Source of the DNA: Thiomargarita sp.
Lineage (GTDB): Bacteria > Pseudomonadota > Gammaproteobacteria > Beggiatoales > Beggiatoaceae
Reading direction: 5' to 3'
NCBI GenBank assembly: GCA_020726335.1
Contig: DYSU01000002.1
Location: forward strand, 1 to 64,000
DNA length: 64,000 nt
In this document: piece after piece, positions 1 to 64,000 of the stretch
Position numbering within the stretch: the first letter of the stretch is position 1
Layout: the number at the start of each line of letters is the position of its first letter
Translations under genes and position numbers: made by a program
Notes under the pieces: model-generated
The model's input: only the letters and a program-made list of their open reading frames with translations
Databases searched by the model: none
What the model was told of the DNA's origin: nothing

Positions 1-1
1 G

Positions 2-331
2 CCAACCGAGCAGATTGAAGAAATTGAGTGCGATTGTTTGGTCTTTATCGCTGAATTGAAGGTAAAAAAACTTTATCGCGGACAAGGCATCGGCTCTGCC
101 CTGTTGCGCCGCATGGGCAGTATGATTGACTTGAGCAATTGTCTTATCGGCTTGAAGGCTTTTCCCCTCACCGATGACTACGGCAAAGCGGCGAAAGCTG
201 AAGAAATCGCACAGGTCAAGCACTTCTACGAATTGCACAATTTCACCCATGCGGGGGGTGAATTCATGGTCAAAGATGCCCGCCTGTGCGATGTGATGAA
301 GAAGAAGCTGGCGCACCGACGCGCAAAGTAG
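2..331 (+). CDS. GNAT family N-acetyltransferase, C-terminal part (5' end outside window)
   Basis: An open frame runs in from the left edge without a start, so the gene is truncated by the window. The visible 109 codons hold the acetyl-CoA binding motif A of GNAT enzymes, seen as RGQGIGSALLRR about 25 residues in, followed by a region that reads like the end of the fold (KHFYELHNFTHAGG). Such enzymes move an acetyl group from acetyl-CoA to an amine on a small molecule or protein in the cytoplasm. The substrate cannot be told from this fragment. A TTG at position 38 could be read as a start, but the motif context continues upstream of it. The gene converges on the minus-strand operon that ends at 343, with only 11 bases between the two stops. 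Confidence 0.75.
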   Translation, partial: PTEQIEEIECDCLVFIAELKVKKLYRGQGIGSALLRRMGSMIDLSNCLIGLKAFPLTDDYGKAAKAEEIAQVKHFYELHNFTHAGGEFMVKDARLCDVMKKKLAHRRAK

Positions 332-342
332 GCCGCCAAACA

Positions 343-1269
343 CTATTTGACGGATACCATGTGAATGGATTGGTCTTTGGCTTTGCAACGTTCAGGTTGC
401 GAACTTTTTTTGCGTTGGTCACTGACCGCCACCAACCTGTGTTCATCCAACCACGCGATGCCTTCGACATTGCAATAAATCACTTCATTGGCCGCATCAC
501 GCGGAAATGAATAGGTTTTGCCCTCTCCGACTTGCCATTTTTCAGTGTCAATTTTACCCAGCCACAAAGCCGAAGATTCTTGCGACACAAGGGCGATACG
601 GTTGTTATCAATGGCCAAACCTGCATAATCAATAAACTGAACAGTTTCAGGCAATTCAATGGTTTGCTGATAAACCCAAGCCCCGTTTTGGTCTTTAAAA
701 ACCACCATGCGGCCATGGCCTGCTTGTTGGCCTTCGGGGTCTTTTTCACACTGATTGCCTTCACAAACCGCCAATAAAAAATCGCCCGCTGGGCTGTTGA
801 CCACGCTGATGCCTTCAAAGCCTTTGTTTTCATCGAGCAGACGATAAGGCAACGCGCTGTATTTTTTTAGCCCGTGGCTGTCGTATTCAAACACCCCGCC
901 TTCAAACGCATCGCCTTGGGCTTGGGTTTCGTTCAACACAAACAAGTGCTGGGTTTTGGGATGAAAGCTTAAACCTTCAAAATCAGTCAATAAACCCGCT
1001 TCAATCGCCAGCTTTTGCAAATGGTTTTTGGGGTCGTTTTTGGCCATACGGGCAATCACCGCAACATCGGTCATGTTGTCAAAAATCACATAAAACCGCT
1101 GGTCTTTCACCGCCACACCGCTGGCCTCCAAGTTCGCTTTTTTATTCATATTCGGCAATAAATAATACAGTTTGGCTTCATCAACGACGGTCAAGAACGT
1201 CTCCGCCCACAGCGCGCTGGCCCAAAGGCTCGTGAATAAAAACAAAGTGATTTTCAAGAACAGGCTCAT
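343..1269 (-). CDS. Secreted repeat protein, probable beta-propeller (SdiA-regulated / phytase-esterase-like type)
   Basis: The 308-residue product begins with a clear signal peptide (hydrophobic FLKITLFLFTSLWASALWA), so it should be exported to the periplasm or beyond. Four internal copies of one pattern are visible: an acidic residue, then EGLS, EGIS, AGLA or EGIA, followed 10-15 residues later by a strand such as LFVLNE, LLAVCEG, IALVSQE or LVAVSDQ. This spacing resembles blades of a beta-propeller, as in SdiA-regulated or DUF3616-like proteins; that family assignment is inference. A strong Shine-Dalgarno GAGGAAA precedes the ATG. It is the last gene of a three-gene operon, 14 bases after the fused metallopeptidase gene, which suggests a shared process. 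No catalytic residues can be named. Confidence 0.6.
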   Translation of the reverse strand: MSLFLKITLFLFTSLWASALWAETFLTVVDEAKLYYLLPNMNKKANLEASGVAVKDQRFYVIFDNMTDVAVIARMAKNDPKNHLQKLAIEAGLLTDFEGLSFHPKTQHLFVLNETQAQGDAFEGGVFEYDSHGLKKYSALPYRLLDENKGFEGISVVNSPAGDFLLAVCEGNQCEKDPEGQQAGHGRMVVFKDQNGAWVYQQTIELPETVQFIDYAGLAIDNNRIALVSQESSALWLGKIDTEKWQVGEGKTYSFPRDAANEVIYCNVEGIAWLDEHRLVAVSDQRKKSSQPERCKAKDQSIHMVSVK

Positions 1270-1283
1270 CGGTTTCCTCTTGC

Positions 1284-3272
1284 TTAATAAGCTGATTTAA
1301 TTAAATATTCAATGATTGGGTTGATGTGAATATTCAAGTTTTGTTGCAAATAAACAGGCAAATGCACCGGTTTGCTCACCATCTTGCGTTCCACCATTTC
1401 ATTGATGGTTTTTAAATGGCTAAACCCTGTTTTGCCGACATATAAATTATTCAATGATTCGCGTTGATAAAAGAGAAGCGCGTCTTTAACCCCGCGTAAA
1501 TACAGAAAATCTTTGGTAAAACCCCCGCCGCGATACACCCGCACCGTCAAACGAAACGCTTCTTCTTTGTCCATATCATAATCGTTGATCAAACTGCGAA
1601 ACGTATGGCTAAAATCATGGCGATTAATCATCATTTGTACGGCAATCACCCGCAACGCCAGCGTTTTCAACCGTGGCAAACTGATGTTGCCTGTCATGTA
1701 TTCGGCCAAAATGGCCAAACCTTCTTGGGTGTAGGTGTTGCCCGGCAAGCCCAATTTAAACACGTTAAGCTGTTGTAAATCGGCATTGGAAGAAGTCACC
1801 ATATGCACCCCCAATTCATGATGAATCAGCGCATTCATTTCGGTTTGGTTGACTTTGATGTTTTTATTGATCATCATGGTCTTGCCCACCACCATCGCCA
1901 ACGCCACAATTTTATGGGTAATTTGTACTTTGCATTGAATTTTATACATTTTTAAGGCTTGCAGACATTGGGCTTTGGCTTGTTCGGCATTGAGGTTGCG
2001 CGGCGGCATCGGTTCAAACGGTTTGGCAAACAATAAAAATTTGGCAATGCGGATGTCATCATCGCTGGGTTCACCGTAATAACGCAATGAATTGTATAAA
2101 AATTTTTCGCTGTTGATGGTGGACAATAAATCAATCTTGGTGGCAAATGTATCAATCACATCCCTATATAATTGCTGAATAGATGCATCTTTAATCGCAT
2201 CGACGGGCAAACGATAGAGTTTTTCCCGAAATTCAAACGGATTGATTCTCACTTGGCGATAATCAAACTGCGGTTGATAATTATAATGCTTGGCAAAAAA
2301 CCGTTTTTTTTCGCCCACAATGTTTTTAGGGTTAATATAAGTTAATGTACTGATTCCTTTGGCTAATTTATAAAGCTCTTCATCAACATGCGCCACCGCA
2401 GGTTCAATATACAAGGACAATAATTTGGTTTTAATTGAGGGCGTTTTGGGTTTGCATTGTTTGCTAAAATACATCGCATTGGCCAAAATCACTTCTTTTA
2501 AGCCGACTTTCAGCGCGTTCAACACCAAAGGAAAAACTTCCCCCGTGCTTTCATCCATGTAGATTTTTTTGACTTCGGTGGGCAAGACCAAGGTTTTGAA
2601 AAAATGTTGTTGCACAAAAGCGGTCAAATAACCACGGCCATAAAACACTTCATCCACAGCGGCACGGGTGGTGATGTTGGGCAAACTGATTTTGGCCAAA
2701 CTTTTTGACCAATGGCGAATCACTTTGTTCCACAATTGGGTGTTGAGCTGTTCGGTGCCAACGTTAAATGTGGGGGTGTCATCGCTGTCACGGCGCAAAT
2801 AGTTATATGAATGAATATCATAAATTAAACAATTGCCGTGGATTTTTTCCAAGGTTTTGACCAATTCCAATAAAATGGCATAAAATTGAGCGTGTTTTTC
2901 AAGGCTGTGTTTTTTTTGCGCCCGAGACAATGCAGGTTGCCACACGGTTTTGCCCCACGCTTCTTGATAAACACAGCGGTCAGCCCAGCGATTTAAATCA
3001 TATTCATAACGCGAATCCAAAGCCACCAACGTGATGGGCATTGAAGCAATCATTTCGGCGGTGAAAGGGTCTTCTTCATAGCGTCTTTCAGCCGAGGATA
3101 ACACGCATTTTTCCGCCAAATCTGCCCGCAAGTGATGACCGTCATGAATCGCCGTGCAAATAAAAAAACCATACGCTTCAATTTTGATTTCCAGCAAATC
3201 ATCCACCACCGCGTGTAATGGCTGGCGTTGTTGAATGGTTTGCAAACAGGCTTCGATGCTGAGTCTATTCAT
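1284..3272 (-). CDS. Fusion of N-formylglutamate amidohydrolase-like domain with QEGLA (DUF1704) metallopeptidase domain
   Basis: The 662-residue protein has two parts. Residues about 20-275 resemble the N-formylglutamate amidohydrolase family: DSRYEYDLNR near 86-95, DIHSYN at 152-157 and YGRGYLTAF near 211-219. Residues about 285-660 are a DUF1704 domain, annotated elsewhere as flavohemoglobin expression-modulating QEGLA motif protein: HHELGVH at 484-490 gives an HExxxH zinc motif and TQEGLA lies at 515-520. DUF1704 is related to the eukaryotic MATCAP tyrosine carboxypeptidases, so peptidase activity at a C-terminus is a reasonable guess. The start was placed at the ATG inside the last codons of the upstream ligase gene (8-base overlap), implying translational coupling; an in-frame ATG at 3332 lies deep inside that gene. 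In many bacteria the two domains are separate neighbouring genes. The true substrate is unknown. Confidence 0.85.
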   Translation of the reverse strand: MNRLSIEACLQTIQQRQPLHAVVDDLLEIKIEAYGFFICTAIHDGHHLRADLAEKCVLSSAERRYEEDPFTAEMIASMPITLVALDSRYEYDLNRWADRCVYQEAWGKTVWQPALSRAQKKHSLEKHAQFYAILLELVKTLEKIHGNCLIYDIHSYNYLRRDSDDTPTFNVGTEQLNTQLWNKVIRHWSKSLAKISLPNITTRAAVDEVFYGRGYLTAFVQQHFFKTLVLPTEVKKIYMDESTGEVFPLVLNALKVGLKEVILANAMYFSKQCKPKTPSIKTKLLSLYIEPAVAHVDEELYKLAKGISTLTYINPKNIVGEKKRFFAKHYNYQPQFDYRQVRINPFEFREKLYRLPVDAIKDASIQQLYRDVIDTFATKIDLLSTINSEKFLYNSLRYYGEPSDDDIRIAKFLLFAKPFEPMPPRNLNAEQAKAQCLQALKMYKIQCKVQITHKIVALAMVVGKTMMINKNIKVNQTEMNALIHHELGVHMVTSSNADLQQLNVFKLGLPGNTYTQEGLAILAEYMTGNISLPRLKTLALRVIAVQMMINRHDFSHTFRSLINDYDMDKEEAFRLTVRVYRGGGFTKDFLYLRGVKDALLFYQRESLNNLYVGKTGFSHLKTINEMVERKMVSKPVHLPVYLQQNLNIHINPIIEYLIKSAY

Positions 3273-4296
3273 CACCCATGGCCTGCGTGAATTCATCTTT
3301 ACGCAAATGCAATGCCCGTTTTTTATTGGCATTTTCTTCTACAAAATCAATAATTTGCTTTTGTAGTTTGGTGCGATTCAGTTTATTGATCCGCATGATA
3401 CCGCCGGGGCTTAACACATTGACTTCAATCAATTTTCCGTTAATCACATCAATGCCGACAAAATACAGCCCGTCACGCACCAATTTAGAGCCGATTAATT
3501 TGCACAAATCACGTTCCGTTTTATTTAAATTATATTTGACCACACTGCCGCCCGCATGAACATTGGCACGCACTTCTTCAGGGGCAGGCACCCGTTTCAT
3601 CGCACCAATCGGCTCACCGTTGAGCATTAAAATGCGGACATCGCCTTGGTCTGCGCCTTCCACATATTCTTGTAAAATCACATAGTTGCCATTGGGGTTG
3701 CCGCTGTAAATGTAAAAATCCAACAGCGAACGGAAACTGGCCAAAGCTTGTTTTTCAACCATGATCACGCCTTTGCCTGCATGACCGTCCAATGGTTTCA
3801 TGATCATTTTATCAGTGGCCGAATTTTTTAACACCGTGGTTAAATAATCAGGCATTTTCGACACATACGTTTTGGGAATGAAGCGGTTTTCAGGGTCATT
3901 AAAAGAAGAGGTGTATAATTTATTGTTGGCGATGCGTAACCCGTTGATGTCATTCATAATAAACACATCATCACGCACCGAATCCAGAAAATTCAAGGCA
4001 GCGGCATTCAGCGGCGGATTGGATCGCATGAAGATGGCATCAAACCCCGCCAACGGCAATTTGACTTTGCGAAACGTCGCTTTTTTATAAAACAAAGAAA
4101 CCGTGCTTGGCACGCTTTCGCCCTTAACAAACACACTGCAAAACGCCATCGCGGTCGATTCGCGCATGGTTAAATTATGGATGGTGGCCAAAGCCACCGT
4201 GTGGCCGCGCACAACGGTTTCATGAATCAATCGAATGCTGGAATCGTTATCAGGGTCGATTCTTTCCCATGCGTACATCAAAAATAAAATATTCAT
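3265..4296 (-). CDS. Glutathione synthetase-like ATP-grasp ligase
   Basis: The 343-residue protein resembles GshB: an N-terminal nucleotide-fold domain starting MNILFLMYAWERIDP, then an ATP-grasp domain with the ATP-binding lysine and glycine loop KPLDGHAGKG, the strand VILQEYVEG, and the metal-binding segment IEVNVLSPGG near the end. ATP-grasp enzymes activate a carboxylate as an acyl-phosphate and join it to an amine. No gshA is near, and the gene is coupled to the amidohydrolase/QEGLA fusion and a secreted protein, so it more likely makes a different peptide or modifies a protein terminus than makes bulk glutathione. The start at 4296 was chosen because AAAGGAG lies about nine bases before it; an ATG at 4335 lacks this. 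First gene of a three-gene minus-strand operon. Confidence 0.85.
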   Translation of the reverse strand: MNILFLMYAWERIDPDNDSSIRLIHETVVRGHTVALATIHNLTMRESTAMAFCSVFVKGESVPSTVSLFYKKATFRKVKLPLAGFDAIFMRSNPPLNAAALNFLDSVRDDVFIMNDINGLRIANNKLYTSSFNDPENRFIPKTYVSKMPDYLTTVLKNSATDKMIMKPLDGHAGKGVIMVEKQALASFRSLLDFYIYSGNPNGNYVILQEYVEGADQGDVRILMLNGEPIGAMKRVPAPEEVRANVHAGGSVVKYNLNKTERDLCKLIGSKLVRDGLYFVGIDVINGKLIEVNVLSPGGIMRINKLNRTKLQKQIIDFVEENANKKRALHLRKDEFTQAMGDE

Positions 4297-4406
4297 CCAT
4301 TGAACTCCTTTATTGTGGCTGTTATTGGTCTTCATTATGCCATATTTGCCGCTGATTCACGAGTTGCCCCATTCGCAAGCGATGATGATGCTTCCTTTAT
4401 TTGGGT

Positions 4407-4412
4407 TATAAT
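4407..4412 (+). promoter_or_regulatory. Probable -10 element for hisD
   Basis: A perfect TATAAT lies 35 bases before the hisD start codon in the gap between two divergent genes. The region 17 bases upstream of it has no good TTGACA match, so only the -10 box is supported. An AAAGGAAA Shine-Dalgarno follows just before the ATG. Confidence 0.4.
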
Positions 4413-4446
4413 AAGGCGATAAAAGATTCAACCAAAGGAAATCACC

Positions 4447-5754
4447 ATGCTCAACATTCGGCGATTCAACAGCCAAGACAACGGTTTTAATAAACAACTC
4501 AATGAGTTATTGGCTTGGGACAGCGTGGCCGATGGCCAAGTTATCCATACCGTGGCCAACATTTTGGCCGATGTCAAACAAAACGGTGATGCCGCTGTTT
4601 TGGCCTACACCCAAAAATGGGATGCCAGCACTGCCGATTCTATGGCCGCTTTGACAGTTTCAGCCGCACGCCTGCAACAAGCGTTGACCCGTGTTTCTCA
4701 TGAACAACGCCAAGCGTTGCAATACGCCAGTGAGCGCATCACCGCGTATCATCAACGCCAAGTGCAAGCATCGTGGTCTTATACCGAGGCCAATGGTACG
4801 CTGTTGGGGCAAAAAATCACCCCGCTGGACAAAGTGGGGTTGTATGTGCCGGGCGGTAAAGCGGCTTATCCTTCGTCGGTGTTGATGAATGCGATTCCTG
4901 CCAAAGTGGCGGGCGTGGCGGAAATCATCATGGTCGTGCCTGCGCCCAAAGGCGAATTGAATGAACTGGTTTTGGCGGCGGCGGCGATTGCAGGCGTGAA
5001 CCAAGTGTTCACCATCGGCGGCGCGCAAGCGGTGGCGGCGTTGGCTTATGGCACGCAAACGGTGCCAAAAGTCGATAAAATTGTCGGTCCGGGCAATATT
5101 TATGTCGCAGTGGCCAAAAGCCAAGTGTTTGGCACGGTGGGCATTGACATGATCGCAGGGCCTTCGGAAATTTTAATCATCTGCGATGGCCAAACCAACC
5201 CTGATTGGATGGCGATGGATTTATTTTCCCAAGCGGAACACGATGAACAAGCGCAATCCATTTTGCTCTGTCCCGACGGCGATTATTTATCGCAAGTGGC
5301 GGTTTCGATTGAAAAATTGTTGCCCACCATGCCACGCGCCGCCATCATTGGAAAAGCCTTGAATGACCGCGCTGCGTTGATTCAAGTCAAAAATTTATTG
5401 GAAGCCACGCGCATCAGCAACACCATTGCGCCCGAGCATTTGGAATTGTCGGTGGCCGAGCCACAAGCGTTGTTGAGCCACATCAAGCACGCAGGTGCGA
5501 TTTTTATGGGACGTTATACCGCCGAAGCCTTGGGCGATTATTGCGCCGGCCCCAACCATGTGTTGCCCACCTCGCAAAGTGCGCGGTTTTCTTCGCCGCT
5601 GGGGGTGTATGATTTTCAAAAACGTTCGTCTTTGATCCAATGTTCTGCGCAAGGCGCACGGGAATTGGGGCAAACTGCTTCGATTTTGGCGCGTGGCGAA
5701 GGTTTGATTGCCCATGCCTGTTCGGCTGAATACCGCCTTCATGCGCGTGAATAA
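4447..5754 (+). CDS. hisD: Histidinol dehydrogenase
   Basis: HisD carries out the last two steps of histidine synthesis, oxidising L-histidinol to L-histidinal and then histidine with two NAD+. The 435-residue length matches the E. coli enzyme. Family blocks are easy to see: [53 protein letters not shown] (zinc-binding Gln and His), the catalytic Glu-His pair in APEHLEL, and [12 protein letters not shown]. The ATG is preceded by AAAGGAAA. The gene stands apart from any other his gene in the window, whereas hisG-hisD-hisC is the usual order. Its 3' end overlaps the start of gspK by 14 bases, so an unrelated secretion gene has been placed under its promoter. Confidence 0.97.
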
Positions 5755-6841
5755 ACCGCAACGCGGGGCGTTGCTGATTATCGTCATGTGGTTTTTGGTG
5801 ATGCTGACCTTGTTGGTCGGCACCTTGGTCAGTGAAACCCGTTTATCGGCCAAAGTGGCTTTTTATAATAAAACGGGGGTCAACCGCTGGGCGTTGATTT
5901 TGCGCGCATTGCGCCAAACTGAAATGGAGCTGATGTTGCAACGGATGCCGCCCGATGAAGAAACCCATAAAATTCCGATCAGCGAACGGCAAGACCCGCT
6001 ATTGGCTTTTGATGGACGGCTGTTGGCGTTGACCTATCCTTTGCCCGCCAACGTGGAAGTGCGTGCGTTTGACCACATTGGCAAACTCAGTTTGTTGCGG
6101 ATGAATGTTGACAGTCTGCAAAAAATTTTAGAACAGCGGTTGGGCAAAGACTTGCAAAAAATCACCCCCCTGTTGGATGCGTGGCAAGATTGGATGGATG
6201 CTGACAAACTCAAACGGTTAAACGGCGCAGAAGATGAATATTATCAGTCACTTAAACAGCCTTATTTGCCACGCAATGGCGCGCTGGAAACCTTGGATGA
6301 ATTGTTGTTAATCAAAGGCTTCAAGGAGGTGTTTGGCGAAGTTAATTTGGAATCGGTGTTTACCTTGTTCAGCCACCACCAAGGCGTTAACCCCAATTTT
6401 GCCAGCATGGATGCGTTGGCATGGATTCCCAGCATGAACGCAGAGATTGCGCAAAAAATCATCCACCATCGCGCAAAAAAACCCTTCAAAAATATCAATG
6501 AGTTAAATGAAATTTTACAGCCGATTAACCCCGAAATATTCAATGACATCAGCGTATGGCTGAATTTTGCCAACACCAGCAATTATTACACCATTGCCAT
6601 TCAAGTCAATGATGACGCGCCCAGCGAAGATAGTGCGCCTGATGACCAAAACCACAGCCCTTCATTCGACAATGACAAAGAACCGTTGGAAAAACCCAGC
6701 CAATTTGACCATGTTTTCGCGTATACAGCGACGGTGCAAGCCCATGGTTATGCCCAGCCGCCCAAGGTTTTGCAAGTGCGCCCTTATGGCGAATTGCCCC
6801 AAGCGGCTGAATCGGCAACGGCTGAAATTGGGCAGAAATAA
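5741..6841 (+). CDS. gspK: Type II secretion system minor pseudopilin GspK
   Basis: GspK caps the tip of the type II secretion pseudopilus in the inner membrane and periplasm. The 366-residue product begins with a short basic leader ending KPQRG, followed by [18 protein letters not shown], the hydrophobic prepilin segment; cleavage is expected after the Gly. As is normal for GspK, the Glu at position +5 of other pseudopilins is missing. The block [22 protein letters not shown] matches the calcium-binding signature of the family. The start at 5741 was chosen because it gives a normal short leader; a GTG at 5747 is possible. It overlaps the hisD stop by 14 bases. No other gsp gene is adjacent; gspL and gspD lie far away in this window. 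Confidence 0.92.
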
Positions 6842-6939
6842 ATTCTTTCTCATACAAGGAGTGTGCTAAACTTTTAGTCAGAATTTTGATCAAAAACCCC
6901 CTTTGGCTCTAATCTTTTTTCCATCAAGGAGTTATCACC

Positions 6940-7995
6940 ATGCAAATACCCCTGTTTTCTCGCTTGATTTATGGCCCTTTATTAGGGCTGTTATTGCTCA
7001 ATGTGCCATCGGTTTATGGCCAAGAAGAAGCCGAAGTGGCCATTGATAAACCTGTCAGCCAAGTTGACCCTTGTTTGTTTCCAAAACAACCGCGTTTGGA
7101 TTGGCTGGATCGCACCCAATACAAAGTGTCGTCTAAAATTTGCGGTGCAGCTTTGTGGTTTGACCACTTTTTTGGTGATGCACGCTATGAAGAAGAAGAC
7201 CTGAAAAGCCGCTTAACCGTCAAAACTGCATTGCGCGTGGCCCAAGGCAATGACAGCAATTTCCGCGCGATTTTACGCGCCAAAGTGCGTTTGCCCCAAT
7301 TAAAAAACCGCCTGCAATTGATGATTTCCAGTGAAGAAGATGACAAAAATGTGGAACCCAGCAATGCCCGCGATGGCAACATCCGTGAAGCCGTTGGTTT
7401 ACCTTCGGCGCGCTTTCGCGCAGGTGGCGGCTTTATCGGGTTGCGCTGGACTCCTCTCACGGGTTTAGAAGACACGTTGCAATTTAGTGCAGGCATTCGC
7501 GCCAAACTGCCTGTGCGTTCGTTTGTCAGTGCGCGTTATCGCTACAGCTATGCCTACAGCCCACGGGCGTTGATTCGCGCCACCCAAAGCGTGTTTTGGG
7601 AAGATGACAACGGTGGTTTTGGTGAAAGTAGCCGTTTAGATTGGGAATATTTGTTCAATCAACGCACCGTTTTGCGCCTTAACGGCATGGGTACATTCTC
7701 GCAAGAAAGCGAAGGCATGGATTGGGAAACAGGGGCTTCGTTGCTTCATGGTTTGAGTGCAAAAAAAGCGATTTCGCTGAATTTATCCACCAAAGGCGTT
7801 ACGCGCCCCAGCACATGGCTGAAAGAAAAACGCATCAGCATTTTGTATAGGCAAAATATTTACAAACCTTGGCTGTTTGTCGAAGTTGAGCCTGAAGTCA
7901 GTTGGATTCAAGAATTTGAAGACTCCCCCACTGAACGGGTCGGTGCGATTATTTTGCGCCTAGAAGCCCAGTTTGGCCACGATTTGGGATTATAA
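6940..7995 (+). CDS. Putative outer-membrane beta-barrel protein, unknown function
   Basis: The 351-residue protein starts with a signal peptide (LIYGPLLGLLLLNVPSVYG followed by QEEAE). The mature chain is rich in alternating polar and hydrophobic residues with many aromatic strand ends, for example SFVSARYRYSYAYSPRALI, and ends in strands such as RVGAIILRLEAQFG. This is typical of an outer-membrane barrel, though it lacks a C-terminal Phe. A pair of Cys near the mature N-terminus (DPCLFPK and KICGAAL) could form a disulfide. I do not recognise a named family. The start is supported by CAAGGAG eleven bases upstream. The gene follows gspK after about 100 bases and ends before a bidirectional terminator. 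Confidence 0.55.
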   Translation: MQIPLFSRLIYGPLLGLLLLNVPSVYGQEEAEVAIDKPVSQVDPCLFPKQPRLDWLDRTQYKVSSKICGAALWFDHFFGDARYEEEDLKSRLTVKTALRVAQGNDSNFRAILRAKVRLPQLKNRLQLMISSEEDDKNVEPSNARDGNIREAVGLPSARFRAGGGFIGLRWTPLTGLEDTLQFSAGIRAKLPVRSFVSARYRYSYAYSPRALIRATQSVFWEDDNGGFGESSRLDWEYLFNQRTVLRLNGMGTFSQESEGMDWETGASLLHGLSAKKAISLNLSTKGVTRPSTWLKEKRISILYRQNIYKPWLFVEVEPEVSWIQEFEDSPTERVGAIILRLEAQFGHDLGL

Positions 7996-8034
7996 TCCAT
8001 GGCATCCCTAAAAGCATGAATTTTAAGCATAAAA

Positions 8035-8055
8035 AAACCGCCCATCGGGCGGTTT
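8035..8055. terminator. Bidirectional rho-independent terminator
   Basis: A perfect 9-bp stem (AAACCGCCC paired with GGGCGGTTT) with the loop ATC lies between two convergent genes. A T-rich run follows on the plus strand and an A-run precedes it, so it can end transcription from both the barrel gene and hppA. Confidence 0.85.
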
Positions 8056-8069
8056 CTTGTTTAGAGCTT

Positions 8070-10100
8070 TTACAACAAAGGTACGATCAATAACGCCACA
8101 ATATTGATGATTTTAATCAAGGGGTTGACCGCAGGGCCTGCCGTGTCTTTGTAAGGGTCGCCGACAGTGTCGCCCGTGACCGCCGCTTTATGCGCTTCAG
8201 AGCCTTTGCCACCGTGATTGCCATCTTCAATGTATTTTTTGGCGTTATCCCATGCGCCACCGCCTGTGGTCATGGAAATGGCGACAAACAAGCCTGTGAC
8301 GATGGTGCCAATCAGCAAACCACCCAAGGCTTCTTTACCCAAAATCACGCCCACCAGAATCGGCACCAATACGGGCAACAACGAAGGCAGAATCATCTCT
8401 TTAATCGCCGCTTTGGTCAACATGTCCACTGCCCGCGAATAATCGGGTTTTTGGGTGCCTTTCATGATGCCGGGTATTTCCTTGAATTGGCGACGCACTT
8501 CCATCACAATGCCACCTGCGGCACGACCCACCGCTTCCATTGCCATCGCGCCGAACAAATAAGGCACCAAACCGCCAATCAACAAACCGATCAACACCAT
8601 GTGGTTGCTCAAATCAAACACGATGGGCGCGCCCCCGCTGTGAGCATTTAACGCATGGGTATAATCCGCAAACAACACCAACGCCGCCAAGCCTGCTGAA
8701 CCAATCGCATAGCCTTTGGTCACCGCTTTGGTGGTGTTGCCCACGGCATCCAATGGGTCGGTGATGTTGCGAATTTCTTCAGGCAATTCAGCCATTTCCG
8801 CAATCCCGCCTGCGTTGTCCGTGATAGGCCCATACGCATCCAACGCGACGATGATGCCCGTCATGGACAGCATGGACGTGGCGGCGATGGCAATCGCATA
8901 CAAACCGCCCAGTTCATAGGCCATATAAATGGCCGCGCAAACAGCCAACACAGGATAGGCGGTGGATTTCATGGAAACGCCCAAACCCGCAATCACGTTG
9001 GTGCCGTGACCTGTGGTTGAGGCTTGCGCAATGTGTCGAACGGGCGAAAATTCAGTGGCGGTGTAGTATTCAGTGATAAACACCAACGCACCTGTTAAAG
9101 CCAGACCAATCAAGGCGGCAAACCACAAGTTTAAGGGGGTTACGCCTTCCACATTACCCATTAACCAATAGGTTACAGGTAAAAAAACCACGGCGGCGAT
9201 CGCACCTGCGACCATCAAGCCTTTATACAAGGCATTCATGATTTTCGCGCCTTCAGAGGTTTTAACGAAAAATGTGCCGATGATGGACGCGATGATGGAC
9301 ACGCCGCCCAACACCAAAGGATAAATCACCGCGTTGTGGCTGGCTTCACCCGTGAACAACAAACTGCCCAACAACATGGTGGCAACCACTGTCACCGCAT
9401 AGGTTTCAAACAAGTCAGCGGCCATGCCTGCGCAGTCGCCCACGTTGTCACCGACGTTATCGGCAATCACCGCAGGGTTACGGGGGTCATCTTCGGGAAT
9501 GCCTGCTTCGACTTTACCGACCAAATCCGCGCCCACATCCGCCCCTTTGGTGAAGATACCCCCGCCCAAACGGGCAAAGATGGAAATCAACGAGCCACCG
9601 AAAGCCAAGCCGACCAAAGGCGCGATGCTGACGGTTTGACCTGCGGGGGTCATCAAGGTCAAGGCGGCATAATAGCCTGCCACGCCTAACAGCCCTAAGC
9701 CAACCACCAACATGCCTGTGATGGCACCACCGCGAAAAGCAACATCCAAGGCGGCGGCAATGCCATTGCGGGCGGCTTCGGCTGTACGCACATTGGAACG
9801 CACGGAAATGTTCATGCCGATGTAGCCCGTTAAGCCCGAAAACAGCGCACCGATGAAAAAGCCCACAGCGGTGTAAGTGTCTAAAAACACAGCGATTGCG
9901 GCTAAAATCACCCCGCCAGCGATGGCGATGGTGGAATATTGGCGGTTCAAATAGGCTTTTGCCCCTTCTTGAATCGCGCCTGCGATTTCGCGCATCCGTT
10001 CATTGCCTTCGGGTTTGGCCAAAATCCATTGATAGGAATAAATGCCATAACCAACCGCGCCTAAAGCACATAATATAGCGAAAATTAATGCAAAACTCAT
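8070..10100 (-). CDS. hppA: Membrane-bound proton-translocating pyrophosphatase, K+-independent type
   Basis: HppA hydrolyses pyrophosphate and pumps protons across the inner membrane, or runs backwards to make PPi. The 676-residue protein is almost entirely membrane helices. The substrate site is clear: [18 protein letters not shown] (179-196), [19 protein letters not shown] (204-222) and the late [10 protein letters not shown] motif near the C-terminus. At residues 454-461 it reads GNTTKAVT; Lys at this position, in place of Ala, marks the K+-independent subfamily in the literature. It follows pfp by 14 bases in the same operon, linking PPi use in glycolysis to the proton gradient. Shine-Dalgarno before the ATG is weak, consistent with coupling to pfp. 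Confidence 0.97.
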
Positions 10101-10114
10101 GGGGTTATACTCGC

Positions 10115-11374
10115 TTATTTCACAAAATCAGACAATTGTTTGGCAACGGCCATTTTTTTCAGCACCACATAATCGGGCAAGCCGTTTTTATACGGCGGAT
10201 AATCTTCGCCCGTGATCAAAGGTTGCAAATAATCGCGGCACAATGAGGTGATACCAAAACCATCTTCGGTGATGAATTCACGCGGCATCATTTTTTCGAC
10301 GTTGGCGACATCGGCTAAATTGGCAGAGCCGACTTCCCACGCATAAGGCGCGTCAGACGTGCGCACAATGGTGGGCATCACGGCGTTTTTGCCTGCCAAG
10401 GCCAATTCAACGGCGGCTTGTCCCATTGCATAGGCTTGTTCCACATCAGATTTGGAAGCCAAGTGGCGGCCTGCGCGTTGCAGATAATCGGCCACTGCCC
10501 AATGGAATTTATAGCCCAATGCGTCTTTGACCATGTTGGCGACCACAGGGGCGGCTCCGCCCAATTGGGCATGACCGAAAGAATCGCGGGTGCCTTGTTC
10601 GGCCAAAAAGCGACCGTCAGGCCATTTCACGCCTTCAGACACCACAATTGACACATAACCAAAGGTTTCCACTTTTTCTTTGACTGTGGCCAAGAATTTG
10701 TCTTGGTCAAAATCAATTTCAGGGAACAAAATGACAATCGGCAATTCGTTGTCTTCGGTTGATGCCATGCCACCTGCAGCGGCAATCCAACCTGCATGTC
10801 TACCCATGACTTCCAAGACAAACACTTTGGTGGAGGTTTTGGCCATGGATGCCACGTCAAAACTGGCTTCTTGGGTGGCCACCGCGATGTATTTAGCCAC
10901 AGAGCCAAACCCCGGGCAGTTGTCGGTAATCGGTAAATCGTTGTCTACGGTTTTAGGCACATGAATCGCTTGAATGGGGAAGCCCATTTTTTCGGATAAT
11001 TGCGACACTTTCAAACAAGTGTCCGCCGAATCACCCCCGCCGTTATAGAAAAAATAACCGATGTTGTGGGTTTTGAAGACTTCAATTAAACGTTCGTATT
11101 CGGCTTTGTTGTTTTCCAAACTTTTTAATTTGAAACGGCAAGAACCGAAAGCCCCTGAAGGGGTGTGGCGTAAAGCGGCGATGTCGGCATCAGATTCTTG
11201 ATTGGTGTCGATTAAATCTTCAGTCAACGCACCGATAATCCCGTTGCGGCCTGCATAAACATTGGCGATTTTGTCTTTGTGTTGGCGTGTGGTTTGAATA
11301 ACACCGCAGGCAGATGCGTTGATCACGGCAGTGACCCCGCCAGATTGGGCATAAAAAGCATTTTTAGCTGTCAT
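10115..11374 (-). CDS. pfp: Pyrophosphate-dependent 6-phosphofructokinase
   Basis: This enzyme interconverts fructose 6-phosphate and fructose 1,6-bisphosphate using PPi in place of ATP, and works in both directions. The 419-residue protein shows NGGGDSADT at 111-119, with Asp where ATP-dependent enzymes have Gly, and PKTVDND at 140-146, where the Lys also marks PPi specificity. MGRHAGW and the sugar-phosphate region follow in normal order. The ATG is preceded by GAGGAG. It lies between a small unknown gene and hppA, all on the minus strand with gaps of 27 and 14 bases. The pfp-hppA pairing is known from methanotrophs and some autotrophs. No ATP-dependent pfkA is in the window. Confidence 0.95.
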
Positions 11375-11401
11375 TAAACAATAAACTCCTCTATAGTCAG
11401 G

Positions 11402-11758
11402 TCAAAGGTTGGGTAGTCTTTGCAGTGGTTCTTTCAACACATGGTCGGCTTGGGTTTGTAATAATCGGGTGACACATTCGGCGATGTTGTCGTATTCGTA
11501 AGTGCCTGTGCCGTATTGTTGAAAACCGCGATAAAAAAACTGGCAACGGTAGCGTTCAGGCTGTGTTTTGAACACCACAAAATGGACATCATTCACCTGC
11601 CAAACCACCACAGGGCAGGGGGTTAATTCACGGTGTTCAGGGCGCAAGCGAATGTCAGAATCACCCAATTGAATCTCAATTTCTCTGCCGTAACGTTCTT
11701 TCAAGGTGTTGTTAATCACCCACAATTCACTGTCATTAAAATCAGATGGTTTGCTCAT
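11402..11758 (-). CDS. Conserved-looking small protein of unknown function, upstream of pfp
   Basis: A 118-residue protein starting MSKPSDFNDSELWVINNTL, with no signal peptide or membrane helix, so probably cytoplasmic. The middle alternates short strands (PVVVWQVNDVHFVVFKT) and a cysteine/aromatic segment (YRCQFFYRGFQQYG), suggesting a compact alpha/beta fold. I do not recognise the family. The frame is open further upstream to 11824, but the ATG at 11758 gives a cleaner start; neither has a strong Shine-Dalgarno. It ends 27 bases before pfp and is probably co-transcribed with pfp and hppA, which makes a role tied to PPi metabolism or its regulation possible, though nothing in the sequence proves it. 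Confidence 0.6.
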   Translation of the reverse strand: MSKPSDFNDSELWVINNTLKERYGREIEIQLGDSDIRLRPEHRELTPCPVVVWQVNDVHFVVFKTQPERYRCQFFYRGFQQYGTGTYEYDNIAECVTRLLQTQADHVLKEPLQRLPNL

Positions 11759-11861
11759 GGCCGCCAGCTTAAACGGAAGTTTGTCCCTGTGCCACATATA
11801 TCTTTTAATATTGGCATAAACCATCCCAGGGGCTTGCGCAATGTTTTACGTTGTCCATCAT

Positions 11862-12521
11862 TCATTTAGCTTGCGGACTTTGCACCACTTGGTCGCGCAA
11901 ATAAACAGGGCGACAACGGGCCGCAGTGCAAGGTGGATTATGTGCCAACGGCAAGGCCAGCGTCAACATGTCTTGCGCCAAAGGATAAACAGCGGACAAC
12001 GTGGGCATGGTGTGCGTGTGGGGATAAACCGCCCAACCGTTGCCCACCGCCGTCCACTCACCTGATGGATAAATCACCGATTCGGGGTTAATCACTTGTT
12101 CGGCTTGCACTTTTTGCATCAAGCCTGCGTCATCGGCTTGATACACGCCCCAATAAATTTGATTCATGCGCGCATCCAACGCGACCAAGACGTTGCGCGC
12201 ATGGTGTAAGCGATAAGCCGCTTGCGCCATCGCCGCCAAATCAGAGATGGGAATCACGGGCAAATCAGCCGCAAACGCAATGCCTTGGGTCACACCGCAA
12301 GCGATGCGCAAGCCTGTGAAACTGCCCGGCCCTTGGCCAAACACCAGCGCGGTTAAATCCGTGGGTTTGAGTTGGGCATCACGCAACAACCGGTCAATCA
12401 TGGGCAAAATCAAATCGCTGTGGCCGCGTGGCGTTCTTTCGGCCAATGCGCTGATTTGCCCTTGGTTGTAGAGTGCGCAAGAACACCCGTCGGTGGCCGT
12501 GTCTAAAGCCAACAACCGCAT
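11862..12521 (-). CDS. tsaB: tRNA threonylcarbamoyladenosine biosynthesis protein TsaB
   Basis: TsaB is the scaffold partner of TsaD and TsaE in making the t6A modification at position 37 of tRNAs that read ANN codons. The 219-residue length is normal. The start [18 protein letters not shown] is the ASKHA-type phosphate-1 segment, followed by RGHSDLILPMIDRLL and the hallmark FGQGPGSFTGLRIACGVTQG. The zinc and ATP ligands of TsaD are absent, as expected for TsaB. Its ATG overlaps the prfA stop by one base (TGATG), so translation is coupled. The pairing with prfA is not the common arrangement. Confidence 0.95.
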   Translation of the reverse strand: MRLLALDTATDGCSCALYNQGQISALAERTPRGHSDLILPMIDRLLRDAQLKPTDLTALVFGQGPGSFTGLRIACGVTQGIAFAADLPVIPISDLAAMAQAAYRLHHARNVLVALDARMNQIYWGVYQADDAGLMQKVQAEQVINPESVIYPSGEWTAVGNGWAVYPHTHTMPTLSAVYPLAQDMLTLALPLAHNPPCTAARCRPVYLRDQVVQSPQAK

Positions 12522-13603
12522 CAGCTTGCCATCTCAGCCAGTTGGTCGGCTTGGTGTTCGCGCACCAACGGGTCTATTAACGCATTTAAATCGCCGTTCA
12601 TGATTTCCGCCAAACGGTACAGCGTCAGGTTGATGCGGTGGTCGGTGATACGTCCTTGCGGGTAGTTGTATGTGCGAATGCGTTCAGAACGGTCGCCGCT
12701 GCCCACCAAGTTGCGCCGTGTGCTGGCTTGTTGTTCGCGTTGTTTTTCTTGTTCGGCGCGCAATAATTTGGCTTGCAACAGCGACATCGCCCGCGCTTTG
12801 TTTTTGTGTTGGGAACGCTCATCTTGGCATTCCACCACGGTGTTGGTGGGCAAATGGGTGATGCGAATGGCTGAATCGGTTTTGTTGACGTGCTGGCCGC
12901 CTGCGCCCGAGGCGCGAAAAGTATCAATGCGTAAATCATTGGAATTGATGGTAATTTCATCGATTTCATCGACTTCGGGCATCACCGCAACCGTGCAAGC
13001 AGAGGTGTGAACCCGCCCTTGGGTTTCGGTTTCGGGAACACGTTGTACGCGATGACCGCCTGATTCAAATTTGAAGCGTGAATAAGCGGCGTTGCCGATG
13101 ATGCGGGTGATGACTTCTTTATAGCCGCCGTGTTCGCCCAAGCTTTCGCTTAAAATTTCCACTTGCCAGCGTTGTTGTTCAGCGTAGCGCAAATACATTT
13201 TGAGCAAATCGCCTGCGAAAATGGCCGCTTCGTCGCCGCCTGTGCCGGCGCGGATTTCTAAAAAAGTGTTGTGGCTGTCGTCGGGGTCTTTGGGCAATAA
13301 CAGCAGTTGTAATTCACTGTTGAGTTGTTCTGCTTCATCTTGGGCTTGGTTGAGTTCTTCTTCGGCCAAGGCGCGCATGTCTTCGTCAGGGTCTTTGAGC
13401 AGTTCTTTGGCGTTTTCAATCGCTTTTTGAATTTGTTGATAACGGTGAAAATGTTGCGCCACAGGCTCTAATTCAGCATATTCAATGGAAAGTTCTCTGA
13501 ATTTATTTTGGTTGCCGATCACGTCGGGATCAGATAATAATACCCCCAATTCTTCAAATCTATCGGCTAAATGGTCTAATTTTTGGTAAATCGATGCTTT
13601 CAT
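12521..13603 (-). CDS. prfA: Peptide chain release factor 1
   Basis: RF1 reads UAA and UAG in the ribosomal A site and triggers release of the finished chain. The 360-residue protein has the peptidyl-hydrolysis motif [15 protein letters not shown] and the codon-recognition loop [10 protein letters not shown], whose PxT tripeptide distinguishes RF1 from RF2 (SPF). The Gln of GGQ is the usual target of PrmC methylation. In most relatives prfA lies between hemA and prmC; here neither is present and tsaB follows by one-base overlap. The ATG at 13603 starts [19 protein letters not shown], a normal RF1 N-terminus. Confidence 0.98.
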
Positions 13604-13669
13604 GCCTGTGCCGTTGCTGTGTCAAACCTGCGGCATTTTAAATTTTATTGGGCTTAATAGCAATCTAAC

Positions 13670-15163
13670 TTAGGGGTTTTGTTGTAATGGCAAATAGATT
13701 TCAAATACGCTGCCTTGACCTTGTTGGCTGTTGACTTCAATGCGACCGCCCATCATTTCAACAAAACGTTTGCTGATGACCAAACCCAAACCCGTACCGC
13801 CATATTTGCGGGTAATAGATTGATCGGCTTGAATAAAAGGATTGAATAATTTATTAATTTGCGCGCCAGTCATGCCAACCCCTGTGTCTTGAATGGACAA
13901 ATGCAAACAATGGTTGGCTTGGGCATATAAGGTGATTTCGCCGTTTTCAGTGAATTTATTGGCATTGCTGAGTAAATTCAATAAAATTTGGCGCATTTTA
14001 ATCACATCCAATTCAATCATGCCCAAGTTTTTTTCATAATGAGGCAATAATTTATTGCCTTTTTGGCGAATCAAGGGATAAATAGTGGCCACCACATCAT
14101 CCAACAACGCGCTTAACGGATAGTGTTCCAAATACAATTCCATTCTGCCCGCTTCAATTTTGGATAAATTCAATAAGTCATTGACTACATTCAATAAATG
14201 ATGGCCTGCATGGTGGATTTTGTCGATGTCATTGGCAATGCTTTTATCCGTCAATAAATTGGCATCTTCTTGGATGATTTCGCTATAACCAATGATAGCG
14301 TTCAGCGGGGTGCGCAGTTCATGGCTCATATTGGCTAAAAATTCTGATTTGGCTTTGTTGGCATCATCGGCCAATTGGCGTTTGTGGTGTAATTCCCAAT
14401 TAGATTGTTCCAGTTTATAACGAATGGCTTTTAATTCTGTGTGGGTATCTGACATTTTTCTGTTGTATATCAAGGCATTATAATAAACCAAATAAAATAT
14501 GCCCACCGCCAGCAATAAAACAAGAAAGCCCAATAACAACATGCTGTTTTTGGCGTGTTGGTATTGATTTTCAATTTGCGCCACCGCTTCTTTGGCGTTT
14601 TTTTCTTGTAATTCAGTTAGTTGAGATAATTTGTTTAGCAGCGAGTTACGCGCTTTTAAGGTACGGTTTAATATCAATTGCACGGTTTGCGTTTCGTCCC
14701 ATAAAAAAGCATTGATGGCTTCTTCATGCAATGGGCGGCTAATGCGAATTTCTCGGTCTAAATCCGCAATGATGTGTTTTTCTGTGTCAGATAAGGGCAG
14801 ACTGAGCAATTCTTTACGCGCTTTGGCATAATGCCCTGCTTGGTTGTCAAATAAAATTAAGACATCTTCTTTATCAACTTGTTGTTCTAACAACAAAAAT
14901 TGCAATAATAAATAACCGCGTTGGCGCACTGCGCTGGCCATTTGGTGGCTTAATTGTAATTTAACACTGCCTTCTATGACCATCTGCTCTGAGGTATTTT
15001 TTATTTTTTGCAAATAATGCAGACTCACCACAATGATGCAAACAATCAACACTGAGCTAAAAATGAAGCCCAAGCGCATCAATCTCAATGAATGCTTTTG
15101 CACCATTTCAGCGGGTTCTTTTGAATGATTTAAATAAAACATGGGGTTAACTGTATTGACCAA
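13670..15163 (-). CDS. Membrane sensor histidine kinase (four-helix sensor, HisKA, HATPase)
   Basis: The 497-residue protein has transmembrane helices at about 31-50 and 208-230 with a mostly helical periplasmic domain between them, resembling four-helix-bundle sensors. A coiled coil leads into the HisKA domain with [18 protein letters not shown]; His 281 is the phosphorylation site. The ATPase domain has the N box ([12 protein letters not shown]), G1 (DTGVGM) and G2 (GGTGLGL). There is no receiver or Hpt domain and no response regulator gene next to it, so it is an orphan. The chosen TTG start has AAGG seven bases upstream; an ATG at 15142 is an alternative. It is divergent from comEC with about 40 bases between. 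The signal sensed is unknown. Confidence 0.9.
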
Positions 15164-15205
15164 GCCAATACCTTGTTTCCTTTAATACGGGTTTAAATTG
15201 AACAA

Positions 15206-19027
<3,822 letters not shown>

Positions 19028-20212
19028 CTATTGTGCAGGTGGGTTAACCGTTTGGCCTGAAGTTAGACCGGGGGCGGGTTTGTCAACAATCAATTCTTTT
19101 TCTCGCAAGCCCGATAAAATGGTGATTTCGCCCGTGGGCAATGTTTCACCGATGCGAATCATGCGTAAACTGGTTTGTTGATTGTTATCAATCACATACA
19201 CCATGGGCAACCCACCGCGCCAGACAATGGATGAGGCAGGAATCACAGGATAATTGTTGATGGCCGCATGGGTGTCGTTCAAGCGAATTTCAGCATACGT
19301 TCCCGCCGAAGCCTTGGTGCTGGGCGGCAAATCAAATTCAACCCGCACGGTGTGGCGGTTGGTGTCGGCCACAGGGAAAATAGTGGCCACTTTCACATTG
19401 ACTTCGCCTTCGCTGACATCCAGTTTGGCCAAAACATTGTCGCCCTCTTTGAGGTTATGCACCAAGCGCGCAGGAATGTCGGCAACCACTTGCAATGCTT
19501 TGGTGTCAGCAAATTCCAACATCGGTTGACCGGGTTGTACCGTGTCGCCCACTTCCACCAATTTTTTGACAATCACACCATCAAACGGCGCGAGTGTGCG
19601 GGTGTCACGCAAATTGGCATCAATTTGTTGAATTTCAGCGTAAATTTGCATGGTGTGTTGGCGCGCTTGTTCCATTTGAGAGCGTCGTTGTTCAATATCG
19701 GCGTACCGTTCGGTATCGGTGTCGCGTGTTCCCATCATATCAGCCATGGGGTTGGTCATCACTTGGTCAAACATATTGGGCATACCCATGCCACCGGGTG
19801 CATTTTGCGAAGTGCTGGGCGAGGAAAGTTGTCGTTGATGTTGAACGCTGGCGTTATACCATGCCGCATTGGCTGAAGCCAGTTGACTTTCTGCCGCACG
19901 GCGTTTGGCCAATAAAGCTTCCGTATTCAACACCACCAACACATTTTGGTGTTTGAAACGGTCACCTTCTTTGCCCGCAATTTGCAACACCCGACCGGGC
20001 ATTTGTGCAGATAAGGTTGAACTGTATTTAGGCGCGACCGTGCCACCGATGGTGACATAATTGCCCACAAAACTGGTTTGTACGGGGACAACAAGGTTAT
20101 TTTTTTGTGTTTCGACATGATCAGTGGTGGCAACACTGTGTGCCAACGGGGCAAACCAACCGAAGCCGAATAAAGCGAAGAAACAAATATATAATTTTTT
20201 TTTCACTGGCAT
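19028..20212 (-). CDS. Orphan periplasmic adaptor (membrane fusion protein) with Met-rich hairpin
   Basis: The 394-residue protein is a secreted adaptor of the RND efflux type. It has a signal peptide (KLYICFFALFGFGWFAPLAHS), a biotinyl-lipoyl domain split around an alpha-helical hairpin (start AQMPGRVLQIAGKEGDRFK; return TLAPFDGVIVKKLVEVGDTV), and beta-barrel and membrane-proximal domains after it. At residues 142-160, in the tip region of the hairpin, seven of 19 residues are Met, including MGMPNMF and MADMMG. No inner-membrane pump or outer-membrane channel gene is near; guaB follows directly. The Met cluster could bind copper or silver, or be a partner contact; this is inference. A TATAAT promoter element and a palindrome lie upstream. 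Confidence 0.85.
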   Translation of the reverse strand: MPVKKKLYICFFALFGFGWFAPLAHSVATTDHVETQKNNLVVPVQTSFVGNYVTIGGTVAPKYSSTLSAQMPGRVLQIAGKEGDRFKHQNVLVVLNTEALLAKRRAAESQLASANAAWYNASVQHQRQLSSPSTSQNAPGGMGMPNMFDQVMTNPMADMMGTRDTDTERYADIEQRRSQMEQARQHTMQIYAEIQQIDANLRDTRTLAPFDGVIVKKLVEVGDTVQPGQPMLEFADTKALQVVADIPARLVHNLKEGDNVLAKLDVSEGEVNVKVATIFPVADTNRHTVRVEFDLPPSTKASAGTYAEIRLNDTHAAINNYPVIPASSIVWRGGLPMVYVIDNNQQTSLRMIRIGETLPTGEITILSGLREKELIVDKPAPGLTSGQTVNPPAQ

Positions 20213-20246
20213 GGTACAAGGGGTCCTATGGGTTAAAATTGCTGGT

Positions 20247-20266
20247 ATTATAGTCTGTCTGACAGA
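20247..20266 (-). promoter_or_regulatory. Minus-strand -10 element with adjoining palindrome, upstream of adaptor-guaB
   Basis: On the minus strand TATAAT occupies 20247-20252. Immediately upstream, at 20254-20266, lies a perfect inverted repeat TCTGTC-T-GACAGA, which would sit between the -35 and -10 boxes and could be a repressor operator. No clear TTGACA box is visible at the right distance. Confidence 0.4.
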
Positions 20267-20357
20267 AAGAATTTAGCCTTTTTTATCGCGCACAGGCCAT
20301 AAAATAGGGGGCTGAAAGTCCACATAGACCTGCTTAATCCATCATCGGAGAGGAAAG

Positions 20358-20825
20358 ATGAAGTATTTTATATGCTTGTGTTTGTTGTGGCCGATGATGG
20401 CCACCCATGCAGGAGAATTGACCCAAGACGGTCGCAGCCTGTTGTACCCCGCTTCTGAAGATTATGCCACCACGGTGGAAAACATCAAAATGGCCATTGC
20501 TGACCAAGGCTTGAATGTCAGCAACACCTTGCACATCAGTGACATGCTCAACCGCACCGCCAAAGATTTGGACATTAAAAAAAACATATTTCTTCAAGCC
20601 GAATCCATTGAATTTTGCAGTGCGCGCTGGTCGCACCAAATGATTCAACTTAACCCCTTGAATTTAAACGTTTGCCCCTTCACCATTGCCGTTTTTATCA
20701 AAACCGATGAACCACAACAAGTTTATGTGGCCTTTACCCAACCTGAATTGCTCAACGATAACGGCCAAAAACTGACCCAAGAAATCACCGCCGCTTTGCG
20801 TGAGATCGTGGAAAATTCGCTTTAG
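20358..20825 (+). CDS. Secreted DUF302 family protein
   Basis: The 155-residue protein has a signal peptide (YFICLCLLWPMMATHAG), then a domain reading YATTVENIKMAIADQGLNV and later CPFTIAVFIKTDEPQQVYVAF, the helix-then-strands pattern of DUF302, which usually occurs in small proteins of unknown role. Two Cys (FCSARW and NVCPF) are present in the mature part. The ATG follows a very good GGAGAGGAAAG. It is divergent from the adaptor gene, and ubiB follows after 47 bases on the same strand. No catalytic function can be assigned. Confidence 0.75.
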   Translation: MKYFICLCLLWPMMATHAGELTQDGRSLLYPASEDYATTVENIKMAIADQGLNVSNTLHISDMLNRTAKDLDIKKNIFLQAESIEFCSARWSHQMIQLNPLNLNVCPFTIAVFIKTDEPQQVYVAFTQPELLNDNGQKLTQEITAALREIVENSL

Positions 20826-20872
20826 CACCCAACTCACGGTAGAATGGACAGTTTTTTTAACTGTCATTATTC

Positions 20873-22531
20873 ATGTTTTATCCTCGTCAACTGTTTCGCT
20901 TATACAACATCCATCGCATTTTTGTGCGCCATGGTTTTGACCAACTGTTGCCCTTTGTCCGCCATTACCCTTTATTGCGGGTTTTATTGTGGATAACCCC
21001 CGATTATTGGCAACGCGACCTCAGCTTATCGCGTGGTGAACACCTGCGTTTGGCTTTGGAATCCTTGGGGCCGATTTTCATCAAATTTGGCCAAATTCTG
21101 TCCACCCGCCGTGATTTACTGCCCGACGACATCGCCGAATCATTGGCGCGATTACAAGACAAAGTTCAACCCTTCCCCACCGAACAGGTTTACGACATTT
21201 TGCAAACCACTTATCAAAAACCGTTGTCCCAAGTGTTTGCCCAATTTGACCATCATGCGCTGGCCGCCGCTTCCATTGCCCAAGTCCATGCCGCCGTGTT
21301 ACACGATGGCCGCAAAGTGGTGGTCAAAATCGTCCGCCCCAATATTTTGCTCAAAATTCAAAAAGACATTAATGTATTGTATATGTTCGCTAATTTACTG
21401 CAACGTTATTGGTCAGAAGGCAAACGCTTGCACCCTGTTGAAGTGGTGGCCGAATTTGAGAAAGCCTTGCACGATGAACTGGATTTAATGCGCGAAGCGG
21501 GCAATTGCGCCATTCTCAAACGCAATTTCACCGACTCACCGCTGTTGTATGTGCCTGAAGTAATTTGGGAATACACCCGCCAAAAAGTGATGGTCATGGA
21601 GCGCATCCACGGCATTCCCGTGCGCGACATGGCGGCGTTGAAAAAACACGGCATCAATTTCAAAGCCTTGGCCGAAAATGGGGTGGAAACTTTTTTCACC
21701 CAAGTATTCAAATACAATTTTTTCCACGCCGACATGCACCCCGGCAACATTTTCATCGACGATAAAAGCCCGAAAAACAACCCGCGCTACATTGCGGTTG
21801 ATTTTGGCATCATGGGAACGCTGTCACGCGAAGATCAACACTATTTGGCCGAAAACTTTTTGGCCTTTTTCCGCCGTGACTATCGGCGCGTGGCAGAACT
21901 GCATGTGCATTCCGAATGGGTGCCTGCCCACACCCGCATTGAGGAATTTGAAGGCGCAATTCGCAGTGTTTGTGAGCCGATTTTTAACCGCCCGATCAAA
22001 GAAATCTCTTTCGGCTTGTTTTTGCTCAATTTATTTCAAACGGCGCGCCGCTTCGATATGGAAGTGCAACCGCAATTGGTGTTGTTGCAAAAAACCTTGC
22101 TCAACATCGAAGGCTTGGGTCGCCAACTCTATCCCGATCTGGATTTATGGACCACCGCCAAACCGTTTTTGGAACGCTGGATGAAAGAGCAAATCGGCTT
22201 CAGTGCGTTTTTACACAACATGAAAAACAGCGTGCCGCAATGGCTGGAAACGTTGCCGCTTGTGCCTGAACTCAGCCGTGCCGCTTTGTCTCAAATCCAA
22301 CACCAACACCAACAACACAAACAAACTTTAAAAGAAATCAAAGCGTTACGCCAAGAACTGCGACAAGGCAAGCAACAAAAAATTCGTGCCTTGTTGGGCG
22401 GCGCGTTGCTCATCAGCGGCAGCCTGATGTTGTCCATGGGCAATCTATATGTGTATAACCTGCCTTTGCTCGGCACGGTGCTGTCAGTGGCGGGCGCAAC
22501 AATTTTAGTCTTAAATCTGCTAACAAATTGA
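20873..22531 (+). CDS. ubiB: Ubiquinone biosynthesis accessory kinase-like protein UbiB
   Basis: UbiB belongs to the ABC1/ADCK family of atypical kinases and is needed for ubiquinone biosynthesis at the inner membrane. The 552-residue protein shows the family KxGQ motif in FIKFGQILSTRRDLLP, the Ala-rich loop and lysine in AAASIAQVHAA and VVVKIVRP, the catalytic NADMHPGN-like segment (FHADMHPGNIFI) and the metal-binding AVDFGIMGTL. Two transmembrane helices lie at the end, from about 500 onward, as in E. coli. ubiE and ubiJ, its usual neighbours, are absent. recB follows about 90 bases downstream. Confidence 0.97.
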   Translation: MFYPRQLFRLYNIHRIFVRHGFDQLLPFVRHYPLLRVLLWITPDYWQRDLSLSRGEHLRLALESLGPIFIKFGQILSTRRDLLPDDIAESLARLQDKVQPFPTEQVYDILQTTYQKPLSQVFAQFDHHALAAASIAQVHAAVLHDGRKVVVKIVRPNILLKIQKDINVLYMFANLLQRYWSEGKRLHPVEVVAEFEKALHDELDLMREAGNCAILKRNFTDSPLLYVPEVIWEYTRQKVMVMERIHGIPVRDMAALKKHGINFKALAENGVETFFTQVFKYNFFHADMHPGNIFIDDKSPKNNPRYIAVDFGIMGTLSREDQHYLAENFLAFFRRDYRRVAELHVHSEWVPAHTRIEEFEGAIRSVCEPIFNRPIKEISFGLFLLNLFQTARRFDMEVQPQLVLLQKTLLNIEGLGRQLYPDLDLWTTAKPFLERWMKEQIGFSAFLHNMKNSVPQWLETLPLVPELSRAALSQIQHQHQQHKQTLKEIKALRQELRQGKQQKIRALLGGALLISGSLMLSMGNLYVYNLPLLGTVLSVAGATILVLNLLTN

Positions 22532-22620
22532 TTTAATAGAGTTTACTGTTTGAAGGCTTAGGGGTGGCTGTGGTCATAAACGGTGATACAATAACGGCAA
22601 CACAAGCTGTTGGAGGGTAT

Positions 22621-25600
22621 ATGCAGTGTTTTCAAGCCATTTCTGACCCATTGACGGGAATCAATTTAATCGAAGCCAGTGCAGGCACGGGCAAGACGTA
22701 CACCTTGTCCACTTTATTCGTGCGGCTCATTGTCGAGCAACAACGCGCTGTGTCGCAAATTTTGGTGGTCACTTTCACCGAAGCGGCCACAGAAGAATTG
22801 CGCGCCCGCATTCGCCGTCACCTACAAGAAGCCAAGCAACTGTTTGAAAAACAAGATAATAATATTGACCCTTTGCTAAGCCAATGGGTGCAAACTTATC
22901 AACAACACCAGCCCCACGACACGCCCATGGCGATTGAACGGCTCAACAACGCCGTGCGTGGCTTTGATGAGGCGGCGGTGTTCACCATTCACGGTTTTTG
23001 CCGACGCATGTTGCAAGAACAGGCATTTGAAAGCGGCGTGTTGTTTGATGCTGAACTGATTCAAAACCAAAACAGCTTGTTGGTCGACATTGTCGCCGAT
23101 TTTTGGCGGCAACATTTTTATCAAAACGACTTGTGGTTCATCGAATACGCGCTCAATGAAAAAACCAGCCCCAGCAGTTTACAAAAATTGCTCAAAGACC
23201 ACAGCCACCATCCATTTTTGCAGATTATTCCTCAAGTTAGCTTAGATGACGCGGCTTTGACTGCAACGCGCACCGCGTATCAAACAGCTTTGGCGCAGGT
23301 CAAAAACGCATGGCCGCAAGTGGTTGATGAAATGCAGACTATTTTGCGCCATCACCCCAGCTTGAACCGCAACAAATACAATGCCCAAGCGATTGAAACG
23401 TTGTTGATGGCCATGACTTTATGGGCGGGGCAAGAAGACGGTTTGTTTGTGCCTGATAAATTTGAATTTTTTGCCGTGCGTTTTCTTCATTCCGCATTGA
23501 AAAAGAACCAGCCTGCGCCTGAGCATCCGTTTTTTTGCTTGGCGCAAAACCTGTTGGATGCACAAGCCGCTTTGTTGGGCCTTTATCAGCAAAAGCTGTT
23601 GCACCTTAAACACGCTTTGTTCAGCGAAGCGCATGTGGCCTTGATTAAACGCAAACAGCAAGGAAATTTATTACATTTCAATGATTTACTGGTTAATTTA
23701 TACCAAGCTTTACACGGCAACAACGCTGAGATTTTAGCGCGGGGGATTCGGCAAAAATTTCCCGCGGTGTTGATTGATGAGTTTCAAGACACCGACCCCT
23801 TGCAATATGCGATTTTTCGGCGCATTTATCAGCAACAGGCTGATATAACGATGTTTTTAATCGGTGATCCCAAGCAAGCGATTTACAGCTTTCGCGGCGC
23901 GGATATTTTCACTTATTTGCAAGCCGCCGCTGATGCCGACCGTCGCTACACTTTGGGTTTTAATTGGCGGTCTTCGCCGCCGTTGTGTGGCGCGGTCAAT
24001 CGCTTGTTTGGCTATGCTAAACAACCGTTTTTATTTGATAATTTATCGTTTCATCCCGTGCAAGCGGCCCATAAACCCGCCGTTGATGATGAAAAAGACC
24101 GCGCTTTGGGTGCGGCATTTGCCGCCGCGCCGTTGCGGCTGTGGTGGGTCGATGACCGCCATCCTGTGGCCGAAGGCAAGCGCATCAGCAAAGCGCGCGC
24201 CCAACAGTTCATTCCTGCGTGGGTGGCAGAAGAAATCATTGTTTTATTGCAACAACATGCGAGCTTGAGCGCGGGCGATGTGGCGATTTTAACCCGCTCC
24301 AATCGCCAAGCGCAACAAATGCAGGCCGTGCTGCGTCAGCGCGCAATTCCCAGTGTGTTGTTCAGCCGTGAATCACTGTTCGACAGTTTTGAGGCGGTGG
24401 AAATGCAACGGCTGTTGGCGGCGATTGTCGATTGTGACGATGAGGGTAAAATCAAAGCGGCGTTGACCACGGACATGTTGGGAATGGATGGCGGCAATGT
24501 GCAACGGCTGACGACGGATGATGCGGCGTGGAATCATTGGCTGTTGCGTTTTCGCCACTATCATGGTCTGTGGAAACAAGCGGGTTTTATCGCCATGTTT
24601 CGTCTGTTGCTTCATCAAGCGCAAGTGGGTGCGCGGCTGTTGGCTTTGGTTGATGGTGAACGGCGGTTGACCAACGTGTTGCATTTGTCTGAAGTGTTGC
24701 AACAAGCATCAATGCACCCACGGCGCAGCATGGACAAATTGTATCAATGGCTGGTGCAACAATGCCAGCAACAGGCGGATGATGACGTTTATCAATTGCG
24801 GCTGGAAAGCGATGACAACGCGGTCAAACTGGTGACTGTTCACAAAAGCAAAGGCTTGGAATATCCTGTGGTGTTTGTGCCGTATGCGTGGGATGGCAAG
24901 CTCAACAGCGAGAAAAACCCCGTTGTGTTTCATCCACAAAATGCCTCGTCTTTGACGCTGGATTTGGGTTCAGCGCAACAAGAAGACCATCGCCTGCTGG
25001 CACAACGGGAGGAGTTGGCGGAAAATCTGCGCTTGTTGTATGTGGCGGTGACACGGGCAAAATATTGCTGTTATTTGTTGTGGGGCATGTTCAATGGCGC
25101 AGAAACCGCCGCCTTAGGCTATTTATTGCACCAGCAAGCGGATGACAAAAGCCATGAACGGGTCAAAGCCTATTTAAAAAATATTCAACAAGATCAATGG
25201 CAAGAAGATTTAAACCGTTTTCAAATTGACGGCATTCAGCTTTGCTCACCCCCTGAGAACAGCGGCCAGCTTTATGTCAAACCCAGCCAAACCCAACCCC
25301 AGTTGGCGGCGCGTTCATTCAATCGCCCGCTGAACCCACGCTGGCAAATCATCAGTTTTAGCCGCCTCATTGCCCATGATAACCACGGTTTGCCCGCGCT
25401 TTGGCAAACGGAACTGGCTGACCGAGACTGGCAGCAGTGGCCAACACCCCAACCCCACATTGAGCCATCCCCTGCCAGCACGATAGCGCAATTCCCAACA
25501 GGCACAAAAGCCGGTTTATTTTTCCATGATGCGCTTGAACATATTGATTTTCAAGATATTCCCGATGAAACATGGTGGCAACAACGGTTGCAACAGCACG

Positions 25601-26166
25601 GTTTTTCTGACCAATGGCACCATGTGATGGGGCAATGGTTGACGCACTTTTTAAATACCCCCTTGCATTCAAATTTGTGTTTGGCGCAAATTAGCAAACG
25701 TCAGCGGTTAAATGAATTGGAATTTTATTTTTCTGTTGACACACTGGATTTGAGTCACAAAACGCCGTGGGCTGAATACATGGCAAGGCAGCAAACCAGC
25801 ACGGGTTTTGTCAAAGGGTTTATTGATCTGCTGTTTGAACACCAAGGCCACTATTATTTGATTGATTATAAATCCAATCATTTGGGCGATGGCGCGGAAA
25901 ATTATGCACCCGAACAATTGCTCCAGGTGATGCAAGCGCAACAGTATGATTTACAAGCCTTAATTTACACAGTCGCCGTACACCGCTATTTAACATGGCG
26001 ATTGCCACATTATGATTATCAACAGCATTTTGCGGGGGTGTATTGTCTTTTTTTGCGCGGTATGCACCCCAACAATCGCGCAGGTCATGGCGTTTTTTTT
26101 CAAAAACCTGCGTGGCCCGCGTTGGCGCAATCATTAAAATCGTTATCGATCAAAAACTTGGCCTAA
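22621..26166 (+). CDS. recB: Exodeoxyribonuclease V (RecBCD) beta subunit
   Basis: RecB is a 3'-to-5' superfamily 1 helicase joined to the single nuclease domain of RecBCD, which processes double-strand ends for recombination. The 1181-residue protein shows Walker A (EASAGTGKTYTLS), VTFTEAATEELRARI, Walker B (VLIDEFQDTDPLQY), GDPKQAIYSFRGADIF, VTVHKSKGLEYPVVFVP and LYVAVTRAK. The nuclease domain has the Asp and Asp-x-Lys residues in FVKGFIDLL and YLIDYKSN. The start was set at the ATG preceded by TTGGAGGGT; a GTG 57 bases upstream has no such site. recC and recD, normally beside it, are not in the window; dnaA follows 234 bases later. Confidence 0.97.
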   Translation: MQCFQAISDPLTGINLIEASAGTGKTYTLSTLFVRLIVEQQRAVSQILVVTFTEAATEELRARIRRHLQEAKQLFEKQDNNIDPLLSQWVQTYQQHQPHDTPMAIERLNNAVRGFDEAAVFTIHGFCRRMLQEQAFESGVLFDAELIQNQNSLLVDIVADFWRQHFYQNDLWFIEYALNEKTSPSSLQKLLKDHSHHPFLQIIPQVSLDDAALTATRTAYQTALAQVKNAWPQVVDEMQTILRHHPSLNRNKYNAQAIETLLMAMTLWAGQEDGLFVPDKFEFFAVRFLHSALKKNQPAPEHPFFCLAQNLLDAQAALLGLYQQKLLHLKHALFSEAHVALIKRKQQGNLLHFNDLLVNLYQALHGNNAEILARGIRQKFPAVLIDEFQDTDPLQYAIFRRIYQQQADITMFLIGDPKQAIYSFRGADIFTYLQAAADADRRYTLGFNWRSSPPLCGAVNRLFGYAKQPFLFDNLSFHPVQAAHKPAVDDEKDRALGAAFAAAPLRLWWVDDRHPVAEGKRISKARAQQFIPAWVAEEIIVLLQQHASLSAGDVAILTRSNRQAQQMQAVLRQRAIPSVLFSRESLFDSFEAVEMQRLLAAIVDCDDEGKIKAALTTDMLGMDGGNVQRLTTDDAAWNHWLLRFRHYHGLWKQAGFIAMFRLLLHQAQVGARLLALVDGERRLTNVLHLSEVLQQASMHPRRSMDKLYQWLVQQCQQQADDDVYQLRLESDDNAVKLVTVHKSKGLEYPVVFVPYAWDGKLNSEKNPVVFHPQNASSLTLDLGSAQQEDHRLLAQREELAENLRLLYVAVTRAKYCCYLLWGMFNGAETAALGYLLHQQADDKSHERVKAYLKNIQQDQWQEDLNRFQIDGIQLCSPPENSGQLYVKPSQTQPQLAARSFNRPLNPRWQIISFSRLIAHDNHGLPALWQTELADRDWQQWPTPQPHIEPSPASTIAQFPTGTKAGLFFHDALEHIDFQDIPDETWWQQRLQQHGFSDQWHHVMGQWLTHFLNTPLHSNLCLAQISKRQRLNELEFYFSVDTLDLSHKTPWAEYMARQQTSTGFVKGFIDLLFEHQGHYYLIDYKSNHLGDGAENYAPEQLLQVMQAQQYDLQALIYTVAVHRYLTWRLPHYDYQQHFAGVYCLFLRGMHPNNRAGHGVFFQKPAWPALAQSLKSLSIKNLA

Positions 26167-26212
26167 AAGCAGAAAACAGGGCATCGCCGATAGAAATAGT
26201 GGGTCAAAAATT

Positions 26213-26225
26213 ATCTTGTTGATAA
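26213..26225 (-). repeat. 13-bp inverted repeat flanking dnaA, upstream copy (DnaA-box-like)
   Basis: On the minus strand this reads TTATCAACAAGAT; an identical copy in the opposite orientation lies just after dnaA. Its first nine bases differ by one from the DnaA box TTATCCACA. It sits in the 234-bp gap before dnaA. Confidence 0.5.
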
Positions 26226-26400
26226 GCCAGTAAAAAATCTGTTGCCCGCCGTAAGCCACCGCTTGTATCATAAATGAAGCGGTTATCGGTGTTTATTCAA
26301 GCATTTTTTTAACGAGGCCTTGCCCTGCTTTGGCTGGATTCGCGGGCCATGATGGGTATAAAATTAAGCGAAAACGCCAAACCCCACAAGGACAGCCAGT

Positions 26401-27729
26401 TTGAGCATCAGCATTTTATGGAAACGTTGTTTAAACGACTTGGAAGCCGAAGTATCGCCCCAAGTATTTAACACTTGGTTACGGCCATTACACGCTCAAA
26501 TTGATGCGGATGTGTTGTATTTGCTTGCGCCCAATCGCTTTGTGATGGATTGGGTTAAACGCCATTTCGCTGAAAAAATTCAACAAAAATTCAATCAGTT
26601 AAATCCAAAACAACCGATTAAATTGGTGTTTCAAGTGGGCAGTCAAGGCAAAATGGTTGCCAACGAGCAAAAACCGCCGTTGTTGGTCAAAAAAAACGCC
26701 TCTTCACTGGGCATCAACCCAGCACCTTTAAATAAACGCTTTACTTTTCAAGAGTTTGTATTAGGCGATTCTAATCGCTTGGCCCATGCCGCTTCAATGG
26801 AAATGGTGCAAAACGGTCAATTTAACCCATTGTTCATTTATGGCGGCACAGGTTTGGGCAAAACCCATTTAATGCAAGCGGTGGGACACGCGGTGGCACA
26901 GCAAAAAACCACGGCTAAAATTGCTTATTTACACTCTGAACGTTTTGTTATTGATATGGTCAGGGCGTTGCAAACCAAAGCCATCAATCGCTTTAAAGAA
27001 TACTATCGTTCCGTGGATGTGTTGTTGATTGACGACATCCAATTTTTGGCAGGTAAAAACCAGTCTCAAGAAGAATTTTTTCATACTTTCAATGCGTTAA
27101 TTGACGGCAACCAGCAAATTATCTTGACTTCTGACCGCACGCCCAAAGACATCGAAGGCTTGGATGAGCGTCTTAAATCGCGGCTGGGCAGTGGTTTGAC
27201 TGTCAATATCAACAAACCCGACATTGAAACCAAAGTCAATATTCTCACTCAAAAAGCCTTGCAGGCAAAAATCATTTTGCCTGAAGATGTGGCCGTTTAT
27301 ATTGCTGAAAACATTGACAACAGCATCCGTGAATTGGAAGGCAGTTTGCACCGTTTGTTGGCCAGCGCACGTTTGATGCAAGAAAGCATCACGCTGGATT
27401 TTTCCCGTCATGCGTTAAAAGATTTGATTAAACCGAAAATTCGTCTGATTCATGTGGGTCAAATACAACAGACAGTGGCCGATTATTATCACATCAGCGT
27501 CAGTGATTTGCTGTCGCAACGTCGTCATCGGCACATTGCGCGCCCACGGCAAATGGCCATGTTGTTGTGCCGTGAACTCACCTCTGATAACTATCCCACC
27601 CTGGGCCGTTTGTTCGGCAACCGTGACCGCACCACCGTTTTACACGCTTGTAAAACCATTGTGGGCTTGAAATTAACCGATTCACAATTAAATCAAGACT
27701 ATAGCCACTTGGTCAGATTGTTGGCCTGA
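26401..27729 (+). CDS. dnaA: Chromosomal replication initiator DnaA
   Basis: DnaA binds and melts the replication origin. The 442-residue protein has domain I at its start (ILWKRCLNDLEAEVSPQVFNTW), AAA+ Walker A GGTGLGKTHLM, Walker B VLLIDDIQFLAG, and domain IV with ARPRQMAMLLCRELT. The normally near-invariant DNA-binding signature GGRDHTTV reads GNRDRTTVLHAC at 406-417, so the base-contacting His (E. coli His434) is Arg 410 here. The start is TTG with AAGGA seven bases before it. dnaN does not follow; a protease gene does. The complete domains I, III and IV exclude Hda. Confidence 0.97.
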   Translation: MSISILWKRCLNDLEAEVSPQVFNTWLRPLHAQIDADVLYLLAPNRFVMDWVKRHFAEKIQQKFNQLNPKQPIKLVFQVGSQGKMVANEQKPPLLVKKNASSLGINPAPLNKRFTFQEFVLGDSNRLAHAASMEMVQNGQFNPLFIYGGTGLGKTHLMQAVGHAVAQQKTTAKIAYLHSERFVIDMVRALQTKAINRFKEYYRSVDVLLIDDIQFLAGKNQSQEEFFHTFNALIDGNQQIILTSDRTPKDIEGLDERLKSRLGSGLTVNINKPDIETKVNILTQKALQAKIILPEDVAVYIAENIDNSIRELEGSLHRLLASARLMQESITLDFSRHALKDLIKPKIRLIHVGQIQQTVADYYHISVSDLLSQRRHRHIARPRQMAMLLCRELTSDNYPTLGRLFGNRDRTTVLHACKTIVGLKLTDSQLNQDYSHLVRLLA

Positions 27730-27733
27730 TGAT

Positions 27734-27746
27734 TTATCAACAAGAT
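27734..27746 (+). repeat. 13-bp inverted repeat flanking dnaA, downstream copy (DnaA-box-like)
   Basis: TTATCAACAAGAT begins five bases after the dnaA stop codon and is the exact inverted partner of the copy at 26213-26225. The remaining bases to the protease gene contain a bulged hairpin (CAGAGGGGA against TCCCCCTG) but no strong terminator. Confidence 0.5.
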
Positions 27747-27880
27747 TGGACAGAGGGGACGAAATTGTTTTTAATGACATTAAATCCCCCTGTGGTTTTC
27801 GTTGTCTTGAAATGATCTAAAGTGATTGTTATTTATCCTGTTTGAATAAACACTGGATTTTTTATTTTTAGGGTTGAATC

Positions 27881-29269
27881 ATGCAAAAAACTTTGTTCGC
27901 TGTTGTCTTTGTCCCTTTATTGGCGGCTGGTTTGGGCTTATTGTGTTGGCATAACGCTTGTTTTGCGGGTTTGCCTGTCAGTATCAATGGCCAGCCGTTG
28001 CCATCACTTGCACCGATGCTGGATGCGGTAACCCCCGCTGTGGTCAATATTTCCACCAGCACCCATATTGAAGCGCAAGAAAGTCCACTGTTCAGTGACC
28101 CCATTTTCCGTTATTTTTTTGATTTGCCAAAACAGAAAAAAAACAAAGAAAATAACAGCTTGGGTTCTGGTGTCATCATTGATGCCCGCAAAGGTTATGT
28201 GGTCACCAACCACCATGTGATTGACAAAGCCGACACCATCACCGTCACGTTACGCAACGGCGAAAATTTTACCGCCCAACTGATTGGCGCAGATGCTGAA
28301 ACCGACGTGGCTTTATTGCAAATTCCCATCAAAGCCCATCAACTGACCGCGTTAAAAATCAGTGATTCAGAAAGTTTGCGCGTCGGTGATTTTGTGGTGG
28401 CCATTGGCAATCCGTTTGGTCTGGGGCAAACCGTGACTTCGGGCATCGTCAGTGCGTTGGGGCGCACAGGCTTGGGGATTGAAGGCTATGAAGATTTTAT
28501 TCAAACCGACGCTTCAATCAACCCCGGCAATTCAGGCGGTGCCTTGGTCAATTTACGCGGTGAATTGATCGGCATCAACACCGCCATTCTTGCCCCCAGC
28601 GGCGGCAATGTGGGGATTGGTTTTGCCATTCCCAGCTCCATGGTGAAAAAAATCATCGCTCATTTGGCCGAATATGGCGAAATTCAACGCGGTACATTGG
28701 GTGTCAGCGTCCAAGATTTAAGCCCTGATTTAGTCCATGCCTTTGATTTAGAACAACAACAAGGTGCAGTCGTGATTGAAGTGGCAGAAGATTCCGCCGC
28801 CGCCCAAGCGGGTTTAAAAGTGGGCGATGTCATCACCGCAATCAACGGCAAAGCGGTGCGCAATGCGGCAGACATGCGCAACCAAGTGGGTTTGGTGCGC
28901 GCAGGTGAAAAGGTTGACTTGGGTTTGCAACGCAACCGCCATACTGTTCATATCAATGTCCAATTGGCTGAACAAGGCGTGGCTTCGGGCGATTCAGTCA
29001 GCGACTCTTTGCAGGGGGCAAGCTTGAAAGAAATTAAATTAAAAACCGATGCAGGGCGCAACGCACAACGGGTGCAAATCACAGCCGTAGAGACCGACAG
29101 CCAAGCGTGGGATTTGGGTTTGCGTCAAGGCGATTTGATTTTATCGGTCAATCGCCGCATTCGGGTGCAAAGCATTCATGACTTGGCGCAATTGCTCAAC
29201 CAAGGTGGCCAATATTTATCAATTCAAATTCTACGCGATGACACCACTTACAGCGTGCGTTTGCGTTAA
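27881..29269 (+). CDS. degQ: Periplasmic serine protease, DegQ/DegP (HtrA) type
   Basis: HtrA proteases degrade or refold damaged proteins in the periplasm. The 462-residue protein has a signal peptide, a trypsin-like domain with catalytic His 112 (TNHHVID), Asp 142 (ETDVALLQI) and Ser 218 (NPGNSGGAL), and two PDZ domains (about 265-355 and 375-455, the second with WDLGLRQGDLILSVNRR). The loop LA before the protease core is short, closer to DegQ or DegS than DegP, but two PDZ domains exclude DegS. There is no anti-sigma or rpoE gene near. It follows dnaA after 150 bases. Confidence 0.93.
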   Translation: MQKTLFAVVFVPLLAAGLGLLCWHNACFAGLPVSINGQPLPSLAPMLDAVTPAVVNISTSTHIEAQESPLFSDPIFRYFFDLPKQKKNKENNSLGSGVIIDARKGYVVTNHHVIDKADTITVTLRNGENFTAQLIGADAETDVALLQIPIKAHQLTALKISDSESLRVGDFVVAIGNPFGLGQTVTSGIVSALGRTGLGIEGYEDFIQTDASINPGNSGGALVNLRGELIGINTAILAPSGGNVGIGFAIPSSMVKKIIAHLAEYGEIQRGTLGVSVQDLSPDLVHAFDLEQQQGAVVIEVAEDSAAAQAGLKVGDVITAINGKAVRNAADMRNQVGLVRAGEKVDLGLQRNRHTVHINVQLAEQGVASGDSVSDSLQGASLKEIKLKTDAGRNAQRVQITAVETDSQAWDLGLRQGDLILSVNRRIRVQSIHDLAQLLNQGGQYLSIQILRDDTTYSVRLR

Positions 29270-29297
29270 GCTTTATGACTCTACAGGGCGATGCAGG

Positions 29298-29309
29298 TAT
29301 AATGCGCCC
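29298..29309 (+). promoter_or_regulatory. Probable -10 element for korAB
   Basis: TATAAT at 29298-29303 lies 35 bases before korA and is followed by GCGCCC. The sequence GGGCG at 29286-29290 can pair with CGCCC at 29305-29309 around it. The -35 match (TTATGA at 29273) is weak. Confidence 0.35.
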
Positions 29310-29338
29310 ACCACATTTATGATTAGGATTTGTTGCTT

Positions 29339-31231
29339 ATGACCCAACAACGAGAACCAAAAACGCCCGTCACACTGGACGAACACATTGTCGAAATCGT
29401 CAGCGATTCTGGCGAAGGTGCGCAAAAAGCTGGGCAAACCTTTGGCAACCTCAGTGCCAAAATGGGCAACGGGGTGTGGACGGTGGAAATCATTCCCGCC
29501 GAAATTCAACCGCCTGCGCGTTCTCCCGGCGGTGCCAGTGGCAACCGCATCCGTGTGGGTTCCACCTATATGACCAACGCGGGCAATGAAGCCGATTTGG
29601 TGGTGGCGTTTAATGAACAAGTGCTGTATTCGCGCATCGCCTCTTATGCCTATAAACAAGGCACGGTTATTTTGCTTGAAAACAAATGGAAAACCGATCA
29701 AAGTTTTGAAATCTGCCAGCAATATCAATCGGCAGTCGCTGAATTTCGTGAACACGGCTTGGTGGTGATCGAAGTGCCGATGGAAGTGGAGTGCTTGAAA
29801 ATTGTCAGCAATGCACGCAAAGGCAAAAACATGTTTGTGGTGGGCATGTTATGCCACATTTACCGCCGCGATTTACAAAAAGCCTTTGACGAAGTGCAAC
29901 TGACTTTTGGCCATAAAGGCGAAAAAGTGGTCAAGCCCAACCAAGATTTGCTCAAAGCGGGCTATGCTTTTGCTGCGGAACACATTGATTTACATTATGA
30001 AATTCCGTCATGGAAAACCCCCAAAGAACGGGATGCAGAACAATGGGTGGTGATGAATGGCAACCAGTCGTTGGGTTTGGGCATCATGGCTTCGGGCATG
30101 GAATTGGTGTCAATGTATCCCATCACCCCCGCCACTTCGGCTTCGCATTATTTGGCCGATGTGTTTGTAAAAACAGGGGGTTTTGTCCATCAAGCCGAAG
30201 ATGAGATTGCCGCAATTGGCTTTGCGCTGGGCGCGTCGTATGCGGGCAGAACTGCTTGCACCATCACTTCAGGGCCGGGGATTGCGTTAAAAACTGAATT
30301 CATCGGTTTGTCGGTGATGGGTGAAATTCCGTTGGTACTGGTCGATGTGCAACGCGGTGGCCCTTCAACAGGTTTGCCCACCAAAGTGGAACAAGGCGAT
30401 TTGTTGGCTTTGATGTATGGTGAACCGGGGGACGCGCCAAAAATCATCATCGCCCCTGCCACCATTGAAGAATGTTTTCATTTTGTCATCATGGCGCGCA
30501 AATTGGCGGAAACTTTCAGAGGGCCGGTGGTGATGTTGACCGATGCCAATTTGGCCACAGGCGTGCAACCGTTTCGCCGCCCCAAATTACAGCCTGAATG
30601 GTTTGCGCCACCGATTGACCAATCGGCATGGGACAGCAAAATCCCCCCTTATGACTGGGATGAACAAACGGGCTTGTCATCGCGTCCCCTTCCGGGTCAA
30701 CCCGATGGCGAATATGTGTTGACAGGTTTAGCGCATACGTTTGAAAGCAAAGTGGTTTATGACCGCGATTCCAACCAAAAAGGCTGCGAAATGCGCAGTA
30801 AAAAACTGGCGACTTTGCGCAACACTTTGCAAGCCCCCACCCTCAATGGCGCAGACAGCGGCGATTTGTTGGTGGTCGGCTGGGGTTCAACTTTGGGCGC
30901 GATTGAAGAAGCGGTGGGCAAAATGCAAAAACAAGGGCATCAAGTCTCGTCGTTGCATTTGCGCTTTTTGTCGCCGATGGAGCCTGATTTAAAAGCGATT
31001 TTTGCCCGCTTCAAAAAAGTGATGACGGTGGAAATCAACTACAGTGACCGCCTTGACATGCCGTTTATTGAAAATGACAACCGCCGTTATGCGCAACTGG
31101 CGACTTTATTGCGCGGTCAAACTTTGGTGGATATTGATTGTTGGTCGAATGTATATGGTCAACCGATGCAACCGGGGATGATTTATGAACAATTGTTGGC
31201 AAAAATTGAAAAAATTGAGGAGGTTGTTTGA
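29339..31231 (+). CDS. korA: 2-oxoacid:ferredoxin oxidoreductase, fused gamma-alpha subunit
   Basis: With KorB this enzyme decarboxylates a 2-oxoacid, probably 2-oxoglutarate, to the acyl-CoA and reduces ferredoxin; the reaction can run in reverse to fix CO2. Residues about 1-190 are the gamma domain (VEIIPAEIQPPARSPGGASGNRIRVG), and from about 225 the alpha domain follows with MYPITPATSASH, the YPITP motif that binds substrate. The ATG at 29339 has AGGA ten bases upstream; TTG codons at 29330 and 29333 lie too close to it. The stop overlaps the korB start by one base. No ferredoxin or delta subunit gene lies beside it. Substrate preference cannot be fixed from the sequence alone. Confidence 0.92.
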   Translation: MTQQREPKTPVTLDEHIVEIVSDSGEGAQKAGQTFGNLSAKMGNGVWTVEIIPAEIQPPARSPGGASGNRIRVGSTYMTNAGNEADLVVAFNEQVLYSRIASYAYKQGTVILLENKWKTDQSFEICQQYQSAVAEFREHGLVVIEVPMEVECLKIVSNARKGKNMFVVGMLCHIYRRDLQKAFDEVQLTFGHKGEKVVKPNQDLLKAGYAFAAEHIDLHYEIPSWKTPKERDAEQWVVMNGNQSLGLGIMASGMELVSMYPITPATSASHYLADVFVKTGGFVHQAEDEIAAIGFALGASYAGRTACTITSGPGIALKTEFIGLSVMGEIPLVLVDVQRGGPSTGLPTKVEQGDLLALMYGEPGDAPKIIIAPATIEECFHFVIMARKLAETFRGPVVMLTDANLATGVQPFRRPKLQPEWFAPPIDQSAWDSKIPPYDWDEQTGLSSRPLPGQPDGEYVLTGLAHTFESKVVYDRDSNQKGCEMRSKKLATLRNTLQAPTLNGADSGDLLVVGWGSTLGAIEEAVGKMQKQGHQVSSLHLRFLSPMEPDLKAIFARFKKVMTVEINYSDRLDMPFIENDNRRYAQLATLLRGQTLVDIDCWSNVYGQPMQPGMIYEQLLAKIEKIEEVV

Positions 31232-32178
31232 TGTTTGCCCTGAAAGCGGATTGGTCTCAAGAGATTAAAAAACGTTATTTTACCTTGGATGATTATACGG
31301 GCGGCGAAGCGCGCTGGTGTCCGGGTTGTGGGGATCATGCGGTATTGACCGTGGTGCAACGCATTTGCCGCGATAAGCAAATTTTGCCTGAAAAAACCGT
31401 GGCGGTGTCGGGCATCGGTTGTTCCAGCCGTTTGCCGCATTATATGGGAACATATGGCTTTCACGGCACCCATGGACGGGCGTTGACCATCGCTTGTGGT
31501 ATTCGTTCGCGTCGTCCTGATTTGGATGTGTGGGTGGCCACAGGTGACGGCGATTGTTTTTCTATCGGTGCAGGCCATTGGATTCATGCGATTCGCTATA
31601 ACATGAACATGGTGGTCTTGATTTTTGACAATAATGTCTATGGTTTGACCAAAAAACAAATGTCGCCCACCAGTCCGTTGGGGTTTAAAAACAACACCGC
31701 ACCGCGTGGGACGATTTTACAGCCGCTGAATCCGTTGACGGTGACTTTGGGCATCACCAATGTGTCGTTTGTGGCGCAAACCATTGATTGGAATCCCGCG
31801 CATTTATACGCGACCTTGCAAGCGGCGCATAACCATCGCGGCACCAGTTTTGTGCGCATTTTACAGCGGTGTCCTGTTTATTCGGATGAAGTGTTTAGCG
31901 ATATTCAAAATGATCCCAGCAAAATATTGTTTCTCAACCATAAAAATGGCATTCATATTGGGGACAATGTTAAACGTTTGTTTCCAACCCAGCGGGAACA
32001 TGACCCCAGCAATATGAGCGAAGCTTATGATATTGCGAGGAATCATGTGCCTGTCGGCTTGTTGTATCACGCGCCACAAACCCCCTGCTATGAAGATTTT
32101 TCCAGCGTTGGGCGACACATGGGCATAGAAGATAAAATGAAAGGCTTAAATGACGCGCTAGACCAATTTGCTGTTTAA
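31231..32178 (+). CDS. korB: 2-oxoacid:ferredoxin oxidoreductase, beta subunit
   Basis: KorB binds thiamine diphosphate and a [4Fe-4S] cluster for the korA-encoded partner. The 315-residue protein has cluster-type cysteines at 30 and 33 (WCPGCGDH), 64 (GIGCSS) and 214 (QRCPVYS), the pattern seen in archaeal and bacterial beta subunits. The thiamine diphosphate motif starts at GDGDCFSIGAGH (105-116) and ends in FDNNVYGLT. The ATG at 31231 is preceded by GAGGAGG and overlaps the korA stop (TGATG). As with other two-subunit enzymes the electron acceptor ferredoxin is encoded elsewhere. Confidence 0.93.
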   Translation: MFALKADWSQEIKKRYFTLDDYTGGEARWCPGCGDHAVLTVVQRICRDKQILPEKTVAVSGIGCSSRLPHYMGTYGFHGTHGRALTIACGIRSRRPDLDVWVATGDGDCFSIGAGHWIHAIRYNMNMVVLIFDNNVYGLTKKQMSPTSPLGFKNNTAPRGTILQPLNPLTVTLGITNVSFVAQTIDWNPAHLYATLQAAHNHRGTSFVRILQRCPVYSDEVFSDIQNDPSKILFLNHKNGIHIGDNVKRLFPTQREHDPSNMSEAYDIARNHVPVGLLYHAPQTPCYEDFSSVGRHMGIEDKMKGLNDALDQFAV

Positions 32179-32215
32179 TCTCACATTTCCGCTTCAGCGG
32201 GCGGTGATGAAATAG

Positions 32216-32245
32216 TTGCTATTGTTAAGCCATTGTTGTTAGAAT
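32216..32245 (+). promoter_or_regulatory. Candidate promoter for the ribosomal protein cluster
   Basis: TTGCTA (32216-32221), an 18-base spacer and TAGAAT (32240-32245) lie 37 bases before rpmB. The match to the sigma-70 consensus is moderate. Confidence 0.4.
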
Positions 32246-32281
32246 TGCACGTTTTATTTTCAACTTGAATAAGGGTTTTTT

Positions 32282-32515
32282 ATGTCAAGAGTATGTCAGG
32301 TGACGGGGAAACATACCGTAACAGGTAACAATGTTTCTCACGCCCACAATAAAACCCGCCGTCGTTTTTTGCCTAATTTACACCAGCACCGTTTTTGGGT
32401 GGCCAGTGAAAACCGTTGGGTAAAATTGCGGGTCAGTACAAAAGGTTTACGCATGATTGACAAGCTCGGCATTGATGCGGTGCTGGTTGATTTGCGTAAG
32501 CGTGGCGAAATTTAA
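32282..32515 (+). CDS. rpmB: Large ribosomal subunit protein bL28
   Basis: A 77-residue basic protein starting [21 protein letters not shown], the standard N-terminus of bL28, with [18 protein letters not shown] and the C-terminal [20 protein letters not shown]. It binds 23S rRNA late in assembly of the large subunit. A single Cys is left of the zinc-binding set found in some relatives, so this is a zinc-free form. rpmG follows after 15 bases, as in most proteobacteria, but the pair is then joined to the rpsF cluster. Confidence 0.98.
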
Positions 32516-32530
32516 TGAAGAGTGATTATC

Positions 32531-32686
32531 ATGCGTGAAAAAATTAAACTGGTTTCTTCAGCAGGCACAGGCCATTTTTACACCACCACCAAAAACAAAC
32601 GCACCACTCCTGAAAAATTGTCATTTAAAAAATATGACCCTGTGGTGCGTAAGCATGTGGAATACAAAGAAGCCAAAATTAAATAA
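32531..32686 (+). CDS. rpmG: Large ribosomal subunit protein bL33
   Basis: A 51-codon gene read directly from the sequence: it starts [20 protein letters not shown], continues [10 protein letters not shown] and ends EYKEAKIK. Length and sequence match bL33 of gammaproteobacteria. It has no cysteines, so it is the zinc-independent form, in line with its bL28 partner. It lies 15 bases after rpmB and 50 bases before rpsF. Confidence 0.97.
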
Positions 32687-32736
32687 CGCTTCTCCTTGCT
32701 TTGTCTGACAAAGCTGCCTAAACCGTAAGGAGTTCT
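32687..32736 (+). promoter_or_regulatory. Leader between rpmG and rpsF with hairpin, candidate S6:S18 autoregulatory site
   Basis: The 50-base gap contains a 6-bp hairpin GCTTTG-TCTGA-CAAAGC (32698-32714) followed by CTAAACCG and the Shine-Dalgarno TAAGGAG. Many bacteria regulate rpsF by binding of the S6:S18 complex to a leader hairpin with an unpaired CCG. The hairpin and CCG here would fit, but the detailed structure was not modelled. Confidence 0.35.
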
Positions 32737-33102
32737 ATGAAACATTACGAAATTGTGTGTTTGGTCCACCCTGACCAAAGCGAGCAAGTCCCTGCGATGA
32801 TTCAACGCTATCAAAATATGATCACTGAAAACGGCGGCGTGTTTCATCGTTTGGAAGATTGGGGACGCAGACAACTGGCTTATCCCATCAACAAAGTGCA
32901 TAAAGCGCATTATATTTTGATGAACATTGAATGCGATGTGGCTTCCTTAAACGAATTAACCAATGCGTTTCGGTTTAACGATGCGGTGTTACGCAATTTA
33001 GTGATTACCCGTAAAGCCGCCGTCACTGAACCTTCTGTGATGGTACGCAAAGAAGAACCTGTAGACCATGATGATGACATCATGGATGATGATGAAGAAT
33101 AA
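32737..33102 (+). CDS. rpsF: Small ribosomal subunit protein bS6
   Basis: bS6 pairs with bS18 on the platform of the small subunit. The 121-residue protein starts [20 protein letters not shown] and has [19 protein letters not shown], both standard. It ends with a strongly acidic tail ([13 protein letters not shown]), comparable to the region where RimK adds glutamates in E. coli. TAAGGAG precedes the ATG. rpsR follows after 11 bases; priB, which lies between them in enteric bacteria, is absent. Confidence 0.98.
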
Positions 33103-33113
33103 GGGAGTTCACC

Positions 33114-33344
33114 ATGTCACGTTTTTTCCGTCGTAAAAGATATTGCCGTTTCACCGCCGAAGGGGTGAGTGAAATTGATTACAAAGACGTTAATACTTTA
33201 AAAGCCTATGTCACTGAAACTGGTAAAATTGTTCCCAGCCGCATCACGGGTACCAAAGCCAAATACCAACGTCAGTTGTCCACTGCGGTCAAACGCGCCC
33301 GTTATTTGGCCTTGTTGCCTTATTCTGACGCGCACGAATATTAA
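33114..33344 (+). CDS. rpsR: Small ribosomal subunit protein bS18
   Basis: The 76-residue basic protein ([18 protein letters not shown] at the start, [16 protein letters not shown] in the middle) is a typical bS18 and binds as a heterodimer with bS6. AAGGGAG lies just before the ATG. It is placed between rpsF and rplI, the conserved order. Confidence 0.98.
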
Positions 33345-33356
33345 CAGGGGTTGAGC

Positions 33357-33806
33357 ATGGAATTAATTTTATTAGACACAATCAAATACCTCGGTGCTTT
33401 GGGCGATAAAGTCAATGTCAAACCGGGTTATGGCCGCAATTATTTAGTGCCACAAGGCAAAGCCATTCCCGTCACCGCAGAAAACTTGGCCGCATTTGAA
33501 ACCCGCCGTGCTGAGCTTGAACAACACCAAAGCGACAAAATGGCGGTTGCCCAAGCGGCGGCGGCTCGTTTGGCTGAAATGACTGTGATTATTTCAGGCA
33601 AAGCCAGCAGTGAAGGCAAGCTTTATGGCTCTGTCAGCAGTGCCGATATTGCCAAAGCGGCGACCGATGCAGGGGTTGAAATCAATAAAAACATGATTCG
33701 AGTCACAGGCGATCATTTACGCCAAGTGGGCGAATACGAAGTGACCGTGCATTTACATTCTGATGTTGATGCCACCTTAACGGTTCATGTGGTGGCTGAA
33801 GACTAA
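33357..33806 (+). CDS. rplI: Large ribosomal subunit protein bL9
   Basis: bL9 has two globular domains joined by a long helix and binds near the L1 stalk. The 149-residue protein shows the N-terminal MELILLDTIKYLGALGDKV and GYGRNYLVPQGKA, the connecting helix with an Ala-rich stretch, and a C-terminal domain with GKLYGSVSSADIA. The ATG at 33357 was chosen because AGGGG lies six bases before it; a TTG at 33351 is too close to that site. It closes the ribosomal cluster, followed by a strong hairpin. Confidence 0.97.
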   Translation: MELILLDTIKYLGALGDKVNVKPGYGRNYLVPQGKAIPVTAENLAAFETRRAELEQHQSDKMAVAQAAAARLAEMTVIISGKASSEGKLYGSVSSADIAKAATDAGVEINKNMIRVTGDHLRQVGEYEVTVHLHSDVDATLTVHVVAED

Positions 33807-33815
33807 CCAGCCCAA

Positions 33816-33837
33816 GTCGGGTTAGTGATAACCCGAC
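33816..33837 (+). terminator. Strong hairpin after rplI
   Basis: A perfect 9-bp stem, GTCGGGTTA and TAACCCGAC, with loop GTGA, begins ten bases after the rplI stop. A T-run is lacking downstream, so it may act as an RNA end stabiliser or a weak terminator. Confidence 0.6.
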
Positions 33838-33907
33838 CCACCCCACAATAAAAAACCAACCTGCCTTATAAAATAAATAATCATCACCATCAACAAGATG
33901 ATTAGCC

Positions 33908-33913
33908 TATAAT
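33908..33913 (+). promoter_or_regulatory. Probable -10 element for mdh
   Basis: A perfect TATAAT lies 49 bases before the mdh ATG, followed by an unusual run of nine C in AAACCCCCCCCCTTAT. No convincing -35 box is present 17 bases upstream. Confidence 0.4.
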
Positions 33914-33962
33914 AAACCCCCCCCTTATCCTTTTGATTCACTGTCAATGCCAAGGAGTTATC

Positions 33963-34973
33963 ATGCATCAACCCGTCAATATTGCAATCACTGGGGCTGC
34001 AGGACAAATCGCTTATTCTTTGATTTTTCGCATTGTCTCGGGCGAATTGCTGGGTAAAGAACAACCCATCCATTTGAGATTATTGGAAATTCCTGCCGCC
34101 CAAGCCGCATTAGAAGGGGTGGTGATGGAATTAGACGATTGCGCTTATCCTCTGCTAGCGCAACTGTATTATGGCGATGACATGCGTCGGGCTTTTGACC
34201 AAGTGGATTATGTGTTTTTAATCGGCGCAACACCCCGCAAAGCAGGCATGGAGCGCAGTGAATTGTTGAGCATCAATGCCCAAGTGTTTCACAGCCAAGG
34301 CAAAATACTCAATCAATACGCCCATCCACAGGCTAAAATCATCGTGGTTGGCAATCCTGCCAACACCAATGCCTATATCACCCGCCGTGCCGCGCCCGAT
34401 TTGCCCGACAGTTGTTTTTCTTCATTGATGCGGCTAGACCACAACCGCGCCTTGAGCATTATTGCCAATAAAATCAGTTCAGTACAAAACAAAGCCAAAG
34501 CTGAATGCCAAACCAATCAACTCAAGCAAATGGTGGTTTGGGGCAATCATTCCAGCAGTCAATACGCCGACATCAGTTATCTGACTTGCAAAGACATTCC
34601 CATCGGTGCGAGTTTTGATTTGGATTGGCTAGACCAAAGCTTTGTGCCTGCGGTACAACAACGCGGCGCGCAAATCATCCAACAGCGCGGTCACTCCAGC
34701 GCAGCATCCGCTGCCAACGCCATTTTAAGCCAAATGTACGATTGGAAACACGGCACCAAAGCCAATGACTGGGTCAGCATGGGGGTCATCAGCGATGGCA
34801 GTTATGACATCGAAGCGGGTTTATTTTATTCCTTCCCTGTCACCATTGAAAAGGGCCAATATCACATTGTGCCCGATTTACCCCTGAGTACCCGCAGCCA
34901 CAACCACATGCAAGCCAGTTTGCGCGAATTACAAAAAGAACGCGATGCGGTGTTAAAACTCAAATGGGCTTAA
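33963..34973 (+). CDS. mdh: Malate dehydrogenase, cytosolic-like (type 2) family
   Basis: The enzyme interconverts malate and oxaloacetate with NAD(H) in the TCA cycle. The 336-residue protein starts with the nucleotide-binding ITGAAGQIAYSLIFRI, then VFLIGATPRKAGMERSELL with the mobile-loop arginines, VVGNPANTNAYI, MRLDHNRALSIIA and the catalytic His in VVWGNHSSSQYADI. This is the family shared with eukaryotic cytosolic MDH, not the E. coli type. The ATG at 33963 has AAGGAG at the right distance; the frame is open further upstream. Its stop overlaps the convergent nnrS stop by four bases. Confidence 0.96.
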   Translation: MHQPVNIAITGAAGQIAYSLIFRIVSGELLGKEQPIHLRLLEIPAAQAALEGVVMELDDCAYPLLAQLYYGDDMRRAFDQVDYVFLIGATPRKAGMERSELLSINAQVFHSQGKILNQYAHPQAKIIVVGNPANTNAYITRRAAPDLPDSCFSSLMRLDHNRALSIIANKISSVQNKAKAECQTNQLKQMVVWGNHSSSQYADISYLTCKDIPIGASFDLDWLDQSFVPAVQQRGAQIIQQRGHSSAASAANAILSQMYDWKHGTKANDWVSMGVISDGSYDIEAGLFYSFPVTIEKGQYHIVPDLPLSTRSHNHMQASLRELQKERDAVLKLKWA

Positions 34974-36160
34974 CCTGCTTGGCCATCAGGGCGCGCTTGC
35001 CATAAATAAGGGGCATACACCCACAAAAACAGCACAAACGCAATGACCCACAAGCCACTGGCCAAAGTCAGCCACAACGTATAATAACCCACCCACAGCG
35101 CGGGTAATATCACCCGCACAACGCCCGCCAACAACAACAACGCAAATGCCAACATCACCGTTTTCGGCACTTGATGAACAGCGCGCCCCGTATGACCCGT
35201 GCTGACTCTGGCCATCATGCCCAACGTCATCATGCCGATACCGCCCACCGCCATGGCATGGACATCCAGCGTGGGCAACAACGGCCACCATGGCATCACC
35301 GCCGCCAATAAAAAGCCAAAAATCAACCACGCATAGCCCAGATGCAACACCCACAACAGCGGCACTTGCCAGATTTTACGGTGATACCAACCTGCCAAAC
35401 GCAGACTATTGACCGCCGCCAACAGAAAAGCCAAACCGCTGTGCAACAACGGCGGTTGCCAAAACAATGCACTCAGCGCGTAAATGACCAACAAGCCCAC
35501 ATTCAACCGCTCCAACCATGGCCGCGTGACCAACCTCAAGCTGCCGTCGATGGCGCGTTCCGTAAAAAACGGCAACACCCGCCCGAGCAAAATCATGATT
35601 AACAGCACAATCAAATACAACATACCGTACAAACCTGTGTGCAAAGTTTGCGTCCAACCGAGCAATTGAGCATGTACCAAACCATTACAGCCCGCCATCA
35701 AGAACAATAACCCGATAAAAAACAAATTGTTGTGATTTCTGCCTTTCACCAACGGTTTGATCAACGCCCCCGCCAACAAAGGCAAAAACAGCAAATCACC
35801 AACGGCAATCCACGTTGCGGGCGCAAAAAAAGGCAACAACCGACCCGCCAACCACACCAAAACCAAAGCGGCCAACGGGGCATTGTTCAAAGTCTGCACC
35901 CCCGTCCAATTGCGCACCGCCGTCAACAAAAAACCGGCCATCACCGCCGTGGTATAACCGAACAACATTTCATGGCTGTGCCAATAACTGCCTGTATAAT
36001 AAGCAGAAACGGACAATGTCTGCCCATAGACCCACATCGCCAGCCACGACAAAATAAACACCACGGCAACAAGGCCTGCGCTGATGAAAAAAGGGCGAAA
36101 ACCCAAAGCGAACAAAGCAAAGCCGCGCGCTTTTGGGCGGGCGGTCGAAATCTGTATCAT
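34970..36160 (-). CDS. nnrS: NnrS family integral membrane protein
   Basis: NnrS proteins are haem- and copper-containing membrane proteins linked to nitrosative stress and denitrification. The 396-residue chain is almost wholly hydrophobic with about twelve helices; family blocks include ALGFRPFFISAGLVAV at the start, YWHSHEMLFGY, AGCNGLVHAQLLG, LGRVLPFFTERA and HAMAVGGIGMMTLGMMARVSTGHTGR, where the last His-rich segment is a hallmark. Translation is coupled to the upstream ABC permease gene by an ATGA overlap with GGAG in front. That neighbourhood (permease, acyltransferase) has no known link to nitric oxide, and no norB or dnr-type regulator is in the window. Confidence 0.93.
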   Translation of the reverse strand: MIQISTARPKARGFALFALGFRPFFISAGLVAVVFILSWLAMWVYGQTLSVSAYYTGSYWHSHEMLFGYTTAVMAGFLLTAVRNWTGVQTLNNAPLAALVLVWLAGRLLPFFAPATWIAVGDLLFLPLLAGALIKPLVKGRNHNNLFFIGLLFLMAGCNGLVHAQLLGWTQTLHTGLYGMLYLIVLLIMILLGRVLPFFTERAIDGSLRLVTRPWLERLNVGLLVIYALSALFWQPPLLHSGLAFLLAAVNSLRLAGWYHRKIWQVPLLWVLHLGYAWLIFGFLLAAVMPWWPLLPTLDVHAMAVGGIGMMTLGMMARVSTGHTGRAVHQVPKTVMLAFALLLLAGVVRVILPALWVGYYTLWLTLASGLWVIAFVLFLWVYAPYLWQARPDGQAG

Positions 36161-36966
36161 AAAACGTCTCCAAAACTGCGCTGAATTCTCATAAAAAACC
36201 AGCCACCCAGCACAAAAACGCAGAGTGACACAAGCGATACAATCAGTAAATGATGCACGTCAAGGTGTTGGCGCAACAGCAATTGACGGTATAATTCCAC
36301 GAAAAAATAGAATGGATTCAAATAGAACCACGCCCGATAACTGTCGGGAACCATGGAAAGGGGGTAAATAATCGGCGTGAGAAAAAACCACACCGACAGC
36401 AACAGGGCGAAAACTTGCTGTAAATCACGCAAAAACACACAAATTGCCGCAGAAAAGGCCACCAAACCCATGGTGAACAAAAACTGCAAACCCAGCACCA
36501 ACGGCAACAGCCACCACGTCCATGCCAAATAGCCGTTAAACAGCAAATACAATAAAAACAAGCCGAAACCAATGCCATTGAGAATATACGCCACCATCGC
36601 GCCCGCATAAGGCAAAATATGCACGGGAAACGCCACTTTGGTGATGAGCGACGATTTTTCCAGCAACAAGCCCGTGGAACGACCAAAGGCATCGGCAAAC
36701 GCCATCCATGGCAACAGACCCGCCAATAAATACACGGCAAATTGATCCGTGCCTGTTTCAGACAAAGACACCCGCATTTTCATAATCACTGAGAAAATAA
36801 ACACATAGATTAAAATAGTCACCAACGGATTGATGACCGTCCACAACAAACCACCGATGGAATTGGCAAAACGGGTGTTGATGTCTTGATAAATAAACTC
36901 ACGCAATAACGATTTGTATCGAATGGGCGCGATAAACCACGATTGAAGATGCGCTTGCTTGCTCAT
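36157..36966 (-). CDS. ABC-2 type permease, polysaccharide/O-antigen export (Wzm-like)
   Basis: The 269-residue protein starts MSKQAHLQSWFIAPIRYKS and has the family core RYKSLLREFIYQDINTRF, then six membrane helices with LLPWMAFADAFGRSTGLLLEKS and FFLTPIIYPLSMVP. Such permeases pair with a Wzt-like ATPase to move undecaprenyl-linked glycans across the inner membrane. No ATPase gene is beside it. The frame extends upstream to 37113 into the acyltransferase gene, but the ATG at 36966 starts at the normal family N-terminus. It lies 100 bases after the acyltransferase gene and overlaps nnrS by four bases. Confidence 0.88.
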   Translation of the reverse strand: MSKQAHLQSWFIAPIRYKSLLREFIYQDINTRFANSIGGLLWTVINPLVTILIYVFIFSVIMKMRVSLSETGTDQFAVYLLAGLLPWMAFADAFGRSTGLLLEKSSLITKVAFPVHILPYAGAMVAYILNGIGFGLFLLYLLFNGYLAWTWWLLPLVLGLQFLFTMGLVAFSAAICVFLRDLQQVFALLLSVWFFLTPIIYPLSMVPDSYRAWFYLNPFYFFVELYRQLLLRQHLDVHHLLIVSLVSLCVFVLGGWFFMRIQRSFGDVL

Positions 36967-37066
36967 ATTGGCTTTATAAGTGAATAAAATATCGGATTCT
37001 ACCATGTGACAACTGGGCTGTGTTTTATTGCAGACAAGCGGCCATGGCTTCAGTTTTTGCAGAATG

Positions 37067-39034
37067 TCAATCTTTGGCCATTTGTTGGGCAAACACTTCA
37101 GCCAAAGATTCAACGTAACGGCGGCTCAAATGCTGGGTATCGCGGAAAACGATTTGTCCCTCACGCATGGCATCGCAATGGGTTTGCGGGCAAATAATCG
37201 GATTCATATTCAACAACTTAACGTTTGAAAATGGTTTGGCCGCCTCTTGAAGCCAACGGCGCAACGCATCGTTTTGTTGGGCATCGACTTGCGCACTGCA
37301 ATCCAGAGCGCGCAACCTGTTTGCCTGCCATTGTTGTTTGGCCAAGCAAGCGGGGGCATCAAACGGCAATGCCAGCGTGGGTTGCAAAATGAAAATTTGG
37401 CCCACATGCGCGCTGATGTCAGCCAACAGCCGTTGCGTGCCATCAACCCATTGTTGTTGGCTGAACTCAGCGGCGTTGGAGCCGATGAACACCACGTCAG
37501 GTTGAAATTGTCGAATCCACGCAAACACCGCTTCGCGCCACAATCGGCATTCATGGTATTCACGGCCAATGCGCGCATAAAAATAGGGTTCATCCACCAT
37601 CGGGCAAGATGATTTGGTGAACACCAGCAACCGCCAATCAGGTGCTGAATAAAGCTTGGCAACCGCAGGAAACCATTGCGCGCCCACGCTGTCGCCGACC
37701 AACACCGCTGTTTTTTGCGCCGCTTCGTTGCCAAACAGGCAGAATTTGACTTGCGCGCTGTAAAACCAATCATCGCAACCCATGGCATAAATTTCGGGCA
37801 AATCATCGCGCACCTGTTCAAAGCGCGCTTGTGCAGGCTCGCTTGACCATTGTTGGCTTTTTTGTTGCCAAAGCTGGCTTAAACCAAACACAGCGGCCAT
37901 CAACGACAAAGAGGCCAACAAGGTCAGATGGGTTTTGCGTGCCAAATAGCGGCTGTTGCGCACGGGAAATTCTAAAAAATAATAGGACAACATCGCTAAA
38001 AACAACGACAAAGCCAATAAAGTGGCGTTGGACAGCGCGTATTGTGGCAATTCGTGGCCTAAAATCAACACCGGCCAATGCCATAAATACCATGAATACG
38101 AGCGTTTGCCCAACCATTGTAACGGTGGCAGGCTCAATAATTTCGACACCACAGGCAAGGTTTGACTTGCGCCGACGAACAACAGCAATGCAGTGGCGGC
38201 TGATGGCCCTAACGCCCAAAAACTGGGATAAGGGGTTTGCAGGTCAAACCACAGTGCAGCGGCCACAATCCACACCAAACCCAACGTTGCCAAGCCATTC
38301 AAAACCCAAGGGTTGTGCAACCATACGACATGAGTGATGCGCTTGACTTGCCAGCCACTGCGGGCAAACAACACCAACGCCCCCAATGCAAATTGCCCTG
38401 CACGCGCAGGCATCAGATAAAAACCCCATGCAGGCGTGGTATGAGCCAAAAACACGGCCAACAACGTACACAACAGCAACACGGCCAACAAGGCATTTCT
38501 TAAGCGCGGATAGTTGCGTTGTCGTCCTTGCCAGCCAAACGCACCCAGAAAAAACAACAGCAACATCGGCCACAGCAAATAAAACTGCTCTTCCACGCCC
38601 AATGACCATGTGTGTAAATGCAATTGTTGGTTGAGATGGGCATCAAAATAATTGAGTTGGGTCAAAGCAAAATAGAGGTTGCTCAACCACACACTGGCAT
38701 AGCCTGTGGCTTTTGCATGGCTTTGCTGTTCAAACGGGGCGATGATGACGGTGGCGGCCAGCGCAGTGACCACCAGCATCAACAACAGCGCGGGCAACAG
38801 CCGTTTAAGACGGCGCACATAAAATGGCACTAATTTCAGCCGTCCAGTGTCAGCGATTTCTTTCAATAAAAGGCCGCTGATTAAATAGCCCGACAGCACA
38901 AAAAAAATGTCTACGCCGATAAAGCCGCCTGCCAGTTGCGGTATTTGGGCATGTGAAGCCACAACCAATGAAATGGCCAGCGCGCGTAAACCTTCGATGT
39001 CGGGACGATAGCCCAAGCGGCAATGGTGGGTCAT
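37067..39034 (-). CDS. Acyltransferase 3 with C-terminal SGNH domain (OafA/OatA type)
   Basis: These inner-membrane proteins acetylate cell-surface glycans. The 655-residue protein starts RPDIEGLRALAISLVVASHA, followed by GGFIGVDIFFVLSGYLISG and WSLGVEEQFYLLWP, the markers of the acyltransferase-3 family, across about ten helices. From about residue 400 on a periplasmic SGNH hydrolase-like domain follows, with VLVGDSVGAQW (nucleophile Ser), an Asn block at IGSNAAEFS and the Asp-x-x-His pair in RDTQHLSRRY. The ATG at 39034 was preferred because it precedes the family start closely. With the downstream O-antigen-type permease it suggests decoration and export of a surface polysaccharide. Confidence 0.93.
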   Translation of the reverse strand: MTHHCRLGYRPDIEGLRALAISLVVASHAQIPQLAGGFIGVDIFFVLSGYLISGLLLKEIADTGRLKLVPFYVRRLKRLLPALLLMLVVTALAATVIIAPFEQQSHAKATGYASVWLSNLYFALTQLNYFDAHLNQQLHLHTWSLGVEEQFYLLWPMLLLFFLGAFGWQGRQRNYPRLRNALLAVLLLCTLLAVFLAHTTPAWGFYLMPARAGQFALGALVLFARSGWQVKRITHVVWLHNPWVLNGLATLGLVWIVAAALWFDLQTPYPSFWALGPSAATALLLFVGASQTLPVVSKLLSLPPLQWLGKRSYSWYLWHWPVLILGHELPQYALSNATLLALSLFLAMLSYYFLEFPVRNSRYLARKTHLTLLASLSLMAAVFGLSQLWQQKSQQWSSEPAQARFEQVRDDLPEIYAMGCDDWFYSAQVKFCLFGNEAAQKTAVLVGDSVGAQWFPAVAKLYSAPDWRLLVFTKSSCPMVDEPYFYARIGREYHECRLWREAVFAWIRQFQPDVVFIGSNAAEFSQQQWVDGTQRLLADISAHVGQIFILQPTLALPFDAPACLAKQQWQANRLRALDCSAQVDAQQNDALRRWLQEAAKPFSNVKLLNMNPIICPQTHCDAMREGQIVFRDTQHLSRRYVESLAEVFAQQMAKD

Positions 39035-39167
39035 GGCGGGTTTTGTCTGAAAAATTTTTATTCTACCCAATAGATGGCCACAGCACAAATTCTATCCCGC
39101 CCCTTGTGTCAAGCAAAATGAACACTATATCGAACATTGACTTTTTATCTCACCAACAGGAGCTTTT

Positions 39168-39746
39168 ATGCACGCCTTACCTGATTTGCCTTATGCTAAA
39201 AACGCTTTAGAACCTCATATTTCTGCTGAAACTTTAGAATTTCACCACGACAAACACCATCAAACCTATGTCACCCATTTGAATAATCTCATCAAAGGCA
39301 CGGAATTTGAGGGCGCGTCTTTGACAGAGATTGTGAAACAAGCTTCTGGGGGGATTTTTAACAATGCCGCGCAAGTCTGGAACCACAGCTTTTATTGGGA
39401 TTGCTTAAGCCCCAATGGCGGCGGCGAACCCACAGGCGCATTGGCCGATGCCATCAATGCCCATTTTGGTTCATTTGATGCGTTCAAACAAGCGTTCAGT
39501 CAAACAGCAATCACCACATTCGGTTCAGGTTGGGCATGGTTGGTGAAAAAAGCCGATGGCTCTTTGGCTTTGGTCAGCACCAGCAACGCCGCCACACCTT
39601 TGACAGGCGATGATCTGCCTCTGCTGACCTGCGATGTGTGGGAACATGCCTATTATGTCGATTACCGCAACGCCCGCCCCAATTATGTGGCCGCGTTTTG
39701 GCATGTGGTGAATTGGGATTTTGTTGCCCGCAACTTCGCAAGCTAA
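39168..39746 (+). CDS. sodB: Superoxide dismutase, iron type
   Basis: SodB disproportionates superoxide to oxygen and hydrogen peroxide in the cytoplasm. The 192-residue protein is close to E. coli SodB. Metal ligands are His 26, His 73 (QVWNHSFYW), Asp 156 and His 160 ([12 protein letters not shown]). Gln 69 in NNAAQVWNH is the position that marks the iron enzyme. AACAGGAG precedes the ATG. It is divergent from the acyltransferase gene and upstream of rho. Confidence 0.98.
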
Positions 39747-40055
39747 GCCATGGGCAGGGGTTGGCAGACAACGCTTAAGCCTGACCCCTGTGCTTAATGG
39801 GGGGAAAATATGACAAGTCCCCTTGTAATCTGATTAAAATCCATTATAATCTGGTTTTTTAGCATGGCATCGGGTCATTCTGGCTTGATGAATCAAAAAC
39901 AGCGTTGAATGTCCCGCGCAAGTCTTGTGGTTGATCACTTCCTAACGACTTCGTCCCAGACCTGACAACTGATAACACACTCTCAATCGAAATAAAAACA
40001 TCCCTTCTTAATTCACGTTAAGAACCTTCCGCAACTTAAAAATCCTGTCAAACCT
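39747..40055 (+). promoter_or_regulatory. sodB-rho intergenic region with rho promoter and long leader
   Basis: This 309-base gap has no gene. Near its start GCAGGGGT (39754 onward) can pair with ACCCCTGT about 25 bases later, a possible end signal for sodB. A good sigma-70 promoter follows: TTGTAA at 39823-39828, a 16-base spacer and TATAAT at 39845-39850. Transcripts would carry about 200 bases of C-rich, G-poor leader before rho, which suits the known autoregulation of rho by termination in its own leader. Confidence 0.6.
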
Positions 40056-41312
40056 ATGAATTTGAACGAACTGAAACAAAAAAGTGCCACTGAACTGAAT
40101 GTATTAGCACATGAATTAAAAGTTGAAGGCGTTGCCAGAACCCGCAGACAAGACATCATCTTTGCCATTTTAAAGGCGCAAGCCAAGCGTGGTGAAGACA
40201 TTTTTGGCGGCGGCGTGCTAGAAATACTACAAGATGGCTTTGGCTTTTTGCGCTCTAGCGGCAGCTCCTATATCGCAGGTCCTGATGACATTTACATCTC
40301 CCCCAGCCAAATTCGCCGCTTCAATTTGCGCACGGGCGACAGTATTTCAGGCAAAATTCGACCGCCCAAAGAAGGCGAACGCTATTTTGCCCTGCTCAAA
40401 GTCAGCGAAATCAACTTTGAAGCCCCTGAAAATGCCAAAGACAAAATTTTATTTGAAAACTTAACGCCCCTGTTTGCCACTGAACGTTTTAATTTAGAGT
40501 TAGGCAACGGCTCTACCGAAGACATCACGCCGCGCATCATCGATTTAATCGCGCCGATTGGCAAAGGCCAACGCAGTTTAATCGTGTCACCGCCAAAATC
40601 AGGCAAAACCATGATGTTGCAAAACATCGCCCAATCCATCGCCATCAACCACCCCGAATGCCATTTGATGGTCTTGTTGATTGACGAACGCCCTGAAGAA
40701 GTGACCGAAATGGAACGCTCGGTTAAAGGCGAAGTCATTTCCAGCACCTTTGACGAACCCGCCACCCGCCATGTGCAAGTGGCTGAAATGCTGATAGAAA
40801 AAGCCAAACGCTTGGTAGAGCATAAAAAAGACGTGGTGATTTTGCTCGATTCCATCACCCGCTTGGCACGCGCTTACAACATGGTTGCACCCGCATCGGG
40901 CAAAGTGTTGACAGGCGGCGTGGATGCCAATGCGTTGCAACGTCCCAAACGCTTTTTTGGTGCGGCGCGCAACATCGAAGAAGGCGGCAGTTTGACCATC
41001 ATTGCCACCGCCTTGGTCGATACGGGTTCGCGCATGGATGATGTCATTTATGAAGAATTCAAAGGCACGGGCAACAATGAAATCCATTTGGATCGCAAAG
41101 TGGCGGAAAAACGCATTTATCCCGCAATCAACATCAACCGTTCAGGCACGCGCCGCGAAGAGCTGATTGTCAACCACGATGATTTACAAAGAATTTGGAT
41201 TTTGCGTAAATTGATTCATCCCATGGACGAAATTGCGGGCATGGAATTTTTATTGGACCGCTTGAAAGTCACCAAAAACAACATGGAATTTTTTGATTCG
41301 ATGAAACGTTAA
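40056..41312 (+). CDS. rho: Transcription termination factor Rho
   Basis: Rho is a hexameric RNA helicase that ends transcription. The 418-residue protein has the N-terminal helical and cold-shock-like RNA-binding domain ([27 protein letters not shown]), Walker [11 protein letters not shown], the Q-loop-containing [18 protein letters not shown] and the R-loop with [16 protein letters not shown]. The usual Ala-Gly of APPKAGKT is Ser-Gly here, still compatible with ATP binding. There is no large insertion. A long leader precedes it and gspL follows 18 bases later. No clear Shine-Dalgarno is seen at the ATG. Confidence 0.98.
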
Positions 41313-41330
41313 AACCCTGCGGTTTGTCGC

Positions 41331-42512
41331 ATGGTGGTGATTCATTTTCTCAAGCTAGAGCCTGCGCAAGTTCATGTTTTTCAAGCGGGACGCACTTTAT
41401 TCAGCGGTTTATTGGACGATGCGCCCCGTTACAAAAGTAAAACGGGGGCAACGGTGTTGCTGCCCAGCCAACATCTGGTTTTAACCCAAGTGCGTGTTCC
41501 CAGCAAAAATCGGCAAAAAATCGCCCAAGCGGTGCCGTATCTATTGGAAGACAGCGTGCTTGAGCCGTTGGAACAACTGCATTTTGCCATCGGTGCGCAA
41601 CAGCGCGACAACCGCGTGCCTGTGGCGGTGGTCAACGCCGCGTTATTGACCCACATACAACAACGCTTGCACACCATGGGCTATAAAATCTTGCACATTT
41701 TCCCCGATGTGCTGGCCTTGCCGTGGCAAAAAAACAGTTGGACCTTGTTGCGGCTCAACGATTTTGCGCTGGTACGCACCGACAAAAACCACGGTTTTGT
41801 CAGCGAAGTGGCCAATATCAATTTATTGAATTTAATGTATTTTGAACAACTGGGAAAACCTCAAAAAATACAACTGATTAACGCCGATAAACTGAGTAAA
41901 GTGCTGGATTTACCCCGCGAGACAAGTTGCGAAACCCAAACGATTCAATCGACGATTTACAGTTTTGAACTGGGTTTAAAAACCCCACCTGAACTGGATT
42001 TGATGCCAACCCACGCCCAAGCGATTGATTGGCGCGCTTTGTGGCCGCGTTTGCGCATCAGTGTGGCATTGGTCATGGTGTGGTTGTTGTTGGCTTTTGG
42101 GGAAAAAATTTACCGCATCCAACAATTAAAACAGCAAAAAAATCAGTTACAACAACAAGTTGAAGGCATTTTGCGCCAAACTTTTCCCGACATCCGCCGC
42201 GTGGTCAATCCCCGCATTCAAATGGAACAACAACTGGCCCAGTTGCGACAACACGATGTGTTGGACACAGGCTTTTTGGCTTATTTGCAACAGATTCAAA
42301 CGTTTATAACGCCCAGCCAAATGCAACTTAAACAACTGAGCTATCAAAATCGACAATTGGAATTACAGGCGCTGTTGCCTTCATTGCAACAATTAGAGCA
42401 GTTAAAACAACAAATTAGCGCAACAGGCTTGCAAGTGACCATTCAATCGGTCAACAGCGAAAACCAAGTTTTTGAGGTGCGCTTGCGAATTTCACGGCTG
42501 AATGGATTGTAA
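41331..42512 (+). CDS. gspL: Type II secretion system protein GspL
   Basis: GspL is the inner-membrane protein that links the GspE ATPase to the pseudopilus. The 393-residue protein has the cytoplasmic actin-like domain with VPSKNRQKIAQAVPYLLEDSV, one transmembrane helix near 240-258 (RISVALVMVWLLLAFGEKI), a coiled coil (QQLKQQKNQLQQQVEG) with the family block FPDIRRVVNPRIQMEQQL, and a periplasmic ferredoxin-like domain. gspM, normally next, is absent: a convergent ftsX follows and overlaps by 21 bases. The other gsp genes in the window are 35 kb away (gspK) and 7 kb away (gspD). Confidence 0.92.
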   Translation: MVVIHFLKLEPAQVHVFQAGRTLFSGLLDDAPRYKSKTGATVLLPSQHLVLTQVRVPSKNRQKIAQAVPYLLEDSVLEPLEQLHFAIGAQQRDNRVPVAVVNAALLTHIQQRLHTMGYKILHIFPDVLALPWQKNSWTLLRLNDFALVRTDKNHGFVSEVANINLLNLMYFEQLGKPQKIQLINADKLSKVLDLPRETSCETQTIQSTIYSFELGLKTPPELDLMPTHAQAIDWRALWPRLRISVALVMVWLLLAFGEKIYRIQQLKQQKNQLQQQVEGILRQTFPDIRRVVNPRIQMEQQLAQLRQHDVLDTGFLAYLQQIQTFITPSQMQLKQLSYQNRQLELQALLPSLQQLEQLKQQISATGLQVTIQSVNSENQVFEVRLRISRLNGL

Positions 42513-43502
42513 ATGCCGTCCCACCGCCAAACCCGCGCCCAGCAAACCCAAAAACGGCCCTGTCAGCAATAAAACCAACGTTGCTTTAAAATCCAAGGTA
42601 ATCAATTGGTATTGACTGAAATATAAACTGCTCAATTGCCGCGTCGGGTCTTCGAGCAAATACAGCGCGTAGCTGATGAGACCCCACGCGAACAAACTGC
42701 CTAAAAAACCATACCACCAGCCGGAATACAAAAACGGGCGGCGAATAAAGCGGTCAGTTGCGCCAAACAATTTATTGACTTCGATTTCTTCGCGCCGACT
42801 TTGAATGGACAAACGAATGGTGTTGCCGATGATCAACAACACCGCCAACGCCAACAACACCGCCAAAATCAACACCCCACGGCGGATGATGTCAACAATC
42901 GCAAACAAACGTTTCAACCAACGTTGGTCAAACTGCGCCACATCGACTTCCTTCAATTGGCTCAACTGCTGTAACAGCATTTGCCCCTGTTGTGGCGTGG
43001 CCAAACGCGGGCGCACCACCAACACCGCAGGCAAAGGATTGTCCACCAGCATATTCAACGCTTCGCTAAAACCTGACAATTGCTTGTATTCTTGTAAGGC
43101 TTGGCTGCGGCTGATGACCCGAAGTTGTTTAATATCAGGGTGTTGTTGTAACCGTTGAGCCAACAGATAAGCTTGTTGGTCAGAAATTTCAGGTTTCAAA
43201 TACAGCGAAATTTGCATCACCCCATCCCAGCCTTGACTGACGGCACGCGCATTTTCCAGCAACAAATACAAACCTGTGGGCAATGCCAGCGCGATGCCAA
43301 TCACCGAAGCGGTCATCAGCGTTGCCAGCGGGTTGCGGCTGATTTGGCCCAGGCTGAAGAAAAACACATGCAAATGATGCGACAGCCACGCACTGACCCC
43401 TGATGCGGCGGTGCTGGTGCTGCCACCGCTGAGCTTGGGCGAGGGCGCAACTTTTTTTTTCACAGGGGCGCGGGGGGCGCGGCGACGATTAGAAGGTGTC
43501 AT
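42492..43502 (-). CDS. ftsX: Cell division protein FtsX
   Basis: FtsX is the membrane subunit of the FtsEX complex, which activates septal peptidoglycan hydrolases through partners such as EnvC. The 336-residue protein has a proline- and arginine-rich cytoplasmic start, a first helix near 65-85 (ASVIGIALALPTGLYLLLEN), a periplasmic domain of about 110 residues, and three helices after it with NTIRLSIQSRREEIEVNKLFGA, a conserved FtsX block. It starts inside the end of ftsE (14-base overlap). rpoH, the usual neighbour, is absent. Confidence 0.96.
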   Translation of the reverse strand: MTPSNRRRAPRAPVKKKVAPSPKLSGGSTSTAASGVSAWLSHHLHVFFFSLGQISRNPLATLMTASVIGIALALPTGLYLLLENARAVSQGWDGVMQISLYLKPEISDQQAYLLAQRLQQHPDIKQLRVISRSQALQEYKQLSGFSEALNMLVDNPLPAVLVVRPRLATPQQGQMLLQQLSQLKEVDVAQFDQRWLKRLFAIVDIIRRGVLILAVLLALAVLLIIGNTIRLSIQSRREEIEVNKLFGATDRFIRRPFLYSGWWYGFLGSLFAWGLISYALYLLEDPTRQLSSLYFSQYQLITLDFKATLVLLLTGPFLGLLGAGLAVGRHLQSIQP

Positions 43503-44151
43503 CCACCAATTCTCCTTCGCGTAAAATCAAATGACTGCAAGGAAATTGGCGCAACAACTGAATGTCGTGCGATACAATCAACACCGTAGTGCCTAAGGCT
43601 TTGAATTCCATGAAGACTTGCATAATTTCCAATGACAACGCAGGGTCTAAATTGCCCGTCGGTTCATCGGCCAATAAAATCGGCGGTTTGTTGACCACCG
43701 CCCGCGCAATCGCCACCCGCTGTTGTTGGCCGCTGGATAAAGTGTGTGGTCGGGCTTTTTCTTTGTGCAACAATTTGACTTTATCCAATGCGGCATGAAC
43801 ACGGCGGCGAATTTCTTGGTGGCGAAAACCTGCAATCACCAAGGGCAAGGCCACGTTATCGAACACGGTTCGGTCAGACAATAAATGGTGGTTTTGAAAC
43901 ACCATGCCGATTTGGCGGCGAAAATAGGGGATGTTGTGGTTGCTGATGCGGCCTAGGTTTTGACCGTTGATCACGATTTGCCCACGGTCAGCGCGTTCAA
44001 TCAAGGCCACCAGCCGCAAAAAAGTGGATTTGCCTGCGCCTGAATGACCTGTTAAAAAATACATATCACCCACATCAAGATGGCAGTTGATTTGTTTTAA
44101 CGCCTCTTGGCCGCCTTTGTAACGTTTGCTGACATCGCTGAAAGTGATCAT
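43489..44151 (-). CDS. ftsE: Cell division ATP-binding protein FtsE
   Basis: FtsE is the ABC ATPase of FtsEX. The 220-residue protein has Walker A GHSGAGKSTFLR, the Q loop in GMVFQNHHLL, signature LSSGQQQRVAIARA, Walker B PILLADEPTGNLD and the switch His in LIVSHD. The order VIFSDVSKRY-like start and length fit FtsE. It overlaps folK by four bases (ATGA) and ftsX by 14, so three genes are translationally coupled. ftsY, which commonly precedes it, is replaced here by folK. Confidence 0.97.
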   Translation of the reverse strand: MITFSDVSKRYKGGQEALKQINCHLDVGDMYFLTGHSGAGKSTFLRLVALIERADRGQIVINGQNLGRISNHNIPYFRRQIGMVFQNHHLLSDRTVFDNVALPLVIAGFRHQEIRRRVHAALDKVKLLHKEKARPHTLSSGQQQRVAIARAVVNKPPILLADEPTGNLDPALSLEIMQVFMEFKALGTTVLIVSHDIQLLRQFPCSHLILREGELVDDTF

Positions 44152-44636
44152 GTAAGCCGTTGAATTTTTGAATTTTTATGTTGTTCCAAGCACTCGACCA
44201 ACGCTTGACCATGGGGCAAAATCAACGCAGGATTACAATCATAGAGCGGATACAACACAAAATCACGTTGTAACAGGCGCGGATGAGGCAAAGTCAACAC
44301 AGGGTCATTGAGGACAAGTTCACCATACAATAAAATATCCAAATCCAAAGTACGCGCCGACCAAGGCAAACCGCGCTGGCGGCCTTGTTGTCGTTCCAAT
44401 TGTTGCAATTGCGCCAATAAATCACAGGGCGCAAGCTCAGTTTTCAGCCATGCCACTGCATTGATATAATCAGGTTGCGGCCTTGGATTGGCGGGATGGC
44501 GCATGGCTTTGCTTTGATATAAAGCGGAGGTTTTCAGCGATTGGCTGTTGGGTAACCCAGCCAAAGCCGCCAAACCTCGGTTAATTTGTTGCAATGGCTG
44601 CTGTAAATTACTGCCTAACGAAATATAAACGTCCAT
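44148..44636 (-). CDS. folK: 6-hydroxymethyl-7,8-dihydropterin pyrophosphokinase
   Basis: FolK transfers pyrophosphate from ATP to hydroxymethyl-dihydropterin in folate synthesis. The 162-residue protein has MDVYISLGSNLQQP at the start, the pterin site YQSKAM, DYINAVAWL, and the signature RTLDLDILLYG with the two metal-binding Asp, then LPHPRLLQRDFVL. The ATG at 44636 gives the normal start; a GTG two codons upstream is possible. It is the first gene of folK-ftsE-ftsX, an uncommon combination. The gap between it and the tRNA gene contains the tRNA promoter. Confidence 0.96.
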   Translation of the reverse strand: MDVYISLGSNLQQPLQQINRGLAALAGLPNSQSLKTSALYQSKAMRHPANPRPQPDYINAVAWLKTELAPCDLLAQLQQLERQQGRQRGLPWSARTLDLDILLYGELVLNDPVLTLPHPRLLQRDFVLYPLYDCNPALILPHGQALVECLEQHKNSKIQRLT

Positions 44637-44775
44637 AATCACTTGTTTAATAAGGATTTTGCTTAAAAGCGGTTAAATCCGTTCTTTTAAGTCATCTGGG
44701 TCGATATTTTACCGCTTTTTTGCTTGGCGGGGGTAGTGGGTTATCATACAGCCCAAGCCTAAAAAGCAAAGACTG

Positions 44776-44804
44776 TTGACAAATGAAATAAAAATCGGCA
44801 AAAT
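44776..44804 (+). promoter_or_regulatory. Promoter of tRNA-Met
   Basis: A perfect TTGACA at 44776-44781, a 17-base spacer and CAAAAT at 44799-44804 are followed by GCGCC, the GC-rich discriminator typical of stable RNA genes under stringent control. The tRNA begins 12 bases later. Confidence 0.75.
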
Positions 44805-44816
44805 GCGCCTTCTTTT

Positions 44817-44893
44817 GGCTATGTAGCTCAGTTGGTTAGAGCACAGCACTCATAATGCTGGGGTCGGTGGTTCAAATCCACCCATAGCCACCA
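44817..44893 (+). tRNA. tRNA-Met (CAT), elongator
   Basis: A complete 77-nt cloverleaf: acceptor GGCTATG pairs with CATAGCC, the D arm has AGCTCAGTTGGTTAGAGCA, the anticodon loop is CTCATAA with CAT at 44851-44853 on the stem CAGCA/TGCTG, and the T loop is TTCAAAT. The CCA end is encoded. The sequence is very close to the E. coli elongator tRNA-Met; the first pair G-C and the D arm exclude the initiator. A CAT tRNA-Ile2 is less likely on these similarities. Confidence 0.93.
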
Positions 44894-45003
44894 TCTTCGG
44901 TTTTTCCTGTCCTTTGCACCCTGTCATTTCTAAGTTTAAACAACAATGTTAAACTATCATCCCGTGAGATTTAATAAAACGTCAACCACGGGTTTGGGAT
45001 AAA

Positions 45004-45738
45004 ATGAATAAAAATTTAAGCGAACAATCACCTGCGTATGCAAGAATTTTGTTAAAATTCAGCGGTGAAGCTTTGATGGGGCGACAAGCCTTTGGTTTAG
45101 ATGCCGCCGTTTTACGCCAAGTTGCGCTTAAAGTTTATTCACTGGTGAACGCAGGCGTGCAAGTGGCCTTGGTGGTCGGTGGCGGCAATATTTTTCGCGG
45201 CACAGGCTTGAGTGACGCGGGTATTGAACGGGTTACAGGCGACCAAATGGGCATGTTGGCCACGGTGATGAATGCGCTGGCGATGAAAGATGCGTTGCGC
45301 AAAGCGGGATTGGCCGCACGGGTGTTATCAGCCATCGCCTTGCCTGCGGTCTGTGAAACGTATCAAACCGATACGGCCATACGCTGTTTGCGCAAGGGCG
45401 AAGTCGTGATTTTTGCAGCGGGTACCGGCAACCCTTTTTTCACCACCGACACCGCCGCCAGTTTGCGTGCGATTGAAATCAAAGCCGATGTGATGATTAA
45501 AGCCACCAAAGTCGATGGGGTTTATGATACCGACCCCCTAAAAAACCCACAAGCCCAACGCTTCACTGAATTGTCGTTTGACCAAGCCATTGAACGGCAA
45601 TTGGCGGTGATGGATTTAACCGCCATGGTGTTGTGCCGCGACCATGGAATGCCGATTCGGGTATTGAATATGCTGGATGACCAACAGTTGTCTGATTTGG
45701 TGATTTTGGGCAAACCTGTGGGTACTTTGGTATATTAA
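45004..45738 (+). CDS. pyrH: Uridylate kinase
   Basis: PyrH phosphorylates UMP to UDP and is controlled by GTP and UTP. The 244-residue hexameric-type kinase shows [49 protein letters not shown] and [14 protein letters not shown], all standard. It is followed by frr after 32 bases as in most bacteria. rpsB and tsf, which normally precede it, are absent; a tRNA gene lies upstream. Confidence 0.98.
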
Positions 45739-45770
45739 AAAACAGTACAACAAATAACGAGTAAAATCAT

Positions 45771-46328
45771 ATGATTGAAATTGTCATTGAAGATGCGCAA
45801 CAGCGTATGGAAAAAAGCGTGCTTGCATTGAGACACGATTTGGTTAAAATTCGCACGGGGCGGGCGCACACCAGTCTGTTGGATCACATCAGCGTACCTT
45901 ATTACGGCGTGGACACGCCATTGGCACAGGTGGCCAATGTCAGTGTGTTGGATTCACGCACTTTAGGCGTGACACCGTGGGAAAAAAACATGGTCACTGC
46001 GGTGGAAAAAGCGATTATGATTTCTGATTTGGGTTTGAACCCCAGTTCAGCAGGCACATTGATTCGCATTCCTTTGCCCATGATGACCGAAGAACGGCGC
46101 AAAGAAATGATTAAAATCGTGCGCCACGAAACCGAGCAGGCGCGGATTGCAGTGCGCAACGTGCGCCGCGATGCCAACGGCCAATTAAAAACCATGGTTA
46201 AAGACAAAGACATTTCCGAAGACGATGAACGGCGGGCGCAAGAGATTATCCAAAAACTCACCGACCAAACCATTGTCAAACTGGATGAGGCCTTAGCGGA
46301 CAAAGAAGCTGAGTTGATGGAAATTTAA
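45771..46328 (+). CDS. frr: Ribosome recycling factor
   Basis: RRF splits post-termination ribosomes together with EF-G. The 185-residue protein has the usual features: [52 protein letters not shown] and the C-terminal helix with [13 protein letters not shown]. The conserved chain pyrH-frr-uppS-cdsA-dxr continues from here with short gaps. Confidence 0.98.
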
Positions 46329-46335
46329 ACCCATC

Positions 46336-47061
46336 ATGACGGATGCTGACAAACAACCGCAACATGTCGCCATTGTGATGGACGGCAATGGCCGTTGGGC
46401 AAAAAAACGTTTTTTACCCCGTTATGCGGGGCATCGTGCGGGCTTAGAAGCCATTCGCAAAACCATTCGCGTTTGTTTGGACAAACACATTCCTGTTTTG
46501 ACGCTGTTCGCTTTCAGCAGTGAAAACTGGCAACGGCCTGCAAAAGAAGTCAACGTGTTAATGGATTTGTTGCTCAGCGCATTGCAAACTGAAGTCAATA
46601 AATTAGACAAACACCATGTATGCCTGCGTTTTATCGGCGACATCGAAAAATTTTCACCTAAATTACAACAACATATCAAAAACGCCCAAGCACAAACCAC
46701 ACAAAATAAGGCCATGACTTTAAACATCGCCGCCAATTACGGTGGCCAGTGGGATATTTTGCAAGCGGTCAAAAAAATCGCATGGCAAGTTGAAGAAGGG
46801 CAAAAAAGCGCGGCAAGCATCAGCGCAACCAATTTTCGCCAAGCCTTGAGTTTGGCCGATTTGCCTGACCCTGATTTATTTATACGCACGGGCGGCGAAC
46901 AACGCATCAGCAACTTTTTATTGTGGCAATTGGCCTATGCCGAATTGTATTTTACGGATGTGTTGTGGCCTGATTTTGATGCCAACGCCTTTGAACAAGC
47001 GTTAAACGCATTTGCCCATCGTCAACGCCGCTTTGGGCAAACAGGTGAACAAGTGAGCTGA
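46336..47061 (+). CDS. uppS: Undecaprenyl diphosphate synthase
   Basis: UppS (Z-prenyltransferase) builds the C55 lipid carrier for peptidoglycan and glycans from farnesyl diphosphate and isopentenyl diphosphate. The 241-residue protein has HVAIVMDGNGRWAKKR with the catalytic Asp, GHRAGLEAIRK, LTLFAFSSENW, and PDLFIRTGGEQRISNFLLWQ near the end. It starts seven bases after frr and ends two bases before cdsA. Confidence 0.97.
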   Translation: MTDADKQPQHVAIVMDGNGRWAKKRFLPRYAGHRAGLEAIRKTIRVCLDKHIPVLTLFAFSSENWQRPAKEVNVLMDLLLSALQTEVNKLDKHHVCLRFIGDIEKFSPKLQQHIKNAQAQTTQNKAMTLNIAANYGGQWDILQAVKKIAWQVEEGQKSAASISATNFRQALSLADLPDPDLFIRTGGEQRISNFLLWQLAYAELYFTDVLWPDFDANAFEQALNAFAHRQRRFGQTGEQVS

Positions 47062-47063
47062 TT

Positions 47064-47885
47064 ATGCTATATCAACGGATAATGACATCTATCTTATTGA
47101 TTCCAATCATTTTATTGCTGATGTTTGTTGCCAAGGCAACGTGGTTTGCCAGCGCAATGGCGGTGGTGACTTTGTTGGGGGCGTGGGAATGGTCTTATTT
47201 GGCGGGTTGGCGCAGTTGGCGCGCAAGAGGGGCTTATCTGCTGGTTTTCACGTTTGTCTTAACCGCTTGTTATTTCTATCAAACAAGCTTCAGCTTGATC
47301 GCGCTGTTGCTGGCTTCGCTTTGGTGGCTGGTGGCTTTTTATTGGGTGTTGTCTCATCAACAAGGCCTGTCTGTTTTGCCCAAAAATCCTTGGTTAAACA
47401 GCGTTGTCGGCGGGCTGATTTTAATCCCCGCATGGTTGGCGGTGATTGCCTTACAAAAGTTCAACCCTTTGTATTTACTGCTATTATTTTTGTTTATCTG
47501 GGGCGCAGACAGCGGTGCTTATTTTGTCGGACGGCGTTTTGGCAAACAGCCGTTGGCTGATAAAATCAGCCCGAAAAAAACATGGGAAGGTGTGTGGGGC
47601 GCGTTGGCAACCGTTGTTGTGATTGCTTTGGGCTACACCGTGCTGGCTGATTTGTCTTTTGAACGTGCGTTTGGTTTCGTCACTTTATCCGTCGCCATCG
47701 TTTTTATTTCTATTTTAGGTGATCTGCTGGAAAGTTTGTTCAAACGCCAAGCCCAAGTCAAAGACAGTGGCAACCTGTTGCCCGGCCATGGCGGTATTTT
47801 AGACCGCATCGACAGCTTAACCGCCGCCGCGCCTTTTTTCACCCTGAGTTTATCCTTGATGGAAGGCGGGTTTTTATATGGCTAA
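47064..47885 (+). CDS. cdsA: Phosphatidate cytidylyltransferase
   Basis: CdsA makes CDP-diacylglycerol from phosphatidic acid and CTP in the inner membrane. The 273-residue protein has about eight helices and the signature region SPKKTWEGVWGALA followed by SILGDLLESLFKRQAQVKDSGNLLPGHGG and ILDRIDSL, with the metal-binding aspartates. It overlaps dxr by eight bases. The order is the common one. Confidence 0.97.
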   Translation: MLYQRIMTSILLIPIILLLMFVAKATWFASAMAVVTLLGAWEWSYLAGWRSWRARGAYLLVFTFVLTACYFYQTSFSLIALLLASLWWLVAFYWVLSHQQGLSVLPKNPWLNSVVGGLILIPAWLAVIALQKFNPLYLLLLFLFIWGADSGAYFVGRRFGKQPLADKISPKKTWEGVWGALATVVVIALGYTVLADLSFERAFGFVTLSVAIVFISILGDLLESLFKRQAQVKDSGNLLPGHGGILDRIDSLTAAAPFFTLSLSLMEGGFLYG

Positions 47886-49026
47886 GCTGTGTTTGCTCGG
47901 GGCAACCGGCACGATTGGCGACAACACCTTGGCCGTGATTGCCCAACAACCAGAACAGTTCACCATGGTGGCTTTAACCGCCCATCGCAACGTCGATAAA
48001 ATGCAACGATTGTGCGCCCAATGGTCACCCCGTTATGCAGTCATGGCCGATGACGATGCCGCCGAACAGCTCCAACAACGCCTTAAACACAGCGATACCC
48101 GCGTGTTATCGGGTTTGGGCGGCTTAAATTATGTCGCCACTTTGGCAGAAGTGGACACCGTCATGGCCGCGATTGTGGGCGCGGCGGGTTTATTGCCCAC
48201 GCTGATGGCGGCCAAAGCAGGCAAACGCATTTTGCTGGCCAATAAAGAAGCGTTGGTGATGTCGGGGCAAATTTTCATGCAAGCGGTGCAAGAAAACCAC
48301 GCCACCTTGTTGCCCATTGACAGCGAACACAACGCGGTGTTTCAAGCGATGGGCGGGCAAAACCAAGCCCGCGACCTCAAAAAAATCATTCTCACCGCTT
48401 CGGGTGGGCCTTTTCGGCAAAAAACAAAGGATGAATTGCACCATGTCACCCCTGAACAGGCGTGCGCCCATCCCAATTGGGTGATGGGTAAAAAAATTTC
48501 AGTTGATTCAGCCACTTTAATGAACAAAGGCTTGGAAGTCATTGAAGCGTGCTGGCTGTTCAACACGGACAGCGATAAAATTGAAGTGGTGATTCACCCG
48601 CAAAGCATCATCCATTCGCTGGTGGAATACGCTGATGGCTCTTTCATCGCACAGCTGGGCCAGCCCGACATGCGTGTTCCCATCGCTTATTCGCTCAACT
48701 GGCCTAAGCGATTGAATTCAGGCGTTAAATCGCTTAATCTCACCCAAATGAACGCGCTGACTTTTGAAGCGGTCAACAGGCAAAATTTTCCTTGTTTGGA
48801 TTTGGCTTATGCCGCTTTCAAACAAGGTGGCACCGCTTGTACCGTGTTAAACGCCGCCAATGAAATCGCTGTGGCCGCTTTTCTCAACCGCCAAATCAAA
48901 TTCATGCAAATTCCGCATGTTATTGAACAAACTTTAAGCCGCATGGACAACCAGCCCGCCCTCAATTTGCAAGCCATTTTGGCCGCCGATACCCAAGCCC
49001 GAGCAACAGCCACTGCCCTGATATAA
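47878..49026 (+). CDS. dxr: 1-deoxy-D-xylulose 5-phosphate reductoisomerase
   Basis: Dxr forms methylerythritol 4-phosphate, the committed step of the MEP isoprenoid route, using NADPH. The 382-residue protein starts with LCLLGATGTIGDNTLAVI, has LLANKEALVMSG, PIDSEHNAVFQ, the flexible loop around HPNWVMGKKISVDSATLMNKGLE and the catalytic EVVIHPQSIIHSLV. rseP and bamA, which often follow, are absent; gspD converges on it instead, with a hairpin in the gap. Confidence 0.97.
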   Translation: MAKLCLLGATGTIGDNTLAVIAQQPEQFTMVALTAHRNVDKMQRLCAQWSPRYAVMADDDAAEQLQQRLKHSDTRVLSGLGGLNYVATLAEVDTVMAAIVGAAGLLPTLMAAKAGKRILLANKEALVMSGQIFMQAVQENHATLLPIDSEHNAVFQAMGGQNQARDLKKIILTASGGPFRQKTKDELHHVTPEQACAHPNWVMGKKISVDSATLMNKGLEVIEACWLFNTDSDKIEVVIHPQSIIHSLVEYADGSFIAQLGQPDMRVPIAYSLNWPKRLNSGVKSLNLTQMNALTFEAVNRQNFPCLDLAYAAFKQGGTACTVLNAANEIAVAAFLNRQIKFMQIPHVIEQTLSRMDNQPALNLQAILAADTQARATATALI

Positions 49027-49053
49027 GCAACCCATCTGACTCTATATCCTGTT

Positions 49054-49070
49054 CCCCTTATTTGAAGGGG
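49054..49070. terminator. Hairpin between dxr and gspD
   Basis: CCCCTT and AAGGGG form a 6-bp stem around ATTTG between two convergent genes. There is no clear T-run, so it is a weak candidate. A second imperfect stem (GGCAGAC/GTCTGGC) follows directly. Confidence 0.45.
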
Positions 49071-49097
49071 TGGCAGACGCAGTCTGGCGGGGGTGGT

Positions 49098-51305
49098 TTA
49101 TTTGAGTTTGTCGTTAAAATAAGGCATGTCTTGCTCGTCGAATAAACGTTGCACTGCGCGCATCCGTCGGTTAAAGCCCTGGACATATTCTTCATTATTG
49201 ACTTCAGGGTTGATGATTTGCGGCACAATAATCACCACCAGTTCCGTGCGTTCAGCGGTTAAGCTGGTGTTTGAAAACAACAAACCGACTTCAGGCACAT
49301 CTTTGAGTTTGGGAATGCCGCGCTTGGAGTTGTTCAAACGGGTTTGAATCAAACCACCCAACACAATCACGCCTTGATCGCGCACGACCACGGACGTTTC
49401 CACTTTGCGTTGATTGAACGTGGGGGATTCTGCAATGTCGCGGTCGGCACCGACGGAAGAAATTTCTTGCGAAACTTCCATGTTGATGATGCCGTCGTCG
49501 TTGATGTGTGGTTTGACTTTGAGAATAATCCCTGTTTGGCGGTATTGCACTTGGTTGGATGTGGTGCTGGTGGTGGTGCTGGTGCTGATGGTGGTGATGG
49601 TGGGTACATCTGATCCGACGTTGATGGACGCTTCTTGGTTGTTTTTGACCAGCAAAGACGGGCGCGACAACAAGGTGACATTGCTGTCGGTGGCAATCAT
49701 GTTGAGCGCGGCGGTTAAACGCCCTGCGATGTGGCCATAGCTCAAACCCAAGGGGCTGATGACCACGCCATCTTCGCCGCGTTTGACTGTGCTGCGAATA
49801 CTGCCCGTATCGCTGCCTAAATTGGTGGCCAGCGCGTTTCGATCACCGATGAGAAAACTCCAATCAATGCCAAATTTGGTGGTGTCAGTCAGTTCAACTT
49901 CAGCCACCACCACGTTGATCATCACTTCTTTGGGAACACGGTCAAGCAAGGCGATGGTGCCAAGCAATTGTTGATAATCACGCGGTGTGGCTTTAACCAC
50001 CAAGCTGTTGGTGTCTTCATCGGCCACGATGTTGATTTTCAATTCGGCAGACACTGCCGTGGGATGGGCTGTGGGCGTGACAGGTTTTGGTTCTTCAGGT
50101 TTGGTTTCTGGCGCATTTTTGGTTTCATCAAGCGGTTGTTCAGGCGCGGCTTCTTTATCGGCGGGAGGCAAAAGGTCTTCATTTTCCTGTTTGAAGGCTT
50201 CGCGCAACGTGGTGGCCAATGAAGCCGCTTTTAAATTGCGCACAGGGTAAATAAAAATCTGCTCACCGCCCGATTCGTTGTGTTCGTCCAACACGTCAAC
50301 CCATTGAGTGATTTGCACAAAACCACGGTTGGGGGGCGCGACCACCAAAACCGCATTCAATCGCTCTAAAGTCAAAATTGAATACGCGGGTTTATTGCCT
50401 TCCACCGCTTTGAGAATATTGTCCAATTCCGCTTGCACCTCTTTGGCTTTGGCATTTTTCAAGCGATACAAACGCATACCGCGATGAACAAATGGGTCAG
50501 CATCGATTAAATTCAACAAACGATTGACCTTGTCTAATTTGTCGGGCGTGGTGACGATGCCCAACGCATTCAACCCATCAAACCTCAACACCCGCCCTTC
50601 AGGTTCAATCAAGGGTTTGATGGAGGCTTCACCCGATTCAAGCGCGACAAAACGCAAGGGCGTGATTTGCAACACCGCAGGTTCGTTGCTGTCGCCCAAG
50701 GTGGCCGATAAACCACCGATTTCATTGGGCAAAACGTCTTGTGATTTTTTGACATGATACACATCGCCTTTTTGCTCCATCACAATGCCCGCATCTTTGA
50801 GCAACAATTGCAACAACGGCCATAAGTCTTTCTTTAATAAAGGTTTATTGGCAGGGGTGCGCATGGTGACTTTGTCGCTGATGGATGAATCAATCAACAT
50901 GGGAATGCCCATCACATCAGAAAATTCTTGCAAAATGTCGCGCAAATCGACTTGTTCATAATCCAACACCACTTTATCTTCATCTTTGAGCAAGGTTTCA
51001 GGCACAGAGGGCGCGGGGTTCTTGGCTTGCGGCATGGTCGGCAAACCGCCATCGTTTTGCATCTGCTTTTTTTCATGTGCAGGCGGAATGATCACTTTGT
51101 TGGGCAAAGTCAACGTTTGTTCAGCCGCTTGTGGTGTTGCACTGCCTTCGCTATCTGACGCTGTCCTAAATTGCTCAACCTCCGCATGGGCTAAATCAAC
51201 AGCCGTCGTAGGTGTTTGAATGTTCTCTGGGGTTGGATTTTGACTACAGGCGGCTAATAAGCCAGAAAAAACAATAAGTAAAACAACACTATTCAATCTA
51301 TTCAT
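49098..51305 (-). CDS. gspD: Type II secretion system secretin GspD, lipoprotein form
   Basis: GspD forms the outer-membrane channel of type II secretion. The 735-residue protein begins with a lipoprotein signal (VLLIVFSGLLAAC) so Cys 20 should be acylated, which would allow insertion without a separate pilotin as in HxcQ-type secretins. After a linker rich in Pro and charged residues comes the N0 domain (VVLDYEQVDLRDILQEFSDV), then N1-N3 with an acidic/proline insertion, then the secretin core with ATDSNVTLLSRPSLLVKNNQEA, VGSDVPTI, a Ser/Thr-rich gate loop, IILKVKPHI and VVRDQGVIVLGGLI. It stands alone, without gspC or gspE. Confidence 0.95.
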   Translation of the reverse strand: MNRLNSVVLLIVFSGLLAACSQNPTPENIQTPTTAVDLAHAEVEQFRTASDSEGSATPQAAEQTLTLPNKVIIPPAHEKKQMQNDGGLPTMPQAKNPAPSVPETLLKDEDKVVLDYEQVDLRDILQEFSDVMGIPMLIDSSISDKVTMRTPANKPLLKKDLWPLLQLLLKDAGIVMEQKGDVYHVKKSQDVLPNEIGGLSATLGDSNEPAVLQITPLRFVALESGEASIKPLIEPEGRVLRFDGLNALGIVTTPDKLDKVNRLLNLIDADPFVHRGMRLYRLKNAKAKEVQAELDNILKAVEGNKPAYSILTLERLNAVLVVAPPNRGFVQITQWVDVLDEHNESGGEQIFIYPVRNLKAASLATTLREAFKQENEDLLPPADKEAAPEQPLDETKNAPETKPEEPKPVTPTAHPTAVSAELKINIVADEDTNSLVVKATPRDYQQLLGTIALLDRVPKEVMINVVVAEVELTDTTKFGIDWSFLIGDRNALATNLGSDTGSIRSTVKRGEDGVVISPLGLSYGHIAGRLTAALNMIATDSNVTLLSRPSLLVKNNQEASINVGSDVPTITTISTSTTTSTTSNQVQYRQTGIILKVKPHINDDGIINMEVSQEISSVGADRDIAESPTFNQRKVETSVVVRDQGVIVLGGLIQTRLNNSKRGIPKLKDVPEVGLLFSNTSLTAERTELVVIIVPQIINPEVNNEEYVQGFNRRMRAVQRLFDEQDMPYFNDKLK

Positions 51306-51408
51306 GTGGGATAATTCATACAGTCACAGCAAAAATATCGTGGCCATTGGGCGGTGGCCGCTATTTTGGCACAGAACGCATGGAAAAAGAAAACTTTTAT
51401 ATGAAACT

Positions 51409-55655
<4,247 letters not shown>

Positions 55656-55704
55656 AACACTCAACCCAAAAAGCACGCATTATAACAACAGAGGGCATAA
55701 AAAG

Positions 55705-57159
55705 GTGAATTTACCCGAGGCTTTATACACCGCCGCTAAAACGCGGTATATGGACACGCTCAGCATCCAGCATGGTTTAACGGGGCTGTGTTTGATGGAA
55801 CGCGCAGGCTGGGCAGTGTTTCGCCATCTGCCCGCGCCACCTACCAAAGTGTGCGTGGTCACAGGTGCGGGCAACAATGCAGGCGATGGCTTTGTCGTTG
55901 CCCGTTTGGCGCATTTGGCGGGGCATTCGGTCAGTGTGTTGGCGGTCAATCCGCCTGAAAAACTCAACGGTGACGCAGGGCGAACCTATCGCTATTTGAC
56001 GGCCACAGGAATCCACGCCCAACCCTTTGAAAACGCGCCGTTATCCGCTGATGTGATTGTGGATGCCGTACTTGGCACGGGTTTGAACCGAGAAGTGACG
56101 GGGCTGTATCGCCAAGCGATTGAAGCCATCAATGCCTGCTTGGCCCATAAAATCGCCGTTGATCTGCCTTCAGGCTTGGATGCTGACACAGGTTGCGCCC
56201 GTCCTCTGGCCGTTAATGCCGATGTCACGGTCAGTTTCATCGGGTTAAAACGCGGTTTGCTCACCGCCGATGGCGTGGCCTGTTGTGGTCAACTTTTTTT
56301 TGATGATTTACAAGTACCTGCAAGCGTTTTTTCCGCCGTGGCCAGCGATTGCCAGCGTTTATCATGGCCTGCATTAAAGTGCCAAATCAAACCACGTTTA
56401 GCCAACGCCCACAAAGGCCATTTTGGCCATGTGTTGGTCATCGGTGGTGAAGCAGGGTTCAGCGGTGCGGCGCGCTTGGCGGCGATGGCGGCGGCGCGCA
56501 CGGGTGCGGGTTTGGTCAGCGTCGCTTGTCGTCCACCCTTGGCGGCGCAAATCAACGCCCAATGCCCCGAATTGATGAGCCACGATGTGGCAAACGATGC
56601 ACAATTACAGCCTTTATTGCAAAAAGCCAGCGTGGTGGCCATCGGCACGGGTTTGGGACAAAGCGATTGGGCAAAAGCGTTGCTATCGGCGGCCATCGCC
56701 TGCAACAAACCCTTGGTGATGGATGCCGATGCGCTGAATTTGCTGGCGAAATCACCGCAAACTGTGCCGCAAGCGGTGTTCACCCCCCATCCTGCGGAAG
56801 CGGCGCGCTTGTTGGCGTGTGACACTCAAACCGTGCAAGCGGACCGTTTCGCCGCTGTGCAACGTTTGCAACGGCAATACAGCGGGGTTTGGCTGTTGAA
56901 AGGCGCGGGCAGTTTGCTTTATGCGGGCGAAAAGACTTATCTGGCCGCAGTGGGCAATGCGGGCATGGCCAGCGGCGGCATGGGTGATGTGTTGACGGGG
57001 GTTATCGCGGGTTTGTTGGCGCAAGGATTTGAACCGTTGTTGGCGGCGCAAATGGGGGTGATGGTTCATGGGCTGGCCGCCGACCGCGCCGCAGTGCAAG
57101 GTCAACGCGGTTTGTTGGCCAGCGATTTGTTGCCAAAAATTCGCAACTTGTTGAATTAA
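55705..57159 (+). CDS. nnr: Bifunctional NAD(P)HX epimerase / ADP-dependent dehydratase
   Basis: This protein repairs hydrated NADH and NADPH. The N-terminal NnrE domain (about 1-210) has [18 protein letters not shown] and [15 protein letters not shown] plus [15 protein letters not shown]; the C-terminal NnrD domain (about 220-484) has [48 protein letters not shown] and [25 protein letters not shown]. The GTG at 55705 was chosen because GAGGG lies nine bases upstream; the frame is open further back to 55633, which would overlap tex. tsaE, amiB and mutL, its usual neighbours, are absent. Its stop overlaps that of mlaE by three of four bases. Confidence 0.95.
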
Positions 57160-57932
57160 AACATTAAAGCGGTGAGTAAAAAATCCAGTCCCAAGGTGGC
57201 AAACGCGCTGAACACCACGGTGCGGGTGGTGGCACGGCTCACGCCTTCGGACGTGGGCAACGCGTCATAGCCTTCAAACACCGCAATCCACGTCACCACC
57301 AAGCCAAACACAATGCTTTTGATGATGCCGTTGAACACGTCGCTGAAAAAATCAACTTTTTCACTCATTTGCCAATACGCGCCTGCATCCACGCCAATCA
57401 TGTCAACCACCACCAAATGGCCGCCTAAAATGCCAATCGCGCTAAAAATGACCGCCAATAGAGGCATGGCCAAAAACCCCGCCAAAAAACGCGGCGCAAT
57501 CACCCGTTTGAGGGGGTCAACCGCCATCATTTCCATGCCTGACAATTGTTCAGTGGCTTTCATCAAGCCGATTTCAGCGGTCAACGCCGAGCCTGCGCGC
57601 CCTGAAAACAACAATGACGACAACACAGGGCCTAATTCGCGCACCAACGACAAGGCCACCACCAAACCCAGCGATTCGGTTGCGCCAAAATCGACCAAGG
57701 TATTATAGCCTTGCAGACCCAACACCATGCCGACAAACAAGCCTGAAACCAAAATCAACGCCAGAGACAGCACGCCGACCGAATAAAGTTGGGCCATCAG
57801 CAAACGCGGGCGCATCAACACCGAAGGAATACCCCCCAGCACATGCAGAAAAAACAACATCGCACGGCCCAAGGTTTGGAAAATATTTAAAGTGTCATGG
57901 CCTAAGTGCTGGAAAACTTTAAGAATATTCAT
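57156..57932 (-). CDS. mlaE: Phospholipid transport permease MlaE
   Basis: MlaE is the membrane subunit of the MlaFEDB complex that moves phospholipids between the inner and outer membranes. The 258-residue protein has [21 protein letters not shown], the block [27 protein letters not shown] and [17 protein letters not shown], then [15 protein letters not shown]. The start at 57932 gives the standard family N-terminus and overlaps mlaF by four bases (ATGA). mlaD, mlaC and mlaB, normally next, are missing: the opposite-strand nnr gene follows. Confidence 0.96.
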
Positions 57933-58732
57933 CGTAATAAATCGTCGCGGTAGTCTAAGGCAGGGTAGTGAAACGGCACAGGGCCATCGGCTTGGGCGTG
58001 GATAAATTGATGCACCCATTCGGATTGAGAATGGCGAATTTCAGCATTGGTGCCATGACCAACCACTTTGCCGTGGGATAATACATAAACATAATCAGCA
58101 ATTTGCAAAGTTTCATTGACATCGTGCGACACCACAATGCTGGTCAAATCCAACGCTTGGTTGATGGTGCGAATCAAGCGCACCAAAACGCCCATGGAAA
58201 TCGGGTCTTGGCCTGTGAACGGTTCATCATACATCACCATCATTGGGTCAAGCGCAATTGCCCGCGCCAAAGCCACCCGCCGTGCCATGCCGCCTGATAA
58301 TTCGCTGGGCATCAAGCGATGCGCGCCGCGTAAACCCACCGCTTGCAGTTTCATCAACACCAACGTGCGAATCATGGATTCAGGCAAATTGGTGTGTTCG
58401 CGCAATGGGAAAGCGACATTGTCGAACACGCTGATGTCAGTCAACAATGCACCGCTTTGAAACAACATCCCCATGCGACGGCGCAGTTGATACAATTTGT
58501 TGGTGGATAAACGGCTGATGTTTTGCTCTTCCACCCAAATATGGCCCGCATCAGGACGCAATTGGCCGCCGATGAGTTTCAGCAACGTGGTTTTGCCTGT
58601 GCCGCTGGGTCCCATGATGGCGGTGATTTTGCCACGTTGAATGTCTAAATCAATGTCATCAAAAATATAACGCGCACCGCGAGAGAATTTTAATTGCCTG
58701 ATTTTTACGACAATGGGATTGTTATCGGGCAT
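57929..58732 (-). CDS. mlaF: Phospholipid transport ATP-binding protein MlaF
   Basis: MlaF powers the MlaE permease. The 267-residue ABC protein has Walker [26 protein letters not shown], signature [15 protein letters not shown], Walker [15 protein letters not shown] and the switch His in VVSHD, matching MlaF in detail. A C-terminal extension ([14 protein letters not shown]) is family-typical. The ATG at 58732 has AAGGAG eleven bases upstream; a TTG three codons before is too near it. The AT-rich cassette ends just upstream of this gene. Confidence 0.96.
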
Positions 58733-58782
58733 TGAAGTCAAAACTCCTTATAAAACTGATATTTAATACTTTTTTCTCTTGA

Positions 58783-59301
58783 TTATTTGATTATATTATG
58801 AATTTCTTCTTTACTTAAAAAGTCAAAAGGAATTATCTTTACTGATTTAATCAACGGCGAGAGTGCGTTTTGTAAATCTATAGATAAATGATTAAAAGCA
58901 TGTACAGAAGACTTATTTTTATCACAAAGAACTAAAATCAAAATTAATTCTTTTTTATGCAATTTTTCATGCTTGATAGTGAATTTTGTAGGCATTTTAA
59001 ATAAAATAACCAAACTACCTAAAACTTTAAAGCGGATTTCTTTGATTATATCTTTCTTCAACTCTTTTTCTGTTTTATTTTTAGATAAATCTTCTTTTTG
59101 TTTACTTAAATCAGATAGTTCAATAAAGGCAATGCGTTGTTTTCTTAAATATAAGTAATCACAACAATTATAATTAGACAAGCCTAATATTTTACGAATA
59201 CTGTCATTTTTATCATCCATACACAACGCCTTCAGTTGTGTTGTTTCATCAGGAAAGCGGTGACATTCAAGGTTAATGCTTTTTAGATATTTAAGTAGCA
59301 T
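58783..59301 (-). CDS. Small protein of unknown function, partner of the adjacent ATPase (possible nuclease-like fold)
   Basis: The 172-residue protein is rich in Lys, Leu and Ile and has no signal peptide or membrane helix. Around residues 45-64 it reads NCCDYLYLRKQRIAFIELSD: an Asp, then about a dozen residues later a strand ending in Glu-Leu-Ser. This resembles the D...ExK core of restriction-type nucleases, but the Lys is Ser, so activity is doubtful; the comparison is inference. A second half with KELILILVLCDKNKSS and SVKIIPFDF adds two more strands. The ATG is four bases after the ATPase stop, with GGAAA in front, so the two are co-translated. No family is recognised. Confidence 0.65.
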   Translation of the reverse strand: MLLKYLKSINLECHRFPDETTQLKALCMDDKNDSIRKILGLSNYNCCDYLYLRKQRIAFIELSDLSKQKEDLSKNKTEKELKKDIIKEIRFKVLGSLVILFKMPTKFTIKHEKLHKKELILILVLCDKNKSSVHAFNHLSIDLQNALSPLIKSVKIIPFDFLSKEEIHNIIK

Positions 59302-59305
59302 GAAT

Positions 59306-60673
59306 TTACAAGGTTTCCATATATAGTTTAAAAAATGGATCGCTCAATTCTTGCTGGATGACATTTAATTTAGTCATAAAATCATCTTTTTCGTGGATTG
59401 TATTGCCTTCAATAGTTAAGCAATTCAAGGCAATTAAAGACTGCGCTTGTTCATCTTTTTTAGAGATAACTTCTAAATATTTAATAATATCATTACTGTG
59501 TGTTGCCAGCATTACATTAACCCCCGCTTTGGCCAATTGGTATAATACTTGAATTAATACCACTTGCCATGCAGGATGTAAATGCGCTTCAGGTTCATCT
59601 ATAAATAAAAAAGAATTTTCGTCAATTAAATTCTGTTTAAGCAATAAACCAATCATCCCCAAATTAGCCACGCCCAATGCAGTGGTATTGATTGGATAGC
59701 TTGCTTTCTTATCCTGAAAAACAAAACTGCCATCCGCCGATAACTTAAGTTGTCCCCCAATGGTGCTTTCTATTTCTTCAGATCTTTCTTTAAACTTAGG
59801 CTCTTCCATCGTTTTTAGATTTAACAAGCTGATTAAATCGTAGAAATGTTGTGGAACACCAATTAAATGTTTGTCTCGTTGTTGTAATTGAATTAATAGA
59901 TTTTCTAATGCGGGTTTTAATTTCAAATAAATGGGTGAATCTAAATAAATAACTTGAGAAAAATTTTTAATTTCATTCAGGGTGACAATTGCTAACGAAA
60001 AAACAATATTATCCTTATCACTTATTTCAATTTCACCCAAGCTACTGATATTAAATTTTGTTTTGTTACTACCTTCGTTATTTATAAAATAATTTAACGC
60101 AGGTACCTGAAAATTTCTTTTTAGCTGACTTTTAAATTTAGTTTTTAATTGAGTTTCCAACAAATTTTTAGGTTTTTCTAAAAAAGCTGTTAGCGCGTTT
60201 ATTTCGGCACCTAATTGATCTATAACATGCTTTACTGGATCAGTATATTTTCTTTCTTTGGTTGTTAATTTTTCTTTATAAGAAGAGAGTTGCATTTTTA
60301 AATTTTCAATATCATTTTTTAGATATGAAATATTATCGATTTCCATCCTTAAAGAAAGGTTGTTGTTTTTCCTAATTTCATTTTCTATACGTACTAAATT
60401 TACAGTCATTAAACTTGTAAATTCTTTATCTTTTTCTGAAGAATAGGGTATCAGTAAAGATAATCTATCAATTAAGGTAATTATTTGGTTTATTTTTTCA
60501 AATAAATCCATCCACAAATCAATAGTATGTATTGATTTAAAAAAGCTATATAATGCTTTAGAAACAAAGGTTTTCCCTGAATTGTTTTTTCCTGCCAAAA
60601 TGGTTAAATTATTGACTTCAATCTGGGCTTGTTTTAGTTTTCCAAAGTTCTTAATATCAAGTGATAATTTCAT
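59306..60673 (-). CDS. SMC/ABC-like AAA-family ATPase (AAA_15/AAA_21 type), putative defence protein
   Basis: The 455-residue protein starts KLSLDIKNFGKLKQAQIEV, as in RecF/SMC-like ATPases, with Walker A GKNNSGKT at 28-35. A long helical region with coiled-coil character spans about 45-180. The second half holds an ABC-like signature area (TALGVANLGMIG), Walker B FLFIDEPEAHLHP at 355-367 and the switch His in LATHSND (His 392). Both halves of a dimeric ABC ATPase head are present. Such ATPases act in several anti-phage systems with an effector gene next to them, and here a small unknown gene follows by four bases. There is no TOPRIM domain, so it is not an OLD nuclease. Function is not proven. 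Confidence 0.85.
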   Translation of the reverse strand: MKLSLDIKNFGKLKQAQIEVNNLTILAGKNNSGKTFVSKALYSFFKSIHTIDLWMDLFEKINQIITLIDRLSLLIPYSSEKDKEFTSLMTVNLVRIENEIRKNNNLSLRMEIDNISYLKNDIENLKMQLSSYKEKLTTKERKYTDPVKHVIDQLGAEINALTAFLEKPKNLLETQLKTKFKSQLKRNFQVPALNYFINNEGSNKTKFNISSLGEIEISDKDNIVFSLAIVTLNEIKNFSQVIYLDSPIYLKLKPALENLLIQLQQRDKHLIGVPQHFYDLISLLNLKTMEEPKFKERSEEIESTIGGQLKLSADGSFVFQDKKASYPINTTALGVANLGMIGLLLKQNLIDENSFLFIDEPEAHLHPAWQVVLIQVLYQLAKAGVNVMLATHSNDIIKYLEVISKKDEQAQSLIALNCLTIEGNTIHEKDDFMTKLNVIQQELSDPFFKLYMETL

Positions 60674-60682
60674 AATAGAGGG

Positions 60683-60713
60683 TTTATAGCACAGTTTTTA
60701 TAAATTACGTCAA
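60683..60713 (-). promoter_or_regulatory. Promoter of the ATPase cassette
   Basis: On the minus strand TTGACG (60713-60708), a 19-base spacer and an extended -10 TGCTATAAA (60691-60683) lie directly before the ATPase ATG. The long spacer is partly offset by the extended -10. It overlaps the end of the upstream gene, so the cassette has its own promoter. Confidence 0.55.
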
Positions 60714-60714
60714 A

Positions 60715-61791
60715 TTAAGTCAACGGCAAAGTAAAATAAAACCGACTGCCTTTGCCTTCTTCACTGCTTACGCCGACAGTGCCTTGATGTGATTCAACAA
60801 TTTTTTTGACAATCGCTAAACCCAAGCCAATGCTTTTTTCACCGCCTGTGGGGCGCACGCCTGCTTTTTGAAATGCGCCAAACAGGGCTTGTTGTTGGGC
60901 TTTGGCAATGCCCGGCCCTTCGTCAATCACCGAGACTTCAACACACCGGTCTTTTTGTTGTAGCATCACCAAAATGTGGGTGCCTTCGGGGGAATATTTT
61001 ACCGCATTGGTAATGAAATTATCCAATACTTGGCCTAAGCGGTCGGCATCAAAAAAGAGCATTTGGCTGTTGGGAATGCAGGTGTTGATTTCAATGTTTT
61101 TATGTTTGGCATTCATATTAGCCAAGCGCACGCGATAATGAATGAGTTTGACCAAGTCATCTTGTTTGGGATTAAGGTCAAATTTTCCACTTTCAATCAC
61201 GCTGATGTCGAGTAAGTCATTGACTGTGTTGAGCATTTCTTGACTGACTTGGTGAATGATGCCTAAAAATTCGCGCTGGTGTTTTTCGTCCATGGGGTTT
61301 TCCAACATCAGTTGGCTAAAACCCATGATGGAGGTCAAAGGGCTGCGTAAATCATGCGCCGCCATGCCAAGAAATTTGTTTTTTTGTTCATCCATTTCGC
61401 GCAATTTTTGATGATAATGGATGATGCGACTGCCGACATCCAAACGACTGCGCAGTTCTTCGGGTTGCACGGGTTTGGATAAAAAGTCATCCGCGCCTGC
61501 ATCTAAGCCCGTGACGATGTCTTCTTTGGAATTTTTGCTGGTGAGTAGAATAATGTAAGTGAACGGCGTATTTTTATTTTTGCTTTGTTTGATGCGTTGG
61601 CAAAGTTCAATACCATCCATATTGGGCATCATCCAGTCGATGAGGGCCAAATTAGGCGGGTCTTCATGGGTGATGATGTTCCATGCAATCATGCCGTCGG
61701 CGGCAACAATGGGTTGATAGCCCCAAGTACGCACCCATTCTTCGACCACCACCCGCGATGTTGCTGAATCTTCAGCAATTAAAACTTTCAT
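60715..61791 (-). CDS. Receiver-histidine kinase hybrid (REC-HisKA-HATPase)
   Basis: The 358-residue cytoplasmic protein has an N-terminal receiver domain with the acidic pair ED (7-8), phosphoacceptor Asp 52 (ALIDWMMPNMDG) and Lys 106 (FLSKPVQ). A linker leads to the HisKA domain with AAHDLRSPLTSIMGFS, where His 146 is the phosphorylation site, then a HATPase domain with the N box VLDNFITNAVKY, G1 DEGPGIA and G2 SIGLGLAIV. It follows an Hpt gene by five bases, so a phosphorelay between the two is likely. There is no sensor or membrane domain; input must come through the receiver or a partner. Output is unknown. Confidence 0.92.
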   Translation of the reverse strand: MKVLIAEDSATSRVVVEEWVRTWGYQPIVAADGMIAWNIITHEDPPNLALIDWMMPNMDGIELCQRIKQSKNKNTPFTYIILLTSKNSKEDIVTGLDAGADDFLSKPVQPEELRSRLDVGSRIIHYHQKLREMDEQKNKFLGMAAHDLRSPLTSIMGFSQLMLENPMDEKHQREFLGIIHQVSQEMLNTVNDLLDISVIESGKFDLNPKQDDLVKLIHYRVRLANMNAKHKNIEINTCIPNSQMLFFDADRLGQVLDNFITNAVKYSPEGTHILVMLQQKDRCVEVSVIDEGPGIAKAQQQALFGAFQKAGVRPTGGEKSIGLGLAIVKKIVESHQGTVGVSSEEGKGSRFYFTLPLT

Positions 61792-61796
61792 GAACC

Positions 61797-62189
61797 TTAT
61801 TCCGTGGTATTAAGCCAATATTGGTGTACTTGTGACAAGGCTTGTTCTAATTGAGGTAATAAATTGGCAAGTGCAGGCCATTGCCCTGACTGCGCCGCTT
61901 GCTCTGCTTGAGAGGCAATTTCTGCCACATGTAATGCGCCCACTGTGCGTGAATCACCTTTAATCGTATGCAACAACTGCTGTGTTTGTAATAGATTTTG
62001 GTTTAGTTTAACGTTTTCTGTTAATTGTTTCATTTGTTTTGGTATTTCAGCAAAAAAAACCGCCATAAGACGTTGTAACAGCAGAAAATTATGGGTCATT
62101 TCTGATTTAAACTGTAAAATGGGTAAATTCATGGGCGCGAACACATCATTGTGTGGTTGTTGAAAATCATTTCCATCTATGGACAACAT
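61797..62189 (-). CDS. Hpt domain phosphotransfer protein
   Basis: The 130-residue protein is mostly helical with LLHTIKGDSRTVGA, the Hpt signature, where His 74 takes up phosphate. The N-terminal 25 residues (MLSIDGNDFQQPHNDVFAP) look unstructured. AGGGAA lies five bases before the ATG. It is the first gene of the pair with the receiver-kinase hybrid, 5 bases apart, and is divergent from metG. Confidence 0.88.
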   Translation of the reverse strand: MLSIDGNDFQQPHNDVFAPMNLPILQFKSEMTHNFLLLQRLMAVFFAEIPKQMKQLTENVKLNQNLLQTQQLLHTIKGDSRTVGALHVAEIASQAEQAAQSGQWPALANLLPQLEQALSQVHQYWLNTTE

Positions 62190-62216
62190 TGAAATTCCCT
62201 TTTATTCATGGTTTAT

Positions 62217-62225
62217 TGCTATAAT
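62217..62225 (+). promoter_or_regulatory. Extended -10 promoter of metG
   Basis: TGCTATAAT is a perfect extended -10 element 52 bases before the metG ATG. No good -35 box is visible, which fits promoters of the extended type. Confidence 0.6.
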
Positions 62226-62277
62226 ATTTCAGATGTTACCGTACGCAAGTTGCTTGCCACAATGAACCAAAACCACC

Positions 62278-64000
62278 ATGACCAAACCAAACAACCCCCG
62301 TCAAATCCTCGTCACCAGCGCGTTGCCTTATGCCAATGGTCCCATTCATCTGGGTCATTTGGTGGAATATATTCAAACCGACATCTGGGTGCGCTGGCAA
62401 AAAATGCAAGGCCATCAATGCCATTACGTCTGTGCCGACGATGCTCACGGCACGCCCATCATGTTGCGCGCTCAACAACAGGGCATCAGCCCTGAAACCT
62501 TGATTGCCCAAGTCAGCCAACAGCACCAACGTGATTTTGCAGGCTTTGCCATTGGGTTTGACAACTATTATTCCACCCATTCGCTTGAAAACCAAACCTT
62601 GGCCAACCACATTTATCAGCAACTCAAACAACAAGGTTATATCGAAAAACGCACCATCGCCCAAGCGTTTGACCCCAAAGAAAACATGTTTTTGCCCGAC
62701 CGCTTCATCAAAGGCGAATGCCCACGGTGCGGCGCAAAAGACCAATACGGTGACAACTGCGAAGCCTGCGGTGCAACCTATGACCCCACCGAATTAAAAA
62801 ACCCCGTGTCCGTGGTTTCAGGCACAACGCCGATTGAAAAACAATCCGAACACTTTTTTATCAATTTGGCCGACTTTGAGCCGATGTTGCGCCAATGGGT
62901 CAACAGCGATGCCATTCAAGCCGAAGTCAAAAACAAACTGGCGGAATGGTTTGAATCGGGACTGAAGGCATGGGATATTTCTCGCGATGCACCCTATTTT
63001 GGCTTTGAAATTCCCGACGAAAAAGACAAATATTTTTATGTTTGGCTGGATGCGCCGATTGGCTACATGGCCAGTTTCAAAAACCTGTGTCAACGCCAAG
63101 GCTTTGATTTTAATGCGTTTTGGGCAAAAGAAAACGAAAATAACACGGAACTTTACCATTTTATTGGCAAAGACATTGTTTATTTTCACACCTTGTTTTG
63201 GCCTGCGATGTTGGCGGGCAGTGGTTTTCGCCAACCCACAGGCGTTTTTGTCCACGGCTTTTTAACCGTCAATGGACAAAAAATGTCCAAATCGCGTGGC
63301 ACATTTATCAAAGCGGAAGATTATCTCTGCCACCTTAATCCTGAATATTTGCGCTATTATTTTGCCGCCAAACTCAGCCACGGCATAGACGATATCGACT
63401 TGAATTTAGAAGACTTTGTGCAACGGGTCAACGCTGATTTGATTGGCAAAGTGGTCAACATCGCCAGCCGTTGCGCAGGTTTCATCAACAAACGTTTTGC
63501 TGGCCAGCTCAGTGCGGCGTTGGATGATGCTGATTTATATCAAGAATTTCTCACCCAAGCGCAAGCGATTGCCCAAGATTATGAACAACGCAATTACAGC
63601 CACGCGGTGCGCAAAATCATGGCTTTGGCCGACAAAGCCAACCAATACATTGACGACAAAAAACCGTGGGTCATGGCCAAACAAGCAGGTCAAGACGCGC
63701 TTTTGCAAGCAGTGTGTAGCCAAGGCATTAATTTATTTCAAGTTCTCATCAGTTGTCTGAACCCCATTTTGCCGTTGATGGGCGAAAAAGTGGCGCGCTT
63801 TCTCAACACGCCGTTGGTTTGGTCACCACCGCCGTTGCTGGCGCATCCAATCAACCCGTTTGAACCGTTGATGACGCGGGTGGAACAAAAACAAATTGAT
63901 GCGCTGTTGGCCTGCCATTCTATAGAGCCTGCCCAACCTGCGCCCAAGCCGCTTGAACCCATCGCCGCGCCTGTTCAATATGCCCAGTTCTCGCAGATTG
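62278..64000 (+). CDS. metG: Methionyl-tRNA synthetase (3' end outside window)
   Basis: MetG charges tRNA-Met. The visible 574 codons, read from the ATG at 62278, contain the HIGH-type motif HLGH at 24-27 ([11 protein letters not shown]), a zinc knuckle with Cys 148, 151, 161 and 164, and KMSKS at 335-339, then the anticodon-binding helical domain. The frame is open to the window edge, where a Pro-rich linker (QPAPKPLEP) leads into what should be a C-terminal tRNA-binding dimerisation domain. No clear Shine-Dalgarno precedes the ATG; another ATG at 62262 is out of frame. Confidence 0.97.

Follow-up and report, generated by a model that had tools for sequence, protein, structure and literature searches.

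The systems closest to the locus described here are canonical glutathione synthetase, GshB (TIGR01380/NF003573; E. coli structure 1gsa); the human MATCAP/TMCP enzymes, tail carboxypeptidases that trim tubulin tails (PMC10499314; structures 7z5g and 7z6s); and the S6 glutamate ligase RimK with RimB, together with RloABC, in which an ATP-grasp ligase likewise stands with a peptidase (PMC12239564). The individual families at our locus are already named, and NCBI annotates the trio in S. meliloti, where NF009110 ('glutathione synthetase'), TIGR02421 ('flavohemoglobin expression-modulating QEGLA') and an N-formylglutamate amidohydrolase-like protein (FGase) are the same genes, side by side; in kind, the set is an ATP-grasp amidoligase with peptidases. 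These names give unrelated functions and the genes are annotated singly, whereas we read them as one cassette. A literature search, outside which lay the possibly relevant amidoligase comparative genomics of Iyer and colleagues (2009), found no paper treating the trio as one system, and a search by presumed locus tags found none on the S. meliloti cassette genes.

We analysed a stretch of 64,000 nucleotides from Thiomargarita sp. (contig DYSU01000002.1), hereafter the window. Its open reading frames place three co-directional genes head to tail on the minus strand at 343-4296, in agreement with a first-pass annotation that had proposed a three-gene operon there. The features are as follows.

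3265..4296, minus strand: GshB-like ATP-grasp ligase of the cassette subfamily NF009110/PRK12458, type A, 343 aa (from Pfam, NCBIfam and the tree)
1284..3272, minus strand: FGase-MATCAP fusion protein, 662 aa (start from homologues and the overlap with the ligase gene)
2703..3161, minus strand: FGase (N-formylglutamate amidohydrolase-like) domain, given as the extent of the Pfam match
1335..2306, minus strand: predicted MATCAP/DUF1704 zinc-peptidase domain, with HELGVH (H485-H490) and QEGLA (E517)
343..1269, minus strand: predicted secreted, four-repeat, propeller-like protein (Phytase-like/SdiA-regulated; weak Pfam matches), in the operon after a 14-nt gap
4447..5754, plus strand: hisD, a divergent neighbour outside the cassette (Pfam/NCBIfam)

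The reading frame of the fusion opens at 3332, and its start was corrected to 3272 by alignment with homologues and by the overlap with the ligase stop, which amounts to 8 nt (ATGAATAG); the ligase start was set at 4296 from homologues. The G+C content of the operon (43.6%) compares with 47.8% for the window and 52.9% for the adjoining hisD, and falls inside the spread of other stretches. At its N-terminus the third protein resembles a signal peptide; its four repeats (FEGL, FEGI, YAGLA and VEGIA) are at aa 97, 151, 215 and 268, and its Pfam matches, to Phytase-like and SdiA-regulated families, are weak and propeller-like. The secreted partner with four repeats that had been described from the sequence is thus present, but the suggestion that it would help reveal the substrate did not hold up, since no other cassette locus that we examined has the gene; we rejected it as a conserved partner. 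Elsewhere in the window, positions 6940-7995 encode a predicted secreted protein of 351 aa with no Pfam or NCBIfam match.

The second protein joins an amidohydrolase-like domain to a DUF1704 domain, as had been proposed. Its FGase part scores 55.8 bits against PF05013 (cut-off 28.9) over aa 58-210 of the long reading frame, and the domain probably extends to about aa 265 of the fusion protein. The window protein has H43, E67, R88, D92, N94, D152, H154, E233 and E241 in common with three stand-alone FGases, so that the conserved pattern H/E/R/DxN/DxHS/E is present; the exception is a relative (locus L046) in which H154 is lost. The MATCAP/DUF1704 part scores 331.7 bits against PF08014 (cut-off 27; aa 343-666) and 376 bits against TIGR02421 (cut-off 338.65), and contains HHELGVH and QEGLA. 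The HExxxH motif and the downstream glutamate (QEGLA/EEG) are invariant in seven type A proteins and align with 7z5g. Chains of human MATCAP/KIAA0895L are the only PDB matches of the type A profile (E 5.6e-11 and 7.7e-10, HExxxH aligned), and the kinship between DUF1704 and MATCAP that the first-pass annotation had stated is therefore upheld: judged by profile and motif, the second domain is genuinely related to MATCAP. An AlphaFold model of the window protein, built from two input sequences only, reached a pLDDT of 33.5. The fusion shares HExxxH plus the E-G motif with the tubulin carboxypeptidases, but it is distant from them, carries an attached FGase, has no tubulin substrate and has a ligase in its operon.

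The association of ligase, FGase and MATCAP extends far beyond the window genome, with the genes fused or adjacent. Among 398 Pseudomonadota genomes sampled, 47 encode PF08014 proteins, which are either short, at about 430 aa, or long, at about 630-820 aa. Of the 398, 14 genomes have a ligase above the cut-off of subfamily NF009110 and 13 have a long MATCAP protein, all of them among the 14 (Fisher's exact p = 1.7e-23, a value that assumes independent genomes, although these are related). The sole ligase without a MATCAP gene begins 47 bp from a contig end, on the side where a type B MATCAP would lie. Two architectures keep the same three predicted activities. In type A, the ligase gene is followed by an FGase-MATCAP fusion (the window, L046, L049-L052, L056 and the Photobacterium locus L126); in type B, the order is FGase, a MATCAP gene with a different N-terminus, then ligase (L011, L045, L055, L057, L060 and pSymB of S. 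meliloti). One type B variant, L054, has its FGase about 1.4 kb upstream, and FGase was not seen at the type B loci L058 and L059. Type B MATCAP proteins themselves begin with an FGase that has diverged: compared with the FGase domain of type A, their N-terminus gives an hhalign probability of 97.8 (E 8e-13), but it has lost the H-x-G and D-x-H-S motifs. The fusion therefore probably characterises the long family as a whole. A working FGase is thus predicted, probably, inside the MATCAP protein in type A and beside it in type B. The first two genes of the operon, ligase and FGase-MATCAP, are a conserved cassette across many Proteobacteria. Within the family to which Thiomargarita sp. belongs, one of 24 sampled genomes has a PF08014 protein, of the short kind, which indicates that the cassette is sporadic there.

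Partial arrangements were also seen. At L053 (10061-11110), a gene for an AstE/AspA-type deacylase overlaps a type B MATCAP gene that has neither ligase nor FGase as neighbours. In Vibrio sp. HDW18 (L127, 4516-7974), genes for a LysR regulator, maoP and an FGase-MATCAP protein stand in a row without a ligase gene. MATCAP proteins that stand alone, about 390 aa long, with a type A-like domain and neither FGase nor a nearby ligase, occur at L047, L048 and L061.

The ligase is GshB-like, as had been claimed, with Pfam matches to GSH-S_N and GSH-S_ATP and a score of 418 bits against NF009110/PRK12458 (cut-off 408). It has full-length homology to canonical GshB (E 1.3e-60), which it resembles more than it does RimK or TTL. 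The cassette ligases retain the ATP, Mg and phosphate residues, including K125, K160, R210, R225, D273, E281 and N283 (canonical-reference positions, following E. coli numbering), and R86 and R233 are conserved in the alignment with canonical GshB. The window ligase falls below the cut-offs of both glutathione synthetase equivalogs, TIGR01380 (220.4 of 299 bits) and NF003573 (264.3 of 272 bits), the second of which does not cleanly separate cassette ligases from GshB because two cassette relatives exceed its cut-off of 272 (L052, 276.5 bits; L126, 291.7 bits). A tree of 28 ligases resolves three separate groups, each with support of 100/99: type A, type B and canonical GshB. The window ligase groups with six other type A cassette ligases (100/99), apart from canonical GshB. 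Cassette ligases differ from canonical GshB at D9, T288 and E292; type A differs also at D88, and type B at D19. By alignment these changes appear to fall in the acceptor region. They are usually found alongside a canonical GshB: strong matches (E below 1e-70) also occur in the type A genomes other than that of the window, plus genomes G033 and G343. This clade and its linkage to FGase and MATCAP set it apart from canonical GshB, and the cassette ligase is probably something other than a dedicated glutathione synthetase.

The fusion, the overlapping genes and the co-occurrence suggest that these enzymes act on one substrate. We infer that the cassette most likely attaches and removes an amino acid on the C-terminal acceptor of a peptide or protein tail, a reading to which we give somewhat less than an even chance. 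The ATP-grasp ligase would activate the carboxylate of the tail as an acyl phosphate and join an amino acid to it; the MATCAP domain, as a zinc carboxypeptidase, would strip C-terminal residues again; and the FGase domain, as a zinc amidohydrolase of the N-acyl-glutamate type, would cleave a second, glutamate-related amide. At L053 the AstE/AspA-type deacylase stands in place of FGase, in keeping with a need for an enzyme that hydrolyses N-acyl-Glu/Asp-like amides. This chemistry, the direction of each step and the single shared substrate are put forward conditionally, whereas gene content, linkage, motif retention and divergence from GshB are read directly from the loci. An add-and-remove pair had been put forward in the first-pass annotation, and it is a reasonable leading idea, as a prediction, given the linkage, the kinship to MATCAP and a ligase that is probably not a glutathione synthetase.

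Published expression data also bear on this idea. In P. damselae, RS17020 ('GshB') and RS17025 (QEGLA) were 38.4-fold and 27.5-fold up at 1% versus 3% NaCl (PMC10308900), genes that we equate with the cassette by annotation, adjacent tags and synteny in other Photobacterium rather than by sequence. RimK rose 52-fold under the same comparison (PMC10308900), and this co-induction strengthens the add-and-remove idea. Glutamate-ligase genes are neighbours of some cassettes: a RimK-family ligase gene adjoins the cassette in L046, and genes for a TIGR02291 ligase, a retropepsin and a 7TM-transglutaminase adjoin it in L057, with homologous genes in L059. Genes of the RimK/RimB and RloABC kind thus adjoin some cassettes, but the cassette ligase is GshB-like, not RimK-like, and its peptidases are predicted zinc enzymes, not retropepsins. 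The proposed cassette resembles RimK glutamylation and the tubulin tyrosination cycle, yet with a GshB-like ligase. A narrower version, in which the GshB-derived ligase adds and MATCAP-FGase removes an amino acid on a protein C-terminal tail according to osmotic state, as a bacterial counterpart of tubulin tyrosination with its own ligase lineage, is, taken whole, rather unlikely. The genes that many genomes label 'glutathione synthase' and 'flavohemoglobin expression-modulating QEGLA protein', among them those on S. meliloti pSymB and probably those of Photobacterium, likely form a single enzyme system whose product is a different one. Published expression data would then be reread, since the 38-fold rise of P. 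damselae GshB at low salt had been read as glutathione metabolism, and MATCAP-type peptidases would gain a bacterial context with a candidate partner ligase.

A small-molecule cycle is the strongest rival. The ligase would build a gamma-glutamyl or N-acyl-glutamyl peptide, akin to glutathione but distinct from it, and MATCAP and FGase would salvage or degrade this peptide, for example upon osmotic change. FGase and AstE/AspA families act on N-acylated Glu/Asp. The GshB ancestry of the ligase, with R86 and R233 conserved, points the same way, and since GshB is a nearer relative of the ligase than RimK or TTL, a product of the small gamma-glutamyl peptide kind would chemically be equally natural. 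The strong induction at low salinity of adjacent genes with these annotations (PMC10308900) is consistent with such a cycle as well. A LysR gene that clusters with HdfR-like regulators adjoins or lies near many cassettes (against the HdfR cut-off of 240, the Photobacterium LysR passes with 253 and that of L057, at 197.6, does not), and E. coli HdfR binds the gltBD promoter (PMC2984483). Against this reading, protein tails are the substrates of the closest MATCAP relatives to have been characterised (PMC10499314), and seven cassette genomes lack a gshA of the PF04262 type (the search being by PF04262, with the GCS2-type PF04107 outside it), so that gamma-Glu-Cys may be unavailable there. Taken by family, MATCAP kinship and RimK co-induction would favour a protein tail, and GshB and FGase ancestry a small gamma-glutamyl-type peptide; we regard the small-molecule cycle as possible, at clearly less than an even chance.

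The ligase may instead serve as the glutathione synthetase of its own genome, canonical gshB having been lost and its function taken over or shared. The first-pass annotation had noted that there is no gshA; this is incorrect, since a gene for glutamate-cysteine ligase (TIGR01434, 521.7 bits, cut-off 393) lies on contig C38 of the assembly. Canonical gshB was not found in the assembly, where the window ligase is the sole GSH-S_ATP protein; the assembly is 96.8% complete, and gshB could have been missed, which makes its absence less than certain. The usual neighbour of gshB in gammaproteobacteria is yqgE. In this assembly yqgE lies mid-contig with no gshB beside it, on the same contig as gshA (G000:C38; loci L013 and L103). 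Glutathione synthesis by the window ligase is thus possible in this species, where canonical gshB was not found. Set against a takeover are the type A state of the window ligase at all diagnostic positions, with no reversion to canonical GshB, and the separate canonical GshB that its type A relatives retain. Moreover, a gshB (SMc00419) mutant of S. meliloti 2011 was reported to be without GSH by HPLC (PMC7063052), despite the complete type B cassette that pSymB carries in strains 2011 and 1021; this argues against glutathione synthesis by the type B ligase, if the cassette was expressed, and is indirect for type A. We consider a takeover of glutathione synthesis improbable, and an amino acid added to and removed from a tail remains our preferred reading.

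Maturation of a ribosomal peptide, in which ligase and peptidases would process a small precursor encoded nearby, is highly improbable: small proteins do lie between the HdfR-like regulator and the cassette, such as a Cys-pair protein in type B loci L045, L054, L058 and L060 and a DUF413/MaoP-type protein in type A loci L049, L052 and L126, as well as in L127, but they differ between lineages, the window locus has no such gene, and the Cys-pair family occurs in 38 of 48 genomes of the class against five with PF08014. A small peptide gene conserved near homologues, for which the first-pass annotation had proposed a search, was not found in strict form at the cassette loci examined. The Cys-pair proteins are small, predicted to be secreted and marked by C-x2-[YW]-x2-ED...C (L045, 9910-10269; L054, 4237-4509; L058, 10536-10838; L060, 12674-13048 and 13048-13395), and the L058 protein, the only member tested, has no Pfam or NCBIfam match. 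Their genes sometimes adjoin FGase or the HdfR-like regulator, and the family also accompanies HdfR-like regulators in L119 and L120, at neither of which was a cassette gene detected. As a candidate type B substrate, the Cys-pair protein is weakened by this occurrence and by its presence in most of the cassette-less genomes of the class. Small Lys-rich proteins, that of L060 having no family match, are also encoded near type B cassettes (L054, 4576-4914; L058, 10103-10258; L060, 10063-10302).
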